From: Actinomycetota bacterium
GTDB taxonomy: Bacteria > Actinomycetota > Actinomycetes > JACCUZ01
Reading direction: 5' to 3'
NCBI GenBank assembly: GCA_030841035.1
Contig: JAVEDI010000051.1
Coordinates: 1-64,000 of the forward strand
DNA length: 64,000 nucleotides
In this document: piece by piece, positions 1-64,000 of the stretch
Position numbering within the stretch: position 1 is the first letter of the stretch
Layout of the letters: the number at the start of each line of letters is the position of its first letter
The notes under the pieces: model-generated
The model's input: the letters and a program-made list of their open reading frames with translations, nothing else
Told to the model about the DNA's origin: nothing
Database searches by the model: none
Translations under genes and position numbers: made by a program

Positions 1-2423
<2,423 letters not shown>

Positions 2424-2661
2424 GCGGTCTCTCCTGCTGCTCGTCGGTCTGGCGCCGTCGGCACGCGGGGGCGCGCCGCCGGCTACGGCAGGCGCACCCG
2501 GCACATGCTCAGGGCACCTGTCGTCCCTCTCATCGTAGGCGTACGGGCCCATCTGCACCGTTTCACCGGTGGCGAACGGCACCGCCGAGTCGGCTCATCG
2601 GGCGCAGCCCCGGTGACAACGCGCTCGCCGAACACCCGGCATGCCCGGTTGGATGGTGACC

Positions 2662-3207
2662 ATGGACCCGGTCGAGCTCTCCGACAGCCGCCTTCTGCTG
2701 CGCCTGCCCACCCAGGCCGACGTCGACGAGATCACCCTGGCCTGCCAGGACCCCGAGCTGCAGCGCTGGATCCCTGTGCCCGTCCCCTACGCACGCGAGC
2801 ACGCGGCCCAGTGGGTCGGCGAGACGCCGAGCTCGTGGGCCGAGGACCAGGAGCTGCGGTGGGTCATCACGGAGCGCCGTACCGACGGCACGATGAGCGG
2901 GCCCCTCGGTGCTATCGGCCTGCACGCCCGCGACGCCACCATGCGCGAGGTCGGTTTCTGGGTCGCCCCGTGGGCGCGCGGCCGCGGGCTGATGACCGAC
3001 GCCGGTCGGGTGGCCTGTCGCTGGGGCTTCGAGGAGCTCGGACTCGGCCGCATCGAGTGGTGGGCCAACGTCGGCAACAACGCCTCCCGGCGGGTCGCCG
3101 AGAAGCTCGGGTTCCAGTTCGAGGGCACCTGCCGGGCCCGCCTCCTGCACCGCGGCAGCCGCGTCGACGGTTGGGTGGCCGGTCTGCTCCCCGGCGAGCT
3201 GACATGA
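2662..3207 (+). CDS. GNAT N-acetyltransferase, RimJ/RimL type (domain type A)
   Basis: Single-domain acetyl-CoA-dependent N-acetyltransferase of about 181 residues. The acetyl-CoA loop is read as APWARGRGLMTDA, followed by CRWGFEELGLGRIEWWANVGNNASRRVAEKLGF, which is split here only to name its parts: the beta-4/alpha-3 region and the conserved N-x-x-S-x-x-V-A-E-K-x-G-F segment typical of RimJ/RimL proteins. Three in-frame ATGs exist (2641, 2653, 2662). I chose 2662 because MDPVEL lines up with the start of the paralogue at 4336 and a GGATGG lies just before it. The stop overlaps the ATG of the next gene by 4 nt (ATGA), so the pair is probably translationally coupled. Substrate unknown; RimJ/RimL relatives acetylate ribosomal protein N-termini, antibiotics or small amines. 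Confidence 0.88.
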   Translation: MDPVELSDSRLLLRLPTQADVDEITLACQDPELQRWIPVPVPYAREHAAQWVGETPSSWAEDQELRWVITERRTDGTMSGPLGAIGLHARDATMREVGFWVAPWARGRGLMTDAGRVACRWGFEELGLGRIEWWANVGNNASRRVAEKLGFQFEGTCRARLLHRGSRVDGWVAGLLPGELT

Positions 3208-4307
3208 GGTCGCAGCCCGTGCTGCGGGACGCCACGGTGTCCCTGGGGGCGTTCTGCGACGGAGACACGGCCGAGATCGTCAGCGCTGCGCGCGACCCCG
3301 AGACGCGGCGCTGGACGACGTTGAGACTCGACTACACCACGGCCGACGCCCGGCAGTTCGTGGCCTTCGCCGCGCAGAGCTGGGCCACCGGCGCGGAATG
3401 CGTGTGGGCGATGCGCGCCCCCGGCGAGGCACGTTGGGCCGGTTCGATGGCGCTGCGCGCCGACCACCGCGATCCGCAGCTGGCCGACGTCGGCTTCCTC
3501 TGCGCCCCTTGGGCCCGCGGGCGGGGGCTGACCACGGCGGCCCTGCGGCTGACCTGCGCGTGGGGCTTCCGCGAGCTGGGCCTGGCCCGCATCGAGTGGC
3601 GAGCACACGTCGGCAACCTGGCCTCACGCTGGGTGGCCGAAAGGGTGGGCTTCGTGTTCGAAGGCACCCAGCGGCAACGACTTGTGCAACGCGGCATCCG
3701 CCGTGACGCATGGGTCGGCGGACTGCTGCCGGGCGACCTGCGCTCGGTGGATCCTCCGACCGCGCTCGCCCCGGAAGTGCGCACCGAGGGGCTGCTGCTC
3801 GGTCCGTGGCGCGAGCAGGACGCGCCGCAGGTGCTGGAGATCGCCGAGGACCCGGACACACGGGCCTGGTCGGGGTCCATGCGCGCGATGCGCACACTCG
3901 ACGACGCACGTGAGTGGATGCGTGCCCGCAGGGCAGACGACGACCGCGTCGACTGGGCCGTGCGCGACGCCGACACCGAGCTACTGGTGGGGAGGGTCGG
4001 GCTGGGTCACTTCGACCACCAGGCCCGCAGCTGTGAGATCGGGTACGGCGTCCATCCCGGGCACCGCCGTCGTGGTGTGGCCCTCCGGGCGGTCACAGCC
4101 GCGACGGCGTACGGCTTCGAGTCGTTGGGACTGGCGCGGATAGCGCTGTTCCACGCCATCGGCAACCCGGCCTCGTGCGCGGTCGCGACCGCGACCGGGT
4201 TCGAGTTCGAGGGAATCGAGCGGTCCTCATTCGACCACGGCGACGGCGTGCTGCACGACGTACACCGTCATGCCCGGCTGGCGAGTGACCCACCGGTGAT
4301 CCGGTGA
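3204..4307 (+). CDS. Tandem double-GNAT acetyltransferase (domains A' and B)
   Basis: A 367-residue protein with two complete GNAT domains. The first half (about residues 1-175) carries APWARGRGLTTAA and ends GGLLPGDL; it is clearly a duplicate of the preceding gene (GLLPGEL). The second half (about 190-367) carries EIGYGVHPGHRRRGVALRA and ends HARLASDPPVIR, resembling the gene that follows (HARLASDPEPVA). ATG at 3204 overlaps the upstream stop as ATGA. The stop codon TGA at 4305-4307 lies inside an 8-bp tandem repeat, so the last codons are repeat-derived. Reading frame continues open far upstream into antisense secA, but that part is a high-GC shadow. Either both domains are active or one regulates the other; the substrate is unknown. 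Confidence 0.87.
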   Translation: MRSQPVLRDATVSLGAFCDGDTAEIVSAARDPETRRWTTLRLDYTTADARQFVAFAAQSWATGAECVWAMRAPGEARWAGSMALRADHRDPQLADVGFLCAPWARGRGLTTAALRLTCAWGFRELGLARIEWRAHVGNLASRWVAERVGFVFEGTQRQRLVQRGIRRDAWVGGLLPGDLRSVDPPTALAPEVRTEGLLLGPWREQDAPQVLEIAEDPDTRAWSGSMRAMRTLDDAREWMRARRADDDRVDWAVRDADTELLVGRVGLGHFDHQARSCEIGYGVHPGHRRRGVALRAVTAATAYGFESLGLARIALFHAIGNPASCAVATATGFEFEGIERSSFDHGDGVLHDVHRHARLASDPPVIR

Positions 4308-4340
4308 TCCGGTGATCCGGTGATCCGGTGATCCGGTGAT
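4293..4340. repeat. Perfect 6 x 8 bp tandem repeat CCGGTGAT
   Basis: Six exact head-to-tail copies of CCGGTGAT fill 4293-4340. The repeat contains the stop codon of the upstream double-GNAT gene (TGA 4305-4307) and the GTG start of the next GNAT gene (4336). Each unit carries GTGA, so a start and a stop codon overlap in every copy. Because 8 is not a multiple of 3, adding or losing a copy changes the spacing and relative frame of the two genes, but the upstream stop is fixed by the first two copies. This kind of short perfect repeat is prone to slippage. Confidence 0.97.
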
Positions 4341-4887
4341 CGAGCCGGTCGAGATCGCGGCGGGACGACTGCAGCTGCGAGCGCCGGTAGATGCCGACGC
4401 GACCGATGCCCTGCTGATGCTGCAGGATCCCGCCGTCCGGCTGTGGAACCCCGCCCCCGAGGTCCTCGACCTCGCGGACGCGCGCGAGTGGTGCCGGCGC
4501 GGCGCGAACTGGGCCGATGGCCAGCACGCGACGTTCGTGGTGATCGATGCGACGACGGGACGGCTGCTCGGCAACGTGTCACTGCACTCGATCGACTCCG
4601 AGCAGCACGATGCGGAGATCGGCTACCGCGTCGCGCCCTGGGCGCGGGGCGCCGGCGTCGGCACCGATGCGGTGGCCGCGGCCACGCGCTGGGCGTTCGG
4701 CACGCTTGACCTGGTGCGTATCGAACTCGCTCACGCCGTCGTCAACCCTGCCTCGTGCCGGGTGGCGGAGAAGGCGGGCTACCTGCTGGAGGGAACGCTG
4801 CGGCAGTCGTACATCTATGGCGACGGGATGCGGTACGACGAGCACCTGCACGCCAGGCTGGCCAGCGACCCCGAGCCGGTCGCCTGA
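4336..4887 (+). CDS. GNAT N-acetyltransferase (domain type B')
   Basis: A 183-residue RimJ/RimL-like acetyltransferase: N-terminal VEIAAGRLQLRAP, central AEIGYRVAPWARGAGVGTDA (acetyl-CoA loop) and NPASCRVAEKAGY. It is most like the second domain of the preceding gene, including the shared ending HARLASDP. The GTG start lies in the last copy of the CCGGTGAT repeat and has no recognisable Shine-Dalgarno, so initiation probably depends on ribosomes that stop 29 nt upstream at the end of the preceding gene. The frame is closed upstream by a TGA at 4321-4323, which confirms that the start must be within or after the last repeat copies. It ends 6 bp from the convergent cyclase gene. Confidence 0.85.
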   Translation: MIEPVEIAAGRLQLRAPVDADATDALLMLQDPAVRLWNPAPEVLDLADAREWCRRGANWADGQHATFVVIDATTGRLLGNVSLHSIDSEQHDAEIGYRVAPWARGAGVGTDAVAAATRWAFGTLDLVRIELAHAVVNPASCRVAEKAGYLLEGTLRQSYIYGDGMRYDEHLHARLASDPEPVA

Positions 4888-4893
4888 CGACCC

Positions 4894-7800
4894 TCAGCGC
4901 ACCCATATCTGGTCGAGGAGCGGCCCGAGCGAGATGCCGGACTGGTAGTTGCCGACCCGCTTGGAGACGAAGAACGGCAAGGTGCCGTGGTCAGTGGGCA
5001 CGATGACCGCGTCGTCGGCGATCACGCGGTAGACCTGGCGCCAGAGGCGATCGGCGGCGCCCGGGTCGCTCTGCGCCACGTCGACCGCTCGTGCGGCGAG
5101 TGCATCGACCCGCTGGTTGCAGTAGCCCCCGAGGTTGACACCGTTCTTGATCGCGTCGCACGACAGCAGCGGCAGGAAGTACTGCGAGGCCGCCGGCCAG
5201 TCCGGCAGCCACCCCATGTCCAGCACGTTCGCCCGCTGCGGTCCACTGGTGACGCTCGCGTTGTCGCCGGGCGCGGGCACCGCGTGCGGGTGGTAGCCGA
5301 TCTGCCGGAGCAGTTTCATCAGACTGTGCCGACCCGACTCGGTGATGAACTCGGTGTGGACCAGGACATCGTCCCCACGGGTGCCGGACCGCTGCACGAG
5401 GTCTCTCGCCCGGCCGATGTCGGGGGTGGAGCCGAACGGGCAGTGCGGCTCGTAGCCCGGGAACCGAGCCGGCAGCAGCTCGCAGGTGGTCTCGTCCTTC
5501 GGGTAGAGCGGCAGGTCGCGGACGAAGTCCCGCCGGTCGATGCCCACGGCGAGTGCCTCGCGGGCCAGCTTGTTGTCGAACGGTGGCCGAGTCATGTCCG
5601 GGATCAGGTAGACGGTCTTCGCCACGGTCGAGGTGTGGACCTGAGCGGGCAGCTGCAGCGCCAGCTCTGCGGCATCGCTCGGCGTGGACGCGCGCAGGTC
5701 AAGCAGGTCCGCGCCGCCGTCCTTGACGCGCTCGATGAGACCGGCTGGCGACCCCAGTTTCCACTGCAGAGCATCGGGATATCCCCGTGGCTGAGCGGCC
5801 GCCGACCATGGCCGGAAGTAGGGGTTGCGCTCGAGCCGGACCGCCACTCCATGCTGGTACGCCGTGACCTGGTAGGGGCCCGTGCCCGGAACGACCCCGG
5901 CACCGGCCTCTTCGTTCGGCACGCCGGGAGGCACCGGGCTCGCGGGCACCACCACCAACTTGAAGAGGAACTCGGGGTCCGCTTCCCGGAGGTGGAACGT
6001 CACCGTCGAGGCGTCGGTGACGATGCCGGCGGACAGGTCACACGTACGAGCTCGGCATGCGTCGGCTCCCACGATGCCGGAGAAGTAGCCCGCGACCCCC
6101 GCGTACTCGGTGCCCCGCGTTGCGTTGAAGACGCGCTCGATGCCACGGCGGAAGTCTGCGGGCACGACGGTGCGGCCGTCCGAGTAGCGAATGTGCGGTC
6201 GCAGCGCGAACGTGTAGGTCCGCCCCCCGTCCGTGGGGATCGGGCGCTTGACCGCCAGGTCCGGCACGAGATCGAAACTGTCGACCCCCCCGACCCGGCG
6301 GTAGCCGACGAGCCCGTCGTAGACGGACATCATGGCTCTCGCGGCGTTGGGGTCGGAGACGAAGGCGGGGTCGACCGTGGACGGGATGCCCTCCTGCTTG
6401 CCGACGGCGATCCTGAGCGTTCCACCGAAGTGCTCTGCCGAGGCGAACGGCCGGGTCGATGCGAAGACCTGAGAGCCGACCATCGCCAGTCCGTACGGCG
6501 ACGCTCCGATGCCGACCGTGTCGGTCACCGTGTCCGTCGCCGGGTCGATGCGGACCAGGCTGCCCTCCGCGGCGACACTCACCCACACCTGGTCGCCGCT
6601 CGCGACGACCGCAAAGGGGCTGTCCCCGACATTGATCTGTGCTCGCTCCTGCTGGCTCGTCGCATCGATGTGCGACACGGTGAGGCCGTTGCGGTTGGCC
6701 ACCCATACGCCGTTCGCTGCCACCGCGATGCCCTTGGGGCCGGCTCCCACATTGATCGGCGAGTCCGCGCGCATCGTCGTGGGATCAATGCGCTGCACGG
6801 TGCCGTCACCACCGTTGCTGACCCAGACGGCCCCGTGACCCACCGCGACCCCGCCCGGGTTGCGGCCGACCTGCACCCGCGTCGGGTCGATGCGTCCCGT
6901 CCGGGCGTCGATGCGTACGACGGTCGCGTCGGCGAGGTTCGCGACCCACAACGAGCCGAGACCAGCGGCGATCGCCACCGGCTGGTTGCCGACACCGGTG
7001 ATGCGGTCGACCTCGCGGTTGGTCGTCGTGCTCACGCGGGAGACGCTGCCGTCCTGGCTGTTGACCGCCCAGACGTCGCTCTTGGTGACCGCGACTGCAA
7101 CGGGCGCGCTGCCGACCGGCACCGACTGCACCACGCGCTTCGTGTCGGGGTCGAGCCGCAGCACGGCGTCGGCCGACGACTGCGCCACCCAGAGGGCACC
7201 GGAACCCGACGCGACACCCTCGGGCGCTCCACCCGCCTCGGCGGCGTTGACGAGTCGGGCCGCCCCGCCGTCGATGACCGCGACGCCACCCGCCGGGACC
7301 GTGACGGCCCGATCGGTCGCGGTGCGGCTGATCAGCACTCCCGCGGTCGCGGCGACGACGGCCAGGACGACGAGAGCGGCGATCCAGGCGCGCGGATCAC
7401 GCCGCCACCGGCGGCTCTCCGTCACGAGGTCGTGGAACCGGCGCTCCCGGGTGCGGTCGATGTCGTCAGCGCGCACAAGCACGTAGCGGGTGGGGGCGGC
7501 CATGCCCTTGAGCCGGGCGGCACCACGGTCGACGTACGCAAGGCCTTCCACGGTGCCCGCCAGGTGCGCCAGCTCGGCGGTGGCCAGCACCTCCCCGGCC
7601 GCCGCCTTCGCACACAGCCGAGCCGCGACGTTGAGTGCCGCAGCCGACCGGTTCAGGCCCTCGTCCGCGGGCTCGCCGATGTCGATGCCTATCCCGACCG
7701 CCAGCGGAGGCCCTGTCCCGTTGACCGTCTCGTCCACGCAGCGGGCCCGCAGGTCAGCGGCCGCACGCAGTGCCTGACGAGACGAGTCGAACTCCAGCAG

Positions 7801-8121
7801 TACCTGGTCACCCCAGGTGCCGCGCAGCCGGCCACCGTGGTCGCCAGCCACCGCAGTTCCCATCGCGATGAAGAAGTCCGCAAGCCGGGCTGCTGCCTCC
7901 GCCCCGGCGCGCTGGGTGAACTGGGTGAACCCGCGGATGTCCGCGAACAGGAAGGTCACCAAAGCTCCGGAACCGCGAGGTCCCGGAACGACGAGCGGCT
8001 TCTGCACCTCCGCCGTAGTAGGCGGCCTCCCGTCGGCAGGCGGCGAGTGCCCGTCCACGTCATCGAGACTTGCACGATCGGCCGCCCGGGTCCATGCACT
8101 TCGCCGGGTTCCGTGGGACAT
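4894..8121 (-). CDS. Class III nucleotide cyclase - TM - beta-propeller - peptide-binding (SBP_5) fusion
   Basis: A receptor-like protein of about 1075 residues from the ATG at 8121. Order: class III cyclase domain (about 50-215) with both metal aspartates visible (FADIRGFT and RGTWGDQVLLEF) and the transition-state Asn/Arg in LNVAARL; the lysine usually four before the second Asp is Gly here. A single membrane helix follows at about 246-265 (WIAALVVLAVVAATAG). Then six blades with the pattern (V/L)WV(A/S)-x-(N/Q) about 43 residues apart (about 285-560), as in virginiamycin-B-lyase/YVTN propellers, and last a full extracellular solute-binding family 5 domain (about 576-1075) as in oligopeptide-binding proteins. 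Inferred topology: cyclase inside, propeller and binding domain outside. The frame stays open to a GTG at 8337, and a GTG at 8058 is also possible; upstream residues look non-homologous. Product (cAMP or cGMP) and ligand are unknown. Confidence 0.87.
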   Translation of the reverse strand: MSHGTRRSAWTRAADRASLDDVDGHSPPADGRPPTTAEVQKPLVVPGPRGSGALVTFLFADIRGFTQFTQRAGAEAAARLADFFIAMGTAVAGDHGGRLRGTWGDQVLLEFDSSRQALRAAADLRARCVDETVNGTGPPLAVGIGIDIGEPADEGLNRSAAALNVAARLCAKAAAGEVLATAELAHLAGTVEGLAYVDRGAARLKGMAAPTRYVLVRADDIDRTRERRFHDLVTESRRWRRDPRAWIAALVVLAVVAATAGVLISRTATDRAVTVPAGGVAVIDGGAARLVNAAEAGGAPEGVASGSGALWVAQSSADAVLRLDPDTKRVVQSVPVGSAPVAVAVTKSDVWAVNSQDGSVSRVSTTTNREVDRITGVGNQPVAIAAGLGSLWVANLADATVVRIDARTGRIDPTRVQVGRNPGGVAVGHGAVWVSNGGDGTVQRIDPTTMRADSPINVGAGPKGIAVAANGVWVANRNGLTVSHIDATSQQERAQINVGDSPFAVVASGDQVWVSVAAEGSLVRIDPATDTVTDTVGIGASPYGLAMVGSQVFASTRPFASAEHFGGTLRIAVGKQEGIPSTVDPAFVSDPNAARAMMSVYDGLVGYRRVGGVDSFDLVPDLAVKRPIPTDGGRTYTFALRPHIRYSDGRTVVPADFRRGIERVFNATRGTEYAGVAGYFSGIVGADACRARTCDLSAGIVTDASTVTFHLREADPEFLFKLVVVPASPVPPGVPNEEAGAGVVPGTGPYQVTAYQHGVAVRLERNPYFRPWSAAAQPRGYPDALQWKLGSPAGLIERVKDGGADLLDLRASTPSDAAELALQLPAQVHTSTVAKTVYLIPDMTRPPFDNKLAREALAVGIDRRDFVRDLPLYPKDETTCELLPARFPGYEPHCPFGSTPDIGRARDLVQRSGTRGDDVLVHTEFITESGRHSLMKLLRQIGYHPHAVPAPGDNASVTSGPQRANVLDMGWLPDWPAASQYFLPLLSCDAIKNGVNLGGYCNQRVDALAARAVDVAQSDPGAADRLWRQVYRVIADDAVIVPTDHGTLPFFVSKRVGNYQSGISLGPLLDQIWVR

Positions 8122-8337
8122 GGCGCTGCGCCGTCCGAGAAGAGCAGCTCCGGCCGGACACCGACGATGCGGTGACCCAGTCGTTCGATCGACCCGGCGG
8201 GCGATGACGCTGACCGCCAGCAGGAGCTCCCGGCCGCTGGTGCCATCGAGCGAGACCGCAGAGACTGCGCGTGCCGCCGGGTCCCCGCTGTCACGAGCGC
8301 GACAGTCGGCCCGGTCGGCGGGTGACTCCCACCACAC
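8122..8337 (-). other. Ambiguous stretch between YcaQ-like gene and cyclase: possible N-terminal extension or frameshifted remnant
   Basis: The cyclase frame is open back to a GTG at 8337, 2 nt after the YcaQ-like stop, so a 72-residue extension is formally possible. Between about 8180 and 8260 this frame has strongly GC-rich third positions (GRELLLAVSVIARRVD), but just downstream another frame reads better (LGHRIVGVRPELLFSDG, about 8110-8185). Joined, they give one plausible peptide, so this may be a decayed gene piece with a one-base frameshift or a sequencing error. I do not recognise it. Confidence 0.35.
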
Positions 8338-8339
8338 CC

Positions 8340-9581
8340 TCAGCCAAGCGCCGTCGCCAGCGCGGGCGCGAGGTCACCGCGCGGCTCGACGCGTACGTCG
8401 GCGAGGCCGAGCCAGGCGGCCATGTCGCGCAGCTCGGCCGCCAGCTCGGCGGCGGTCTCGGGCGGAGCCCCCGGCTCGGCCCACGCTGCACGCACGAGCA
8501 GCACCCCGGCGCCGTCCTCGCCGCCCTTGCGGTCGGACTTGAGGTCGACCCGCGCAACCAGCTGCTCGCCGAGCAGGAACGGCAGGACGTAGTAGCCGTA
8601 GACGCGTTTCTCGGCCGGGACGTAGATCTCGATGCGGTAGCGGAACCCGAACAGCGCCTCCACCCGCGCCCGTTCCCACACCAGCGGGTCGAACGGAGAC
8701 AGCAGCGCCCGCGCCCGCACGGCTCGCGGGATGCGGGCCTCGTGATGCAGATAGACCGGACGCCGCCAGCCATCGACCGTGGCCGGCACCAGCTCACCAG
8801 CGGCGACCAGGGTGTCGATCGCCGCCCGGGCGTCGGGCGGCCTGAGCCGGAAGTAGTCGCGCAGGCACCGCTCGCTCGCCACTCCATGCGCCCGGGCGGC
8901 GATGCGGGTCAGCCCGAGGAAGGCCTCCTCGTCGGTGGGATCGGGAGCCTCGAAGACGGCACGCGGCAGCACCCGCTCGGGAAGTGCGTAGCGGCGCTCG
9001 AACTGGGTCGTGCGGCCGGCGGAGGTCACCGCGCCCGACCAGAAGAGGTATTCGAGTGCCTGCTTGACGACCGACCAGTTCCAGCCCCAGTGCTCCTTGC
9101 TGCGCGGCGCGTCGTGGGCGAGTGCAGTCTCGAGCTGGCCGGCGGTCATCGGCCGGCGTGCCGCCACCTCGGCCTGGACGGCCTTGATCAGCTGCGGCTG
9201 GTCGTCCGCGACGTTGCGCATGCCGCCCCAGGCCTCCTCGCGCCAACGCCGCATCCGCCAGCGCAGCAGCCGGTGAGTCTCCGGCGGCACCAGGCTGGCC
9301 TCGTGCGCCCAGTACTCCACCAGACGCCGCGGCCCGGCACCGGCGGCCCTGTCGAGCAGACCACGGTCATAGGCCCCCAGCCGGCTGAACAACGGGAGGT
9401 AATGGCTGCGCACGAGCACGTTGACGCTGTCCAGCTGGATCAGCCCCATCCGGGCGACCGCCGCCGTCAGGTGGCGCATGCCGACCTCGCCCGACGCCCG
9501 GGGGGCGGCCAGGCCCTGCGCCGCGATGGCGACCCGGCGGGCACGCGAGATCGACAGGCGCACCGGGGCGGGGGTCGTCAC
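8340..9581 (-). CDS. Winged-helix DNA glycosylase of the YcaQ/AlkZ (HTH_42) family
   Basis: A 413-residue HTH_42 family protein. E. coli YcaQ and Streptomyces AlkZ are DNA glycosylases that remove bulky N7-alkylated purines and unhook interstrand crosslinks. The signature is the Q-hydrophobic-D motif, seen here as QLD at about residues 49-51 ([15 protein letters not shown]), which is the YcaQ-type form. Further family features are EYWAHEASL and [13 protein letters not shown], then a C-terminal region with [20 protein letters not shown] chose GTG 9581 (VTTPAP); the open frame extends further upstream through a divergent gene, which is shadow. The divergent neighbour is a secreted peptidase; the downstream gene is the cyclase fusion. 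A repair role is inferred from the motif. Confidence 0.87.
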
Positions 9582-9680
9582 GGGTGGCGATGCTGCCACG
9601 CCGCACCGACAGCCGCCGTACGCCGCTGGCCGTCCCGGCGAACCCGGGCCGCTGCGGCGGGAGTCGGGCAGCATGGGGTC

Positions 9681-10421
9681 ATGCCGCCGACCCGACGCCG
9701 CAGCGCCGGTCTCGTCGCGCTGCTGGCCGTGCTCGGCCTGCTCGGCCCCTCGGCGAGCGCGCAGGCGAGCCCCGTGCACAGCGAGCGACTGGTGCTCGGC
9801 AGGTCGGTGCAGGGCCGGCCGATCGTGGCGTGGCACCGGTGGCACGACGGGGCGAACCGCACCCTGCTGGTCCTGGGCAACGTGCACGGCGACGAGCAGG
9901 CCGGCCTGCGCGTCGTACGCCGGCTGCGACGCGCCCCGCTGCCCCCGGCCGTGGACCTGTGGGTGATCCCGAGCGGCAACCCCGACGGCACCGCCGCGGA
10001 CCGCCGCACCAATGCCCACGGTGTGGACCTCAACCGCAACTTCCCGCGGTCCTGGCGGCGCACCGGGCGGGGCACGACGCAGTGGTCGGGGCCGGTGGCG
10101 GCCAGCGAGCCGGAGACCCGCCTGCTGATGCGCGTCGTACGCCGGCTGCAACCGCGCACGACGGTGGTGCTGCACCAGCCGCTGTCCGGCGTCGACGCCT
10201 ACCGCGCCAAGTCCCTGCGGTTGGTGCGCGATCTGGCCAGGGAGTCGGGTCTGCCCGTCAAGGTCTTCGACTGCCGGGGTGGCTGCCACGGGACCTTCAC
10301 CGACTGGCACAACGCCCGCACCCCCGGCCGGGCGGTCACCGTCGAGCTGGGCGCCACCGTGCCGGCGACCCAGGTCCGGCGGGTGGCCGGCGCCCTGCTA
10401 CGGGTCGCCGCCGCGGACTGA
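9681..10421 (+). CDS. Secreted M14 zinc carboxypeptidase
   Basis: A 246-residue protein with a Sec signal peptide ([23 protein letters not shown], cleavage about residue 28). The M14 metallocarboxypeptidase motifs are all present: NVHGDEQAG (first His and Glu zinc ligands), [17 protein letters not shown], a third zinc histidine in VVLHQPLSG and the general-base glutamate in VTVELGAT. It is compact for the family, close to the short murein-peptide or MpaA-like enzymes. Exported, it could trim peptidoglycan stem peptides or other peptides; this is an inference from class and export. ATG 9681 was chosen because the signal peptide begins there. It is followed after 29 bp by a convergent response regulator gene. 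Confidence 0.9.
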
Positions 10422-10450
10422 GGGGTCCGGAGCGCTGCGAGCCAGCGGGC

Positions 10451-11173
10451 TCAGGTGATCTCGAGGAGCTTCTCCCGCACGGCGTAGACGACCGCCTCCA
10501 TCCGCGAGTGCAGCTGCAGCTTCTCCAGGATGTTGCGGATGTGGTTCTTCACGGTGTTCTCGCTGATGAACAGCGCCTTGGCGATGTCGCGGTTGTTCAG
10601 CCCCTTGGCGACCAGCTTGAGCACCTCCAGCTCGCGCTCGGTCAGCCGCGGCGCGGGCACCTGCTGACGCTCGTCACCCTTCTTGATCATGGTGGCGAAC
10701 TCGCTCAGCAGCTTGGAGGCCATCGACGGGCTGATCAGCGACTGGCCGCCGGCCACCGAGCGGATGGCCGCGGCGACCTCGTCGATCGAGATCTCCTTGA
10801 GCAGGTAGCCGCTGGCGCCGGCCTTGATGGCGTCGTAGAGGTCGGCCTCGTCGTCGGAGATCGTCAGCATCACGATCTTCGCGCTCGGGACGGCGTCCTT
10901 GATCGCGGTGCACGCCTGGATGCCGCTGCGGCGGGGCATGCGCACGTCCATCAGCACGATGTCCGGCAGCAGGGCCGTCGCCAGGTCGAGCGCCTCGGCA
11001 CCGTCACCGGCCTCGCCGACCACCTCGATGTCGGTCTCCTGACCGAGCACCATCTCCAGGCCCCGCCGGAACAGCGCGTGGTCGTCGACGACGAGCACGC
11101 GGATCGGGTCGCCGCTGATGACGGAGGGCGACGGGGGCCCGGCACCCAGGAACGGCGGTGACTGGTCGGTCAC
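10451..11173 (-). CDS. NarL/LuxR-family response regulator
   Basis: A 240-residue two-component regulator. The receiver domain (about 24-140) has the acidic pair in VLVVDDHALFRRG, the phosphorylatable Asp in DIVLMDVRMPRRSG, the conserved Thr in IVMLTISDDE and Lys in GYLLKEIS. The C-terminal LuxR-type helix-turn-helix is LTERELEVLKLVAKGLNNRDIAKALFISENTVKNHI, with the usual E-R-E-x-E-V-L start and the N-T-V-K recognition helix. Start GTG 11173 is supported by GAGGGGAGAGG just upstream; an ATG at 11233 is in frame but lacks a site. No histidine kinase gene is adjacent, so it is an orphan here. It lies next to hpf and near secA, a position I recall as conserved in actinobacteria. Confidence 0.93.
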   Translation of the reverse strand: MTDQSPPFLGAGPPSPSVISGDPIRVLVVDDHALFRRGLEMVLGQETDIEVVGEAGDGAEALDLATALLPDIVLMDVRMPRRSGIQACTAIKDAVPSAKIVMLTISDDEADLYDAIKAGASGYLLKEISIDEVAAAIRSVAGGQSLISPSMASKLLSEFATMIKKGDERQQVPAPRLTERELEVLKLVAKGLNNRDIAKALFISENTVKNHIRNILEKLQLHSRMEAVVYAVREKLLEIT

Positions 11174-11309
11174 GTGCCTCTCCCCTCGGTGGGCTGCCGC
11201 GATGTGGCGGGTGAATGATGGCACGTTACGCACGCATCACGCGGGAGAAGGCCGCACTTGGCCCCCCTTGTCGGAGCCCGTCCCCCTTCGCCGGGCGATC
11301 GCCGGTCGC

Positions 11310-11912
11310 TCAGACGGACAGCCGGATGACCCCGTAGTCGTAGCCGCGCCGCCGGTAGACGACGCTCGGTTGCGAGGTCGCGGCGTCCACGAACAGGTAG
11401 AAGTCGTGCCCTACCAGCTCCATCTCGTAGAGCGCCTGGTCGAGGTCCATCGGCCGCGCGTCGTGCTGCTTCTCCCGGATGAAGACCGGTCCGTGGTCCA
11501 GGTCCTCGCCGCCCTCCTCACCGGCGGAGAGCGGTGCAGAACCGTTGAGCGAGGGCACGTCGAGAGCGGCCGTGGCTGCCGCCACGGAGGTCGGCGTCTT
11601 CTTGCCGTGGTGCACCTTGCGGCGGTCCTGGGCCTTGCGCAGGCGCGACTCGAGCTTGCCCATGGCCACGTCCAGGGCGGCGTAGCAGTCCTGGGCGGCC
11701 GCTTCCGCCCGCACCACGGGGCCCCGGGAGTAGATGGTCAGCTCGACGCGCTCGCACTGGTCAGCCTGGCGGGGGTTGCGCTCCGTCGAACACTCGACGT
11801 CGACACTGATCACCTTGGAGTCGAGCTTTTCGATCTTGGCGAGCTTCTCGGCGACATGCTCGCGGAAGCGCTCGGAGATCTCGGTGTGCCGGCCCTTGAC
11901 AACGATGTCCAC
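11310..11912 (-). CDS. hpf: Long-form ribosome hibernation promoting factor
   Basis: A 200-residue long HPF. The N-terminal S30AE domain (about 1-100: VDIVVKGRHTEISERFREHV...KLESRLRKAQDRRKVHHGKK) binds the decoding and tRNA sites of the 30S subunit. The C-terminal domain (about 145-200: FIREKQHDARPMDLDQALYEMELVGHDFYLFVDA..) drives 100S dimer formation in the family. GTG 11912 is chosen: GGGAGG lies 9 nt before it and VDIVVKGR matches the family start. It is preceded by a long non-coding leader of up to 366 bp. HPF genes are typically induced in stationary phase or stress; no firm promoter was identified. Confidence 0.95.
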   Translation of the reverse strand: MDIVVKGRHTEISERFREHVAEKLAKIEKLDSKVISVDVECSTERNPRQADQCERVELTIYSRGPVVRAEAAAQDCYAALDVAMGKLESRLRKAQDRRKVHHGKKTPTSVAAATAALDVPSLNGSAPLSAGEEGGEDLDHGPVFIREKQHDARPMDLDQALYEMELVGHDFYLFVDAATSQPSVVYRRRGYDYGVIRLSV

Positions 11913-12278
11913 GAAGGTGAACCTCCCTGGTCTCTGGTGCGTGGTCCCTGGTGGCGGTCTCGTGACGAGCCGTGCCGATGCGCGCCTGCTCACCGGCTAC
12001 CAAAGAGCACCCGCCCGGCCGACCTGGTCTTCGACCCCACATCCGCCTGCTGAGGGTCTCGCAGCGATGATCGCCACTACTCCCCTTCTCCCGGGTCGGC
12101 AACCATCCGGGTCGCCGGCGGGGCAGGACTTACTCCTAAGCCGCACCGTGATCGAACGACGAGAAGTCGCCTTACGTGGACCGTTTCGCCTGCGGCTGGC
12201 ATCGGCTTGCCGGGGCCCTCCTCGCGGAGGAGATGTTCCGGCGCAACCACGGACCCGGGCGGGTGCCATGAACGAACG
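11913..12278 (-). promoter_or_regulatory. 366-bp non-coding region upstream of hpf
   Basis: No convincing open frame is present. Read towards hpf there is a TAGGAG hexamer (complement of 12133-12138) and a GGTTG / GGAGTA pair about 15 bp apart (complement of 12078-12104) that only loosely resembles stress-sigma promoters. The stretch near hpf holds short GGTCTCTGGTGCGTGGTCC-type repeats. A long hpf leader or several promoters would explain its size. Nothing else recognised. Confidence 0.35.
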
Positions 12279-13028
12279 CTAGTCCCATCGCGCCGGACCG
12301 CACAGGGCGGGGGCGCCGACGTGGCGCTGTGTCGCCGCGACAACGGCGGCGGCGGGTACGTCGGCGCCGCTCGCGCGCAGGGTGGCAGCGGCGGCGGCCA
12401 GCGAGGACCCGGTAGTGATCACGTCGTCGACGAGCAGCACCGTTGCGCCCTGCAGCAGACGTGGACCGGCGCGCACCAGCAGCACCGCACCGGCGAGGTT
12501 CGCCCTGCGGGCGCCTGCATCGAGGCCGGCCTGGTCCCCGACGCCGGGCCGCAGCCGCAGCACCGGGCACACGAGCACCTGCCGCCCCCGACGGCGCAGC
12601 GCCCGCGCCGCGCGGCGCGCCATCACGAGGGTGGGGTCGTGGCCGCGGGCCCGCAGGGCCGCCCGGCGCGAGGGCATCGGGACGAGCGCCACCGGGCGCC
12701 CGGCGGGGCCGGCACCGCCCGCCAGAGCCGCCACGGCGGCGTCCACCGAGCACGCCAGCGCCGCCCCGAGCGGCGCCGCCAGCGGCCGCGCCCCGCGCTC
12801 CTTGTGGGCGACGATCAACGCGCGGACGACGTCGGCGTAGGGCGCCACCGCGTAGGGCGTCGGCAGGTCCGGCGGCGCCGGGTCCGGCCAGGCCACTCGG
12901 GGCGCACCGCGCAGGGCGGCACCGCAGGCGCTGCACAGCGTCGTCGCCGGCTCGCCGCACCCGGCGCAGGCCACCGGCAGCGCGAGGTCCAGCAGCGCGC
13001 GGGCGGCCACGGCGAGGGCAGCAGACAT
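12279..13028 (-). CDS. comF: ComF family phosphoribosyltransferase-like protein
   Basis: A 249-residue ComF/GntX-type protein. An N-terminal zinc-binding module (CAGCGEPATTLCSACGAAL: two C-x-x-C pairs) is followed by a type I phosphoribosyltransferase fold with the PRPP motif VLLVDDVITTGSS near the C-terminus. ComF in Gram-positives and proteobacteria is needed for uptake or processing of transforming DNA, but the biochemical activity in actinobacteria is not established. Start at ATG 13028 rather than GTG/ATG 13064 because homologues begin close to the ALLDLALPVACAGC segment. It lies between lpqB and hpf, the same order as I recall in mycobacteria. Confidence 0.9.
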   Translation of the reverse strand: MSAALAVAARALLDLALPVACAGCGEPATTLCSACGAALRGAPRVAWPDPAPPDLPTPYAVAPYADVVRALIVAHKERGARPLAAPLGAALACSVDAAVAALAGGAGPAGRPVALVPMPSRRAALRARGHDPTLVMARRAARALRRRGRQVLVCPVLRLRPGVGDQAGLDAGARRANLAGAVLLVRAGPRLLQGATVLLVDDVITTGSSLAAAAATLRASGADVPAAAVVAATQRHVGAPALCGPARWD

Positions 13029-13142
13029 GTCGCCCAGCGTGGCGTGATCGGGCCCCGCGGGCACGCGACCGACCGGATCCGTGCAGCGCCGTGACCTGTG
13101 GAGGGGCCGGTGCCGGCACGGGTCGGTGGAGGAGCCAGCAGC

Positions 13143-14867
13143 TCAGCCGGGGTAGACGGGGTCGCGCCCGGGACCGAGCGGCTGCCACCCCACGCCGCTG
13201 GGGTCCCACTGCTGCACCAGCCCCGAGCTGGTGGCGGCGACCAGCGGCAGCCCGGGCGCCGAGGCGACCGCCGCGAGGCCCTGCTGTGCCGTCACGCCCT
13301 CATCGACGCTGAAGCCGTCGACCGCGAGCTGCAGCGGCGCCGACGCCGCGTCGCCGAGCCGGCCGAGCACCGTCAACCCGCCCGCGTCGGCCCAGGACAC
13401 CGCGCGCACGCCGGTCAGGTCCGGCCGCACCTCGTAGACAGCGGAGACCCGTTCCACCGCGCCGCTCGCCGCCCGCACGATCCCGCCGACGTACAGCCTG
13501 CCGGTCTCGCCCGAGCCGACGACCAGCGCGATGCGGCTGCCGTCGTGCGACACGCGCACGGCGGTGAGCGGCCCCGCGGCCAGCCGCGGCACGGCCACCT
13601 CGGCGAACCGGTCGGGGCGCTTCGCGCGCATCAGCAGCCGACCGGTCGCCTTGTCGACGACCCACAGGTCGCCGCTGCGGTCCCAGCTGGGCGCGCTGAA
13701 CTGGCCCGTGGTGACGGCCGCCTGCTCGAGGGTGGTGTTCGCCGCGAGCCGCCCGATCAGCAGCCGCCGCCGGTCGGCACTGACCGCGGCGACCTGCTCG
13801 TTGTCCAGCGACACGGCCGGCAGCCGAAGGCCGGCTCCTGCGGCTCCTGCGGCCCCCGCCACGGCGACCACGCGGTCGTTCGCGATGCGCGACACCCGTC
13901 CCTCGTGCACGACGTAGCAGGACGCCGACGAGCCCGGCGCCTCGGGGTCGTAGCCGCTCCACGCGGTGACCGGCTGCTCCCGCGCGACGCCGGTGGTCAC
14001 CAGGTCGTCGCCGTCGGCGAGGATGCGGATGCGCTGGATGCCCGGCAGCTGCTTGAGGGTCCACACGATCTGCGCGGACATGCTCGCGCGCGAGTCGGTG
14101 GCGGCCTGCAGCGCCGCCTGGTTGAGGTTGACGGTGGCGAGCCCGTTGCGCACCGGCACCGACCCGACGTCGAGCTGGGTGCCCTGGGGGAACGCCGTGT
14201 CGACGGCGCCACGCAGGTCGGTGGTGGGCCCGCGCAGCAGTCGGGAGACCGCCTTGGCCGGGAGGCCGGGCAGGTTGGGCAGCAGGATCGGGTCGGGGAC
14301 GACCATCGTCGAGGTCGGTGCCAGGAAGTAGAGGTTGATCGGGCGGTAGGCCACGTCGACGTCGGAGGTCGAGAGCACCAGCCCCTTCGGCGGCGTCGCG
14401 ATGCGCCACTCGCCGGCGGCCCGGACGAGGCGGAACGTGCGGTGGACCAGCGTCGCGGGCGGCACCCGGCGGTAGAGCCCGTCGGCACCGATGCGGGCGA
14501 CCTCGCTGGCCTCGAACGTGACAGTGCCGTCGCTGCGGACATCGACGGTGGAACCGGGCCGCCGGTCGTAGACCGAGGTGCCCGACAGCGGCTCCCACCG
14601 CTGGGAGGCCTGCGGCGTGAGGTACTGACGCGCGATGGCGTGGTCGTCGAGGAAGTCGCCCATGGCGCGCAGAAAGCCACGGACGATCGCCTCCGGGGGG
14701 GCGCCGGGGGCGGGGGCGAAGCCGACGTTGCGCACCTCGATGTCCCGGTCGACCGCGAGGTCGCGGCCCTGGTGCACGGGGCCGCTCGTCGGGATGCCGG
14801 CGCACCCGCTCAGGACGGCTGCCAGCAGGATCCCGAGGGCGACCAGGCGCAGGGGCGGCCCGAGCAC
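13143..14867 (-). CDS. lpqB: Lipoprotein LpqB (GerMN domain, MtrAB partner)
   Basis: A 574-residue lipoprotein; signal peptide LRLVALGILLAAVLSGC with lipobox LSGC, so the mature protein is anchored outside the membrane. An N-terminal region (SGPVHQGRD...) and a GerMN-type domain (LNQAALQAATDSRASMSAQIVWTLKQL) are followed by a C-terminal beta-propeller-like half. In mycobacteria and corynebacteria LpqB interacts with the MtrB sensor and tunes MtrA signalling, cell wall and division. It is encoded 7 bp after mtrB. Start GTG 14867 gives the signal peptide directly; GTG 14885 would overlap mtrB. A run of alanine-glycine codons (AGAAGAAGAG) lies near the middle. Confidence 0.93.
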   Translation of the reverse strand: MLGPPLRLVALGILLAAVLSGCAGIPTSGPVHQGRDLAVDRDIEVRNVGFAPAPGAPPEAIVRGFLRAMGDFLDDHAIARQYLTPQASQRWEPLSGTSVYDRRPGSTVDVRSDGTVTFEASEVARIGADGLYRRVPPATLVHRTFRLVRAAGEWRIATPPKGLVLSTSDVDVAYRPINLYFLAPTSTMVVPDPILLPNLPGLPAKAVSRLLRGPTTDLRGAVDTAFPQGTQLDVGSVPVRNGLATVNLNQAALQAATDSRASMSAQIVWTLKQLPGIQRIRILADGDDLVTTGVAREQPVTAWSGYDPEAPGSSASCYVVHEGRVSRIANDRVVAVAGAAGAAGAGLRLPAVSLDNEQVAAVSADRRRLLIGRLAANTTLEQAAVTTGQFSAPSWDRSGDLWVVDKATGRLLMRAKRPDRFAEVAVPRLAAGPLTAVRVSHDGSRIALVVGSGETGRLYVGGIVRAASGAVERVSAVYEVRPDLTGVRAVSWADAGGLTVLGRLGDAASAPLQLAVDGFSVDEGVTAQQGLAAVASAPGLPLVAATSSGLVQQWDPSGVGWQPLGPGRDPVYPG

Positions 14868-14874
14868 CGTCCGC

Positions 14875-16536
14875 TCAGCGCGCACGACCGGCTCCGGGGG
14901 GCGCCACGGTGGAGACCTGCTGGTAGGGCTGCCCCACGCCCACCGGCCGCCTCCGGCGGGCCGAGTCACGCGGTTCGAGCGGGATCGGCGAGTGCGCGAG
15001 CTCGTGGCCCACCCGGCGCGGCAACGTGAGCCGGAACTGCGAGCCGTCCCCGGACTCGCCCCACACCTGCAGCCAGCCGCCGTGCAGATGGGCGTCCTCC
15101 ATGGCGATGGACAGGCCCAGGCCGGTGCCGCCGGTCGTACGGGCCCGCGCCGGGTCCGCCCGCCAGAATCGGTTGAACACCATCGCGGCCTCACCCGGGG
15201 CGAGGCCTACCCCGTGGTCGCGGACCGCGATCGCCACCGCGTCCTCGTCGGCTGCGACCCCCACCTCGACCGGGCGGCCCTCGCCGTGTTCGATCGCGTT
15301 GGCGACGAGGTTGCGCAGGATGCGCTCGATGCGGCGTACGTCGACGTCGGCGAGGCATGGCGTGTCGGGCGCGCGCACCACGAGCTGGGACCCCCTCCGG
15401 TCGGCCAGCGGCTCCATCGCCTCGACCACCGACTGGGCGACCCTGCGCAGGTCGGTCGTCTCCACCTCGAGCACGGCTGCGCCCGCGTCGTACCGGCTGA
15501 TCTCCAGCAGGTCACCCAGCAGCGACTCGAACCGGTCGAGCTGGGTCTGCAGGATCTCCGCGCTGCGCTCGACCGACGGGCCGAACTGGCCGCGGGCCTC
15601 GTGGAGCACGTCGGCGGCCATCCGCACGGTCGTGAGCGGGGTGCGCAGCTCGTGGGAGACGTCGGCGACGAACCGGCGCTGCACCCGGGAGAGGTCCTCG
15701 AGCTGGCGGATCTGTCTCTGCAGGCTGGTCGCCATCTTGTTGAAGGCGGCCGCGAGCCGCGCCAGGTCGTCCTCGCCGCGGACCTTCATGCGCTCCTCGA
15801 GCCGTCCGGCGGAGAGCCGCTCGGCGATCCGGGCCGCCATCCGCACCGGTGTCACGACCTGGCGGGTGACCAGCCAGGCGATCGCTCCCACGAGGATCAC
15901 CAGGCCCAGCGCGGCGAAGCCCAGGCCGCGGCGCACCAGCCCCAGCGTCGCGGCCTCCTTGTCGAGCGGGAAGACGAAGTACAGCTCGTAGAGGCCGTAG
16001 GTCGGGATGGTGACCAGCGAGCCGATCGCGACGGCCGGCTGCTCCTCACCCGTCGTGCTGGTGAGCGTGCAGTAGGTCCACTGCTGGGTGGTGGTCGACT
16101 GCAGCCGCTCCTGCAGGCGGTGGGGGATCGTCGAGGAGCTGTCCATGTCGTGGGAGATGACGCCGAAGGGCGCCGGCTGGCTGCCCTCGGGGCCGGGCAG
16201 CAGCGCGACGCTGTTGGCGCCGGCCGGGCCGCCCGCCGAGGACAACCGGGTGACGATGTCATGCGCGACGGTGTCGTAGTCGGTGGAGGAGCGGTCGGCC
16301 GAGCGGAACGCGTCCTGTGCCGCGGTGGTGCCGTTGGACGCCTCGGCGAGGGCCGCCTGCACCTTGGCGTCCAGCAGGCCGTCGCGGACCCGGGCGAGCA
16401 CGACGCTGCCCAGCGCCGCGATGACCACGATGGTCAGGACGGTGGTGGTGGTGACGACGCGCAGCTGCAGCGAACGCCGCCAGAGCGCGACCGTACGCCG
16501 GCGCCGGCGCGCGACCCGGCGGCGCAGCGCGACCAC
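14875..16536 (-). CDS. mtrB: Sensor histidine kinase MtrB
   Basis: A 553-residue membrane kinase. First membrane helix at about 28-50 (TTTTVLTIVVIAALGSVVLA), an extracytoplasmic loop of about 130 residues, second helix about 195-218 (GFAALGLVILVGAIAWLV), HAMP (about 219-270), the H-box FVADVSHELRTPLTTVR with the phospho-accepting His, and ATPase motifs N (NLVANAIEHGEG), G1 (VRDHGVGLAPGE) and G2 (GGTGLGLSI). It phosphorylates MtrA and in actinobacteria controls genes for cell wall hydrolases, division and osmotic response. GTG 16536 is the only good in-frame start before the mtrA stop 44 bp away. Confidence 0.95.
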   Translation of the reverse strand: MVALRRRVARRRRRTVALWRRSLQLRVVTTTTVLTIVVIAALGSVVLARVRDGLLDAKVQAALAEASNGTTAAQDAFRSADRSSTDYDTVAHDIVTRLSSAGGPAGANSVALLPGPEGSQPAPFGVISHDMDSSSTIPHRLQERLQSTTTQQWTYCTLTSTTGEEQPAVAIGSLVTIPTYGLYELYFVFPLDKEAATLGLVRRGLGFAALGLVILVGAIAWLVTRQVVTPVRMAARIAERLSAGRLEERMKVRGEDDLARLAAAFNKMATSLQRQIRQLEDLSRVQRRFVADVSHELRTPLTTVRMAADVLHEARGQFGPSVERSAEILQTQLDRFESLLGDLLEISRYDAGAAVLEVETTDLRRVAQSVVEAMEPLADRRGSQLVVRAPDTPCLADVDVRRIERILRNLVANAIEHGEGRPVEVGVAADEDAVAIAVRDHGVGLAPGEAAMVFNRFWRADPARARTTGGTGLGLSIAMEDAHLHGGWLQVWGESGDGSQFRLTLPRRVGHELAHSPIPLEPRDSARRRRPVGVGQPYQQVSTVAPPGAGRAR

Positions 16537-16580
16537 GCCGGCGGCCCGCGGCCGCAGCGTGTGGGAGGGACGTGTGACGC

Positions 16581-17267
16581 TCAGGCGGGACCTGCCTTGT
16601 AGCCGACACCGCGCACGGTCACGACCACCTCGGGCCGCTCGGGGTCGGACTCGATCTTGGAGCGCAGCCGCTGCACGTGGACGTTGACCAGACGCGTGTC
16701 AGCGGCGTGCCGGTAGCCCCACACCTGCTCGAGCAGCACCTCGCGCGTGAACACCTGCCACGGCTTGCGCGCGAGCGCGACCAGCAGGTCGAACTCGAGC
16801 GGCGTGAGCGCGATCGGCTCGCCGGCGCGCTTGACGGAGTGGCCGGCCACGTCGATGACCAGGTCGCCGATCTCGAGCAGCTCCTGCCCCGGGTCGTCGG
16901 TGCGGCGCAGCCGGGCCCGGATGCGGGCGACCAGCTCCTTGGGCTTGAACGGCTTGACGATGTAGTCGTCGGCGCCGGACTCGAGACCCACGACGATGTC
17001 GACGGTGTCGGCCTTGGCGGTGAGCATCACGATCGGGATGCCGGACTCGGAGCGGATCTGGCGGCAGATGTCGATGCCGTCGGTGCCGGGCAGCATCAGG
17101 TCGAGCAGCACCAGATCGGGCTTGTGCTCGCGGAAGGCGGCCACCGCCCGGTCGCCGTGGGTGCACAGCATCGGCTCGTAGCCCTCGCCCCGCAGGACGA
17201 TCCCGAGCATCTCGGCGAGCGCGGAGTCGTCATCGACGATGAGCACGCGTCCCTTCATGCTGTTCAT
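16581..17267 (-). CDS. mtrA: Response regulator MtrA (OmpR/PhoB family)
   Basis: A 228-residue response regulator. Receiver domain with VDDDSALAEML, phospho-acceptor Asp in LVLLDLMLPGTDG, Thr in VMLTAKAD and Lys in DYIVKPFKPKEL. The winged-helix output domain ends VNVHVQRLRSKIESDPERPEVVVTVRGVGYKAG, the usual OmpR-type close. MtrA is essential in mycobacteria and binds direct repeats of GTCAC-type motifs at oriC and at cell wall hydrolase promoters. Two such repeats exist in this window, upstream of the amidase and SpoIID genes. Two in-frame starts, ATG 17267 and ATG 17258; a GGGGG run fits 17267. First gene of the mtrA-mtrB-lpqB operon. Confidence 0.96.
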   Translation of the reverse strand: MNSMKGRVLIVDDDSALAEMLGIVLRGEGYEPMLCTHGDRAVAAFREHKPDLVLLDLMLPGTDGIDICRQIRSESGIPIVMLTAKADTVDIVVGLESGADDYIVKPFKPKELVARIRARLRRTDDPGQELLEIGDLVIDVAGHSVKRAGEPIALTPLEFDLLVALARKPWQVFTREVLLEQVWGYRHAADTRLVNVHVQRLRSKIESDPERPEVVVTVRGVGYKAGPA

Positions 17268-17414
17268 CGTGGCACCCCCGTGCCGCTCGCGCCGGTTGCG
17301 CGCCGCAGGAGATCAACACCCGGCCTGCTCGCCGGGCGCTGGTGGGGGACGTGGCACGATGGCGAGGACACCGTGGCGACGGTACCCGGCGTCCACGACC
17401 GCAGGGGGAGACCC

Positions 17415-18647
17415 GTGACCGACCGGCCCGACGAGCCCGCTGCCGAGCCCCGCTGGGCGGCGCCGGGGTCGTCGCCACAGGTGGCACCCGACGGCCCGCC
17501 GGGCCCGCTGTCCTCGGGATGGGCCAGCGAGCAGCCCCCGCCCGCGACGGCGTACCCGCCGCCCGCTGCCGCGGGTGCCCCGCCGCCGCAGGGCTGGGCC
17601 ACCGCTCCCGGCTGGGTCCCCCCGCCCGCGGCTGCCCGGCCCGGCGTCATCCCGCTGCGCCCGCTCGGGGTCGGGGAGATCCTCGACGGCGCGATCTCCA
17701 CGATCCGCGCCAAGGCACGGGTCATGCTGGGGCTGTCCGCGGTCCTGGCCGTGCTGACCCAGCTGCTGACCGTGCCGGTCACCTGGCTGCTGCTGCGCGA
17801 CAGCGGCGACCGGGCGTTCAGCACCACCTCGCCCGGCACCCCGCTGGACCTGACGTTCACCGCCAGCGCGGTCACCGCCGCCAGCGTGCAGGCGCTGGTC
17901 ACCCTGGTGGCCACCCTGCTGCTGACCGGCGTCCTGACCGTCGTGCTCAGCCGCAAGGTGCTCGGCCAGGACATCGACGCCGCCGATGCCTGGGCGCAGG
18001 CGCGACCCCGACTGCCCGCCCTGGTCGGCGTCACGCTGCTCGTCATCGCGATCGAGCTCGGCCTCGCGGTCCTCACCCTCGCCCCCGGCATCGTCCTGGG
18101 CCTGGCCGGGGCCCCGGCAGTCGCGGTCGCCGGGGCGCTGGTGCTCGGGATCCCGGCGTTCCTCGCGATCGGCTCCTACCTCTACGTGGCGTTCGCCCTG
18201 GCTCCCGCGGCCGTCGTGCTCGAGCGAGCCTCGGTACGACGTTCGCTGCGCCGCTCCGTGGCGCTGGTGCGCGGCGCCTGGTGGCGCACCTTCGGCATCC
18301 TCGCCCTGGTCAACGTGATCGCCCAGATGCTCGCCGCGATCCTGTCGGTGCCCTTCTCGATGCTCTCGCTGGGCGTCGCCTTCCTGACCGGTGGCTCCGA
18401 CAACCTCAACCCCTACACGATCCTGCCGCTGCTGATCACGTCGATCGGCACGATCCTCGCCTCGGCGCTCACCTGGCCGTTCACGGCGGTGTCGATCGCG
18501 CTGATCTACGTCGACCGGCGCATCCGCCGGGAGGGCCTCGACCTCCAGCTGGCCCGGGCGGCCGGGTTGACGCCGACCGGCTCGAGCGCGACGCCGGGCA
18601 CGCCCCTCGGACCGACGGCCTACGACTCGTCGACTTACGGCGGCTAG
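17415..18647 (+). CDS. Proline-rich multi-pass membrane protein (glycerophosphoryl diester phosphodiesterase membrane-domain-like)
   Basis: A 410-residue membrane protein. The first 75 residues are disordered and rich in Pro, Ala and Gly; the rest has about six hydrophobic segments (for example GLSAVLAVLTQLLTVPVTWLLL and LVTLVATLLLTGVLTVVLS). The body matches actinobacterial proteins annotated as membrane domain of glycerophosphoryl diester phosphodiesterase or DUF7544-like, with the recurring IPLRPLGVGEILDGAISTIR start. No catalytic residues are evident. GTG 17415 follows AGGGGGAG. It is the first gene of the six-gene DUF4129/MoxR module and runs divergently from mtrA. Confidence 0.85.
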   Translation: MTDRPDEPAAEPRWAAPGSSPQVAPDGPPGPLSSGWASEQPPPATAYPPPAAAGAPPPQGWATAPGWVPPPAAARPGVIPLRPLGVGEILDGAISTIRAKARVMLGLSAVLAVLTQLLTVPVTWLLLRDSGDRAFSTTSPGTPLDLTFTASAVTAASVQALVTLVATLLLTGVLTVVLSRKVLGQDIDAADAWAQARPRLPALVGVTLLVIAIELGLAVLTLAPGIVLGLAGAPAVAVAGALVLGIPAFLAIGSYLYVAFALAPAAVVLERASVRRSLRRSVALVRGAWWRTFGILALVNVIAQMLAAILSVPFSMLSLGVAFLTGGSDNLNPYTILPLLITSIGTILASALTWPFTAVSIALIYVDRRIRREGLDLQLARAAGLTPTGSSATPGTPLGPTAYDSSTYGG

Positions 18648-18653
18648 CCAGCA

Positions 18654-19301
18654 GTGCTGGTCGCCCTCCTGCCCGTGCAGGTGCCCGTCGAGCTCGGCCG
18701 CGACGCGGCGCGGCAGCTGGCGCGCGACGAGCTGGCCAAGGCGATCTACCGCGACGCCCGGCCGGGTCTCACCGAGCGGCTGCTGCGCTGGCTGTGGGAC
18801 CAGCTCTCCGCCGCTCTGGACAGCGCCGCGGGGGTGTCGCCGGGCGGCTACCTGGGGCTGGCCGGCGTGCTGCTCGTGCTCGGCGTCGCGGTGGTGGCCT
18901 GGTGGCTGCGCCTCGGTCCGCTGCGCCGGGCGGACGTCCGTGCGCAGCCGCTGTTCGTCGGCCGGGCGCGCACCGCCGCGGAGCACCGCGCCGCCGCCGA
19001 TGCGCACGCGGCCCAGGGGCGTTGGGCCGACGCGGTCCGGGACCGGCTGCGGGCCGTGATCACGTCGCTGGAGGAGCGGGCGCTGCTGGACCCGCGGCCG
19101 GGCCGCACCGCCGACGAGGCCGCGGCGGCCGCGGGCGCGGCGCTGCCGGGCTGCGCACCGGGGCTGCGGGAGGCGGCGCAGGTCTTCGACGAGCTCTGGT
19201 ACGGCGGGCGGCCCGCCTCCCGGGCTCACGACGAGACGCTGCGCCGCCTGGACGCCCAGGTCCAGGCGGCACGCCCGGCACGGGCGACGGTGCAGCGATG
19301 A
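18654..19301 (+). CDS. DUF4129 domain membrane protein
   Basis: A 215-residue protein: a short N-terminal part with LARDELAKAIYRDARPGLTERLLRWLWDQL, one membrane helix at about 65-90 (LGLAGVLLVLGVAVVAWWL), then a cytoplasmic helical domain with AQGRWADAVRDRLRAVITSLEERALLDPRPGRTADE, the hallmark of DUF4129. This domain is often found beside MoxR ATPases and DUF58 proteins and sometimes fused to transglutaminases. GTG 18654 lies 6 nt after the previous stop; the stop overlaps the next ATG (ATGA). Function unknown; a scaffold in a MoxR-dependent maturation system is the usual guess. Confidence 0.87.
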   Translation: MLVALLPVQVPVELGRDAARQLARDELAKAIYRDARPGLTERLLRWLWDQLSAALDSAAGVSPGGYLGLAGVLLVLGVAVVAWWLRLGPLRRADVRAQPLFVGRARTAAEHRAAADAHAAQGRWADAVRDRLRAVITSLEERALLDPRPGRTADEAAAAAGAALPGCAPGLREAAQVFDELWYGGRPASRAHDETLRRLDAQVQAARPARATVQR

Positions 19302-20493
19302 GCGCCACCACGCCTGCCGCGCTGCCGACCGCGAGGGCTGCGACCACGGCCGACCGCACGGCCGCGCAGCTGTGGCGCACCCTGCGCATGCCCGTCGCGG
19401 TCCTGCTGCTCGTGCTGCTGGGCGGTCTGCTGCTCGCGGCCGTCGGCGGCGGGCGCCCGGACGGCTACCTCGACCCCCGCGCGCCCGGTCCGGCGGGCAG
19501 CCGCGCCGTCGCCGAGATCCTGCGCGACCAGGGCGTCGTGGTCGACCTGGTGCGCACCAGCGCGACCATGAGCGCCCGGGCCCGCCCCGGCGACACGATG
19601 CTCGTGGCGCTGCCCGACCTGCTGAGCGACTCCCAGGTCCGCGCGGTCGGCGACAGCGGTGCCGACCTGGTGCTGGCGGGCCCCGCCGCGCCGGAGCGGT
19701 TCGCGCCGGCGCTCGTGGCAGCCGGGCCCACCGACAGCGGCGTACGGGCGCCGGGCTGCCCGCTGCCCGCGGCTCGCAGGGCAGGTCCGGCGGACGCCGG
19801 CGGCCGCTCGTACAGCGTCGACACCGGCACGCAGGAACAGACCCGGGACCTGGGTGTCGTGCAGTGCTACGCGCACGACGGGCTGGCCTCGCTCGTCCAG
19901 CTCCGCAGCGCGCGCGGCGCGCTCGTCACCGCCGTGGGCAACCCGGCGGTGCTCAGCAACCAGCGGCTGGCCGAGGAGGGCAACGCCGCGCTGGCCCTGG
20001 GGATGCTGGGCCGCAGCCCGCACCTGGTCTGGTACCTGCCCTCCGCCGACGACGTCCCTGCCCGTGACCAGCGCTCGCTGTATGACCTGCTGCCCGACGG
20101 GGTGGTGTGGGGGCTGGTGCAGCTCTGCGTCGCCGTGCTGCTCCTCGCGCTGTGGCGGGCCCGCCGGCTCGGTCCGGTCGTCACCGAGCCGCTGCCGGTC
20201 GTGGTGCACGCCACGGAGACCGTGCAGGGCCGCGCCCGGCTCTACCGTCGCAGCGGTGCGCGCGACAAGGCCGCCGCCGCGTTGCGGGCCGCCAGCCTGC
20301 AGCGGCTGGTGCCGGCGCTGGGCCTGCAGCGGCGCAGTGAGCCGGCCACGGTGGCCGACGCGGTGAGCGCCCGCACCACTCGCACCTCCGCCGACGTACT
20401 CGTGCTGCTGTACGGTGCCGCACCGGCCGACGACGCCGCGCTGGTCGGCCTCGCCGACGATCTCGACGAGCTGGAGAGAGAGGTACGCCGACC

Positions 20494-20497
<4 letters not shown>
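19298..20497 (+). CDS. DUF4350 domain membrane protein
   Basis: A 399-residue protein with a membrane helix at about 32-52 (PVAVLLLVLLGGLLLAAVGG), an extracytoplasmic DUF4350 domain (about 55-270: YLDPRAPGPAGSRAVAEILRDQGVVVDLVR...), which has an aminotransferase-I-like or Rossmann-like fold in the family, and a second helix at about 270-288 (GLVQLCVAVLLLALW) followed by a cytoplasmic tail. Two Cys in the outer domain (GCPLP and VVQCYAHD) could form a disulfide. Its ATG overlaps the DUF4129 stop and its stop overlaps the MoxR GTG, so the three are coupled. Biochemical role unknown. Confidence 0.87.
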
Positions 20498-21504
<1,007 letters not shown>

Positions 21505-21516
21505 GGTGCGCCGGCT

Positions 21517-22812
21517 GTGGCGCTGACCGGACGTGCAGGGCTGCTGGCGCTGGCCGGCACGCTGGTGGTCGGCCTCCTGCTGCCCTCGGGCTGGGCGGTG
21601 CTCGGCCTGCTGGCCGCGCTGCTGGCGCTGGTGGTGACCGACGTACTGCTGGCCGGGCCGGTGCGCCACCTGCTGCTGACGCGCGCGGGTGACACCTCGG
21701 TGCGCCTCGGGGAGTCCGCCACCGTCACCCTCACGGTCGGGAACCCGGCGCGGCGGCGGGTCCGCGGCTCGCTGCGCGACGCGTGGCCACCCAGCGCCGG
21801 TGCCGCGGCCACCCGTCACCCCCTCGACGTACCCGCGGGCGAGTGGCGCCGCGTCCAGACGGTGCTGCGCCCCACCCGCCGCGGCGACCGGCCTGCCCAC
21901 CGCGTCACCGTGCGGTCTCTCGGGCCGCTGGGCATCGCCGCCCGCCAGGGCTCGCACGAGGTGCCGTGGCGGGTGCGGGTGCTGCCGCCGTTCCACTCCC
22001 GTCGGCACCTGCCCTCGAAGCTGGCTCGGCTGCGCCAGCTGGACGGGCGCAGCGCGGTGATGGTGCGCGGCCAGGGCAGCGAGTTCGACTCCCTGCGGCA
22101 GTACGTCGGCGGCGACGACGTCCGCTCGATCGACTGGCGGGCGACCGCGCGTGCGGCCGAGGTCATGGTGCGCACCTGGCGCCCGGAACGCGACCGGCGG
22201 ATCCTGCTCGTGCTGGACACCGGGCGCACCTCCGCGGCCCGCGTCGGGGACGCGCCACGGCTGGACGCGGCGATGGACGCCGCGCTGCTGTTGGCGGCGC
22301 TCGCCGCCCGCGCCGGCGACCAGGTGGCCCTGCTGGCCTACGACCGGCGGGTGCGCGCCCGCGTCGAGGGCGAGTCGGCGACCACGCTTCTGCCAGCGCT
22401 CGTCCAGGCGATGGCGCCGCTGGAGGCGACCCTCGTCGAGACCGACTACTCCGGCATGGTCGCGACGATCCTGTCCCGGGCCGGGCACCGCTCGCTGGTC
22501 GTGCTGCTGAGCGCCCTCGATCCGGCACCGGTCGAGGAGGGGCTGCTGCCGGTGCTCGCGCCGCTGGTGCGCCGCCACCAGCTCCTGCTGGCGACGGTGG
22601 GCGACCCGGGCGTGGCGGTCCTGGCGGCCGGACGCGGCCACGCCGAGGCGGTGTACGACGCTGCCGCCGCGGCCCGGGCCGGGCTGGACCGCCGCCGGGT
22701 CGGTGAGCGGCTGGAGCGGCACGGGGTCCAGATCGTCGACGCGCCACCCGAGCGACTGCCCCCCGCCCTGGCCGACCGCTACCTTGCGCTCAAGGCGGCC
22801 GGACGGCTCTGA
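21517..22812 (+). CDS. DUF58 domain protein (MoxR partner)
   Basis: A 431-residue protein. Two closely spaced membrane helices at about 8-50 (LLALAGTLVVGLLLPSGWAVLGLLAALLALVV) are followed by a beta-rich region and the DUF58 core with GSEFDSLRQYVGGDDVRSIDWRATAR, then a VWA-like fold (ILLVLDTGRTSAARV). DUF58 proteins are nearly always encoded next to MoxR and are presumed to be its substrate-binding partner. GTG 21517 is 12 bp after the moxR stop. Convergent with the SpoIIM-like gene 24 bp further on. Confidence 0.92.
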   Translation: MALTGRAGLLALAGTLVVGLLLPSGWAVLGLLAALLALVVTDVLLAGPVRHLLLTRAGDTSVRLGESATVTLTVGNPARRRVRGSLRDAWPPSAGAAATRHPLDVPAGEWRRVQTVLRPTRRGDRPAHRVTVRSLGPLGIAARQGSHEVPWRVRVLPPFHSRRHLPSKLARLRQLDGRSAVMVRGQGSEFDSLRQYVGGDDVRSIDWRATARAAEVMVRTWRPERDRRILLVLDTGRTSAARVGDAPRLDAAMDAALLLAALAARAGDQVALLAYDRRVRARVEGESATTLLPALVQAMAPLEATLVETDYSGMVATILSRAGHRSLVVLLSALDPAPVEEGLLPVLAPLVRRHQLLLATVGDPGVAVLAAGRGHAEAVYDAAAAARAGLDRRRVGERLERHGVQIVDAPPERLPPALADRYLALKAAGRL

Positions 22813-22836
22813 CGACGCCGGTCCTCCCGGCCCCGC

Positions 22837-23841
22837 TCAGGCAGCCGTGGGCGCTAGGTGCGTCGCGCCGGCGCCCTCGACCGCGCCCAGCGAGCCGGCC
22901 GCCGCGGCCCGGCGGCCGAGCACGAAGACGTAGGCCAGGAACGCGACCCAGACCAGCGCGCCGATGCCGACCCGGGCCCAGGTGGGCAGCGGCGAGGGGG
23001 TCACGAACGCTTCCAGGACGCCGGACACCAGCAACGTGACGGCCAGCCCGACCGCGAGCGCGCCCGCCGCCTGCCCCTCCTGCATGAGGGCGCGCGTGCG
23101 CGACCGGGGTCCCGGGTCGATCCAGGACCAGCCCAGCCGCAGCCCGGCACCGGCCGCGACGAAGACGCAGGTCAGCTCCAGCAGGCCGTGCGGGAGGATC
23201 AGGCCGAAGAACAGGTCCAGTCGCCCCGCGCCCGCCATCAACCCCCCGGCGATGCCGATGTTCAGGGCGTTCTGCCACAGCACCCACACGACCGGCACGA
23301 GGAAAACGCCGAGGGCCAGCGCCGCCGCGGCGACCCAGGCGTTGTTGGTGGCCACCTTGGCCGCGAAGGAGGCTGCCGGCGCGGACGAGTAGTAGTCCTG
23401 GAAGTCGTGCTCCACCAGCTGGCGGATCTGGGCCGGAGCGGCGATGGTGGCCTGGACGTCCGGCTCGGCCGCCACCCAGATCCCGACCGCCAGGCCGACC
23501 AGGCAGGACGCCGCGCCGGTCGCGACCCACCAGCGGGCCGACCGGTAGAGGGCCGCCGGATAGGTGATCGTGAAGAACCTCGCCACGTCGCGCCAGGCGG
23601 GGGTCGAGCTGCCCGTCACCGTCGAGCGCGCCCGTGCCACGAGCGTCGTCAGCCGGCCCACCAGCGCGGGGTCCGGGGAGGCGGAGCGCACCACCGACAG
23701 GTGCGTGGTCGTGCGCTGGTAGAGCCAGACCAGCTCGTCGACCTCGTCCCCGGAGAGCCGATGGCGCTTGAGCAGGGCCTCGAGGCGCTGCCACTCCCCG
23801 CGATGGGCGGCCACGTAGGCGTCGACGTCCACCCGGCGCAC
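22837..23841 (-). CDS. SpoIIM-like (stage II sporulation protein M family) membrane protein
   Basis: A 334-residue multi-pass protein. An N-terminal soluble region (VDVDAYVAAHRGEWQRLEALLKRHRLSGDEVDELVWLYQRTTTHLSVVR) is followed by five or six membrane helices, with NNAWVAAAALALGVFLVPVVWVLWQNALNIG and LILPHGLLELTCVFVAAGAGL as family signatures. SpoIIM in Bacillus is part of the engulfment DMP complex, but homologues are common in non-sporulating actinobacteria, often beside RDD and MoxR genes as here. Start GTG 23841, alternative GTG 23832. It runs divergently from the RDD gene. Confidence 0.9.
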   Translation of the reverse strand: MRRVDVDAYVAAHRGEWQRLEALLKRHRLSGDEVDELVWLYQRTTTHLSVVRSASPDPALVGRLTTLVARARSTVTGSSTPAWRDVARFFTITYPAALYRSARWWVATGAASCLVGLAVGIWVAAEPDVQATIAAPAQIRQLVEHDFQDYYSSAPAASFAAKVATNNAWVAAAALALGVFLVPVVWVLWQNALNIGIAGGLMAGAGRLDLFFGLILPHGLLELTCVFVAAGAGLRLGWSWIDPGPRSRTRALMQEGQAAGALAVGLAVTLLVSGVLEAFVTPSPLPTWARVGIGALVWVAFLAYVFVLGRRAAAAGSLGAVEGAGATHLAPTAA

Positions 23842-23860
23842 AGTAGTGCGTGCGCCGCGT

Positions 23861-23866
23861 TAGCCT
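23861..23866 (+). promoter_or_regulatory. -10 element TAGCCT before the RDD gene
   Basis: TAGCCT lies 29 nt before the GTG at 23896, with the strong binding site GGAGGAGGGGGC between, so a transcript with a leader of about 20-25 nt is predicted. No clear -35 was seen, as is usual in actinobacteria. Confidence 0.45.
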
Positions 23867-23895
23867 CCTCGTGCAGCGGGCGGAGGAGGGGGCAG

Positions 23896-24729
23896 GTGGC
23901 GGACCTCGTCACGGGGGAGGCCGTGGTCCTCGAGCTTCGCCTGGCCAAGCTGGCCAGCCGGGCCCTGTCGATGGCGCTGGACATCGCGGTGCAGCTGGTG
24001 CTGCTGCTCGGCGGCCTGTTCGTGGTCGGCGGCCTCGCCTCGCAGGTCGACGACGCGCTGGCCTCGGCGCTGTCTCTCCTGCTGGTCGTGCTGGTGCTGC
24101 TGGGCTACCCGGTCGCGTTCGAGACCCTCACCCGCGGCCGGACGCTGGGCAAGATGGCCCTAGGCCTGCGCGTCGTACGCGAGGACGGCGCAGCGATCCG
24201 CTTCCGCCACGCCCTCGTACGCGGGCTGCTCGCCAGCGTCGAGATCTACGCCACCTCGGGCGCAGTCGCGCTGGTCGTCTCGCTGGCCTCGGACCGCGGC
24301 AAGCGGCTGGGCGACTTCCTGGCCGGCACCGTGGTGGTCCGCGAACGGCTGCCGGTGCGCGCGCGGCCCGTCGTCGCCATGCCGCCCCTGCTCGCACCCT
24401 GGGCCGCCACGCTGGACCTCTCCCGGGTGCCCGACGACCTCGCACTGGCCGCCCGCCAGCTGCTCTCCCGCGTCCCCGAGCTGGCCCCCGAGGTGAGCGC
24501 GTCGATGGTCCACCGGCTGGCCGACGAGCTGGCCCGGCGCACCGCGCCGCCGCCGCCGCCCGGCACGCCCGCCCTGGGGTTCCTCGCGGCGGTGCTCGCC
24601 GAGCGTCGCCGCCGCGAGACCGCGCGGCTGCAGGCCAGCGGCCCGGGCGGTGGTCCGCCGCCCTCGTACGCCGTGCCGCCGACGCCGCAGCCCCCGCAGA
24701 CCGACGGTCCGTTCGCTCCGCCGGGCTGA
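23896..24729 (+). CDS. RDD family membrane protein
   Basis: A 277-residue protein. The RDD domain covers about residues 15-155 with the family's SRALSMALDIAVQL (normally R-x-x-A-x-x-x-D), FETLTRGRTLGKMALGLRVV and RGKRLGDFLAGTVVV; three membrane helices. The C-terminal 120 residues are soluble, helical and end in a Pro-rich tail (PPPSYAVPPTPQPPQ). Some RDD proteins have been linked to ion transport under stress. GTG 23896 has an excellent ribosome binding site. Completes the MoxR/DUF58/SpoIIM/RDD module. Confidence 0.9.
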   Translation: MADLVTGEAVVLELRLAKLASRALSMALDIAVQLVLLLGGLFVVGGLASQVDDALASALSLLLVVLVLLGYPVAFETLTRGRTLGKMALGLRVVREDGAAIRFRHALVRGLLASVEIYATSGAVALVVSLASDRGKRLGDFLAGTVVVRERLPVRARPVVAMPPLLAPWAATLDLSRVPDDLALAARQLLSRVPELAPEVSASMVHRLADELARRTAPPPPPGTPALGFLAAVLAERRRRETARLQASGPGGGPPPSYAVPPTPQPPQTDGPFAPPG

Positions 24730-24882
24730 GCTCCACGGGGCCCAGGTGGGTCCTGGGACTGGCCCTGCTGGCGGCCGGCTGCCGCAGTGTCACGCGGATA
24801 GATGCGCCCCGACCTGCCGTCGTCGTGGGCGGTCTGAGCGCTGGCACAGTGACCGGCAGCCAACCCAGAGAGGAGGTCAGCG

Positions 24883-25461
24883 ATGAGCACCGGGCAGACG
24901 CCGGGCATCGGCGGTACTCCCGCCGCACCGGCGCAGTACGTCATCCGGGCCGCGACCGTCGAGGACGCCACCGGAATCGCCGAGGCGCACGTGGCCTCCT
25001 GGCAGACCGCGTACCACGGCCTGCTGCCGCAGGACCTGCTCGACGGCCTCTCCGTCGAACGGCGCACCGCGCAGTGGCAGCGGGACATCGGCAACGGTAA
25101 CTTCGGCGTCCACGTCGCCACAGATCCGGCCGGGCGCGTTGGCGGGTTCATCGCCACCGGACACAGCCGGGATGACGACGCGAACGAGAACGTCGGAGAG
25201 CTCATCGCCATCTATCTGCTCCCGCAGCTGTGGAGCCTGGGCATCGGCCGGCGGCTGCACGCCGCAGGCATCACCGGCCTGGCCACCCGCTTCGCGCAGG
25301 CCACGCTGTGGGTGCTCGACGGCAATGCCCGCTCCCGCGCGTTCTACGAGCGCCAGGGGTGGCAGCCGGACGGCACGGTCAAGCGCGACACCATCGGTCA
25401 TGCCCAGGTCGTCGAGGTCCGCTACCGGCGGCCGCTGGACGGCCACGCCGAGAAGTCGTAG
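24883..25461 (+). CDS. GNAT family N-acetyltransferase
   Basis: A 192-residue acetyltransferase not closely related to the three at 2.6-4.9 kb. It reads YVIRAATVEDATGIAEAHVASWQTAYHGLLPQDLLDGLS, a start shared by small-molecule GNATs, then GELIAIYLLPQLWSLGIGRRLHAAG (acetyl-CoA loop with Q-x-x-G-x-G/A variant SLGIGRRL) and LWVLDGNARSRAFYERQGW. ATG 24883 is preceded by AGAGAGGAGGTCAGCG, a near-ideal ribosome binding site. It ends 13 bp before a strong terminator hairpin. Substrate unknown. Confidence 0.9.
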   Translation: MSTGQTPGIGGTPAAPAQYVIRAATVEDATGIAEAHVASWQTAYHGLLPQDLLDGLSVERRTAQWQRDIGNGNFGVHVATDPAGRVGGFIATGHSRDDDANENVGELIAIYLLPQLWSLGIGRRLHAAGITGLATRFAQATLWVLDGNARSRAFYERQGWQPDGTVKRDTIGHAQVVEVRYRRPLDGHAEKS

Positions 25462-25473
25462 CCACGAACCGGC

Positions 25474-25508
25474 CAGGGCCCCGAACGCACGGCGCGTTCG
25501 GGGCCCTG
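25474..25508. terminator. Bidirectional hairpin terminator between GNAT and ahcY
   Basis: A perfect 15-bp inverted repeat: left arm CAGGGCCCCGAACGC (25474-25488), 5-nt loop, right arm GCGTTCGGGGCCCTG (25494-25508). It lies between the converging ends of the GNAT gene and ahcY. There is no T-run, as is common in actinobacteria, and the symmetry would serve both strands. Confidence 0.88.
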
Positions 25509-25626
25509 CTGGCGTTCTGGTGGAAGGGGCGTCGCCCTGGACCGGTGAGCCTTGATGTTCGAGCCGACGTGCCCTCGGGGCACGCGAGCGCAGGGACAGA
25601 CCGGCCGCCCACCAGGGGCGGGGGGG

Positions 25627-27084
<1,458 letters not shown>

Positions 27085-27275
27085 GGGGACTTCACTCCAG
27101 ACTCGTCGTGGTGGGCGTCGCAGGAGGGGCGCTCACGTGGGGCGGTGGGCAGGACCCGCAGGCCGGACCGCGGTGCCGATGTGACGGCACGGACGCGGAC
27201 TGGCGTACGGCGGGTGGTGCTGCCCCGGCGCGGCCCCTCCGGGCCTCCATCAGTGACGCCGATGACTTCGCGGCC

Positions 27276-27281
27276 AGTCTA
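27276..27281 (-). promoter_or_regulatory. Predicted -10 (TAGACT) of ahcY
   Basis: The complement of 27276-27281 reads TAGACT, a good actinobacterial -10. Transcription from about 27269 would give a leader of about 185 nt before the ahcY ATG. The leader holds a short GGCCC/GGGCC hairpin (complement of about 27230-27245). I compared it from memory with the SAH riboswitch consensus and saw no match. Confidence 0.45.
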
Positions 27282-27323
27282 GCGGTCGCGGCCGGGCGGG
27301 GCACGTCGCGACGACGCCGCAGG

Positions 27324-28244
27324 TCAGCGGGGCACCCGGTCGATGTCCGGCTCCAGGTAGATGACGGTGGCGATGGGCAGGGCCGCGCGGATGCGAGCCT
27401 CCGCGGCGTCGATGGCCCGCGCGACCTCCGCAGCGGACTCGTCGTGCCGTACGGCGATCTTGGCGGCCACGAGCAGCTCGTCGGGCCCGAGGTGCAGGGT
27501 CCGCATGTGGATCACCCGGTCGACGAGGGGCTCGGCCTCGATCGCGGCCCTGATCTGCTCGACCGCCCCCCGGTTGGCGCCCTCGCCGAGCAGCAGGCTC
27601 TTGGTCTCGATGCCCAGCGCGAGCGCCACCGTCACCAGCAGCAGGCCGATGGCGACCGTCCCGACGCCGTCCCAGACGCCGTTGCCGGTGGCCAGCGTCA
27701 TGGACACGCCGACGAGCGCAAGGACCAGCCCCAGCAGCGCGGCGAAGTCCTCGAGCAGCACGACCGGCAGCTCGGGTGCCTTGGAGTGGCGGATGAACGA
27801 CACCCAGCCGGTCCGGCCGCGGGCCCGGTTCGACTCGACGATCGCCGTGCGGAACGAGTAGCTCTCCAGCCCGATCGCGAGCACCAGCACGAGGATCGGC
27901 ACCCACTGCCACGAGTCGATCGGCTCGGGGTGGCCCAGCTTGTGATAGCCCTCGTAGAGGGCGAACAGGCCGCCGACGCTGAACAGCACGATGGACACGA
28001 TGAAGGCGTAGACGTAGCGCTCGCGGCCGTAGCCGAACGGATGTTCCTCGGTCGCCCTCCGCTTGGCCCGCCTGCCCCCGACGAGCAGCAGCGCCTGGTT
28101 GCCCGAGTCGGCCACCGAGTGGATCGACTCGGCCAGCATCGAGGACGAGGCGGTCAGCAGGAACGCGACGAACTTCGTCAGCGCGATGCCGAGGTTGGCG
28201 GTGAGCGCCGCGATGATCGCCTTGGTGCCGCCTTCGGCGCTCAC
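27324..28244 (-). CDS. Cation diffusion facilitator transporter (ZnT9-like)
   Basis: A 306-residue inner-membrane exporter of divalent metal ions. Six membrane helices, with the helix-2 motif ESIHSVADSGNQ (H-x-x-x-D), the signature HPFGYGRERYVYAF and, in helix 5, LLEDFAALLGL where most family members have H-x-x-x-D; this E-D variant is typical of the ZnT9-like branch. The C-terminal cytoplasmic domain (about 215-306) has the usual ferredoxin-like fold. GTG 28244 directly follows the stop of the upstream isomerase gene. The metal is not known; zinc or manganese are likely. Confidence 0.92.
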   Translation of the reverse strand: MSAEGGTKAIIAALTANLGIALTKFVAFLLTASSSMLAESIHSVADSGNQALLLVGGRRAKRRATEEHPFGYGRERYVYAFIVSIVLFSVGGLFALYEGYHKLGHPEPIDSWQWVPILVLVLAIGLESYSFRTAIVESNRARGRTGWVSFIRHSKAPELPVVLLEDFAALLGLVLALVGVSMTLATGNGVWDGVGTVAIGLLLVTVALALGIETKSLLLGEGANRGAVEQIRAAIEAEPLVDRVIHMRTLHLGPDELLVAAKIAVRHDESAAEVARAIDAAEARIRAALPIATVIYLEPDIDRVPR

Positions 28245-29396
28245 TCAGGTGCCTACCTTCTTCAAGGAGACGATGGGGTCGATGGGGGTCGGGTCGGTGC
28301 CCTCGAGCAGCGCGAGGTAGACGCTCGCGAAGTCCAGCGGTGCGATCAGGCTCGCCAGCCGCTCGATGGGGTGCTCCCCCGTCGCCTGCAGGTGGTCGAC
28401 CGCGACGCCGTACGCCTCGGCCAGCGAGACGGTCGCCGCCGCGCGCCGGGCCACCGGCTCGAGCTCCTCGGTGTCCCGCAGCAACAGGATCCGCATGCGC
28501 TCCCGGGCCGGCCCGTCGAGCAACGGGTCGCGAAAGATGTCCTGGGCGGGGTCGCCGGCTCCGGACCCGTAGCGCCCGGCCAGCGCGACGACCTGGTTGT
28601 GGTGCACCTCGGTCAGCGCGCCGTGGACGCTGGGCAGCTTGGCGTTCTCGGCGAGCTGGCAGGACATCCGCAGGGCGGCGACGGACGCGACCTCGCTGGC
28701 GCCCCACAGGTGCGGCAGCGACCCGGACAGCTGCAGGGCCAGCTGCTTGGCGGGGTTCTCGTACGTGTCGCTGGCCGGCCCGCACCGCTGCGCGATCTCG
28801 TCGAGCTGGTCGGCCACCCCGGCGAGCAGGCCGGGCGGGACGCTCGCCATGGCCAGCCCGTCGATGAGCACCAGCAGCGGGGTGACCAGGGTCCACAGGG
28901 CGGCCCGCGGCATCCGGCCACCGGCGTCCACGGACAAATGCACGGCATGCCCGGCCTCGGCACGGCGGGCGATCGACGAACCGGCGCGTCCCACCGTGAC
29001 GACCCGCGCGCCGCGCCGCAGCGCTTCGTCGGTGGCCGCCAACGTCTCCTCGGTCTCCCCCGAGCAGGACACCGCGACGACCAGGTCCATCGGGCCGACC
29101 CAGCCCGGCAGCCGGTAGCCGCGGCAGGTGCTGACCGGGACCGCGCAGGCCGGGCCCGTCACGGCAGCCACCACGTCACCCGCGATGCCCGACCCGCCCA
29201 TGCCCAGGACGACCAGGGCCCGCGGCCTGCCGTCGGCCACCGTCCGGGCGACCGCATCGGTGTCCAGGCGCAGCACCGCCTCGCGGACCTGGGCGCCCGC
29301 CGACGCCGTGGCCCGCAGCATGCCGCCGGGATCGCGGGCCTCGAGCTGGGCGGGGTCGTCCAGGACCGCCGGGTCCTCGCCTGCCGGCGAGGTCAC
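28245..29396 (-). CDS. Bifunctional phosphoglucose/phosphomannose isomerase (SIS family)
   Basis: A 383-residue SIS-domain protein. The first SIS domain shows LVVLGMGGSGIAGDVV and AVSCSGETEETLAA; the C-terminal half has ENPAKQLALQLSG and the catalytic-type ALTEVHHNQVVAL. Related enzymes interconvert glucose-6-P, fructose-6-P and mannose-6-P. It follows manB and a Trm112-like gene, so here it probably feeds mannose-6-P into GDP-mannose synthesis. GTG 29396 overlaps the Trm112-like stop as GTGA; the longer open frame upstream is shadow. No separate manA is seen in the window. Confidence 0.9.
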   Translation of the reverse strand: MTSPAGEDPAVLDDPAQLEARDPGGMLRATASAGAQVREAVLRLDTDAVARTVADGRPRALVVLGMGGSGIAGDVVAAVTGPACAVPVSTCRGYRLPGWVGPMDLVVAVSCSGETEETLAATDEALRRGARVVTVGRAGSSIARRAEAGHAVHLSVDAGGRMPRAALWTLVTPLLVLIDGLAMASVPPGLLAGVADQLDEIAQRCGPASDTYENPAKQLALQLSGSLPHLWGASEVASVAALRMSCQLAENAKLPSVHGALTEVHHNQVVALAGRYGSGAGDPAQDIFRDPLLDGPARERMRILLLRDTEELEPVARRAAATVSLAEAYGVAVDHLQATGEHPIERLASLIAPLDFASVYLALLEGTDPTPIDPIVSLKKVGT

Positions 29397-29599
29397 GACG
29401 GGACGGCGCCGTGCTCGGGGCGACGCGCCTCCTCGATCAGCAGCACCGGGATCTCGTCGCGCACCGGGTAGGCCAGGCCGCAGGTGTCCGAGGTGCAGAC
29501 CAGTTCTTCCGACTGCCCGCCCGGTGCCTCCTGCACGCGCAGCGGGGCGTGGCAGTGGGGGCAGGCCAGGATCTCGAGCAGGGTGGGATCGAGCTGCAC
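29393..29599 (-). CDS. Trm112-like small zinc-ribbon protein
   Basis: A 68-residue protein (QLDPTLLEILACPHCHAPL ... ELVCTSDTCGLAYPVRDEIPVLL). The C-x-x-C pair at about 13-16 and the later Cys pair form a zinc ribbon, and the Y-P-V-x-D-x-I-P-V-L-L end is the family hallmark. Trm112 family proteins activate methyltransferases in eukaryotes and archaea; the bacterial YcaR/Trm112-like proteins are less understood. GTG 29599 lies next to the manB stop with GGAG upstream; the stop overlaps the isomerase start. Confidence 0.92.
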   Translation of the reverse strand: MQLDPTLLEILACPHCHAPLRVQEAPGGQSEELVCTSDTCGLAYPVRDEIPVLLIEEARRPEHGAVPS

Positions 29600-30970
29600 T
29601 CAGTGCTCCTTCCGGACGACGGCGAGCACCTCGTCGCGCAGCGCGACCATGGACGGCTCGTCGGGTGCCTCGACGTTGAGGCGCAGCAGCGGCTCGGTGT
29701 TCGAGCCGCGCAGGTTGAACCACCAGTCCGCCCCGCTCACGGTCATCCCGTCGAGCTCGTCGAACGTCACTCCGTCGCGGGCGGCGAACACCTCGCGCAC
29801 CGCCGCCGTGCTCGCCGCCTGGTCGGCGACCGTGCTGTTGATCTCGCCGGACGCTGCGTAGCGCTCGTACCGGGCGGCCAACGAGGACAGCGGCTGGTCA
29901 CCCTCGCCGAGGACCGCGAGGACGTGCAGCGCGGCGAGCATGCCGGTGTCGGCCCGCCAGAAGTCCCGGAAGTAATAGTGCGCGGAGTGCTCGCCGCCGA
30001 AGACGGCGCCGGTGCGAGCCATCTCCTGCTTGATGAACGAGTGCCCGACACGGGTCCGCACCGGGATGCCGCCGTTCTCGCGGACGATCTCGGGCACCGC
30101 CAGCGAGGTGATCAGGTTGTGGATCACGACCGAGCCGGGGTGGCGGGCCAGCTCCCGCTCGGCGATCAGCCCCGTGACGGCCGAGGGCGAGAAGGGGGCG
30201 CCCTTCTCGTCCACGACGAAGCACCGGTCGGCATCTCCGTCGAAGGCGAGCCCGAGGTCGGCGCCGTGCTCGAGGACGGCCGCCTGGAGGTCGACCAGGT
30301 TGGCCGGGTCGAGCGGGTTCGCCTCGTGGTTGGGGAACGTCCCGTCCAGCTCGAAGAACAGCGGCACGACGCGCAGCGGCAGGCCTTCGAAGACGGTCGG
30401 GACGGTGTGCCCGCCCATGCCGTTGCCGGCGTCGACGACCACCGTCAACGGCCGGTTGCCGCGCAGGTCGACGAGCCCGCGCAGGTACCCGGCGTACGCC
30501 GAGAGCAGGTCGCGCCGTTCGACGGTCCCCCGCGGGCCCTGGTGCTCGGGCACCCCGCGCTCGGCGAGGTCACGGATCTCGCTCAGCCCGGAGTCCTGGC
30601 CCACGGGTGAGGCGCCGGCCCGGCACAGCTTGATGCCGTTGTAGCGGGCGGGGTTGTGGCTGGCGGTGAACATCGCGCCGGGAAGGTCGAGGTGGCCGCT
30701 GGCGAAGTAGAGCTGGTCGGTGGAGGCGAGGCCGATGTCCACCACGTCGGCGCCCTGCCCGGTCGCACCGTCGGCGAACGCGGCGACCAGCTCGGGTGAG
30801 GAGGGCCGCATGTCGTGACCGATGACGACGGCGGACCCGGCCGCGCCCACCACCGCGACGAAGGCGGCACCGAGCGCACGGGCCACCTCGGCGTCGAGCT
30901 CGTCGGGGACCACGCCGCGGACGTCGTAAGCCTTGACGATCGGGGACAGGTCAGGCAGTGGCGCAGACAC
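29600..30970 (-). CDS. manB: Phosphomannomutase/phosphoglucomutase
   Basis: A 456-residue alpha-D-phosphohexomutase that converts mannose-6-P to mannose-1-P. Motifs: N-terminal IVKAYDVRGVVPDEL, active-site phosphoserine in TASHNPARYNG, metal loop DGDADRCF, sugar loop GGEHSAHYYF, and C-terminal phosphate site RGSNTEPLLRLN. All catalytic motifs are intact. GTG 30970 stands 6 nt after a -10 hexamer TAGGCT (complement of 30977-30982), so the mRNA is probably leaderless. First gene of the manB - Trm112-like - isomerase - CDF operon; with the guanylyltransferase at 42 kb it makes GDP-mannose. Confidence 0.95.
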   Translation of the reverse strand: MSAPLPDLSPIVKAYDVRGVVPDELDAEVARALGAAFVAVVGAAGSAVVIGHDMRPSSPELVAAFADGATGQGADVVDIGLASTDQLYFASGHLDLPGAMFTASHNPARYNGIKLCRAGASPVGQDSGLSEIRDLAERGVPEHQGPRGTVERRDLLSAYAGYLRGLVDLRGNRPLTVVVDAGNGMGGHTVPTVFEGLPLRVVPLFFELDGTFPNHEANPLDPANLVDLQAAVLEHGADLGLAFDGDADRCFVVDEKGAPFSPSAVTGLIAERELARHPGSVVIHNLITSLAVPEIVRENGGIPVRTRVGHSFIKQEMARTGAVFGGEHSAHYYFRDFWRADTGMLAALHVLAVLGEGDQPLSSLAARYERYAASGEINSTVADQAASTAAVREVFAARDGVTFDELDGMTVSGADWWFNLRGSNTEPLLRLNVEAPDEPSMVALRDEVLAVVRKEH

Positions 30971-30976
30971 CGGACG

Positions 30977-30982
30977 AGCCTA
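30977..30982 (-). promoter_or_regulatory. -10 element TAGGCT of manB, leaderless
   Basis: The complement of 30977-30982 is TAGGCT, followed by exactly 6 nt and then the GTG of manB. Transcription would begin at or next to the start codon. Confidence 0.5.
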
Positions 30983-31021
30983 GCGGGGCCCGGTGCGCGG
31001 CTGCGCAGCGCGCGGGGTGGG

Positions 31022-31267
31022 TCAGCGGATCTTGCGGGCCTTGTCGAGCACGTGCGCCACCGGCAGCACGCTGCCGGCCTGCTCCTGCCAGCTGCGGTGC
31101 TCGCAGCGGTGGCAGGAGGTGAAGCTGACGGGTGAACCGTCGGTGAGGTGCATCGAGATGCTCGTCACACGCTCGCTGCCGCACGCCTGGCAGCTGACGC
31201 CGGCGCGGGCACCGCGCTGGGTCAGGGAGCCGAGCGGTGCGTGGACGGTCGCGCTGGCGCGGGCCAT
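31022..31267 (-). CDS. Small zinc-ribbon protein of unknown function
   Basis: An 81-residue protein. Two Cys pairs, SCQACGSERVTS and FTSCHRCEHRSW, make a probable zinc ribbon like those that bind DNA or RNA polymerase; the C-terminus is basic (DKARKIR). ATG 31267 has CTGGAGAG a few bases upstream. It lies between manB and DUF3499, both on the same strand. I do not recognise a named family, so it is described only as a likely metal-binding small protein. Confidence 0.82.
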   Translation of the reverse strand: MARASATVHAPLGSLTQRGARAGVSCQACGSERVTSISMHLTDGSPVSFTSCHRCEHRSWQEQAGSVLPVAHVLDKARKIR

Positions 31268-31387
31268 GGAACTCTCCAGGAGGAAGCGGGTCCGAACGGG
31301 TGATGGCTTGTTCTTCGGAACCTGCCCGGGAAACCTTGAGCGATCCGGCGCGATTCGGACAAATAAGGACGAAAGTCCTGGGTAGCG

Positions 31388-31777
31388 TCACCCGATCGGC
31401 TGAGTCGGCCCGTCGGTGTGCTCCCGGGGCCGCAGCACCCGCAGATGCCCGCGCCGGCCGACCTCGACCAGGCCGTGCGGCGTGGCCGTGTCGGACTCGG
31501 GGACCGGTCGGGCGGCCTCCCGCACGGCGTTGGCCAGCGCCTCGAGATCGTCGCTGCTGGGGCCCAGCTGGCTCGGGTCGGGTGCCAGCCGCAGGACCTC
31601 CCACCCGCGGGGGGCGGTCAGCCGCTGCGAGTGGGCCGCGCACAGGTCGTAGCAGTGCGGCTCGGCGTACGTGGCCAGCGGGCCCAGGACGGCCGTCGAG
31701 TCGGCGTAGACATAGGTCAGGGTCGCGACGGCGCTGCTGCTGCAGGCGGTGCGCGAGCAGCGACGGACTGGGCTCAC
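31388..31777 (-). CDS. DUF3499 family protein
   Basis: A 129-residue protein beginning SPVRRCSRTACSSSAVATLTYVYADSTAVLGPLATYAEPHCYDLCAAHSQRLTAPRGWEVLRL, the compact core of DUF3499 with four Cys and a His that could hold a zinc ion. It is a conserved actinobacterial protein with unknown function (Rv3258c is the mycobacterial example, from memory). GTG 31777 is 6 nt after a TACGGT -10 (complement of 31784-31789), so probably leaderless. Divergent from the zincin-like gene. Confidence 0.9.
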   Translation of the reverse strand: MSPVRRCSRTACSSSAVATLTYVYADSTAVLGPLATYAEPHCYDLCAAHSQRLTAPRGWEVLRLAPDPSQLGPSSDDLEALANAVREAARPVPESDTATPHGLVEVGRRGHLRVLRPREHTDGPTQPIG

Positions 31778-31783
31778 GGGCCG

Positions 31784-31789
31784 ACCGTA
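31784..31789 (-). promoter_or_regulatory. -10 element TACGGT of the DUF3499 gene, leaderless
   Basis: The complement of 31784-31789 is TACGGT, 6 nt from the GTG start at 31777, the same spacing as at manB and at the zincin-like gene. Confidence 0.4.
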
Positions 31790-31850
31790 TCGACCGGGAC
31801 CGACACATCGCGGGACCTTCGCCGCGGCACGCCGGGCACACCCCATGGCC

Positions 31851-31856
31851 TAGCCT
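31851..31856 (+). promoter_or_regulatory. -10 element TAGCCT of the zincin-like gene, leaderless
   Basis: TAGCCT is followed by exactly 6 nt and the GTG start at 31863. The two divergent -10 elements in this 85-bp gap are 61 bp apart. Confidence 0.5.
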
Positions 31857-31862
31857 GCCGGG

Positions 31863-32258
31863 GTGCCCGACCGACGCCGCGACCGACGCGGCCGGGGGCT
31901 GCGCGGAGCCCTCGTGCCGGCCGACCTGCCGCTGGCCCGCTCGCGCTCCGAGCAGTTCGAGGACCTGGTGCAGGAGGTGGTGGCCCGCCTGCAGCGCCGG
32001 CTGCCCGAGCGGCTGGGGGCGGTCGAGGTCCTGGTGGCCGACGTCCCGCCTCCCGGCGGCGACCTGCGCCTCGCCGACACCTCCCCCGCGTCGGCCGGCC
32101 GGCCGGCGCGCGTGGTGATCTACCGTCGCCCGATCGAGACCCGGGTCAGCGGCGAGCGGATCCGCGCCGCGCTCCTCAACGACCTCCTGGTCGAGGAGCT
32201 TGCCGCGCTGCTGGGCGTCGACCCGGAGTCGCTGGACCCCGACTACGGCCGCGACTGA
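31863..32258 (+). CDS. Zincin-like (DUF1025/metallopeptidase family) protein lacking HExxH
   Basis: A 131-residue member of the small metallopeptidase-like family PF06262. The core strand RVVIYRRPIETR and the C-terminal GVDPESLDPDYG fit the family, but the helix that carries H-E-x-x-H in active members reads EELAALLG, so both zinc histidines are gone. It is therefore likely an inactive, perhaps binding, version. Arginine-rich N-terminus. GTG 31863, leaderless by the -10 position. The stop is one base from the convergent DUF5719 stop. The order DUF3499 then zincin is conserved in actinobacteria. Confidence 0.85.
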   Translation: MPDRRRDRRGRGLRGALVPADLPLARSRSEQFEDLVQEVVARLQRRLPERLGAVEVLVADVPPPGGDLRLADTSPASAGRPARVVIYRRPIETRVSGERIRAALLNDLLVEELAALLGVDPESLDPDYGRD

Positions 32259-32259
32259 C

Positions 32260-33810
32260 TCAGGGCCGGCGGGCGCCCTGGCCGTTGCGGGGCCGCAGCC
32301 CGGTCGACAGGTCGGCCAGCACCGGCGGCACCCGCACGCTGTAGCGCGGCGACGTCACCAACGAGGTCGTGACGAAGTCGCCCGACGGGTCGGCCTCGGT
32401 GATCTCACGGGCCGCGACCACCTGCGCCGAGCCGGGCAACCGCCGTACGACGACGGCGAAGGACGCCGCGTCGGACAGGTCGGAGCCGGCCACGGCCACC
32501 TGGCTGCCGGCCGGCACGACGACGCGCCGGGTGGGACCGGTCGCGGGCGCCAGCGGCGTCACCTCGACGGCTGCCGCCTCGCCGGGCGCGGCCAGGCGCA
32601 GCGCGCAGCGAACGGTCGGGCCGGCCGCGCGGCCGCACAGGTCGGGCACCACAGCGGGGGCACTGCGCTGCAGCACGGGCGCAGCCGCGGTGTACGCCAG
32701 CTCCGAGGGCTTCTCGCCGCCGAGGCCGATCTGCGAGAGCAGGCCGGCGGTGACGGGGGCGTCCGCGCTGAGCTGGATCGCGACCGGTCGTCCCCCGGCG
32801 TAGGACGCCAGGTCGAGGTCGGTGAGCCGGCCGGCCCGGGCCTCCACGACGTCCAGCCCCGCGGGGACGAAGCCCCCGTCGACCCCGAGGATGCGGACCC
32901 GCACGATGGCGTCCGAGTCGCCCGGCACCACGATCATGAGGTGCCGCTCGCCGGCGCCGGCGGCGACGCCGGGCAGCACGAGGTGGCGCGACGGCGGCGC
33001 CGCCGCGGGCAGCCAGTCGGCTCCCCGCGGGGTCAGACCCTCGACCTGCTGGTCGCGCACGGCCGCCGACACGCGGCCCTGGCGCACCGAGACGTGCACG
33101 CCCAGCGCCGGCACGTCCGGAGCCAGCGCGTCGAGCTTGAGCACCTCCTGGGCGCCGGCCGCGACGGTGACCCCGCGCCCGCTGGTCGCGTCGACGACAC
33201 CGTCGGGGCCGTACAGGGTGAGGTCCACGACGGCGGGTACCGGCTCGGGGTTGGTGAGGTAGACCCGGCCACGCTGCCCGATCACCGCGCCGCTGCCGAC
33301 GAACCAGAAGTCGGTGCCGGGCGGCAGGCAAGCCGTGCTCGACAGGCCGCGCAGCTCGTCGCCGGTGCTGCGCGTGGTCATCGAGGCGACCAGCCCGGGG
33401 GCCAGCGCCCCCGAGGCGCTGGCGAGCAGCGGTACGCCGGTCGCGGTGGCGCTGACGTGGGTCGAGGACGGGTGGTCGAGCGTCGCCGCGACCGGCCCGC
33501 GACCACCGAGGCCGCGCAGCCTCGCCTCGCCCGCCGGGCTGTCCCCGGCGCTGGCGCGGCCGTCGGCCTGCCCGGCGACCGCCAGGTCGACCTCGGTGCT
33601 GCTCCGGGCGTCCACCACCGGGTCGGGGCAGGCCGCGCTGGCGCTGGCGACCGGGACGACCGGGCGCAGCTGCGCGGCCGCGCGGGGCGTCGTGGCCGGA
33701 GGGGCCTGGGTCGCCCACCCGAGGCCGGCCAGCAGCAGCGCCACCACGGCCAGCAGCGACAGGCCGGGCCGGGAGACAGCCCGGCGAGGCATTCGCGGAC
33801 GTGCGGTCAC
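32260..33810 (-). CDS. DUF5719 family exported protein
   Basis: A 516-residue protein with a signal peptide or signal anchor at about 12-32 (GLSLLAVVALLLAGLGWATQA) and a beta-rich extracytoplasmic body with repeated segments such as GVVDATSGRGVTVAAGAQEVLKLDALAPDVPALGVHV. This matches DUF5719, found beside a large GT2 membrane protein and WhiB in actinobacteria. GTG 33810 overlaps the GT2 stop as GTGA, so the two are translationally coupled and probably work together at the cell surface. Role unknown. Confidence 0.88.
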   Translation of the reverse strand: MTARPRMPRRAVSRPGLSLLAVVALLLAGLGWATQAPPATTPRAAAQLRPVVPVASASAACPDPVVDARSSTEVDLAVAGQADGRASAGDSPAGEARLRGLGGRGPVAATLDHPSSTHVSATATGVPLLASASGALAPGLVASMTTRSTGDELRGLSSTACLPPGTDFWFVGSGAVIGQRGRVYLTNPEPVPAVVDLTLYGPDGVVDATSGRGVTVAAGAQEVLKLDALAPDVPALGVHVSVRQGRVSAAVRDQQVEGLTPRGADWLPAAAPPSRHLVLPGVAAGAGERHLMIVVPGDSDAIVRVRILGVDGGFVPAGLDVVEARAGRLTDLDLASYAGGRPVAIQLSADAPVTAGLLSQIGLGGEKPSELAYTAAAPVLQRSAPAVVPDLCGRAAGPTVRCALRLAAPGEAAAVEVTPLAPATGPTRRVVVPAGSQVAVAGSDLSDAASFAVVVRRLPGSAQVVAAREITEADPSGDFVTTSLVTSPRYSVRVPPVLADLSTGLRPRNGQGARRP

Positions 33811-36800
33811 GTGCGCCGCCTCACACCGGCGGCCACCGGGCTCGGCACGCGGGCGACCGGCGGCGGGCCCCCGACCCCGTCGGCGCCTTCGCGATCCGCC
33901 GCGAGGTCGTGCTCGTGGTGCGGACGGGCGGAGGGCAGCAGCAGCACCAGCACGAGGGCGAGCACCGCGGCCTGCGCCCACAGCAGCGCCGGACGCCAGC
34001 CCGGGTCGAAGCGCAGGTCCAGCCGGCCCCCGTCAGCGGGCAGCAGGAAGGCCTGCGCCCAGCCGTCGTACGTCGTCGCGGTCAGCGGCCGCCCGTCGAG
34101 CGACGCCCGCCAGCCGGGGGCGCGCCGGTCGGCCATGACCAGCAGCCGCCCCGCGGCACCGGCCGGCACCGCCGCCCGCGACGCCACGGGGCCCGAGCCC
34201 AGCACGTCGGCCCGCCGCGCGGCCACGTCGCCTCGATCGGCCACGATCCGCAGCCGGCCGCTCGGGAACTGGACGCGCCACAGCAGCGAACCCTCGGGGC
34301 CGCTGACCCGCACCAGGCCGGGCACCGCGTCGATGTCCCGGGCCAGCTGCGCCTCGAACGGCTTGCTCAGCAACAGGAACCGCACGCCGTAGGGCAGCAT
34401 CGCGCCGGCCGCGTCCCCGCCCCGCCCGGACGCCAGGTCGGCAACGGCCGCGTCGAGGCCGGCCCGCTCCCGCGAGGTCCGCGCGTCCGGAGCGGTCTCG
34501 GCGTCGCCGAGCCGCGGCCCCTCGCCACGCAGCAGCGCGTAGGACAGCCGGCCGCCGTGGTGCTGGCGCAGCGCCAGCGTGCGCGGCTGCGCCGGTTGCT
34601 CCCCCTCCGCCGCGACGAAGGCGGGCAGCAGCACGGGATCGCGCCGCTCCAACGGCTGGTCGGCACCGGTCACGACCCACCACCCGGCGGCCAGCAGCGG
34701 CGCGGCTGCCGCCGACGCGACCACCAGGACGGCGCTCGGCTGGCGCCAGCCGAAGCTGCTGGCCGCCAGCCGCCCACGGGCCCCCAGCGCCCCGGCAGCG
34801 GCGGCGAGCACGAGCCCCGCTCCGGCCACCTGCAGCGCCGGGCCGGACCAGGCCGGCACGTCGGTGCCCAGCGCCGGGGACCCGATGCGTAGCCGGGTCT
34901 GCACCAGCGCACCGGCAAGGGCCAGCAGGGCGACCCCCCAACCGAGCAGGACGGTGCGCCGCCGGTCGGGACTCAGCAGCGCCGCCAGGGCGGCGAGCAG
35001 CACGCCGAGGGTGATCACCAGCGGGTACATGCCCGGACCGCCGGGGTGCAGCAGGAAGGGCGCGATCGACGGCAACCGCTCGTCGGTCAGGCCGGGCCCC
35101 GGAAGGCCCGCCTCCGAGATCAGCAGCGCCGGGCGGCGCACCAGGCTGGGCAGCCACGGCAGCAGCAGCAGGGGCGGTGCCAGGGCCAGCACGGCCAGGC
35201 GCGGCAGGTCGGCGCGGGTGGGCAGCACCCGGCCGCGCCAGGTCAGCGCCGCGACCACCGCGAGCGGCACCAGCGCCAGCAGGTAGACGACCGGCGCGAA
35301 CGCGCTCAGCACCGCGAGCAGGGTCCCCGCCCCCCAGGCGGCGCGGGTGCTGCCCGGGCGCTGCCCGACGGTCACGGCACGCACCGCCGCCAGCGCACTC
35401 CAGGGCAGCACCGCGGCGACGACCGCCGTGGAGAGCCGGCCGCTCGAGGTGGCGGCGACGACGGGCGGCAGCAGGGCGTACGTCGCGGCCGCCCAGACCC
35501 GGATCGGCACGGAGGGCACCACGCGGCGCAGCGCGACGTACGCGCCGGTCCCGGCGAGCGGGACGGCACCGATCAGCAGCAGGTCCACGGCGAGGGACAG
35601 GTGGCCCAGCAGCAGCCAGCCGAGCGCTGCCACGACGGCGACGTACGGCGGGGCGTCCGCCGCGCTGCCCACGCCGACGGGGTGCCAGGTCTGGGTGTAG
35701 GTCCGCCACAGCTGCCCCGCCGCGTCGGGGACGGGCAGCAGGGCGCCCCCCATCAGCCGGCCGCTGCCCAGCAGCGCGCGGCCCGCGACCAGCGCGCCCA
35801 GCACGAGCACGGCGACCAGCACCGGCCCCGGCCGGGTGAGGGCGCGGCCGAGCAGGTTGGCGCCCCTCGGCAGCTCCTCGGCCGCCTCCGAGGTGGGGCC
35901 CGGCTCGACCGCCCGGTGGGCACCGCCGGCGGCAGCGGCCGGTCCCGGCCCCACGATCAGGTTCACGGTCTCCATCACGTGCCGCCACGCGGAGCCGCGC
36001 GGCGCCAGCAGCCGGTGGGCGCCCCGCGCCGCGGTGGTGCGGGTCAGCGCGCGCGCCCGCCGGGCCGCCACCAACCGGGCCGGCCGCCCGATGACCGACA
36101 GCAGGGCGAGCACCTCGTCCAGGGCGTAGCCCGGCAGCTTGCCCAGCAGCAGGCCCAGCGCCCGCAGCAGCGTCCCCACCGCGAGGCGCAGGACCGCGAA
36201 CGGCAGCTCGACCAGCGGCAGGTTGGCCAGCAGCACGAAGATCGCGTGCTGACGGTCGAGGCGGTGCAGCCGCTGGGCCCGGCCGCCCTCCCGGACCTCG
36301 ATGGGCCGCCGGTTGTGCGCCGCGGCCTCGGCATGGTGCACGACGGCGTCGGTCGCGCAGACCACGCGGTGCCCGGCGAGGTTCGCCCGCCAGCCGAGGT
36401 CGACGTCGTCGCGCAGCAGCGGCAGGGCCGGGTCGAGACCGCCGAGCGCGTCCCACACGTCGCGGCGCACCAGCATCCCTGCGGTGCCGACCGCGAGGAC
36501 CTGCCGGGCTCCGTCGTGCTGGCCCTGGTCCTGCTCGCGCCGCTCCAGCAGGGTCTCCCGGCGGCCGCTGCGGGCAAGGGTGACGCCCACCTCGAGCAGC
36601 AGCCGCCGGTCGTACCAGCCGCGGACCTTCGGCCCGACGATGCCGATCGACGCGCTGTGCGCCACCTCGGCCAGCAACATCTCCAGCGCCCGGGGATCGG
36701 CCTCGACGTCGTCGTGCAGCAGCCATACCCAGTCCTGGCAGGCGGCCGGTCCCTCGAGGTGCTCGGGCTCGGCCCAGAACGCGTCCTCCTCGCGGAAGGG

Positions 36801-37268
36801 GTCCTCGTCCCAAGCCGGGTCGGCCAGGGACTGCGCCCACTCGCCGTCGTCGGTCTCGCGGTCGTCGGTCTCGCCGTCGTCGATCTCGCGGTCGTCGGTC
36901 TCGTCGTACGCCGGCTGCGGCGCCGGCACCGCGGCACCCTGCGGTGCGGGCGGGCGCGCGCGGACGGGCGGCCCGGCCTCGGGGTCGGGCTCGGGAGCGG
37001 CGGCCAGCCCCTTGCGCACCGCGTCGCCGAAGCCGGTGCCGGCCGCCACGTGCAGCACGTGCCCCTCACCCAGCGCCGCGGCCAGCAGCCCGGGCGAGCC
37101 GTCGCTGCTGGCGGTGTCCACCCCGACCACGACGTCGGGAGGGCGGGTCTGCGCCGCGAGCGCCGCGAGGGTCCGCGGCAGCCAGGCCTCCCCGTCGTGG
37201 GCGACGAGGACAGCCGTCACCACCGGATCGCGCCGCGAGGGCGCGGGCAGGGTCGCGTCGGGAGGCAT
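33807..37268 (-). CDS. Giant family 2 glycosyltransferase with multi-pass membrane domain
   Basis: A 1153-residue protein. The GT2 domain (about 15-330) starts VTAVLVAHDGEAWLPRTLAAL, has VVGVDTASSDGS (nucleotide-binding Asp), LLHDDVEADP (D-D metal motif), GTAGMLVRRDVWDALGGLDPALPLLRDDVDLGWR and two later His. It is followed by about 14 hydrophobic helices and an outer domain with a final helix near the C-terminus. An acidic insert of 20 residues from a 4 x 15 bp repeat lies in the GT2 domain at about 123-142. ATG 37268, no clear binding site. It lies 74 bp downstream of whiB; with DUF5719 it likely builds an arabinan/mannan-type or other wall glycan. Substrate unknown. Confidence 0.9.
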   Translation of the reverse strand: MPPDATLPAPSRRDPVVTAVLVAHDGEAWLPRTLAALAAQTRPPDVVVGVDTASSDGSPGLLAAALGEGHVLHVAAGTGFGDAVRKGLAAAPEPDPEAGPPVRARPPAPQGAAVPAPQPAYDETDDREIDDGETDDRETDDGEWAQSLADPAWDEDPFREEDAFWAEPEHLEGPAACQDWVWLLHDDVEADPRALEMLLAEVAHSASIGIVGPKVRGWYDRRLLLEVGVTLARSGRRETLLERREQDQGQHDGARQVLAVGTAGMLVRRDVWDALGGLDPALPLLRDDVDLGWRANLAGHRVVCATDAVVHHAEAAAHNRRPIEVREGGRAQRLHRLDRQHAIFVLLANLPLVELPFAVLRLAVGTLLRALGLLLGKLPGYALDEVLALLSVIGRPARLVAARRARALTRTTAARGAHRLLAPRGSAWRHVMETVNLIVGPGPAAAAGGAHRAVEPGPTSEAAEELPRGANLLGRALTRPGPVLVAVLVLGALVAGRALLGSGRLMGGALLPVPDAAGQLWRTYTQTWHPVGVGSAADAPPYVAVVAALGWLLLGHLSLAVDLLLIGAVPLAGTGAYVALRRVVPSVPIRVWAAATYALLPPVVAATSSGRLSTAVVAAVLPWSALAAVRAVTVGQRPGSTRAAWGAGTLLAVLSAFAPVVYLLALVPLAVVAALTWRGRVLPTRADLPRLAVLALAPPLLLLPWLPSLVRRPALLISEAGLPGPGLTDERLPSIAPFLLHPGGPGMYPLVITLGVLLAALAALLSPDRRRTVLLGWGVALLALAGALVQTRLRIGSPALGTDVPAWSGPALQVAGAGLVLAAAAGALGARGRLAASSFGWRQPSAVLVVASAAAAPLLAAGWWVVTGADQPLERRDPVLLPAFVAAEGEQPAQPRTLALRQHHGGRLSYALLRGEGPRLGDAETAPDARTSRERAGLDAAVADLASGRGGDAAGAMLPYGVRFLLLSKPFEAQLARDIDAVPGLVRVSGPEGSLLWRVQFPSGRLRIVADRGDVAARRADVLGSGPVASRAAVPAGAAGRLLVMADRRAPGWRASLDGRPLTATTYDGWAQAFLLPADGGRLDLRFDPGWRPALLWAQAAVLALVLVLLLPSARPHHEHDLAADREGADGVGGPPPVARVPSPVAAGVRRRT
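36841..36900. repeat. 4 x 15 bp tandem repeat inside the GT2 gene
   Basis: Four 15-bp units (two 30-bp pairs, nearly identical) encode (T/I)DD(R/G)E repeated four times. It is in frame, so copy changes would lengthen or shorten an acidic loop between the first and second halves of the GT2 domain. Confidence 0.93.
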
Positions 37269-37342
37269 CAGTGGCAGGCGTGGGGGCCACGCCGGGGACG
37301 GTCCCCGGGCAGGGCGCGGTCCACCCTACGCGAACGCCGAGC

Positions 37343-37600
37343 TCAGACCGCGCTCTTCTTCAGCCGCCGCCGTTCACGCTCGGACAGCCCGCCCCAGATG
37401 CCGAACCGCTCGTCGTTGGCCAGTGCGTAGTCGAGGCACTCGCCGCGCACGTCGCAGGACAGGCAGACCTTCTTGGCCTCCCGGGTGGAGCCCCCCTTCT
37501 CCGGGAAGAACGACTCGGGGTCGGTCTGCGCGCACAGCGCGCGGTCCTGCCACCCGTTCTCCTCGTCGGTTCCTTCGATGAGCGGATATACCTCGCCCAT
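37343..37600 (-). CDS. whiB: WhiB family iron-sulfur transcriptional regulator
   Basis: An 85-residue WhiB-like protein. Four conserved cysteines (ALCAQTDPESFFP, then KVCLSCDVRGEC) hold a [4Fe-4S] cluster, followed by the turn FGIWGGLSERERR and a basic C-terminal tail (RRRLKKSAV) for DNA contact. WhiB proteins bind sigma-A region 4 and respond to redox or NO. The neighbours fbiA/fbiB and the GT2-DUF5719 pair indicate the WhiB/WhiB2 (WhmD) branch, which controls septation and sporulation. ATG 37600 with AGAGGGG upstream; the ATG at 37666 lies in the leader. Confidence 0.95.
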   Translation of the reverse strand: MGEVYPLIEGTDEENGWQDRALCAQTDPESFFPEKGGSTREAKKVCLSCDVRGECLDYALANDERFGIWGGLSERERRRLKKSAV

Positions 37601-37707
37601 GACAGCCCCTCTCGACCCGATGCTCGCCGGTCCTTGCCGTCGCCCCGCGGAGGGCGACGTCGTCACCGCTCTGCAGCGGCAGCGGCCCGGCGAATCACAT
37701 AGTTGGA

Positions 37708-37737
37708 ATTACACGCGCGTCGCTACCCCGGCGTCAA
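37708..37737 (-). promoter_or_regulatory. Probable sigma-70-type promoter of whiB
   Basis: On the minus strand TTGACG (complement of 37732-37737) and TGTAAT (37708-37713) are separated by 18 bp, the best -35/-10 pair in the window. It sits in an AT-rich island within the 252-bp whiB/fbiA gap and predicts a leader of about 100 nt. Confidence 0.6.
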
Positions 37738-37852
37738 GCCGGGCGGTGATATCCAGCCGTTCGGAGGAGGGTGTCGGGCCCCCCGGGGGCCGCCTGCCGT
37801 GCCACCGCAGGGGTGCCGAGCCGGCCGCCGGGAGCGATGACAGACTCGCGGC

Positions 37853-38848
37853 ATGCCGCGCGAGCACCTCCGCATCGTCGTACCGGCCGGTGGCATCGGG
37901 GCCGCGCGCTTCCTGCGTGGCCTGCTGATCGCGGCACCGCAGGCCGAGGTGACCGTCATCGGCAACACCGGCGACGACATCACGCTGTTCGGCCTGCGGG
38001 TCTGCCCCGACCTGGACACCGTCATGTACACCCTGGGCGGCGGCATCCACGAGGAGCAGGGCTGGGGCCGCCGGGACGAGACGTTCGTGCTGCGCGACGA
38101 GCTGGCGGCCTACGGCGCGGGCCCGGCGTGGTTCGGCCTCGGCGACCGCGACCTGGCCACCCACGTGGTGCGCACGCAGCTGCTCGGGGCCGGCTACCCG
38201 CTCAGCGCGGTGACCGCCGCGCTGTGCCGGCGATGGGAACCGGGGGTCACGCTGCTGCCGATGAGCGACGAGCGCGTCGAGACCCACGTGGTCATCGAGG
38301 ACCCCTCCGCCGCAGCGGGCTCGGGACGGCGTCGCGCCGTGCACTTCCAGGAGTACTGGGTGCGGCTGCACGCCGAGCCCGTCGCGCACTCGATCGTGTC
38401 GGTCGGCGCCGAGGACGCGCGTCCGGGCCCGGGTGTCCTGGAGGCGATCGCGGCCGCGGACCTCGTGGTGCTGCCGCCCAGCAACCCCGTCGTGAGCATC
38501 GGCACGATCCTGTCGGTGCCCGGGATCCGGGCGGCGCTCGAGTCCACGCCGGCACCGGTGGTGGGCGTCTCGCCGATCGTGGCCGGCTCCCCCGTCCGGG
38601 GCATGGCCGACAAGGTCCTCGCGGCGGTCGGGGTCGAGACGTCCGCCGCCGCCGTCGCGCTGCACTACGGCCCCGCGTTGCTGGACGGCTGGCTCGTCGA
38701 CGAGTCGGACGCCGCGGCGGTGCCCGTGGTCGAGCAGGCGGGCATCGCCTGCCGGGCGGTGCCCCTGCTGATGCGCGACACCGCCGCCACGGCCACGATG
38801 GCGCGCGCCGCGCTGGAGCTGGCCGGACGCACGGGCGCGACGGCATGA
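37853..38848 (+). CDS. fbiA: 2-phospho-L-lactate transferase (FbiA/CofD), F420 biosynthesis
   Basis: A 331-residue enzyme that transfers the 2-phospholactate or phosphoenolpyruvate-derived moiety from the activated guanosine diphosphate donor to Fo, giving (dehydro-)F420-0. Features: N-terminal [45 protein letters not shown], a central [12 protein letters not shown] and [19 protein letters not shown] 37853; the hexamer CAGACT is 6 nt upstream, so it may be leaderless. The stop overlaps fbiB as ATGA. Divergent from whiB. F420 supports nitroreductases and other oxidoreductases. Confidence 0.95.
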
Positions 38849-40146
38849 CCGACGCCGTCGCACTCGAGGTCTGGGCCCTGGACGGCCTGCCCGAGATCGT
38901 CGCCGGCGCCGACCTCGCCGCGCTGGTGCGCGGCGCCTGCCTGTCCTCGGGCCGGCCGCTGCACGACGGCGACGTCCTGGTCGTGACCTCCAAGGCGGTG
39001 TCCAAGGCCGAGGGCCGCGTGGTGCGGATGGACCGGGAAGAGGCGATCACCGCCGAGACCGTGCGGGTCGTGGCGCAGCGGGGGGACACCCGGATCGTCG
39101 AGACCCGCCACGGGCTGGTGCTCGCGGCGGCCGGCGTGGACGCGAGCAACACGCGCCCGGGCAGTGTGGTCCTGCTGCCGCTGGATCCCGACGAGTCGGC
39201 CCGGGCGCTGCGCTCGGCGCTGCTGGTGCAGCAGGGCGTGGACGTCGCGGTGGTGGTCACTGACACGGTCGGCCGGCCGTGGCGCACCGGGCTCGTCGAC
39301 CAGGCCATCGGGCTGGCCGGGCTCGACCCGCTGGAGGACCTGCGCGGGCGTGCGGACCGGTTCGGCAACCGGCTCGACGCGACGGTGACGGCCGTCGCCG
39401 ACGAGGTGGCCGCGGCGGCCGAGCTGGTCAAGGGCAAGCTCGCCGGCCGCCCGGTGGCGGTCGTTCGCGGGCTCGGGCACCGGGTGACCGCCGAGCACGG
39501 GCCCGGTGCGGCGGCCCTGGTCCGTCCGGCAGGCGAGGACATGTTCCGGTGGGGCGCCCGCGAGGTGGTGGCTGCCCGCCGCACGGTGCGGGAGTTCACC
39601 GACGAGGCGGTGGACCCGGGCGCCGTACGGCGTGCGGTGGCCGCCGCCGTCACCGCGCCCGCGCCCCACCACACGACGCCGTGGCGGTTCGTGGTGGTCA
39701 CGTCGCCGCAGGTGCGGACCCGGCTGCTGGACGCGATGCTCGCCGCGTGGGTGGCCGACCTGCGCCGGGACGGGTTCAGCGAGCCGCAGGTCCGGCGGCG
39801 TACCGCGCGCGGCGAGGTGTTGCGCCGGGCGCCGCTGCTCGTCGTGCCCTGCCTGTCCGCCGAGGGCCGCCACGACTACCCCGACGAGCAGCGGGCGAGC
39901 GCCGAACGCGAGATGTTCCTCGTCGCGATGGGCGCGGGGGTCGAGAACCTGCTCGTCGCCCTCGCGGCCGAGGACCTCGGCTCCGCGTGGGTGAGCAGCA
40001 CGATGTTCTGCCGCGAGGTCGTGCGCGACGTGCTGGCGCTGCCCGGCGACTGGGAGCCGATGGGCGCCGTCGCCGTGGGGCATGCGGCGACGCCACCGGC
40101 GCCGCGCCCGCCGCGGGACCCCGGCGACTTCCTGCTGGAGCGCTGA
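38845..40146 (+). CDS. fbiB: Bifunctional F420-0:L-glutamate ligase / dehydro-F420 reductase FbiB
   Basis: A 433-residue two-domain protein. The N-terminal CofE-like domain (about 1-245: [42 protein letters not shown]) adds glutamates to F420-0 with GTP. The C-terminal nitroreductase-like domain (about 245-433: [54 protein letters not shown]) binds FMN and reduces the dehydro form. ATG 38845 overlaps the fbiA stop (ATGA). The frame is open far upstream but only as shadow of fbiA. It ends 20 bp from the convergent AlkA-like gene. Confidence 0.95.
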
Positions 40147-40166
40147 GCGTCACTCGCGCGGGCGGG

Positions 40167-41117
40167 CTACAGGGCGCGGTAGTCACGTCCGGCGTAGCGC
40201 GGGCCGTGCCGTTCGATCCGCACTCCCGAGAGCTCGATCATCCGCACGGCGCGGTAGCGATGCCCCCGGTAGGGCTCGAGCAGCTCGAGCATCGCGTCGT
40301 CGTCGACCCGCTCGCCGACCAGGGCGGTGCCCACCAGCGAGGACAGGTGGTAGTCGCCCACCGACACGGCGTCCGGGTCCCCCAGCGCCCGCTGCGCGAC
40401 CTCCGCCGCGGTCCAGGCACCGATGCCCGGCAGCGTCCGCAGCCGCGCCCCGGCCACGTCGTGCGGCAGGTCGCTGACGGCCTCGAGCCGGCCGGCCGCG
40501 CCCGCCGCCGTGACCACGGTGCGCGAGCGTGAGCTGTCGACGCCCGCACGGTGCCACTCCCAGGACGGGACCCGTCGCCACACCTCCGGTGCCGGCGGTA
40601 TGCGCATGCCCGGCGGCAGCAGTGCGGCCGGGCCGGGCGCGGGCTCGCCGTAGCGGCGCAGCAGGTGCCGCCACGCTCCCCACGCCTCCCGGCCGGTGAC
40701 CTTCTGCTCGAGCACGGCAGGCACCAGCGCCTCCATCACCTGCCCGGACCGCGGCACCCGCCAGCCCCGGTGCCGCCGCCACGCCTCCCGGATGCAGGGG
40801 TGGCGGGGGGTGAAGCCGCAGGCCTCGTCGTGCGCGCCGAGGAGGGCCGGCAACGCGTGCAGCGCCCAGGCCGCGCCGGGCCCCCACGCGCTGGCCCGCA
40901 CGGCGCAGGGCGAGATCGAGGCGATCCGCACGGTGGCGGGGCCCTCGGGCGTCCGGGTGGCGCGCCACACCTCACCGCGGGCCACCCGCATGGTCGGGTC
41001 CCCCGACCCCCGGCGCATCGGCCCGAGCGTGGTGGCCAGGTCGAGCTCGCGCTCCGCCCGCCAGGTCCGGCTGCGGGTGCGGGTGCGGGCGGAGGTACGG
41101 GTGCCCGGGACCGTCAC
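40167..41117 (-). CDS. AlkA-like DNA-3-methyladenine glycosylase (HhH-GPD)
   Basis: A 316-residue base-excision repair enzyme. The helix-hairpin-helix RTLPGIGAWTAAEV and the catalytic-type Asp in DAVSVGDYHLSSLVG (about 225-260) define the HhH-GPD superfamily; QVMEALVPAVLEQKVTGREAWGAWRHLL is the usual preceding helix pair. It removes alkylated bases such as 3-methyladenine. The N-terminal 30 residues are very Arg/Thr-rich and may not be part of the fold. GTG 41117 chosen; a start at the MRRGSG or later Met is possible. Divergent from the DUF3105 gene. It is a second repair glycosylase in the window. Confidence 0.9.
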   Translation of the reverse strand: MTVPGTRTSARTRTRSRTWRAERELDLATTLGPMRRGSGDPTMRVARGEVWRATRTPEGPATVRIASISPCAVRASAWGPGAAWALHALPALLGAHDEACGFTPRHPCIREAWRRHRGWRVPRSGQVMEALVPAVLEQKVTGREAWGAWRHLLRRYGEPAPGPAALLPPGMRIPPAPEVWRRVPSWEWHRAGVDSSRSRTVVTAAGAAGRLEAVSDLPHDVAGARLRTLPGIGAWTAAEVAQRALGDPDAVSVGDYHLSSLVGTALVGERVDDDAMLELLEPYRGHRYRAVRMIELSGVRIERHGPRYAGRDYRAL

Positions 41118-41165
41118 GCCACCAGTGTCGTACGTCGGGTGCCCCGCGCGCGCGGGCAGGTCTCG

Positions 41166-41171
41166 TAGACT
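41166..41171 (+). promoter_or_regulatory. Probable -10 element TAGACT of the DUF3105 gene
   Basis: TAGACT stands 89 nt before the GTG at 41255, giving a leader of about 75-80 nt. The leader carries GAGAGAGACCCGAGA ahead of the start. Confidence 0.5.
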
Positions 41172-41254
41172 CGGGGCGAGGGAGGGCACTCGACCGACGG
41201 GTGCCGGCAGGACGACCCGCCGACACGCAGGCAGCGAGAGAGACCCGAGACACC

Positions 41255-41974
41255 GTGGCGAACAAGCCCAAGAGCACCAAGACCGCAGAGAAGGACCGCC
41301 GCGCCCGCATCGAGGCGATGCGGCGCGAGCAGCAGGCCAAGGAGCGACGCAAGAGCACGACCTTCGTCGTGCTGGCGATCGTGATCGGCCTCGGGCTCGT
41401 CTCGGCCGCGGCGGTGCCGGCCTACCTCTCCAAGCGCAACGACCCGGCCAACAAGGCGCTGTCGTCCTTCGGGGTCTCGACGGCAGCCGCCTCGTGCAGT
41501 GCGCCGACGAACGACACACCGACCGGCGGCCAGGACCACAAGGCCCAGGGCACCGTGATCAAGTACGCCGACGTGCCGCCGTCCTCGGGGCCGCACTGGG
41601 CGACCCCGGTGCTCAGCTCCCGGCCGTTCTACTCGGCGACCGACCGCCCGGCGATGGAGCAGCTGGTCCACAACCTCGAGCACGGCTACACGGTGCTCTG
41701 GTACGACAAGACGATCAAGGGCGCGCAGCTGGCCGCCCTCAAGGACATCGCCAGCAGCGCCCGCTCCCAGAGCGCCGTCGGCCCGAGCAAGTTCATCGTC
41801 TCGGCGTGGGACACCGCCTACGGCACCTTCCCGCAGGGCAAGCACGTCGCCATGTCGCACTGGGGCGCGAAGACGGCCCACCGCCAGCTCTGCGGCAAGG
41901 TCAGCGGCGCGGCCGTCGGCTCGTTCATCAAGAAGTTCCCCTACACCGACGCCCCCGAGCCGGCCGGCGCCTGA
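41255..41974 (+). CDS. DUF3105 family membrane-anchored protein
   Basis: A 239-residue protein. The N-terminus is highly charged (KSTKTAEKDRRARIEAMRREQQAKERRKS), then one membrane helix (about 38-58, TTFVVLAIVIGLGLVSAAAVPAYL) and an outer DUF3105 domain with the hallmark SSGPHWATP, LVHNLEHGYTVLWY (H-N-x-E-H-G) and a C-terminal VAMSHWGAKTAHRQLCG. Two Cys in the outer part (CSAPTND and QLCGKV) may pair. The H/E cluster suggests metal binding. Function unknown. GTG 41255 is preceded by GAGAGAGACCCGAGACACC. Convergent with manC 36 bp away. Confidence 0.9.
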   Translation: MANKPKSTKTAEKDRRARIEAMRREQQAKERRKSTTFVVLAIVIGLGLVSAAAVPAYLSKRNDPANKALSSFGVSTAAASCSAPTNDTPTGGQDHKAQGTVIKYADVPPSSGPHWATPVLSSRPFYSATDRPAMEQLVHNLEHGYTVLWYDKTIKGAQLAALKDIASSARSQSAVGPSKFIVSAWDTAYGTFPQGKHVAMSHWGAKTAHRQLCGKVSGAAVGSFIKKFPYTDAPEPAGA

Positions 41975-42010
41975 CCCCGCCGACCTCGCCCGGGACGCCG
42001 GCTGCGGCGG

Positions 42011-43093
42011 TCAGGCCGAGGCCTCGTCGCTGGAGAAGCGCAGCGCCTTCGGTGGCAGGCGTGCGTCGGTCCACACCCGCGCGCCGGCCAGCAGCTCGTT
42101 GTCGGCCCCGACCCGGGCCCGGTCGCCGATGACGGCTCCCACCAGCACGGTGCGGTCGCCGATCTGCGCGCCGCGGCCGACGACGCTGTCCCGCAGGGCG
42201 GCTCCCTCGCCGACGACCGCGCCGTCGAGCAGCACGCTGCCCTCGACCGTCGCACCGGCGCCGACGACCGCGCCGGCACCGACCGTCGTACCGCCGCACA
42301 GCACGGCGTCGGTCGCGACCCGCGCCGTCGGCAGCACCAACCACTCGCCCGTCGGGCCCGGCAGCGCCGGTGAGTGCAGCCGGCCGAGCACCAGGTCGCA
42401 GGAGCCCCGCACGAAGGCCGCCGGCGTGCCGAGGTCGAGCCAGTAGGCCTGCTCGACGTGACCGACCACGAGCGCCCCGTCGCGCAGCAGGCCGGGGAAG
42501 GTCTCGCGCTCCACCGAGACCTTGCGGCCGGCCGGGATCGCGTCGATGACCCGCCGGTTGAAGATGTAGCAGCCCGCGTTGACCCGGTCGGTCACCGGCT
42601 CGGGGGTCTTCTCGAGGAACGCCGTCACGCGACCGGACTCGTCGGTCGGCACGCAGCCGAACGCGCGCGGATCCTCGACCACGGTCAGGTGCAGGCTCAC
42701 GTCGGCCCCGGCAGACCGGTGGGCGTCGAGCTGGGCCCGCAGGTCGTGGCCGCTCAGGACGTCACCGTTGAGGATGACCACCGGGTCGTCGGGACCGCTC
42801 TGCAGCAGGTCGAGCACGTTGCGGATGCCGCCGCCCGTGCCGAGCGGCTCGGTCTCGGTGACGTAGTCGACGCGCAGCCCCAGGTCGCGCCCGTCACCGA
42901 TGCCCCGCTGGAAGACCTCCGGGCGGTACGACGTCGCGAGCACCACGTGGTCGATCCCCGCGTCGCGGGCCCGGGCCAGCACGTGGTGCAGGAAGGGGAC
43001 GCCGGCCGTCGCCAGCATCGGCTTGGGAGTCTCGACCGTGAGCGGGCGCAGCCGGGTGCCCTTGCCGCCCACGAGCAGGACCGCCTCGGTCAC
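42011..43093 (-). CDS. manC: Mannose-1-phosphate guanylyltransferase-like sugar nucleotidyltransferase
   Basis: A 360-residue enzyme that likely makes GDP-mannose from mannose-1-P and GTP. The N-terminal Rossmann domain carries VLLVGGKGTRLRPLTVETPKPMLA and VVILNGDVLSGHDL; the C-terminal part is a left-handed parallel beta-helix of hexapeptide repeats (GAVVGAGATVEGSVLLDGAVVGEGA). This matches actinobacterial ManC (Rv3264c, from memory) more than glucose-1-P thymidylyltransferase. ATG 43093. Completes the isomerase-manB-manC pathway for the glycosyltransferases that follow. Confidence 0.88.
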   Translation of the reverse strand: MTEAVLLVGGKGTRLRPLTVETPKPMLATAGVPFLHHVLARARDAGIDHVVLATSYRPEVFQRGIGDGRDLGLRVDYVTETEPLGTGGGIRNVLDLLQSGPDDPVVILNGDVLSGHDLRAQLDAHRSAGADVSLHLTVVEDPRAFGCVPTDESGRVTAFLEKTPEPVTDRVNAGCYIFNRRVIDAIPAGRKVSVERETFPGLLRDGALVVGHVEQAYWLDLGTPAAFVRGSCDLVLGRLHSPALPGPTGEWLVLPTARVATDAVLCGGTTVGAGAVVGAGATVEGSVLLDGAVVGEGAALRDSVVGRGAQIGDRTVLVGAVIGDRARVGADNELLAGARVWTDARLPPKALRFSSDEASA

Positions 43094-43129
43094 CGCGCGA
43101 GGCTCACGCGGGCCAGCTCCGACCGACGG

Positions 43130-44311
43130 TCACACCGTGACCTCGGCGGCCGCCGCGCGCTCGTAGGTGCGCAGGTGCGCGCTCGCCGAGCCGTCCCAGG
43201 TGAACGCGCGCGCCCGGGCCTGGCCGGACACGCTCAGCGCCCGGCGGCGTTCGGGGTCCTCGATCAGCGCGCGCAGCGTGGCCGCGATGCTGTCGGCGTC
43301 GGGCTCGGTGTACTCGACCGCGTCGCCGCCCACCTCGGGCAGCGAGAGCCGCCGCGCGGTCATGACCGCCGCACCGCAGGCCATCGCCTCCAGCACGGGC
43401 AGGCCGAAACCCTCGGCCTTGCTCGGGTAGGCCACGATCATCGCGCCGCCGAGCAGCCCGGGCAGGTCGGCGGGCCGCAGGTAGCCCGGCCGCACGATCT
43501 TCAGGTGCGCGGGCACCTCGGCGATCGCCTGGTCGACGCCGTCGTCCCAGCCGCTGCTGCCGGCGAGCACCAGCGCAGGCGGGTCGGGCAGGCCGTCGAC
43601 GGCCTTGACCCAGCCGCGCACCAGGTCGGGCACGTTCTTGCGGCGCTCGAGCACCCCGAGGAAGGCGATGTAGGGCCGGCCGTGCAGCCCCAGGCGGTCA
43701 CTGACCCGCCGGGCCTCGACGTCGGAGGGCGGGTGGAACGTCGAGAGGTCGACGCCGTGCGGGACGACGTCGATGCGCTGCGGGTCGGCGTCCAGCAGCC
43801 GCACAAGCTCGTCGCGGGTGGCGTGCGAGGGTACGACGACACGGGTCGCCCGCCGGATGGCGGTGCGGGTGGCCGACCGGTAGAAGCCGGCACGCACCGA
43901 GCTGTGCAGCTCGGGCTCGGAGAAGAACGTGACGTCGTGCAGCGTCACGACGACGGGGACGGAGGCGTGCAGGGGCATCGTGTAGTACGGCGAGTGGATC
44001 ACCTGCGCGTTGACCTGCTGCGCGACCAGCGGCAGCCCGGTCTGCTCCCAGGCGAGGCGGGCCGGGCGGTGGGAGATCGCCGACGGTCCCGCGATCACCT
44101 CGAGGCCCGGCGAGAGCCGCGAGAACCGCTCCGCGTCGGAGCGCTGGCTGACGACCGCGACGTCCACACCAGCACCGGCGAGGGCGCCGATGAGACCGTC
44201 GACGTAGCGCCCGACCCCTCCGCGGTCGGCCGGGACCGCCGTCGCGTCGAGGAGCACGCGCGGGGTGGACGACGACACCGGGGGCTTCACTCCTGACGAG
44301 ACGATCTGCAC
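43130..44311 (-). CDS. Family 4 glycosyltransferase
   Basis: A 393-residue GT-B enzyme. Donor domain motifs: YIAFLGVLERRKNVPDLVRGW, YPSKAEGFGLPVLEAMACGAAVMTAR (E-x7-E: the phosphate and sugar-binding loop) and YTEPDADSIAATLRAL. The N-terminal acceptor domain begins RVLLDATAVPADRGGVGRYVDGL. It resembles mannosyltransferases of the PimB/WcaI type. GTG 44311; ATG alternatives are absent. A TAGGCT -10 (complement of 44331-44336) lies about 20 nt upstream. It is 36 bp upstream of manC on the same strand and they may be co-transcribed. Confidence 0.92.
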   Translation of the reverse strand: MQIVSSGVKPPVSSSTPRVLLDATAVPADRGGVGRYVDGLIGALAGAGVDVAVVSQRSDAERFSRLSPGLEVIAGPSAISHRPARLAWEQTGLPLVAQQVNAQVIHSPYYTMPLHASVPVVVTLHDVTFFSEPELHSSVRAGFYRSATRTAIRRATRVVVPSHATRDELVRLLDADPQRIDVVPHGVDLSTFHPPSDVEARRVSDRLGLHGRPYIAFLGVLERRKNVPDLVRGWVKAVDGLPDPPALVLAGSSGWDDGVDQAIAEVPAHLKIVRPGYLRPADLPGLLGGAMIVAYPSKAEGFGLPVLEAMACGAAVMTARRLSLPEVGGDAVEYTEPDADSIAATLRALIEDPERRRALSVSGQARARAFTWDGSASAHLRTYERAAAAEVTV

Positions 44312-44330
44312 TGGCTACTCGGTTGCACGC

Positions 44331-44336
44331 AGCCTA
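44331..44336 (-). promoter_or_regulatory. Probable -10 element TAGGCT of the GT4-manC unit
   Basis: The complement of 44331-44336 is TAGGCT; GTGACA lies 15 bp upstream of it. Leader would be about 13 nt. Confidence 0.4.
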
Positions 44337-44399
44337 CGCCGCCGACCGCCCTGTCACCCCGCACCCGTGCGATCAACTTGTGGGTGGGTCGCCGACCCG

Positions 44400-46427
44400 T
44401 CAGCCGGCGAAGCCGACGGTCCGCGACACGGGGCCGCCGCCCACTCTGTTGCGCAGGTAGAACGTCCGGCCGCGCGCGACCCCGGCGGTCATCCGCCGGT
44501 CGCCGTTCCAGTCGCCGGGCAGGGCGAGGTCGGCCGGGAGGCCGTAGCGGAAGCTGCGGGTGACCGCGCCGGTCTTGAGCCGGTCGCGCAGCAGCCAACG
44601 CCCACCCCGGACCACGCCGACCGTCGTCGTCCCGTTGCCGTCCCAGTCGCCGACCACGGGCCGGTCGGTGGCGGCGCCGTACCGGAACGACGCCTGGGTG
44701 CGACCTGCGGTGGCCGTCGCCCGCAGCAGCCACCGGCCCGAGCGGACCACTCCGATGCCCAGCGTCGTGCCGTTCCAGCGGCCGACCACCGGGCGGTCGC
44801 CCTTCGTGCCGAAGGTGAAGGACGTGTCCAGCGGGCCCTCGCCCCTGCCCTTGCGCACGAACCAGCGCCCGGACCGGAAGATGCCGATGTCCTCGGTGCC
44901 GTCACGGTTCCAGTCGCCCACGACCGGGACGTCGCCCGGCTTGCCAAGCCGCAGTCGCTTGGTCCACCTGCCGTCGACCAGCAGCGCGGCCTCGCCGCCC
45001 CGCCACCAGCCCAGGTCGTCGTCGCCGTCCCCGTCCCAGTCGCCCACGACGGGCACGGCGGGCGCGCCGCCGATGCGGCGCAGCGAGATCGTGAAGCCCG
45101 GTGAGGGCAGGCCCAGCGCCTGGCGCACGTCCCAGCCCTCGACCTGGCGGGTGACGAGCGCGCCGTTCTGGAAGCCGGTGATGCGCACCCCCTCGGTCCG
45201 GGCGTCGGTGCCGCGGGCGGGGACCGAGATGCTGCTCAGCCGCTCGTAGCCCAGCGCCGTCGCGAGTGCCGACCAGGTGTACGCCGCCGCCCACGACCGC
45301 TTGGCCGGCGGGTTGCTCGAGGCCATCTCCCAGGCCGAGTCGTCGATGGAACGCAGGAACGGCGCCTCCTGGCCCCAGACGTAGCGCTCGTCCTCGGAGC
45401 GCCCGCCGTGCGAGGAGGAGTAGTAGGTGTCGATCAGCGCGCCCGTGCCGGTGGCCGTCACCACCTGCCCCGACGTCTCGTCGACCGCCGCCTTCCAGCG
45501 CAGGGCATGTCCCGCGGCGTCCTTGAACGCGCCGTCCTGGGCCTCCTTGGCGTAGCCGGTGTAGTTCTGGTCGGCGGGGGTCGGCATCAGCGCCTGGCCG
45601 GGCCGCTTCGCGGCGTACGTCCGGGCCGCGACCGCCTGGGCCTTCAACGCCTCGTGCGCGCCGTTGGTCCACGAGACCGGCACCTCGGCGATCCCCCACA
45701 GGTACTTGTCCATCGCCTTGCCCTCGGCGTCGTCCTCGATGACCTGCTGGCCGTCGAGCAGGCCGCCGGTGATGGCGAAGCGGGTGTAGCCCCAGCGCAG
45801 CCGACGGTCGAGGAAGATCGAGCTGCCGCGCCAGGTGGTCTCGTGCACCACCGAGCCGTTGTGGCGCAGACGCAGCGTCTGCGTCGGCGTCCCGCCCTGC
45901 CAGAGGAGCTTCTTCGGCGTGGCACCGAGGTCCCACAACGCGTACTTCGTGGCGGTCGCGTCGAGGCGCAGCTGCCACGTGGCGCCCTTGGGCTGCACCG
46001 GGGGGCAGGCGGCCGCGCAGCCGGTGAGCACCCAGGGCACGTCGGCGGTCTCGGCCACGGCGTCGACGCGGTAGCCGTCGCTCAGCATCCGCACGAAGAC
46101 CCGGCCGGGCATGGTCGCGGGCGCCACCGTCGTGCCGGTGTAGTACGTCGTGAGGATCTCGGTGTAGGTGCAGCCCAGTCGGGCCGCGCCCTGGGCGCCG
46201 TACTGGCTCATGCCCAGGCCGTGACCCCAGCCGTGCCCGCGGAAGACCACGTCCCCGCTCGCCGTCCCCTCCGGCACCGCCGCGCCGCCCGGCGCGGGGC
46301 ACTGCGCGGCCGAGGCCGGTGGCACCGCGACGGCGGCTACGCCGAGCGGGAGCGCCAGGGCGGCGGCCAGGACCAGGGCCGTCGAGCGCAGCGGCCCGGC
46401 GAGGCGGCGAGGGGACTGCTCAGACAT
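44400..46427 (-). CDS. Secreted SpoIID/LytB domain protein with C-terminal VCBS/FG-GAP-like repeats
   Basis: A 675-residue exported protein. Signal peptide at about 12-40 ending PPASAAQ. The SpoIID/LytB domain covers about 50-420: GHGWGHGLGMSQYGAQGAARLG, LWGIAEVPVSWTNGAHEALKAQAVAARTYAAK and TGTGALIDTYYSSSHGGRSEDERYVWG are its signatures. SpoIID is a lytic transglycosylase in Bacillus. Five repeats at about 465-675 carry PVVGDWDGDG- or PVVGDWNRDG-type lines and act as a beta-propeller-like surface. ATG 46427 chosen over GTG 46445 because AAAGG lies upstream and the signal peptide fits. A GTCAC direct repeat lies 36-50 bp upstream. Probably peptidoglycan-modifying; catalytic Glu not assigned. 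Confidence 0.91.
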   Translation of the reverse strand: MSEQSPRRLAGPLRSTALVLAAALALPLGVAAVAVPPASAAQCPAPGGAAVPEGTASGDVVFRGHGWGHGLGMSQYGAQGAARLGCTYTEILTTYYTGTTVAPATMPGRVFVRMLSDGYRVDAVAETADVPWVLTGCAAACPPVQPKGATWQLRLDATATKYALWDLGATPKKLLWQGGTPTQTLRLRHNGSVVHETTWRGSSIFLDRRLRWGYTRFAITGGLLDGQQVIEDDAEGKAMDKYLWGIAEVPVSWTNGAHEALKAQAVAARTYAAKRPGQALMPTPADQNYTGYAKEAQDGAFKDAAGHALRWKAAVDETSGQVVTATGTGALIDTYYSSSHGGRSEDERYVWGQEAPFLRSIDDSAWEMASSNPPAKRSWAAAYTWSALATALGYERLSSISVPARGTDARTEGVRITGFQNGALVTRQVEGWDVRQALGLPSPGFTISLRRIGGAPAVPVVGDWDGDGDDDLGWWRGGEAALLVDGRWTKRLRLGKPGDVPVVGDWNRDGTEDIGIFRSGRWFVRKGRGEGPLDTSFTFGTKGDRPVVGRWNGTTLGIGVVRSGRWLLRATATAGRTQASFRYGAATDRPVVGDWDGNGTTTVGVVRGGRWLLRDRLKTGAVTRSFRYGLPADLALPGDWNGDRRMTAGVARGRTFYLRNRVGGGPVSRTVGFAG

Positions 46428-46462
46428 GGAGGGAAGGCCTTTCACGGTGCGTGGGAGGCTGG

Positions 46463-46477
46463 TGTGACGGCAGTGAC
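46463..46477 (-). promoter_or_regulatory. GTCAC direct repeat (MtrA-box-like) upstream of the SpoIID/LytB gene
   Basis: On the minus strand two half-sites, GTCACT and GTCACA, lie 9 bp apart (complement of 46472-46477 and 46463-46468), 36-50 bp before the ATG at 46427. The spacing and sequence match the GTCAC-type nonamer repeats reported for MtrA. Confidence 0.55.
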
Positions 46478-46586
46478 CGGTGGTTCATCGTCCACGATAG
46501 GGCGCCCCGCCCGGTCCTGGTGGCGGAATGATCTGATTTGCCCCACGCCCGTGGCCGGCCGCAGCGCCCGCGCGCCCGGCGCTCAC

Positions 46587-46592
46587 TAGGGT
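46587..46592 (+). promoter_or_regulatory. -10 element TAGGGT of the glycosyltransferase gene, near-leaderless
   Basis: TAGGGT is followed by 9 nt and the ATG at 46602, so the mRNA would have at most about 3 nt of leader. Confidence 0.45.
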
Positions 46593-46601
46593 TGTCCGAC
46601 C

Positions 46602-47726
46602 ATGCACGTCCTCTTCTTCGGCACGTACGACGCCACGGCGCACCCCCGGGTCGCGGTGCTGCGCGACGGGCTGCGCGACGGGCTGGCGGCCCTCGAGCCG
46701 GGCAGCACGGTCACCGAGTGCAACTGGCCGCTCGGGCTGAGCACCGCGGACCGGGTGGCGATGCTGCGGCGGCCGTGGCTGCTCCCGCGGCTGGCCGCCC
46801 GGCTGGCCACCCGCTGGCTGCGGCTGGCCCGCACGGCCCGGCGGCTGCCACCGCCCGACGTGGTGGTGGTGGGCTACCTCGGCCACTTCGACGTGCTGCT
46901 GGCCAGGCGCCTGTTCCGCCGCTGCCTCGTGGTGCTCGACCACCTCGTGGGGGCCAGCGACACGGCGTCGGACCGGGGGGTCACCGGGGGGCTGCTGCCA
47001 CGCCTGCTGCGCGCCCTCGACAGCGCGGCGCTCTCCGGTGCCGACGTGGTGGTGGTCGACACCGAGGAGCACCGTGACGCGTTGCCGCCCGGGCACCGCG
47101 AGCGCGCCGTCGTGGTGCCCGTCGGTGCACCCGCCGGCTGGTTGGCGGCGGGCGACCACGACCGTCGTACGCCCGGCGATGTGCTTCGGGTGGTGTTCTT
47201 CGGCCTGTACACGCCGCTGCAGGGCGCCCCGGTCATCGGCGACGCGCTGGGCCTGCTCGCGGCCGACCCGGTGCGCGTGACGATGGTGGGGTCCGGCCAG
47301 GACCTCGCCGAGACCCGCCGGCGAGCCGCGGGCAACGCGCAGGTCGACTGGGTGGACTGGGTGGCGCCCGAGCGGCTGCCGGGGGTGGTCGCCGAGCACG
47401 ACGTGTGCCTGGGCATCTTCGGCACCAGCCCCAAGGCGTTCCGGGTGGTGCCCAACAAGGTCTTCCAGGGTGCGGCCGCGGGAACCGCCATCCTGACCTC
47501 CGACACGGCCCCGCAGCGGCGGGTGCTGGGGGACGCGGCCAGCTACGTGCCCGCAGGAGACGCCCCCGCGCTGGCCGCCCGGTTGCGCGAGCTCGCCGCC
47601 GACGCCGAGGGGCTGGCCGCAGCGCGCGCGGCCGCGCGGCGGCTCGCGGTCGCCGAGTTCGCCCCCGAGCGCGTCGTCGCCCCGCTGGTGGCACGGCTGC
47701 GCGCCGCCGTACGCACCTCGATCTGA
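46602..47726 (+). CDS. Glycosyltransferase (GT-B fold, family 4-like)
   Basis: A 374-residue enzyme. N-terminal MHVLFFGTYDATAHPRVAVLRDGL; donor domain VVFFGLYTPLQGAPVIGDALGLLA, MVGSGQDLAETRRRA, WVDWVAPERLPGVVAEHDVCLGIFGTSPKAFRVVPNKVFQGAAAGTAILTSD. It lacks the E-x7-E motif of classical GT4 and has FRVVPNKVFQ in its place. Sugar and acceptor unknown. ATG 46602; no binding site, consistent with leaderless initiation. The methyltransferase follows 29 bp later, so a two-gene unit is likely. Confidence 0.9.
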   Translation: MHVLFFGTYDATAHPRVAVLRDGLRDGLAALEPGSTVTECNWPLGLSTADRVAMLRRPWLLPRLAARLATRWLRLARTARRLPPPDVVVVGYLGHFDVLLARRLFRRCLVVLDHLVGASDTASDRGVTGGLLPRLLRALDSAALSGADVVVVDTEEHRDALPPGHRERAVVVPVGAPAGWLAAGDHDRRTPGDVLRVVFFGLYTPLQGAPVIGDALGLLAADPVRVTMVGSGQDLAETRRRAAGNAQVDWVDWVAPERLPGVVAEHDVCLGIFGTSPKAFRVVPNKVFQGAAAGTAILTSDTAPQRRVLGDAASYVPAGDAPALAARLRELAADAEGLAAARAAARRLAVAEFAPERVVAPLVARLRAAVRTSI

Positions 47727-47755
47727 CCTGCTCGTCGCGACCCCAGGAGGACGCC

Positions 47756-48502
47756 GTGCCCGCACCCACCCTGCCCCCGCTGAGCCCGAACGGCTGGCTG
47801 CGCTGGGACGTGGTGGGCCGACTGCTGCCTCCGCCCGGGGCCGATGTCCTCGAGGTCGGCTGCGGTCAGGGCGGCTTCGCGGCCCGGCTGGCGCAGCGGT
47901 ACTCCTACACGGGCGTGGAGCCCGACGGGGTGTCGGCGGCGCGCGCGGCTGAACGGCTGGCGGCGGCAGGTGGCCGGGGCACCGTGCACCACGGCGACCT
48001 GTCGGTGCTCGACCCGGCCGACCGCTTCGACCTGGTGTGCGCGTTCGAGGTGATCGAGCACATCGCGGACGACGGGCAGGCGCTGCGCGAGTGGGCCGAC
48101 CGGCTGCGACCCGGGGGCTGGCTGCTGCTCTCGACACCGGCCTACCAGCACCGGTTCGGGCCCGCCGACGAGATGGTCGGGCACTTCCGCCGCTACGACC
48201 CACCGGTCATGGCGCAGCTGCTGGCGCAGACCGGGCTGCGCGAGGTCGAGCTCGTGCAGTTCGGCGCGCCGCTCGGCTACCTGCTCGAGGCCGGGCGCAA
48301 CGCCGTGGGCAGGCGGCGCCAGGGGCAGCTCGCCGCGGCGCCGATGGCGCAACGGACCGACGCGAGCGGCCGCACGCTGCAGCCGACGAGACCGCTGCAG
48401 GCCGCTGCCGCGCGGTTCGGGACGCTGCCGTTCCGCAGGCTGCAGCGCGCCTTCCCGGACAAGGGACCCGGCCTCGTGGCGCGCGGCCGCAAGCCTGCGT
48501 AG
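47756..48502 (+). CDS. Class I SAM-dependent methyltransferase
   Basis: A 248-residue methyltransferase. Motif I is VLEVGCGQGGFAARLA, motif II LVCAFEVIEHIADD and post-motif AYQHRFGPADEMVGHFRRYDPPVMAQLL, as in Methyltransf_11 and glycan- or lipid-linked methyltransferases. The C-terminal 60 residues are extended and basic. GTG 47756 is preceded by CCAGGAGGACGCC, the best binding site in the region. It follows a glycosyltransferase and precedes a flippase-like gene, so it may methylate a sugar or lipid intermediate. Confidence 0.91.
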   Translation: MPAPTLPPLSPNGWLRWDVVGRLLPPPGADVLEVGCGQGGFAARLAQRYSYTGVEPDGVSAARAAERLAAAGGRGTVHHGDLSVLDPADRFDLVCAFEVIEHIADDGQALREWADRLRPGGWLLLSTPAYQHRFGPADEMVGHFRRYDPPVMAQLLAQTGLREVELVQFGAPLGYLLEAGRNAVGRRRQGQLAAAPMAQRTDASGRTLQPTRPLQAAAARFGTLPFRRLQRAFPDKGPGLVARGRKPA

Positions 48503-48507
48503 CACGG

Positions 48508-49503
48508 CTAGGGAAGGGAGCGCGGGTCCCCGGCGTGCCCGCGCGGCAGCAGCCACCCGGTCACGGCGAGCAGGCCGTCGGTGGCCATCAGCAGGCCCCG
48601 CGAGGTGAGGGCGACCGCCGTGGCGTCGGTCCTGGAGAGCACGGTGGAGAGCACCACCACGAGCACCGCCTCGCGTACGCCGGCGCCGGCGGGCAGCACC
48701 ACGAGCAGCGGGCCGACCGAGAACGCCACCGCGAAGCCGCCGATCGCGACGGGCAGCGACCGCCATGGGTCCGCCCCGAGCCCGACGGCGAGCAACCAGA
48801 CGTGCGCGCCGTAGACCACCCAGAAGACCAGCGTCCACAGGCTGGCACGCAGCACGTCACGAGCAGCGAACGGCGCCTCGAGCCCCGGCCGGCGCAGCAC
48901 TCGCAAGGCCCGGGCCAGCACGGCGTTGAGCACCCGCGGCACGAGCAGCACCAGCAGCACCGGCACGGCCAGCAGCACCGTGAGGGCGATGGCCGGGCCC
49001 TCGCGGTCCAGCAGTGCGGGCACGGCGAGCAGGCCGACGACCAGCCCCCAGAGCACGGACAGGCCCAGGGTCAGCAGGAAGGCCAGCCCGACCCGCTGGC
49101 GCGGGAGCCCGATCTCTCGCCCCATCCGCATCTGCGCGAGCACCGGCCACACCGAGCCCGGCAGGTACTTGCCCAGCTGCGCGACGAAGAACATCCGGGC
49201 CAGCTGCCGCGCCGGCCGGGGGGAGCCGAGCACCGCCAGCGCGCCGCGCCAGATCAGGAAGCTGAGCACGGTCGCCGCGAGACACAGCGCGAGGGCGCCG
49301 ATGACCACAGCCGGTTGCTGCTCCCGCAGCCGCTGGACGACCTCGGACCACCGCCCCGCGATCGCGTAGCCGAACGCGGCGACCAGCACCACGGCAAGGG
49401 CCACCGACACCGCCGTACGTCGCCACGACGGCCGCGGCCGCACGACCTCGACGTCCTCCGGCGCGGCCGCGGCGGAGGACGCGCCCGGCCCCGCTGACGG
49501 CAC
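48508..49503 (-). CDS. Flippase-like LPG_synthase_TM membrane protein
   Basis: A 331-residue protein with about eight hydrophobic segments (for example TAVSVALAVVLVAAFGYAIAG and LFFWVVYGAHVWLLAVGLGAD-type lines) and the family elements RMFFVAQLGKYLPGSVWPVLAQMRMGREIGLPRQRV and LPAGAGVREAVLVVVLS. It belongs to the lysylphosphatidylglycerol synthase transmembrane (UPF0104/AglD-like) family, often linked with polyprenol-sugar transfer or flipping. ATG 49503 lies 6 nt from the GT2 stop; convergent with the methyltransferase. The pair with GT2 suggests one lipid-linked sugar step. Confidence 0.9.
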   Translation of the reverse strand: MPSAGPGASSAAAAPEDVEVVRPRPSWRRTAVSVALAVVLVAAFGYAIAGRWSEVVQRLREQQPAVVIGALALCLAATVLSFLIWRGALAVLGSPRPARQLARMFFVAQLGKYLPGSVWPVLAQMRMGREIGLPRQRVGLAFLLTLGLSVLWGLVVGLLAVPALLDREGPAIALTVLLAVPVLLVLLVPRVLNAVLARALRVLRRPGLEAPFAARDVLRASLWTLVFWVVYGAHVWLLAVGLGADPWRSLPVAIGGFAVAFSVGPLLVVLPAGAGVREAVLVVVLSTVLSRTDATAVALTSRGLLMATDGLLAVTGWLLPRGHAGDPRSLP

Positions 49504-49509
49504 CCGGGT

Positions 49510-50481
49510 CTACTCCCCCGTGCGGGATCGCACGATGAGGTCGGCCAGCAGTGCGAGCGCGGCGATCACCAGGCCGGTGATGAAGATCAGCACGGTGTTG
49601 ACCGAGAAGCGCAACGGGTGGGCGACGATGTCGTAGATCGCCTTCGCGACACCGATCACCAGCAGCCACAGCGCCGGCGGCATCAGGACCTTGAGCGGGT
49701 TGAAGTACATCACCATGCGCAGCACCTGCAGGATATAGCGGTACGCGTCCTTGACGAAGTGGAACTTCGAGGTCCCGGCTCGCTTGCTGTAGTCGATGGG
49801 CACGTAGCGGATGTCGTGCTGGTTGGACAGGAACGCCAGCGTGATGGTGGTGACGCAGGAGAAGCCCGGCGGCAGCAGCCGCAGGTAGGGCAGCGACACG
49901 TCGCGGCGGAACGCGCGCAGGCCCGAGTTGAGGTCGGGGATCTCGGAGTTGGTGAGCTTCTCCGCGATCTTGCGGATGATCCACTTCGCCGGCACCCGGA
50001 GGATCTTGTGGGTGCCCTCCTCGCTCCTGCGGGCCCCCACCACCTGGTCGTAGCTGGGGTCGTCGAGCATCGCGACGAACTCGGGGATCCGCTCGTTCGG
50101 ATAGGTCATGTCGGCGTCGGTCCACACGACGACCGCGCCGCGCGCCTCCGCGGTGCCGATGCGCCGGGCGGTCCCCGAGCCGCCGTTGCGCCGGAAGGGC
50201 ATCAGGTGCATCCGCGGGTAGCGCGGCAACGCCTCCTCGAGGACCGCGAGGGTCCGGTCGGTCGAGGCGTCGTCGATGGCGAGCAGCTCGTAGGTGTAGC
50301 CGCTGGCGTCCATCGCCACCGTGATGCGCTCGACCTCGTCCAGCACGTGGTCCTGCTCGTTGTAGCAGGGCAGCACGATCGTGACCTGCAGCGGTGCGAG
50401 CTGCTGCGCGCCCGGCCCGCCGCGGTAGTGGTGGTGCGCGGTCGCGGCGGGCAGGTCGAGGGAGAGGGGGTCGGCTTCCAT
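49510..50481 (-). CDS. Family 2 glycosyltransferase (polyprenyl-phosphate type)
   Basis: A 323-residue enzyme. GT2 motifs: VTIVLPCYNEQDHVLDEVER, ELLAIDDASTDRTLAVL, VVWTDADMTYPNERIPEFV (D-x-D) and VPIDYSKRAGTSKFHFVKD, followed by two C-terminal membrane helices (ALWLLVIGVAKAIYDIV, FSVNTVLIFITGLVIAALALLADLIV). This layout is that of polyprenyl-monophosphomannose or glucose synthases (DPMS-like). It probably attaches a sugar to polyprenyl phosphate for the neighbouring flippase-like protein. ATG 50481. Confidence 0.93.
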   Translation of the reverse strand: MEADPLSLDLPAATAHHHYRGGPGAQQLAPLQVTIVLPCYNEQDHVLDEVERITVAMDASGYTYELLAIDDASTDRTLAVLEEALPRYPRMHLMPFRRNGGSGTARRIGTAEARGAVVVWTDADMTYPNERIPEFVAMLDDPSYDQVVGARRSEEGTHKILRVPAKWIIRKIAEKLTNSEIPDLNSGLRAFRRDVSLPYLRLLPPGFSCVTTITLAFLSNQHDIRYVPIDYSKRAGTSKFHFVKDAYRYILQVLRMVMYFNPLKVLMPPALWLLVIGVAKAIYDIVAHPLRFSVNTVLIFITGLVIAALALLADLIVRSRTGE

Positions 50482-50549
50482 GGCGCGGCCGAGCCTACCG
50501 AGACCGGGGCCGTACGCCGATCCGGCCCGCGTGCCGGTGCGCCACCCGC

Positions 50550-53249
50550 TCAGCGGTAGAAGCCGACGACGTCACCGACCAGGTGCGTCGAGCCCGAACG
50601 GTTGTAGAGGTTGACCCGGCCCTTCCTGCCGATGGCGACCACGACCAGGTTGGCCGTCGTGCGCCCCCGCAGCACGTTGAGGTCGGAGGCAGTGGGCCGC
50701 GGGACGCCGGCCGGCCACGCCGTGAGATAGGTCGACGCGCTGGCGTCGGTGGCGGTGAGGTTCATCACCACGGCCGAGGCGTTCGCCGGCAGTGCCCCGC
50801 CCTTGCCGCGCACGGTCAGCGCGATCGTCCGGTTGGCGGCCACTCGGGCCCGCTTGGCGCCCAGCCCGGTGCGGGTGTCCAGCACCCGCCGCGGCGAGAC
50901 GGCCTGGAAGGCCTTGCCGCCGGCCACCGAGGTCGGCGCGTACCAGCCCACCACGTCGAGGACGACGTGCGCCGCGGCGCCGCGGCTGTCGATGCGCAGC
51001 CGGCCACCCTGGGACAGCGCCGTGACGGCCCGGTTGGCCACCGACACGCCTCTCACGTAGCTCAGCGAGGTCCCGGCGCCCAGCCCCGACCCGGCCCGGT
51101 GCACGGTGACGGTGCCCGTGCCGGTGCCCTGCGTGGCCGTCACGTTGAGGACCACGCCGCCCATCTGCTCCGGTGCGATCCCGCTCAGGCCCGGCATCGC
51201 GATGGTGCGCCCGCTGCCCTTCGCGAGCGGTCCCGCGGGGTCCTTGCGCGAGTCGAAGAGCCGGAACGGTGAGACGGCGTGCAACGTCTGGCCGGTCACC
51301 GTGCCGTCCGCGGCGCGCGCGCTCGGGTAGTACCCCACGACGTCGACCGCGACCTCCGTCGTACCCGTGTTGTTGTAGAGGCTGACCAGCCCGTTGCCGC
51401 CGAGGGCGGTCATCGTCAGTGCCGCCTTGGTGCCGCCCGCCGACACGTTGAGCGTGGACGCCGTCGGCTTGCTCGCCCCCGCGGGCCAGACCGACAGGTA
51501 GGTGCTGGCGCTGGGGCGGCTGGCCGTGACCGTCAGCGCGACCGCGCCGACACCGCCGGACGGGACGCCGCCGCGGCCGGCGACGGGCAGATCGAGGCGC
51601 TCACCGGGGCCCATGGGCAGCCGGCCGTCGGTGCTGTCGTAGACCCGGGCCGGGTCCAGGGGCACGAAGCCCGAGGCCGGCGGCAGTGCCGCCCGGGGCG
51701 CCGGTGGCGGGGTCACGGCCGGAGGGACGACCGTGACCTGGTGCGTCCAGGTGCGGGCCCCGTCGGTGGCTCCCGAGCTGAACAGCGTGAGGTCGAACGG
51801 ACCCGGACGCACGGCGACGCCCGCCTGGTCGCGCAGGTCCCAGGACGCCGCCACGGGCTGGCCCGGCGCGGCCGTGCCCGACTGGGTGCTCAGCAGGCGC
51901 CCGTCCCAGTGGTCGCGGACCTCGAAGGTCCACGACTGCTGCTGCATGGTCGCGGCAGTGACGGTGAGCGGCGGGCCGCCGTACGCCGGCTGGTCCGTCG
52001 AGGTGGCCGGGTCGACCAGGCCGGGGCCCATGTACTGCGTCGCCAACGAGCGGATGGTGCCCAGCTGGTCGTAGAGGAACTGTCCGGGGCACTCGGTGTT
52101 GCCGGCGTCGCGATGCCCCGAGATCACGTTGAAGCCCACCGCGGTCCCCGCGCGGTAGCGCGACGTGCCGCCGCCCTCCGAGACGAGCGTCGTGGTGCCC
52201 ATCGGGTTGCGGAAGGCCAGGGAGAGCCGCCAGGCCAGCAGTCGCGCGATCGAGTCGACCATGACGGGGGGAGCCGCTGTCTTGCCGTAGTCGCCGATGG
52301 CGGAGACCGCGAAGCTGTCGGTGTTGAACCCGCCGGTGTGGGCGCCGAGCACGTCGTTGGTGATCCCGCCGGCCCGGCCCTCCCACAGGCGGCCGAAGCG
52401 GTCGACGAGGAAGTTGTAGCCGATGTCGGACCAGTGGTTGGACCGGGTGTGGAAGGCGTAGACGCCACGGATGATCTGGGGCACCTGGGCCGCGGTGTAG
52501 TTGTTCTTGCCGGCCGTGTGGTGCACGAACCCGGCCTTGACCGTGCCGGTGTAGCGGGGGGCGGCGCTGCGCAGCCGCTCGTCGGCGCCCCACGCCGCCC
52601 GTGAGTTCACGGGGGGCGCGGCGACCGCGGCCGACGCCGAGGCCGCCGCCGGCGCCCCCCTCCCGGCGGACGCGTCGGCCGCGGAGCTGCCCGGGTCCAC
52701 CAGGGCGATGCGCAGGTCGGCGGGGAGCCGACCGCTGTGCAGGTCGACGCGGACCTGGTAGCCGTCGGCGCGACCCACCCACAGCGGCTCGGTGCCGTCG
52801 CGGACGCCGGCCGCCTCGGCCGGAGGAGGGGTGTCCCCCGCCTCCAGCGCCGTCCAGCCGCTCCAGCCGTGCGCCGAGCGGGTCCGCACGACCACGGTGA
52901 AGTCGCCGGCCCGCTGCTGGGCCCGCCAGGTGACACCGACCAGGTCGAAGGGCGCCACGCCGGTCGCAGCCGCGAGCACGGCCGGCCGGGCCGCCGGGGC
53001 ACTCGAGGGGGGGCCGCTCGGCCGGGTCGCGGACCGGCCACCAGCCGCCTGCCACGCCCGGCGCGCCACCGCCGACCCACGTGCCGCGGCGGGCGAGCCC
53101 AGCAGGCCCTCCGCCACCCCGGACAGCAGCCGGTTGCGGACCTCCGGGGCCACCGGGTGGGCCGAGGCCGCCGGCGCGGTGAGCACCGGCAGGGCGCTGA
53201 GGGCGGGCGCGGCGAGGCCCAGGGCGAGGATGGTCGAGGCCTTGCGCAT
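50550..53249 (-). CDS. Secreted PGRP/N-acetylmuramoyl-L-alanine amidase with three C-terminal repeats
   Basis: An 899-residue exported protein. Signal peptide 1-30 (ending APAASA). A spacer of about 180 residues with a small beta domain precedes the amidase_2/PGRP domain (about 213-410): SRAAWGAD, KAGFVHHTAGKNN (zinc His), NFLVDRFGRLWEGRAGG, FNVISGHRDAGNTECPG (zinc His and Cys). Three repeats of about 115 residues follow, each opening with VYDSTDGRLP- or LFDSRKDP- or VLDTRTGLG-type lines and closing with VVGYY, VVGWY or VVGFYR. ATG 53249 has AAAGG upstream; ATG 53330 is in the leader. It cleaves the glycan-peptide bond of peptidoglycan. GTCAC repeats lie about 130-160 bp upstream. Confidence 0.93.
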   Translation of the reverse strand: MRKASTILALGLAAPALSALPVLTAPAASAHPVAPEVRNRLLSGVAEGLLGSPAAARGSAVARRAWQAAGGRSATRPSGPPSSAPAARPAVLAAATGVAPFDLVGVTWRAQQRAGDFTVVVRTRSAHGWSGWTALEAGDTPPPAEAAGVRDGTEPLWVGRADGYQVRVDLHSGRLPADLRIALVDPGSSAADASAGRGAPAAASASAAVAAPPVNSRAAWGADERLRSAAPRYTGTVKAGFVHHTAGKNNYTAAQVPQIIRGVYAFHTRSNHWSDIGYNFLVDRFGRLWEGRAGGITNDVLGAHTGGFNTDSFAVSAIGDYGKTAAPPVMVDSIARLLAWRLSLAFRNPMGTTTLVSEGGGTSRYRAGTAVGFNVISGHRDAGNTECPGQFLYDQLGTIRSLATQYMGPGLVDPATSTDQPAYGGPPLTVTAATMQQQSWTFEVRDHWDGRLLSTQSGTAAPGQPVAASWDLRDQAGVAVRPGPFDLTLFSSGATDGARTWTHQVTVVPPAVTPPPAPRAALPPASGFVPLDPARVYDSTDGRLPMGPGERLDLPVAGRGGVPSGGVGAVALTVTASRPSASTYLSVWPAGASKPTASTLNVSAGGTKAALTMTALGGNGLVSLYNNTGTTEVAVDVVGYYPSARAADGTVTGQTLHAVSPFRLFDSRKDPAGPLAKGSGRTIAMPGLSGIAPEQMGGVVLNVTATQGTGTGTVTVHRAGSGLGAGTSLSYVRGVSVANRAVTALSQGGRLRIDSRGAAAHVVLDVVGWYAPTSVAGGKAFQAVSPRRVLDTRTGLGAKRARVAANRTIALTVRGKGGALPANASAVVMNLTATDASASTYLTAWPAGVPRPTASDLNVLRGRTTANLVVVAIGRKGRVNLYNRSGSTHLVGDVVGFYR

Positions 53250-53375
53250 GGGGTGGACCTTTGCGGTACGGCGTACAGGGACGCGGGACGTGCAGTCGGA
53301 CGGGGTCGGGTGAGCGCGACAGGCCTGCACAGCCCCGACGGCACCGACGGCGACCCACGCCGCACCTCGTCAGGC

Positions 53376-53409
53376 TGTCACACATGTGACAGGTGTGACA
53401 GGTGTGACA
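53376..53409 (-). promoter_or_regulatory. Three 9-bp-spaced GTCACA direct repeats plus an inverted copy (MtrA-box-like) upstream of the amidase
   Basis: On the minus strand GTCACA occurs three times in register at 9-bp steps (complement of 53403-53408, 53394-53399 and 53385-53390), as GTCACACCT, GTCACACCT and GTCACATGT. A fourth copy faces the other way, so TGTCACACATGTGACA (53376-53391) is also an inverted repeat. It lies 127-160 bp before the amidase ATG and about 140 bp from the divergent TIGR03089 gene. Confidence 0.6.
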
Positions 53410-53484
53410 ACTCGGCGTGTCCCGTCCGTACCTCCCGCTGATCCCGCCCCCGCGCTCAGTTGACCGGACCGACCCCGGTGCCCC

Positions 53485-53499
53485 GGGCAAAGTTTGCCC
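53485..53499. promoter_or_regulatory. Palindromic operator candidate GGGCAAAGTTTGCCC
   Basis: A perfect 7-bp inverted repeat with a 1-nt centre lies 36 bp before the -10 and 50 bp before the TIGR03089 ATG, in the region where a -35 or an operator would be. The AT core is unlike its surroundings. The binding protein is unknown. Confidence 0.5.
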
Positions 53500-53534
53500 A
53501 ACCGTGACAGAACGCCCGCCGGAGACCCGGTCCC

Positions 53535-53540
53535 TAGGCT
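53535..53540 (+). promoter_or_regulatory. -10 element TAGGCT of the TIGR03089 gene, near-leaderless
   Basis: TAGGCT is 8 nt before ATG 53549; transcription from about 53547 leaves almost no leader. Confidence 0.5.
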
Positions 53541-53548
53541 GGGGCACC

Positions 53549-54373
53549 ATGGCCTCGCCCACTGCTGCCGCCCCCGGCCCGAACGCGCTGCTGGACCGGG
53601 CGCTGCGTGGCGACCCGGCACGCGCGCTGCTCACCTTCTACGACGACGCGACGGGCGAGCGCACGGAGCTCTCCGTCGCGACCTTCGCCAACTGGGTCGC
53701 CAAGACCGCCCACCTGTGCCGCGACGGGCTCGGGCTGGAGGTCGGCGACCGGGTCGCGATCGCGCTGCCCTGCCACTGGCAGGCCGCCGTGTGGTGGCAG
53801 GCCGCCTGGCTGGCCGGGCTGGTCGTGGTGACCCCGGGAGCGGCGGGCGCGGGGCAGGTCGAGGCGACCGTCCTCGCGGCCCCCTGGCCCGCGGACGCGC
53901 CCGGGCCCGAGCCGGCCCCGCGCTCCGGCGAGGTCGTGGCCCTCGGGCTGGCTCCGATGGGCCTGCCCCGGCCGGGCGCCGCCCCGAGCGGCGCCGTGGA
54001 CTACGACCGGGAGATCCACGGCCATGGCGACCGCTTCGTGCCGCCGCCGGGGCTTGGCCCGGACACGCCGGCGCTCGAGTCCGCCGCCGGGGCGCTGACC
54101 GCCGCGACGCTGGGCGAGCGAGTGGCCGGCGCTGCGGCGCGCTGGGGGCTGGCACCGGGCGAGCGGCTGCTCACCGCCGCGCCGCTCGCCGAGCCGGCCG
54201 ACCTGGTGGCGACCCTGCTGGTGCCGCTGCTGGGCGACGTCGGCGCGGTGCTGTGCCGCCATCTCGAGGCGGCGTCGCAGGACACCCTCGCCCGGCGGGT
54301 GCAGGAGGAACGTGTGACGGCCGTGACGCAGGAGACTCGATTCCGTCTGCCGGGGACCCGTCCCTTAGACTGA
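53549..54373 (+). CDS. TIGR03089 family protein (truncated AMP-binding-like)
   Basis: A 274-residue protein. The first 100 residues resemble the N-terminus of acyl-CoA synthetases (LLTFYDDATGERTELSVATFANWVAKTAHLCRDGLGLEVGDRVAIALPCHWQAAVWWQAAWLAGLVVV), but the adenylate-forming core motifs for ATP and the C-terminal domain are missing, as in the whole TIGR03089 family. Probably not an active ligase. The family sits next to LCP genes in actinobacteria (Rv3268 from memory). ATG 53549; the frame upstream is shadow. The stop lies at the palindrome GACTGATCAGTC. Confidence 0.9.
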   Translation: MASPTAAAPGPNALLDRALRGDPARALLTFYDDATGERTELSVATFANWVAKTAHLCRDGLGLEVGDRVAIALPCHWQAAVWWQAAWLAGLVVVTPGAAGAGQVEATVLAAPWPADAPGPEPAPRSGEVVALGLAPMGLPRPGAAPSGAVDYDREIHGHGDRFVPPPGLGPDTPALESAAGALTAATLGERVAGAAARWGLAPGERLLTAAPLAEPADLVATLLVPLLGDVGAVLCRHLEAASQDTLARRVQEERVTAVTQETRFRLPGTRPLD

Positions 54374-54379
54374 TCAGTC
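54368..54379. promoter_or_regulatory. Palindrome GACTGATCAGTC overlapping a TAGACT hexamer before the LCP gene
   Basis: A perfect 12-bp palindrome covers the end of the TIGR03089 gene (stop TGA 54371-54373). Immediately upstream TAGACT (54366-54371) could be a -10, giving a leader of about 105 nt to the LCP GTG at 54484. Confidence 0.4.
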
Positions 54380-54483
54380 ATCCCCGATCCATCCGTGGTC
54401 GTGCTTGTGGACATCGGCAGGCAACTTTCCCGCCGCCTCGGACGTGTTATCGGTGACCGTCCTCGAGGAAGGGTCCTGCTCTC

Positions 54484-55956
54484 GTGCGATCTGACGCCGG
54501 CGGCCGAGCTCCGTCGCGGGCCCGCCACGGGACCCCGCACCGGCCGCTGCGTCGCGTCCTGACCGCTCTCGCCGTGGTCCTCGGGCTGCTCGCCGTCACG
54601 GGCACCGCGAGCGCGCTGGTCGCCTACTACCGGTTCAACAGCAACATCACCCAGGAGAAGGTCGACGACCTGCTCGGATCCAACCGTCCCAGCAAGGTCG
54701 TCAACCCGGACACGCCCACCGAGCCGGAGAACATCCTGCTCATCGGGTCCGACCGGCGGAAGCTGAAGTTCCAGAACGCGCTGAACGCCGGCCAGCGCTC
54801 GGACACCACGATCCTGCTGCACCTGTCGGCCGACAGGAAGAGCGCGGTCCTCGTCAGCATCCCCCGCGACACCATCGTGGACGTGCCCCGGTGCACCCGT
54901 CGCGACGGCACCTCCGTACCGGCCCGGACGGCGGTCATGTTCAACACCGCGTTCTCCGACGCCGGCGCCGCCTGCACGATCGCCACCGTCGAGAAGCTCA
55001 CCAAGATCCGCATCGACCACCACGTCGTCGTCGACTTCGGCGGCTTCAAGGACATGGTCGACGCGCTCGGCGGCGTGACCGTCTGCCTGCCCCAGGCGGT
55101 CAACGACCGCGAGTCCCACCTCGTCCTGAGCGCCGGCCTGCACACGGTCAAGGGCCGCACCGCCCTGGCCTACGTGCGTACCCGGCACGGCCTGGGCAAC
55201 GGCAGCGACATCTCGCGCATCGACCGCCAGCAGGCCTTCCTCGGCTCGATGGTGGAGAAGGTGCGCAGCACCGGGCTGCTCCTGCGGCCCGACAAGCTGC
55301 TGCGCTTCCTGGACGCCGCCACCAACTCGCTGACGACCGACCCGGGTCTGGGCAACCTCAACGCCCTGCGCAAGCTCGCGACCGAGGTCAAGGACATCGA
55401 CAGCCGGGACGTCACGTTCCTCACCGCCCCCAACGAGCCCTACCCGCCCGACCACAACCGGGTGCAGCTCAAGGCGTCGGCCGGGGCCGTGTGGAACGCG
55501 CTTCGCTTCGACCAGCCGTTGCCGGGCAGCCGGAAGGCGGCCACGGGCGCAACACCGGGCCCCACCGCGTCCGGACCGCCCCTGGTCACCCCGCCCGAGA
55601 AGGTCCGGGTGCGGGTGCTCAACGGCTCGAACGCCCCGGGCGAGGCGTCGCGGGTGGCCGAGGAGCTCACCGCCGAGGGATTCCAGGTCGTGGGCGTGGG
55701 CAACGCCGCCCGCCGCGACTACCCCACGACGACGGTGCGCCACGACCCGGCGTACGACGAGTCCGGCCGGACGCTCGGTGCGGCCCTGCCCGCCTCGACG
55801 GTGACCTCCGACAGCTCGCTGGGCAGCACCCTGGTCGTGATCGTCGGTGCTGACGCCCCCCAGGTCGCCCACGTCAGGGTCAGCGGTTCGACCCCCTCCC
55901 CGACGCCGACCGAGACCCTGCGGACCCGCTCCGCCGCCCAGGACGTCTGCGGCTGA
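54484..55956 (+). CDS. LCP family (LytR-CpsA-Psr) phosphotransferase with LytR_C domain
   Basis: A 490-residue membrane-anchored enzyme. N-terminal helix about 24-46 (VLTALAVVLGLLAVTGTASALVAYY). LCP domain about 80-260 with ENILLIGSDRR, SDTTILLHL, VSIPRDTIVDV, FNTAFSDAG, FGGFKDMVDALGGVTVCLPQ and YVRTRHGLGNGSDISRIDRQQ, which hold the conserved Asp and Arg residues for the polyprenyl pyrophosphate. LytR_C domain about 375-470 (VRVRVLNGSNAPGEASRVAEELTAEGFQVV). It joins secondary wall polymers (teichoic acid, arabinogalactan or similar) to peptidoglycan. GTG 54484 with GGAAGGG upstream. Confidence 0.94.
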   Translation: MRSDAGGRAPSRARHGTPHRPLRRVLTALAVVLGLLAVTGTASALVAYYRFNSNITQEKVDDLLGSNRPSKVVNPDTPTEPENILLIGSDRRKLKFQNALNAGQRSDTTILLHLSADRKSAVLVSIPRDTIVDVPRCTRRDGTSVPARTAVMFNTAFSDAGAACTIATVEKLTKIRIDHHVVVDFGGFKDMVDALGGVTVCLPQAVNDRESHLVLSAGLHTVKGRTALAYVRTRHGLGNGSDISRIDRQQAFLGSMVEKVRSTGLLLRPDKLLRFLDAATNSLTTDPGLGNLNALRKLATEVKDIDSRDVTFLTAPNEPYPPDHNRVQLKASAGAVWNALRFDQPLPGSRKAATGATPGPTASGPPLVTPPEKVRVRVLNGSNAPGEASRVAEELTAEGFQVVGVGNAARRDYPTTTVRHDPAYDESGRTLGAALPASTVTSDSSLGSTLVVIVGADAPQVAHVRVSGSTPSPTPTETLRTRSAAQDVCG

Positions 55957-55958
55957 CC

Positions 55959-55964
55959 TAGAGT
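55959..55964 (+). promoter_or_regulatory. Possible -10 element TAGAGT of scoA
   Basis: TAGAGT lies 3 nt after the LCP stop and 69 nt before the scoA ATG; this would give an independent scoAB-DUF2142 transcript. Confidence 0.4.
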
Positions 55965-56032
55965 CGCCTCCGGGCAGTCCCGCCCGCACCGCGGGGCGGC
56001 CCCCCCGAGCAGGAAAGGCGTGACGCGAGGCA

Positions 56033-56821
56033 ATGGACAAGACGGTCGCATCCGCGGCGCAGGCCGTGGCCGACATCGCCGACGGCGCCTCGCTGGCGGT
56101 CGGCGGGTTCGGGCTGTGCGGCATCCCGAGCGAGCTGATCCGGGCCCTGCACGACGCGGGCACCAGCGACCTGAAGGTCGTGTCGAACAACTGCGGGGTC
56201 GACGACTGGGGTCTCGGCGTGCTCCTCGCCGACCGGCGGATCTCGCGGATGACCTCCTCCTACGTCGGGGAGAACAAGGAGTTCGCCCGCCAGTTCCTCT
56301 CCGGCGAGCTCGAGGTGGAGCTGACACCGCAGGGCACGCTGGCCGAGCGCCTGCGGGCCGGCGGCGCCGGCGTACCCGCGTTCTTCACCGCCACCGGCGT
56401 GGGCACCCAGGTGGCCGAGGGCGGCCTGCCGTGGCGCTACGCGCCCGACGGGTCGGTGGCCCTGGCGTCCCCCGCCAAGGAGACCCGGCAGTTCACCGTG
56501 CACGGCACGACGCTCAACTACGTGCTCGAGGAGTCCATCGTCTGCGACTTCGCCCTCGTGCACGCCTGGAAGGGTGACCGCCAGGGCAACCTGGTGTTCC
56601 ACGAGAGCGCGCGCAACTTCAACCCGCTCGTCGCCACGGCCGGGCGGGTCACCATCGCCCAGGTCGAGCAGCTGCTGGACGTCGGGGAGATCCGCCCCGA
56701 GGACGTGCACACGCCCGGGGTCTACGTCCAGCGCGTCGTCGCGGTCGGCCCGGACACCGAGAAGCGCATCGAGCGCCGGACGGTGCGGCAGCGACCCGAC
56801 GGCGCCGAGGAGACCAGCTGA
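56033..56821 (+). CDS. scoA: 3-oxoacid CoA-transferase-type subunit A
   Basis: A 262-residue subunit of a family I CoA transferase. [47 protein letters not shown]-type (here [12 protein letters not shown]) and [23 protein letters not shown] are characteristic of succinyl-CoA:3-ketoacid CoA transferase alpha subunits. Together with the B subunit it moves CoA between succinate and acetoacetate or related acids. ATG 56033. The stop overlaps the scoB start by 1 base (TGATG). It is placed in the middle of envelope genes, which is unusual. Confidence 0.93.
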
Positions 56822-57501
56822 TGCCACTCACCCGCGAGCAGATGGCCGCCCGGGCCGCACTCGAGCTCGAGGACGGCCAGTACGTCAACCTCGGCATCGG
56901 ACTGCCGACGCTTGTCCCCAACTACCTGCCCGCGGGCGTCGAGGTGGTCCTGCAGAGCGAGAACGGCATCCTGGGGGTGGGGCCCTACCCGTTCGAGGGC
57001 GACGAGGACCCCGACCTGATCAACGCCGGCAAGGAGACCGTCACGCTGCTGCCGGGCGCGTCGTTCTTCGACTCGGCAACCTCCTTCGCCATGATCCGCG
57101 GGGGTCACGTCGACGCGGCGATCCTCGGGGCCATGCAGGTGTCGGTCACCGGCGACCTGGCCAACTGGATGATCCCCGGAAAGATGGTCAAGGGCATGGG
57201 CGGCGCGATGGACCTGGTCCACGGCGCCAAGCGGGTCATCGTGGTCATGGAGCACGTCGCCAAGGACGGCACCCACAAGGTGGTCCAGGAGTGCACGCTG
57301 CCGCTGACCGGCAAGGGCGTGGTCGACCGGATCATCACCGACCTGGCGGTGCTCGACGTGACACCCGAGGGGCTCGTGCTGCGGGAGCTCGCCGAGGGCG
57401 TGACGGCGCAGGAGGTGCAGGCGAGGACCGGCGCGCCGATCACCGTGCCCGACAGCGTCGGCTCGGCCACACAGGTGGCTGACCGCACCGCGGCGCAGTG
57501 A
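56821..57501 (+). CDS. scoB: 3-oxoacid CoA-transferase-type subunit B
   Basis: A 226-residue subunit. [30 protein letters not shown] is the family start; the catalytic glutamate that forms the glutamyl-CoA thioester is in [50 protein letters not shown] and LGGxD-like loops follow. ATG 56821 overlaps scoA by 1 base; its stop overlaps the DUF2142 gene as GTGA. Both subunits look intact. Confidence 0.94.
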
Positions 57502-59132
57502 CCGCAGTCGTCCAGCGCGAGGCCGTGACAGGGCTCACCGCCGCAGAGGAACCGTTCCGCCTCCGGCACCTGGTCCGCCACGTACCCGCGTTCGTGTGGC
57601 TCGTCGCGGCGCTGCACCTGCTCGTGATGGTCGTCAACGTCGGCTTCTGGGCGCCCAACCGGGGACCGGACGAGTTCCGCCACGTGGGGCTGATCGCCGG
57701 GGTGGCGACGGGGGCGGCGGTGCCGTGGCCCGACCCGGGGACGTTCACGACGACCCAGGGCGTCTCGGCGGGGCTGCTCGACCCGGCGCTGGCGCAGGGC
57801 AAGACGCTGTACAAGGCCGACAAGGCGCCACGGACGCGCGCCGACTGGCCGTCCTACGTCGAGAAGGGCGGCGACGCCGCCGGCACGCGACCCAACCAGC
57901 TGGTGCAGCACCCGCCGACGTACTACTACCTGATGGGTGGCGCGCTGCACCTGCTGCCGCACTGGGCCGAGCGTCCCTACATCGACGTCTACCTGTTCCT
58001 GCGGTTGCTCAACGTGCTGCTGATCGCCCCCTTGGCGCTGCTGGTCTTCGCCGGTGCGCGACGCCTGCTGGGGGACGGCCCCGCGGCGCGGGCCGCGGCT
58101 GCCCTCGTGCTGGCGATCCCCCAGGTCGGGCGCAACGGGGCGTCGGTCGAGAACGACAACCTGCTCGTCCTGCTGCTCGCCGCGCTCACGGTGCTCACCG
58201 TCTACGTGCTGACCGGCGACACCTCGCGCCGTACGTCGCTGGGCGTCGGGGTCCTCGGCGCCCTCGCGCTGCTCACCAAGGGACTCGCGCTGTTCCTGCC
58301 GCTCTACCTGGTGCTCGTCTACGCCTGCGCGTGGCGGCGCTCGGGTCGCCAGGTCCTCCCGGGCGCCCTGCTGGCACTGGCCGTGGCCGGCTTGGGCAGC
58401 GGCTGGTGGTGGCTGCGGAACATGGCCGTCTTCGGGGTGATCCAGCCCGAGGGCAACCAGATCGTGCAGAACGGGCTGGGAGCGCCACAGACGTCGTTCG
58501 CCGCGACCGGCTGGCAGTTCGCGCAGCATTTCCTGCGACGCATGAGCTACCGCTTCTGGATGGACGCGCACATCTGGGACCCGCCGCGCTGGGTCGAGTA
58601 CGTCGACGGCCTGCTGTCGCTCGCGCTGCTGGTCGGTCTGGTGGCCGGGCTGGTGACCGCCTACCGCTGGTCGCGGCTGGGGCCGCTGCGCGCCCTCGTG
58701 CTGCTGGTACCCGCCGGCTGCCAGCTCGGCATCGTGATCGTGGGCGCCTGGCACGGCTGGGTCTCGACGCTCTTCCCGGCCGGGCAGCAGGGCCGCTACC
58801 TCTACGGCGGCCTGTTCGGCCTCCTCGTGGTGTCGTGCGCCGGCTTCGCCCGGCTGCTCGGCCGCCGTGCCACCGTGCTGCCGTTGCTCGTCCTGGTCGC
58901 CGGGCTGCTCGTCACGCTGGTGCAGTTCGCGCTCGGCTTCCGCATCTACTACACGCCGGCGCACCACACGTCGTACCTGCACGACATGGCAGAGGGCAGC
59001 CGCAACCTGCTGGCGTGGAGCCCGCTCCCGGCCACACCGTTCTGGATCGCGTGCGCGGCAACCGCGCTCACCGCGCTGGCGGCGCTGGTCAGCGCTCGAC
59101 CAGGTCGAACACCACGTCCCACTGGCGCATGA
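57498..59132 (+). CDS. DUF2142 polytopic membrane protein (GT-C-like)
   Basis: A 544-residue protein with about ten hydrophobic helices. DUF2142 signature near residues 45-60: [24 protein letters not shown]; the outer loop [26 protein letters not shown] is also conserved. The fold resembles GT-C glycosyltransferases using polyprenyl-phosphate sugars, with a D-E pair in GPDEFRH as the likely catalytic or metal site. GTG 57498 overlaps the scoB stop. The C-terminal 44 bp overlap the end of the convergent GT4 gene. A wall-polymer sugar transfer role is inferred from the neighbours. Confidence 0.9.
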
Positions 59133-60270
59133 TCTCCTCGACCGAGTAGCGCCGGATGTTCTCGCGGGCCGCGCGACCCATCCGCCGGCGCAGTTCCTCG
59201 TCCTCGATGAGGCGGCCGATGGCGCCGGCCAGCGCCTGCGGGTCGCCCATCGCGACGATCAGGCCGTCCTCCTCGGGGCGGATGATCTCGCCGATGCCCG
59301 GACCGCAGTCGACGCTCACGCAGGGCACGCCGCAGGCCATCGCCTCGCAGAGGACGACGGGCAGCCCCTCGAAGTCCGAGGACAAGGCGAACACCGAGCT
59401 CTCCATCAGGGCCTCCTGCACCTTGTCGGTGGGGCCCATCAGCGACACGGTTCCCGTGAGGCCGGACTCGGCGATCTGCGCGGCGAGCGCCTCCTCCAGC
59501 GGCCCCGTGCCGTAGAGCTTCAGCACCCAGTCCGGATGCCTCTGGGCCACGAGCGCGAACGCCTCGATCAGCGCCTTCTGGTTCTTCTGCGGGTCGTAGC
59601 GACCCACGCTGATGACGGTCTTCTCCGACAGCGGCGAGACCTCGTCGGGATAGAAGCTGAGCGGGTTGTGCATCACCGCGACGTTGTTGAGCCCGTCCTT
59701 CTCGAACTTGCGGGCGTCCTCGTGGGTGAGCAGCTGGAACAGGTCGATGTCGCGATAGTGGCGCATGATGCCGTCGTACCTGCGGGTGATGCCGCGCGAG
59801 GCGGCGGTGCGGCCGCGGGAGGCCTCGTACTGCTCGTGGCTCTGCCCGATGACCCGCAGGTGGCGGGTGTCCGCCGCCGACACCCACTGCATCGCGTGGA
59901 TCTGCATGTTGACCACGATGCCCTCGGAGACGGAGCGGAACAGCCCGCTGAGCCGCTCGATCGCCTCGCGGCGTGCGAGCTGACGGCGGCGCTCGTAGCG
60001 ACGGCGCGAGGGCTTGAGCCGGCCGGCCCGCGAGGACCTGGGCAGCGGCTTCGGCTCGCGCTGCTCGTAGACCGTAAAGGTCTCGTAGAGCGGGTCGGCG
60101 ACATAGGTGACCTTGTCGGGATGGTGATTGATGCCCACGAGCACCACGTGGTGGCCACGACGGGACAGCTCCTGCGCCAGGTTGTGGGCGACCCTCTGGA
60201 GCCCGCCTACCTCCTCGACGTTGTTGGCGACGAGGAACACGTTGCGCGGGCGGGCGGTCGTGGCGCTCAT
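59089..60270 (-). CDS. Family 4 glycosyltransferase, last gene of the polymer operon
   Basis: A 393-residue GT-B enzyme: N-terminal VFLVANNVEEVGGLQRVAHNLAQELSRRGHHVVLVG, then VISVGRYDPQKNQKALIEAF, LKLYGTGPLEEAL, SSVFALSSDFEGLPVVLCEAMACGVPCVSVDCGPG with the E-x7-E motif. The middle is unusually basic (LKPSRRRYERRRQLARRE). ATG 60270 overlaps the TagF-fusion stop (ATGA), so it is coupled. Ends inside the last 44 bp of the DUF2142 gene. Likely adds sugars to the teichoic-type chain. Confidence 0.92.
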   Translation of the reverse strand: MSATTARPRNVFLVANNVEEVGGLQRVAHNLAQELSRRGHHVVLVGINHHPDKVTYVADPLYETFTVYEQREPKPLPRSSRAGRLKPSRRRYERRRQLARREAIERLSGLFRSVSEGIVVNMQIHAMQWVSAADTRHLRVIGQSHEQYEASRGRTAASRGITRRYDGIMRHYRDIDLFQLLTHEDARKFEKDGLNNVAVMHNPLSFYPDEVSPLSEKTVISVGRYDPQKNQKALIEAFALVAQRHPDWVLKLYGTGPLEEALAAQIAESGLTGTVSLMGPTDKVQEALMESSVFALSSDFEGLPVVLCEAMACGVPCVSVDCGPGIGEIIRPEEDGLIVAMGDPQALAGAIGRLIEDEELRRRMGRAARENIRRYSVEEIMRQWDVVFDLVER

Positions 60271-63104
60271 GGCCTGCTGCCCGGCCCGAAGACGGCGGCG
60301 ACGACGTCGTCGGAGGCATGGCCGCTGTCGTACTCGCAGAACCGCTGCCGCCAGGTGCGGTAGCGCTCGGCGTAGTCCCGCCGTACCCCCTCCAGGTCCG
60401 ACAGCGCCGCCACCAGCTCTTCGGTGGACGACACCAGCGGGCCGGGTGCCTCGTCGGCAAGGCTGAAGTAGGTGCCGCGCTCACTGTGGACGTAGTCGTC
60501 GTAGTCGTGGGTGTAGAAGATCATCGGCCGGCCGGTGTTGGCGAAGTCGAACATCGTCGAGGAGTAGTCGGTGACCAGCACGTCGGCGACCAGCAGCAGC
60601 TCCGTCATGTCGTCGTGGTCGGAGACGTTGCGGGCGAACGGCCAGAACCGGCGGCTGAGCTTGAACTCGTCGAGATAGTGGTTGCGCACGAGCAGGAACA
60701 CGTCGTCGCTGAGCGCGGCCGCGACGTCGCGCAGCTCGAAGGGCAGCTCGTAGGGCTCGTCCGAGCCGCGGCCGGACTGGCGGAAGGTCGGCGCGTAGAG
60801 CACGATCGTGCGGTCCAGGGGCAGCCCGAGGCGCTCTCTGGCCTCGCGCACCTTCTCCGCGTCACCAGCGTCGGTAACCAAGAGGTCGTTGCGGGGATAG
60901 CCGACCCGCAGCAGCTTGCCGTCGTAGCGGTAGGCCCGCACGAAGGTCTCGACGAAGTACTCGCTGGGGGCGACGAGGTAGTCCCAGCGCTCGATCATGC
61001 GCTCGTGCGCGCGGCGCGCCTTGCCGGACAGGGCAGCGAGACCCGGCTCGTCCCACCCCATCGTCTTGAGCGGCGTGCCGTGCCAGGTCTGCAGGTAGGT
61101 CGTCTCGGGCCGCTTGGTGACCGCCCGCGGGAAGCCCTGGTTGTCGACCCAGTACTGCGCACGGGCGAGCAGGTAGTAGTAGCGCCAGGTCTTGCGACGC
61201 ACGCTGGCGGCCTCGCTCGGGAAGCCGGCGGGAGAGGGGCCGGCGTGCGACCAGACCGGAGTGATGCCGAGCTTGTCGAAGCCGACCCGGCGGGCGGCCT
61301 CGTAGACGTACTTGGGGTTGTCGGAGTACTGCAGGCCCATGTGGCTCTCGAAGACCGTGACGCCAGGCTTGACGGGCAGCTTGCGCGACCACCGGAACAC
61401 CCGTCGCATCAAGGCCGGGCTCCTGAGCGTGTCGCGGGCCCGACCGCGCGCCGAGTTGCGCGCGCGTACCGCCAGGGAGTGGGCCGTGCCCGCCGCGGCA
61501 CCGACCCCGCTGTCCGGGGCCTGTTCGAACGCCAGGTTTCCGTTGATCGTGACGTAGGGCTCCACCGTTGCGTTGACCAGGCCGCCGAACCGCGCGCGCA
61601 GCGGGATGCCCCGCCCCGTCACCATGGCCGGGTCGATGCTGAACGGCGCGAAGTTGGAGCGGCCGTCCCAGGCGATGTCCAACCGCAGGTCCCAGATCTT
61701 GACCAGCTCGTCGAGCGGCCTGGTCGCGCGCACCAGGTCGATCTCGGTGTCGTAGTGGATGTAGTTGCCGTCGTGGCGGATGTCCCGGACGGGGAACGAA
61801 CGCCTGACCCGGCGGCCCCGGTTGCGCACCGTCGCCGTGAGGCGCAGCTTGTCACCCGGTGCGATCTGCCCGAACTGGTTCAGCAACCGCCCGGTGAGCT
61901 GCAACCGCCGACCGGACAGCCGCACGGCGCGCACCTCGTTGAAGATGCTCTGCGTCTCGAACGGCATGCGGTGCATGCCCATGTCGGTCACGTCCATGAC
62001 CGCCCGGTCCTCCGGGGTGTCGAGGTACTTCTCGCCCCAGTAGATGCGACCGTCGCGCTCCACCAGCTCGGTGGACACCTTGTAGCCGTGGCGCAGGTAG
62101 TCGACGGTCTTGAGGGTCTCCTCGACGTCGAGGCGCCGGATCATGTGCACGCAGATGCGTTCGACCGGATCGACCAGGGCGAGCGTGTCCTCGCTGATCG
62201 TGGCGAGGTAGTCGGCGGCCAGCCGCATGAAACGCCGTTGGTACTCGTAGTCGCGGTGCGGCAGGTCGTTGAGGTAGAGCCGCAGATCATGGCGGATGAA
62301 CTTGTAGTTCTTGTGGGTGATGAGGTCGCCGCTGCCGTGCGACATCAGGAAGTCGTCCATCATGCGGTGCACAGCGATGCGGTCGCGGAAGTTCTCGAAC
62401 TCGTAGCGCCGTTGGGTGATCGACTTCTCCTCGGCGTCCTTCACCACGTGCCAGTTGTAGACGAGGTTCGGGATGACGGCGATCGACGACGCCATGCAGT
62501 AGACCTTGGTCGAGAACAGCGAGTCCTCGTAGTGCACGCCCTCCGGGAAGCGGATGCCGTTGGCCTCGAGGAACTCGCGCCGGTAGATCTTGTTCGTCGA
62601 CAGCGGGTCGAAGAACAGCTTCGGGTTCTCCCGGATGCCTGCGAACGTCGCCCGCTCCTCGAACAGGCCGGGGAACCACCGCAGCTCCCGGTCGCGGTCG
62701 AGGAAGATCCGCAGCACCTGACCGCCGACCACGTCGGCCCCTGTGCGCTCCGCCTCCAGCAGCAGGTTCTTGCAGGCGTGCCGTTCGTAGACGTCGTCGC
62801 TGTCGAGGAACATGACGTACGGCGCCCGCGCGACCTCCAGCCCGGTGTTGCGCGGCACGCTGCACCCACCGCTGTTCTCCGACAGGTGGATCACCCGGAC
62901 CCGGCTGTCCTGTGCCGCGAGCCGGTCGGCGACCTCACCCGTGGTGTCGGTCGAGGCGTCGTCGACGATGATCACCTCGAGGTTGCGCAGGGTCTGGCGC
63001 AGCACGGACTCGACGGCACTGGGCAGGTTGGCCGCGTCGTTGTAGCCGATCACGACCACGCTCACGTCGGGCAGCCGGCCCTCGGCCTGGCTCACGCCGG
63101 TCAC
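60267..63104 (-). CDS. GT2 - CDP-glycerol glycerophosphotransferase (TagF-like) fusion
   Basis: A 945-residue bifunctional enzyme. N-terminal GT2 domain (about 12-260): VSVVVIGYNDAANLPSAVESVL, VIIVDDASTDTTGEVADRL, YVMFLDSDDVYERHACKNLL. A linker of about 300 residues follows, partly beta-rich. The C-terminal Glyphos_transf domain (about 585-940) has YLQTWHGTPLKTMGWDEP, LRVGYPRNDLLV, VLYAPTFRQSG and VLVTDYSSTMFDFA, the His and acidic motifs that define TagF-type glycerol-phosphate polymerases. ATG 63104 overlaps the ABC ATPase stop. It probably builds the repeating unit of a poly(glycerol-phosphate)-type teichoic acid. Confidence 0.93.
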   Translation of the reverse strand: MTGVSQAEGRLPDVSVVVIGYNDAANLPSAVESVLRQTLRNLEVIIVDDASTDTTGEVADRLAAQDSRVRVIHLSENSGGCSVPRNTGLEVARAPYVMFLDSDDVYERHACKNLLLEAERTGADVVGGQVLRIFLDRDRELRWFPGLFEERATFAGIRENPKLFFDPLSTNKIYRREFLEANGIRFPEGVHYEDSLFSTKVYCMASSIAVIPNLVYNWHVVKDAEEKSITQRRYEFENFRDRIAVHRMMDDFLMSHGSGDLITHKNYKFIRHDLRLYLNDLPHRDYEYQRRFMRLAADYLATISEDTLALVDPVERICVHMIRRLDVEETLKTVDYLRHGYKVSTELVERDGRIYWGEKYLDTPEDRAVMDVTDMGMHRMPFETQSIFNEVRAVRLSGRRLQLTGRLLNQFGQIAPGDKLRLTATVRNRGRRVRRSFPVRDIRHDGNYIHYDTEIDLVRATRPLDELVKIWDLRLDIAWDGRSNFAPFSIDPAMVTGRGIPLRARFGGLVNATVEPYVTINGNLAFEQAPDSGVGAAAGTAHSLAVRARNSARGRARDTLRSPALMRRVFRWSRKLPVKPGVTVFESHMGLQYSDNPKYVYEAARRVGFDKLGITPVWSHAGPSPAGFPSEAASVRRKTWRYYYLLARAQYWVDNQGFPRAVTKRPETTYLQTWHGTPLKTMGWDEPGLAALSGKARRAHERMIERWDYLVAPSEYFVETFVRAYRYDGKLLRVGYPRNDLLVTDAGDAEKVREARERLGLPLDRTIVLYAPTFRQSGRGSDEPYELPFELRDVAAALSDDVFLLVRNHYLDEFKLSRRFWPFARNVSDHDDMTELLLVADVLVTDYSSTMFDFANTGRPMIFYTHDYDDYVHSERGTYFSLADEAPGPLVSSTEELVAALSDLEGVRRDYAERYRTWRQRFCEYDSGHASDDVVAAVFGPGSRP

Positions 63105-63862
63105 CGTTGCTTGGCGGGTTGGCCGCTGTCGTCGATGTAGGTCTCCAGGGCCTCCTCGATCGGTCCGTCCGTGATCAGCCGGCCACCGTTGAGGTACAGC
63201 CCGCGGGTGCAGAAGCGCCGCAGGTCACCCTCGCTGTGGGAGACGAGGAACAAGGTGCGCCCGCCCGAGAGCAGCTCGCCCATGCGGGTGTAGCACTTCT
63301 CGCGGAACGCACGGTCCCCGACGGCCAGCACCTCGTCGACCAGCACGATCGGCTCGTCGAGCGTGGTGATCACCGAGAAGCCGAGCCGCACCTTCATCCC
63401 CGAGGAGAAGTGCCGGAACGGCGTGTCCAGGAAGTCGCCGACCTCGGCGAAGTCGACGATCTCGTCGAACCGCTCCTCGATCTGGCGCTTGCTCAGCCCG
63501 TGCAGCCCCGCTGTCAACCAGATGTTGTCGCGGGCGGTCAGCTCCCCGACGAACCCGCCGGTCACCTCGATCAGCGGCGCCACACCCCCACCGACGCGCA
63601 CGCTGCCCTCGTCGGGCAGCAGCACGCCCGCGATGAGCTTGAGCAGCGTCGACTTGCCCTGCCCGTTGGCCCCGACCAGGCCGACGGCCTCTCCCTGGTG
63701 CACGTCGAACGCGACGTCACGCAGCGCCCAGAAGGACTTGGACGTGGCGGGCCGGATGGGAGCACGGCCCGTGAGGAGGTCCTTGAGGCGCCTTCCGTTG
63801 CCCCTGCCCCTGTTGCGCTCGAAGCGGATACCCAGGCCCTCGGCCGAGATGACGGGCGCCAC
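63101..63862 (-). CDS. ABC transporter ATPase for wall polymer export (TagH/Wzt type)
   Basis: A 253-residue ATPase. Walker A GANGQGKS (about 64-71), signature FSSGMKVRLGFS, Walker B PIVLVDEVLAVGD and the switch His in LFLVSHSEGDLR. Typical of polysaccharide and teichoic acid exporters; without the extra C-terminal glycan-binding domain of O9a-type Wzt. GTG 63862 directly follows the permease stop with AAGGAGAT before it. With the permease it exports the lipid-linked polymer. Confidence 0.95.
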   Translation of the reverse strand: MAPVISAEGLGIRFERNRGRGNGRRLKDLLTGRAPIRPATSKSFWALRDVAFDVHQGEAVGLVGANGQGKSTLLKLIAGVLLPDEGSVRVGGGVAPLIEVTGGFVGELTARDNIWLTAGLHGLSKRQIEERFDEIVDFAEVGDFLDTPFRHFSSGMKVRLGFSVITTLDEPIVLVDEVLAVGDRAFREKCYTRMGELLSGGRTLFLVSHSEGDLRRFCTRGLYLNGGRLITDGPIEEALETYIDDSGQPAKQR

Positions 63863-64000
63863 CTAGATCTCCTTCAGCACGGCACCCTCGAGGCGCCGGA
63901 AGACGGCGAACCCGACCACGAGGGAGACCGCGGCGGCAACGACGGAGACGGTGATGCTCAGCCACCCTGACCACTGGTCGGCGAAGAACGCGGTCCGGTA
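63863..64000 (-). CDS. ABC transporter permease, C-terminal end (partial; TagG/Wzm type)
   Basis: The last 45 residues of a membrane protein are visible: YRTAFFADQWSGWLSITVSV, then a hydrophobic helix and VFRRLEGAVLKEI before the TAG at 63863-63865. The last helix followed by a short F-R-R-x-E-x-x-x-x-E end is typical of ABC-2 polysaccharide exporter permeases. The rest lies beyond the window. It is co-encoded with the ATPase with 0 nt between stop and start. Confidence 0.82.
   Translation of the reverse strand, partial: YRTAFFADQWSGWLSITVSVVAAAVSLVVGFAVFRRLEGAVLKEI

Follow-up and report, generated by a model that had tools for sequence, protein, structure and literature searches.

The gene at 4894–8121 of the stretch analysed here (the window, 64,000 nucleotides of a draft Actinomycetota genome) encodes a single protein of 1075 residues which we read, at a probability of about 0.7, as a single-span receptor, where an extracellular and probably peptide-type ligand would control an exchangeable intracellular output, in this case a cyclic nucleotide. 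Along the chain, a class III cyclase is followed by one membrane helix, a YVTN/Vgb propeller and an SBP_bac_5 domain, and Pfam, AlphaFold2 and hydropathy agree in placing sensor, one span and output within the same polypeptide. That a ligand outside alters the output inside is what we infer from the domain content, the signs of topology and the exchange of outputs among relatives, and the propeller-SBP receptors probably constitute a little-described family of bacterial receptors.

A sequence-only reading of this DNA had already proposed one open frame at these coordinates, and it was right in both respects: the 1075 codons are uninterrupted between the ATG and the stop listed in Table 1. The same frame remains open further upstream, as far as a GTG at 8337, which leaves the true start codon uncertain. 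We are dealing with a real gene and not with a chance frame, because a 47% identical protein with the same four parts is present in another genome of its family (G005), and around 18 further cyclase versions exist. The same reading had regarded frames broken in related genomes as an argument against it, and we found one such case beside many intact copies: in a low-quality relative (L010, contig 86 of G006, a genome 80% complete) the propeller and SBP pieces adjoin in two different frames, either as a broken gene or as an assembly error. This case, and the draft status of the source genome, would be expected if the gene were an assembly chimera or a decaying fusion devoid of function, an explanation to which we concede hardly any weight: it is contradicted by the recurrence of the architecture, with 33–47% identity and open frames, in many unrelated genomes, and by the presence of its BTAD and kinase forms (see below) in isolates.

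Table 1. Position of the gene and its features in the window (all on the minus strand).
Feature	Position	Strand	Residues	Basis
Whole gene	4894–8121	−	1075 aa	ATG at 8121, stop 4894–4896; open frame; full-length relative L005, 47% identical
Class III nucleotidyl cyclase domain	7468–7965	−	53–218	phmmer (Ma1120, Rv1900c and CyaB structures); AlphaFold2 pLDDT mostly 80–96
Metal-binding Asp	7939–7941	−	D61	Alignments
Adenine-selecting Lys position (K101 of Ma1120)	7819–7821	−	G101	Ma1120 alignment; PMC4215837
Metal-binding Asp	7807–7809	−	D105	Alignments
Second base-selecting position (D157 of Ma1120)	7651–7653	−	N157	Ma1120 alignment; family column
Transition-state pair, Asn to Arg	7618–7632	−	N164 to R168	Alignments
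Juxtamembrane segment, Arg-rich (candidate coupling element)	7387–7467	−	219–245	AlphaFold2 helix 223–238
Single transmembrane helix	7321–7386	−	246–267	Hydropathy; charge bias; AlphaFold2 helix of low confidence
Seven-bladed YVTN/Vgb-type propeller	6451–7287	−	279–557	TIGR02276 repeats; Vgb_lyase; AlphaFold2 strands; VGxxP repeats
SBP_bac_5 (DppA/OppA-type) domain	4897–6438	−	562–1075	Pfam; phmmer 8upi, E 8e-34; Foldseek 8upi, E 1.5e-35
Cysteine pair	6040–6057	−	C689/C694	34/34 sequences
Cysteine pair	5440–5484	−	C880/C894	34/34 sequences
Asp aligned with that of DppA GWTGD (5f1q)	5200–5202	−	D974	Asp in 25/34
Cysteine pair	5119–5160	−	C988/C1001	33/34, both lost in L074; aligned with two DppA Cys (5f1q)

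The four parts proposed for this chain, including a complete SBP_5 domain, were all recovered. Searched against solved structures with phmmer, the protein gave three separate matches that do not overlap: 8upi and OppA/DppA proteins over residues 576–1067, the surface-layer YVTN protein 1l0q over ~311–550, and the cyclases Ma1120 and Rv1900c over 51–225. An AlphaFold2 model built from an alignment of 34 relatives (mean pLDDT 86, pTM 0.72) was confident for each of the cyclase, the propeller and the SBP, and of low confidence for residues 1–52 and for the linker and helix (239–270), hence the relative placement of the domains across the membrane is not fixed by the model. Where the propeller had been counted as six-bladed, a correction is needed: seven VGxxP repeats begin near residues 296, 336, 377, 418, 458, 498 and 538 (the last two recognised by eye), and together with the strands of the AlphaFold2 model, in which the N-terminal strand 279–284 closes the last blade, they make a seven-bladed propeller. 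Pfam assigns Vgb_lyase to residues 293–548 with 57.6 bits, and NCBIfam finds five YVTN repeats.

The protein has neither an N-terminal signal peptide nor a lipobox; it has instead an internal helix that follows a 240-residue domain of cytoplasmic type. Hydropathy shows only one strong hydrophobic stretch, with a 19-residue mean of 2.65 at position 247, which agrees with AlphaFold2 and with the single membrane helix previously proposed. The 30 residues before this helix (216–245) contain 10 arginines and those after it 2, and the positive charge lies on the N-terminal side in most of 30 family members. On the other side of the helix, six cysteines of the SBP part are conserved in pairs, and in the one exception lost as a pair, throughout an alignment of 34 proteins that takes in free lipoprotein SBPs. 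This pattern is what disulfides predict, and the six residues probably form them, which would suit an extracellular location. Given these cysteine pairs and the positive-inside bias, which fit each other, the SBP part would be located outside the cell and the cyclase inside.

The outer domain leaves little doubt about its class, as SBP_bac_5 scores 124 bits in Pfam (residues 618–920), and a Foldseek search retrieved many OppA/DppA structures, with 8upi showing a TM-score of 0.79 by target length. Residue D974 aligns with an aspartate of DppA, presumably the D408 that binds the peptide amine. The conserved aspartate is missing in about one quarter of the family, so ligands may vary among its members. 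Considering the family as a whole, whose members are predicted almost exclusively for peptides (PMC9602780), and this aligned aspartate, the ligand is most likely a short peptide or a peptide-like solute.

SBP_bac_5 proteins normally serve ABC importers, and the domain could accordingly be an anchored transport subunit that feeds an Opp/Dpp permease encoded elsewhere, the cyclase reporting on transport or being regulated by it. The nearest free relatives of the SBP domain are lipoproteins, one of them confirmed beside an OppC-type permease; the genome does have Opp-like permeases on other contigs, and in one relative's genome (G452) an SBP_5 and a permease gene lie a few kb from the receptor. 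Against this, the missing nearby permease that had been noted from the sequence is an accurate observation for the whole 76.5-kb contig, which carries no BPD_transp_1 gene (37 occur elsewhere in the genome), and permease homologues were found near the locus of just 1 of 18 relatives, that of G452, some of these loci being short at contig ends. Moreover, the same outer module on BTAD regulators and on a kinase suggests signalling, and we consider a transport subunit improbable. An outer module that is combined, over one membrane span, with outputs unrelated to each other usually marks a sensory input domain, and this speaks against a transport subunit.

At the G452 locus (L085, contig 23, 8312–18999), the neighbours of the fused receptor include a GntR regulator and a DUF1028 protein, besides the free SBP_5, a prolyl oligopeptidase of family S9 and the permease. 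It is a possible peptide-use locus, and as such a lead to the ligand.

The cyclase domain is less canonical. The Guanylate_cyc model of Pfam gives it 18.4 bits, below the curated cut-off of 21.9, so the Pfam check suggested with the original reading succeeded for the SBP and failed for the cyclase, though phmmer finds Ma1120 (E 1e-9) and Rv1900c; several relatives of the same architecture exceed the cut-off, such as L065 and L136 with 29 bits each. Both hallmarks of class III are present, the metal aspartates D61/D105 and the transition-state pair N164/R168, and the alignment supports these residues as originally assigned, together with the glycine at the adenine-selecting lysine position. (The numbers 101 and 157 are identical in this protein and in Ma1120 by coincidence.) Besides G101, N157 is a second unusual base-selecting residue, and neither the canonical K/D pair for ATP nor the E/C or E/G pairs for GTP are found. 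The same G/N pair occurs in L005, the relative of its own family, whereas five type-A members at a greater distance (L047, L048, L049, L060 and L065) have E/G, which is the base-selecting pair reported for the guanylyl cyclase Cya2 (PMC4215837). Active enzymes differ from each other at this position, which is therefore informative about the product and not about the membership in class III; G101/N157, as read from the alignment, leave the choice between cAMP and cGMP unsettled.

The score below threshold and the unusual G101/N157 are compatible with a pseudoenzyme that binds a nucleotide or only dimerises, with the signal passing by protein contact, and so is the Val or His that stands in place of Asn164 in the cyclases of subtypes B (L050, L052, L055, L056) and C (L061, L066, L074–L076). 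However, the four catalytic residues are all present here and in every type-A relative, and subtypes B and C keep the arginine and, where that part is covered, the aspartates. Ma1120 itself, a natural class III enzyme, has an Ala at the transition-state Asn position and yet is active (PMC4215837), so by analogy subtype B and C cyclases need not be dead. A pseudoenzyme seems to us an unlikely description of this domain. The genome encodes another Guanylate_cyc protein above the cut-off (L078, in which an NB-ARC-like part, recognised by eye, follows the cyclase) and three cNMP-binding proteins, so that a cyclic nucleotide would not lack a receiver.

The family was searched in a sample of ~1350 genomes, drafts included, and in named genome contigs. 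A scan of the genome collection with this protein alone gave no match; with the aligned family it gave 50 loci. All counts are approximate, due to the sampling and to some named contigs that duplicate others (L130 and L006, for example), and those relatives that are truncated or arranged in tandem are known from draft assemblies. A cyclase and an SBP_5 domain co-occur, within the complete four-part chain, in ~20 proteins, mostly from Actinomycetota and including two Chloroflexi MAGs (L005, L047–L050, L052, L055, L056, L059, L060, L061, L065, L066, L074–L076, L136, L141 and L142; L056 and L059 are both cut by a contig end, L136 is from a Jatrophihabitans MAG, and L141 and L142 are the Chloroflexi ones). 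The helix-propeller-SBP_5 unit is also found behind a Trans_reg_C and BTAD (BTAD/SARP-type) regulator in ~17 proteins (L006, L007, L051, L062–L064, L067–L071, L077, L131, L132 and L139), some of them assigned by reading the N-terminal sequence without a Pfam scan, and two of which belong to Streptomyces isolates, namely S. cylindrosporus (L131) and S. lincolnensis (L132). In Pedococcus bigeumensis (L144), the unit is kept behind a Ser/Thr kinase (Pkinase 150 bits, SBP_bac_5 134 bits). As the same outer module is found on BTAD regulators and on a kinase, the helix-propeller-SBP module is not specific to cyclases, a point that could not be seen from this DNA alone. The receptor reading gains support from the repetition in distant genomes, the positive-inside flank, the conserved cysteine pairs, the lack of a linked transporter and the additional outputs.

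A tree calculated from the SBP part, from which the kinase form was left out, places the included fused proteins on one side of a branch with 100/100 support and four free lipoprotein SBPs on the other. An interleaving of cyclase and BTAD forms is no more than suggested by it. In the best tree the output type changes 10 times, of which well-supported branches require a few, chiefly between cyclase subtypes, and we rejected the tree as a proof of many swaps. Exchange between cyclase subtypes is more firmly shown than cyclase/BTAD exchange, as exemplified by type-A L049 beside type-B L050 with 100/100 support. The distribution of the family is patchy: one other genome of the same genus was looked at and does not have the architecture, a class-wide search around G598 gave no further members, and plasmid records contain partial matches, the best over the SBP part, and no full-length one.

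Taken together, a mechanism can be proposed in which the SBP domain would close on an extracellular short peptide or peptide-like solute, while the propeller would act as a stalk or as a second docking surface holding two receptors in a defined geometry. The ligand-dependent rearrangement would then be transmitted along the membrane helix and the Arg-rich helix next to it and alter the pairing of the two cyclase domains, resulting in more or less cyclic nucleotide. Class III enzymes act as dimers, so a ligand-controlled pairing through a single helix would be the simplest coupling. Direct control of this kind is feasible, as in PMC4821796 a class III cyclase was gated by the receptor to which it had been fused. 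The points against the receptor reading are the sub-threshold Guanylate_cyc score, the atypical base-selecting residues, the Asn lost in several relatives, the patchy distribution and the lack of a conserved neighbourhood.

The roles of the outer domains could also be the reverse, with the propeller sensing the ligand and the SBP serving as an adaptor that binds the wall or a protein. Extracellular propellers are known sensor domains of receptors, as in PknD (PMC3322341), and propeller modules occur without an SBP on other proteins. Most of the invariant columns of the family, however, are in the SBP part, where the GTGPY and RN766 core is kept and D974 mostly so, which makes a sensing propeller a rather doubtful choice. 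The protein without SBP (L012, contig 797 of G014, 1468–3924) joins in one frame a Hsp70/DnaK-like ATPase (by eye), then a hydrophobic stretch, and then a propeller of the YVTN type, so the propeller unit may have further outputs.

Tandem cyclase-propeller-SBP receptors occur in some genomes: L060 and L075, of subtypes A and C, are adjacent in G796 (contig 104, 11458–17809), and further pairs are present in G493 (C57; L055 and L059) and G417 (C98; L052 and L056). Tandem receptors of different cyclase subtype could possibly form complementary heterodimers.

Different known systems share parts of this design. The transcription factors SgrR and DsvR of enterobacteria and Vibrio (PMC13060122) also use an SBP_bac_5 domain as the sensor of a one-chain regulator, but their output is an HTH, they lack a propeller and no membrane helix has been described in them, whereas our protein has a cyclase, a helix, a propeller and conserved Cys pairs, and does not contain an N-terminal HTH joined directly to SBP_bac_5. 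PknD of Mycobacterium tuberculosis (PMC3322341) combines an intracellular enzyme and an extracellular propeller in one receptor; its propeller is six-bladed and no SBP follows it, while the kinase member L144 has an SBP_5 after the propeller. Mycobacterial class III cyclases of the Ma1120/Rv1900c type are the closest solved cyclase domains by sequence, although the matched structures cover no membrane helix, propeller or SBP, and their base-selecting residues differ from G101/N157. The DppA and OppA proteins of ABC importers are alike in fold and sequence to the outer domain; they have a lipid anchor or are released, and have importer genes, in contrast to the membrane-helix tether without importer genes alongside described here. 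Animal receptor guanylyl cyclases, such as the natriuretic peptide receptors, have an outer domain of the periplasmic-binding-protein kind, one span and a class III cyclase inside; compared with them, our protein shows the opposite chain order, a different fold class of binding protein and a propeller, with no demonstrated relation.

In the open-licence literature, we found no description of this architecture or of its domain pairs, and we rate it as a known kind of protein, a transmembrane receptor, in a new combination of domains. It is known that SBPs can stimulate receptors as separate proteins (PMC9602780), and the debate on whether extracellular ligands gate class III cyclases directly has relied mostly on chimeras and orphan membrane anchors (PMC4821796). 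Natural proteins with a recognisable ligand-binding domain, probably outside, and a cyclase inside make this question directly testable. If our reading is true, they would represent a family of modular receptors that has taken binding domains of peptide transport into signalling and combined them with three or more kinds of output, among them BTAD in the S. lincolnensis isolate. A bolder version is speculative and as a whole not likely: the propeller and SBP_5 would be a general plug-in sensor of extracellular peptides for single-span receptors, exchanged between cyclases, Ser/Thr kinases and BTAD regulators, and the type-A members, whose sister proteins have the E/G pair, would be peptide-gated bacterial guanylyl cyclases, analogous in function to the natriuretic peptide receptors of animals.

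Downstream of the gene there is a convergent GNAT acetyltransferase gene, and upstream, on the same strand, an AlkZ-like DNA glycosylase, followed by an M14-type peptidase (+), a LuxR-type response regulator and a ribosome hibernation factor. The window contains a cluster of GNAT genes (2641–4884, +), where a frame with two GNAT-like halves (~3204–4304, by eye) lies between the single-domain genes 2641–3204 and 4336–4884. Among the loci of the 18 relatives, no neighbour is common to most of them. The two loci from Streptomyces have SufB in common, as well as an ABC ATPase and a gene resembling aminoglycoside acetyltransferases, with no clear functional link. In Pedococcus bigeumensis (L144, 1902–2810 and 8162–11988), an FHA-domain/HTH protein and a subtilase come directly after the kinase-propeller-SBP receptor, and a glutaminase upstream of it; these neighbours are candidates for a kinase target and a peptide source.

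Follow-up and report, generated by a model that had tools for sequence, protein, structure and literature searches.

An amidase gene in the window (the whole 64,000-nucleotide stretch of actinobacterial DNA analysed here) is preceded by four GTNAC half-sites set at a constant pitch of exactly 9 bp. This array is genuine and well outside what chance would produce. We found the array at orthologous promoters of different families, and its class recurs near the starts of wall, divisome and cell-separation genes in many actinobacteria; the element is more widespread than the original prediction, made from the window, could see. With moderate confidence, we propose that it is part of a second operator grammar for cell separation in actinobacteria, one not described before. 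Its GTKAC half-sites at 9-bp pitch would be common to SepX/GlpR, SteA, FtsK and several wall hydrolases, and its reader would be MtrA in a polymer-like mode or another factor, alongside the 11-bp MtrA sites.

From position 53408 down to 53377, the minus-strand sequence of the array is GTCACACCT GTCACACCT GTCACATGT GTGAC (Table 1). The original prediction had described three GTCACA copies at period 9 on the amidase strand, which the sequence confirmed as GTCACACCT-GTCACACCT-GTCACATGT, and had overlooked the fourth half-site, GTGAC at 53377–53381, which keeps the same pitch. Its placement of the repeat upstream of a peptidoglycan amidase was also correct, the downstream gene encoding an Amidase_2 protein whose N-terminus suggests that it is secreted. 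The amidase ATG stands 127 bp downstream of the array and the divergent TIGR03089-family gene starts about 140 bp away from it; a simple scan of the amidase promoter for sigma-70 elements and terminators returned no match. Tandem Repeats Finder, run on the window, reported 53385–53409 as a repeat of period 9 with 100% matches. GTCACA-N3-GTCACA with at most one mismatch matched the window six times, four of them inside the amidase array, against 0.31 expected, and a count of six was reached in none of 100 shuffles of the window. GTNAC pairs in the window numbered five at period 9 (three from the amidase array) and 0–1 at each of the remaining periods between 6 and 13, and the number of four-copy GTNAC chains expected in the window from base composition is 2e-6. 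The mtrAB-lpqB operon does lie in the same window, as had been claimed, with mtrA, a histidine-kinase gene (mtrB by position) and lpqB at 13146–17267 of the minus strand. A perfect 8-bp tandem repeat of another kind, CCGGTGAT in about six copies, occupies 4293–4341.

Table 1. Positions of the amidase array, further period-9 pairs and associated genes in the window
Feature	Position	Strand
Period-9 array GTCAC, GTCAC, GTCAC, GTGAC (gene-strand order, 53408 down to 53377)	53377..53408	-
N-acetylmuramoyl-L-alanine amidase, Amidase_2 (PF01510) at residues 236-390, ATG 53249	50550..53249	-
Divergent gene, TIGR03089 family (start is a chosen in-frame ATG; longer ORFs also listed)	53549..54373	+
Second period-9 pair GTCACTGCCGTCAC, immediately upstream of the SpoIID-domain gene	46464..46477	-
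SpoIID-domain protein (PF08486), probable target	44400..46445	-
Third period-9 pair GTCACGGCCGTCAC, within the end of the preceding ORF and about 160 bp before the LCP gene	54314..54327	-
LytR-CpsA-Psr (LCP) family protein, possible target	54484..55956	+
MtrA response regulator, candidate reader	16584..17267	-

The amidase promoters of relatives were then compared. That of a genome of the same genus (G001) reads GTCAC-GTAAC-GTCAC-GTAAC with a pitch identical to that of the window array, and the distance from array to amidase start in this comparison is 154 bp there and 159 bp in the window genome. Alignment of seven family members revealed a GAGACTG-like element followed by a leader of degenerate 9-bp units, the units being read by eye. 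Lag-9 self-identity of the leaders, which uses no motif, was significant in three of the seven (L019, L021 and L023) and, once all lags were allowed, not significant in the other four. In L021, L023, L024 and L026 (scores 19.6, 3.1, 11.3 and 19.2) the best period-9 match fell 41–73 bp ahead of the amidase start, so that within the family the array, where clear, keeps close to that start; the L022 upstream stretch gave no period-9 match with our half-site matrix. This matrix was built from 32 arrays of a pitch-9 triple search, picked by eye as not codon-like, and is partly circular because these included the window's arrays, those of two amidases (G001 and G014) and those of two SepX/GlpR promoters (G025 and G046). 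Applied to 29 upstream stretches, which begin at the protein match and hence in several distant genomes inside the gene, it placed period 9 best in 17, several scores being weak.

Spacing was surveyed in a wider set of genomes. A search for TGTGAC-N{1,9}-TGTGAC in 28 of 60 genomes, picked by us after a triple-GTNAC search, yielded 54 sites at period 9 (23 of 28 genomes) and 23 at period 11 (16 of 28), copies in one array being counted separately; periods 7, 8, 10, 12, 13, 14 and 15 gave 6, 7, 7, 15, 5, 10 and 12, a mean of about 9. GTNAC triples were present at pitch 9 in 42 of the 60 genomes and at pitch 11 in 17, although the pitch-9 counts are inflated by codon repeats, 9 being three codons, and the TGTGAC search is the cleaner of the two. 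Scanning named genomes for GTGACNNRTGTGACNNRTGTGAC returned at least 117 stretches, and among the 80 matches listed 44 were actinobacterial by title, the 36 that were not being left out. By a crude gene caller, 34 of these 44 listed actinobacterial arrays are intergenic. Genes starting near arrays encode SepX/GlpR, SteA, MurA, FtsK, LCP, M23, LysM-SLT, WhiB, NlpC/P60, LysM, SLH-SpoIID, HU, SLT, STAS and DUF3071 proteins, the last of which we take to be SepH, and one MerR-family protein. Since the target proteins scanned were our own picks from the neighbour lists of arrays, and other arrays lie inside genes or adjoin metabolic or unrelated genes, we claim no enrichment statistic. In the literature searched, which did not extend to supplements, we recognised no description of a 9-bp GTGAC array, and this is no proof of absence.

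A genome-wide scan for the GTCACA-N3-GTCACA pattern gave 18 matches in the window's own genome (overlapping ones included) and one for a reversed control pattern. Period-9 sites there precede the genes for SteA and the SepX/GlpR ortholog, a STAS-domain gene and a DUF1684 gene, and a weaker array separates a divergent LysM-SLT gene from a ferredoxin-reductase-like gene, itself followed by the Rv2175c gene. Five of the 14 own-genome sites examined (L010, L014, L015, L016 and L017) are well within called genes. Two one-mismatch matches, C84 and C76, resemble the CRP-type palindrome TGTGA-N6-TCACA and not direct repeats.

Arrays were further compared with the presence of MtrA in one family, f17 (G023, G043 and G060–G092). 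A protein search found an MtrA ortholog in three of its 35 genomes (69–74% identity) and none in the other 32 (best-scoring match at most 50% identical), whereas one title among the cited references describes MtrAB-LpqB as conserved in actinobacteria. Upstream of SepX/GlpR, exact GTNAC pairs were counted without any matrix: outside f17, 7 of 34 genomes have them at period 9 and none has them at another period between 6 and 14, while in f17 they occurred in 0 of 32 (30 of the 32 without MtrA) at any of these periods. A matrix score of at least 12 was reached at 14 of 34 promoters outside f17 (15 by rounded score) versus 0 of 32 in f17, with shuffles reaching it in 6 of 3400 and 5 of 3200 cases, respectively. 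When the matrix was rebuilt from 17 other arrays, without those of f1, f19 and G014, the counts were 12 of 34 versus 0 of 32 (Fisher P 1.6e-4). By score, 19 to 22 of the 34 promoters outside f17 carry no array; where present, its far edge stands about 80–100 bp before the SepX/GlpR protein match. The set comprised 70 matched genomes, from which G010, G015, G022 and G037 were dropped, the match falling short of the N-terminus; the f17 matches are short and N-terminal, about 50 residues in most, and those of G014, G036 and G059 outside f17 are weak. In the rebuilt-matrix test, period 14 reached a score of at least 12 in 5 of 34 promoters, which probably stems from a conserved TGTGTC-like element beside the SepX/GlpR array, and two f17 promoters scored at least 15 at period 11. 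Thirteen printed SepX/GlpR promoters (e.g. L433, L428 and L445) have a GCGACACACCGG-like element, in some as variants, within about 20 bp after the array, and its GACAC core resembles the WhiA motif; TGTGTC-like matches also occur at SepX/GlpR of some array-free genomes.

Strict triples were counted genome-wide in 80 of 93 genomes, 13 being left out: 32 of the 46 outside f17 have one, as do 9 of the 34 f17 members, and in six of these nine f17 genomes the linkers are identical. The f17 genomes that keep MtrA have strict triples in 0 of 3 and SepX/GlpR arrays in 0 of 2. Among the 150 matches listed of a longer list, f17 showed a slight period-9 excess, with 21 matches where five other periods averaged 12.4 (P 0.016). 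Because f17 is one clade, the joint loss of MtrA and arrays comes close to a single event, and regulators besides MtrA may also have been lost there. In G001, which has arrays, the MtrA search gave no match, likely owing to a gap in the draft assembly.

From these sequence comparisons we infer that the array is an operator of an MtrA-linked division and wall regulon, and that its likeliest reader would be MtrA in a 9-bp mode not described for it, a reading in which our confidence stops just short of even. MtrA comes first because the half-site and the target class are the same and because arrays are absent in a family mostly without MtrA. The array units TGTCAC and TGTGAC fit the MtrA half-site consensus t/c-G/t-T/a-n-a-C/T-c. 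The window's own genome encodes an MtrA whose recognition helix and wing equal the M. tuberculosis segments (PMC10609481) except for two conservative helix changes. Like the MtrA sites of Mycobacterium, Corynebacterium and Streptomyces, the arrays are direct repeats with GTNAC-type half-sites and wall and division targets; unlike them, they have pitch 9 rather than 11, often more than two copies and a strict GTKAC core. In the accessible parts of the sources, M. tuberculosis sites are given as 7-mers with a 4-nt gap or 9-mers 2 apart, which is an 11-bp pitch, Streptomyces sites as 6+5 (pitch 11, with one site of pitch 10) and C. glutamicum sites as 8+3 (pitch 11, with the linker length stated to be important), while three 26-mers printed in PMC10609481 have half-sites 11 apart by our reading. 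The comparisons with MtrA, BldC, Rv2175c and FtsR draw on the portions available of PMC6265350, PMC13189361, PMC11215152, PMC10609481, PMC5650626, PMC3353115, PMC4285127, PMC5859096, PMC4601284, PMC6683498 and PMC9602371. Against MtrA as the reader stand the described pitch of 11 (10 in one Streptomyces case) with its reportedly important linker, the several arrays inside genes, and an array-free mtrA promoter in the window, where the upstream region has no GTNAC pair at period 9–11. The MtrA-keeping f17 genomes without arrays, the single-clade nature of f17, the slight period-9 excess and the strict triples that f17 retains, the arrays of G001 and the many SepX/GlpR promoters outside f17 that carry none count against it as well. 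The designation of the repeats as MtrA-type boxes is partly supported: it fits the half-site and many of the target genes, with arrays missing in a family mostly without MtrA, but is wrong on the spacing.

In this reading the array is a multi-copy operator: its tandem WGTKAC-like half-sites keep strictly to a pitch of 9 bp, with at least two copies (four at the amidase), and a winged-helix protein would bind them head to tail. Such binding would set amidase expression jointly with that of the SepX/GlpR, SteA, LysM-SLT, LCP and SpoIID genes, and MtrA would use 9-bp-pitch arrays in addition to its canonical 11-bp sites. Arrays at steA deserve attention, since TapA, a putative mycobacterial homolog with 41% identity to C. 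glutamicum SteA, is reported, in the available part of the source, to activate MtrB in mycobacteria (PMC12338722). As TapA and corynebacterial SteA work differently according to the same text (PMC12338722), a feedback loop through steA is only a suggestion. The timing of cell separation in actinobacteria is an open question, and a recognisable DNA code before divisome and hydrolase genes lets a candidate regulon be read off the sequence. The arrays sharpen the question to whether MtrA tolerates a 9-bp pitch or a second regulator shares its half-site.

Close behind MtrA in this ranking comes a dedicated head-to-tail factor of the BldC/Xis-like wHTH type, distinct from MtrA, that would read the pitch-9 arrays and control division and wall genes; we regard it as a serious, if tentative, candidate. 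BldC binds head to tail on 9-bp repeats with two or four subunits per site, as far as the accessible text goes (PMC5859096), and its operators share with the arrays the directional repeats, the 9-bp pitch and the variable copy number. Pitch 9 and pitch 11 moreover form separate peaks in the same genomes. However, the BldC consensus AATTXXXX(C) is AT-rich, lacks the GTGAC core and is unlike WGTKAC, the half-site resembles that of MtrA, and the arrays are absent from the family that mostly lost MtrA. Tried as a BldC operator proper, the array showed 9-bp direct repeats and no AATTXXXX(C) units (its units are GTCACACCT / TGTGACAGG). The published FtsR motif, in the portion of the source available, is unrelated to the array.

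It is improbable that an Rv2175c-family wHTH protein reads the arrays and controls its own locus. Of 43 regions around the Rv2175c gene, 12 hold a pitch-9 array that scores at least 15; it is not always adjacent to that gene, and in some regions it lies between that gene and a LysM-like gene. The protein is described as DNA-binding in the available text (PMC4601284). Arrays are nevertheless not confined to Rv2175c-encoding genomes: G025, G046 and G032 have arrays at SepX/GlpR without a PF18367 match (PF21531 matches in G025 and G046 being below cut-off), while G023 and G043 have PF18367 and no array at SepX/GlpR or the Rv2175c locus. This distribution largely refutes Rv2175c as a general reader, and its binding to some arrays is possible.

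Slightly less probable still is a canonical MtrA box, as originally proposed. GTCACAgcg direct repeats are indeed quoted as the mycobacterial MtrA element in the source text accessible, but the abutting nonamers of the proposal fail against described 9-mers that lie 2 apart, and the pitch of 9 at every step of the amidase array, instead of the 11 of described sites, refutes the strict form; the amidase array is therefore not a canonical box. Least likely of all is neutral tandem duplication without function, or a leader-RNA element: slippage can yield perfect units such as the doubled GTCACACCT, and 9 is a multiple of codon length, with some matches in other genomes looking like codon repeats, but the pitch is kept while units differ between relatives, the named arrays listed are mostly intergenic, and the array occurs in both orientations relative to the gene.

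Two further observations concern other loci. In a Mycobacteroides genome, a large fatty-acid-synthase-like gene with a fabD-type domain match has a pitch-9 triple (L129:631-653) about 400 bp upstream; fas has the tightest measured M. tuberculosis MtrA site, of pitch 11, in the part of the paper available (PMC10609481). An 11-bp-pitch pair, TGTGACCCTAGTGTGAC, recurs in L381 and in the MtrA-less f17 genomes G043, G062, G063, G068, G069 and G070, and in G043 it stands about 34 bp before an apparent response-regulator gene.
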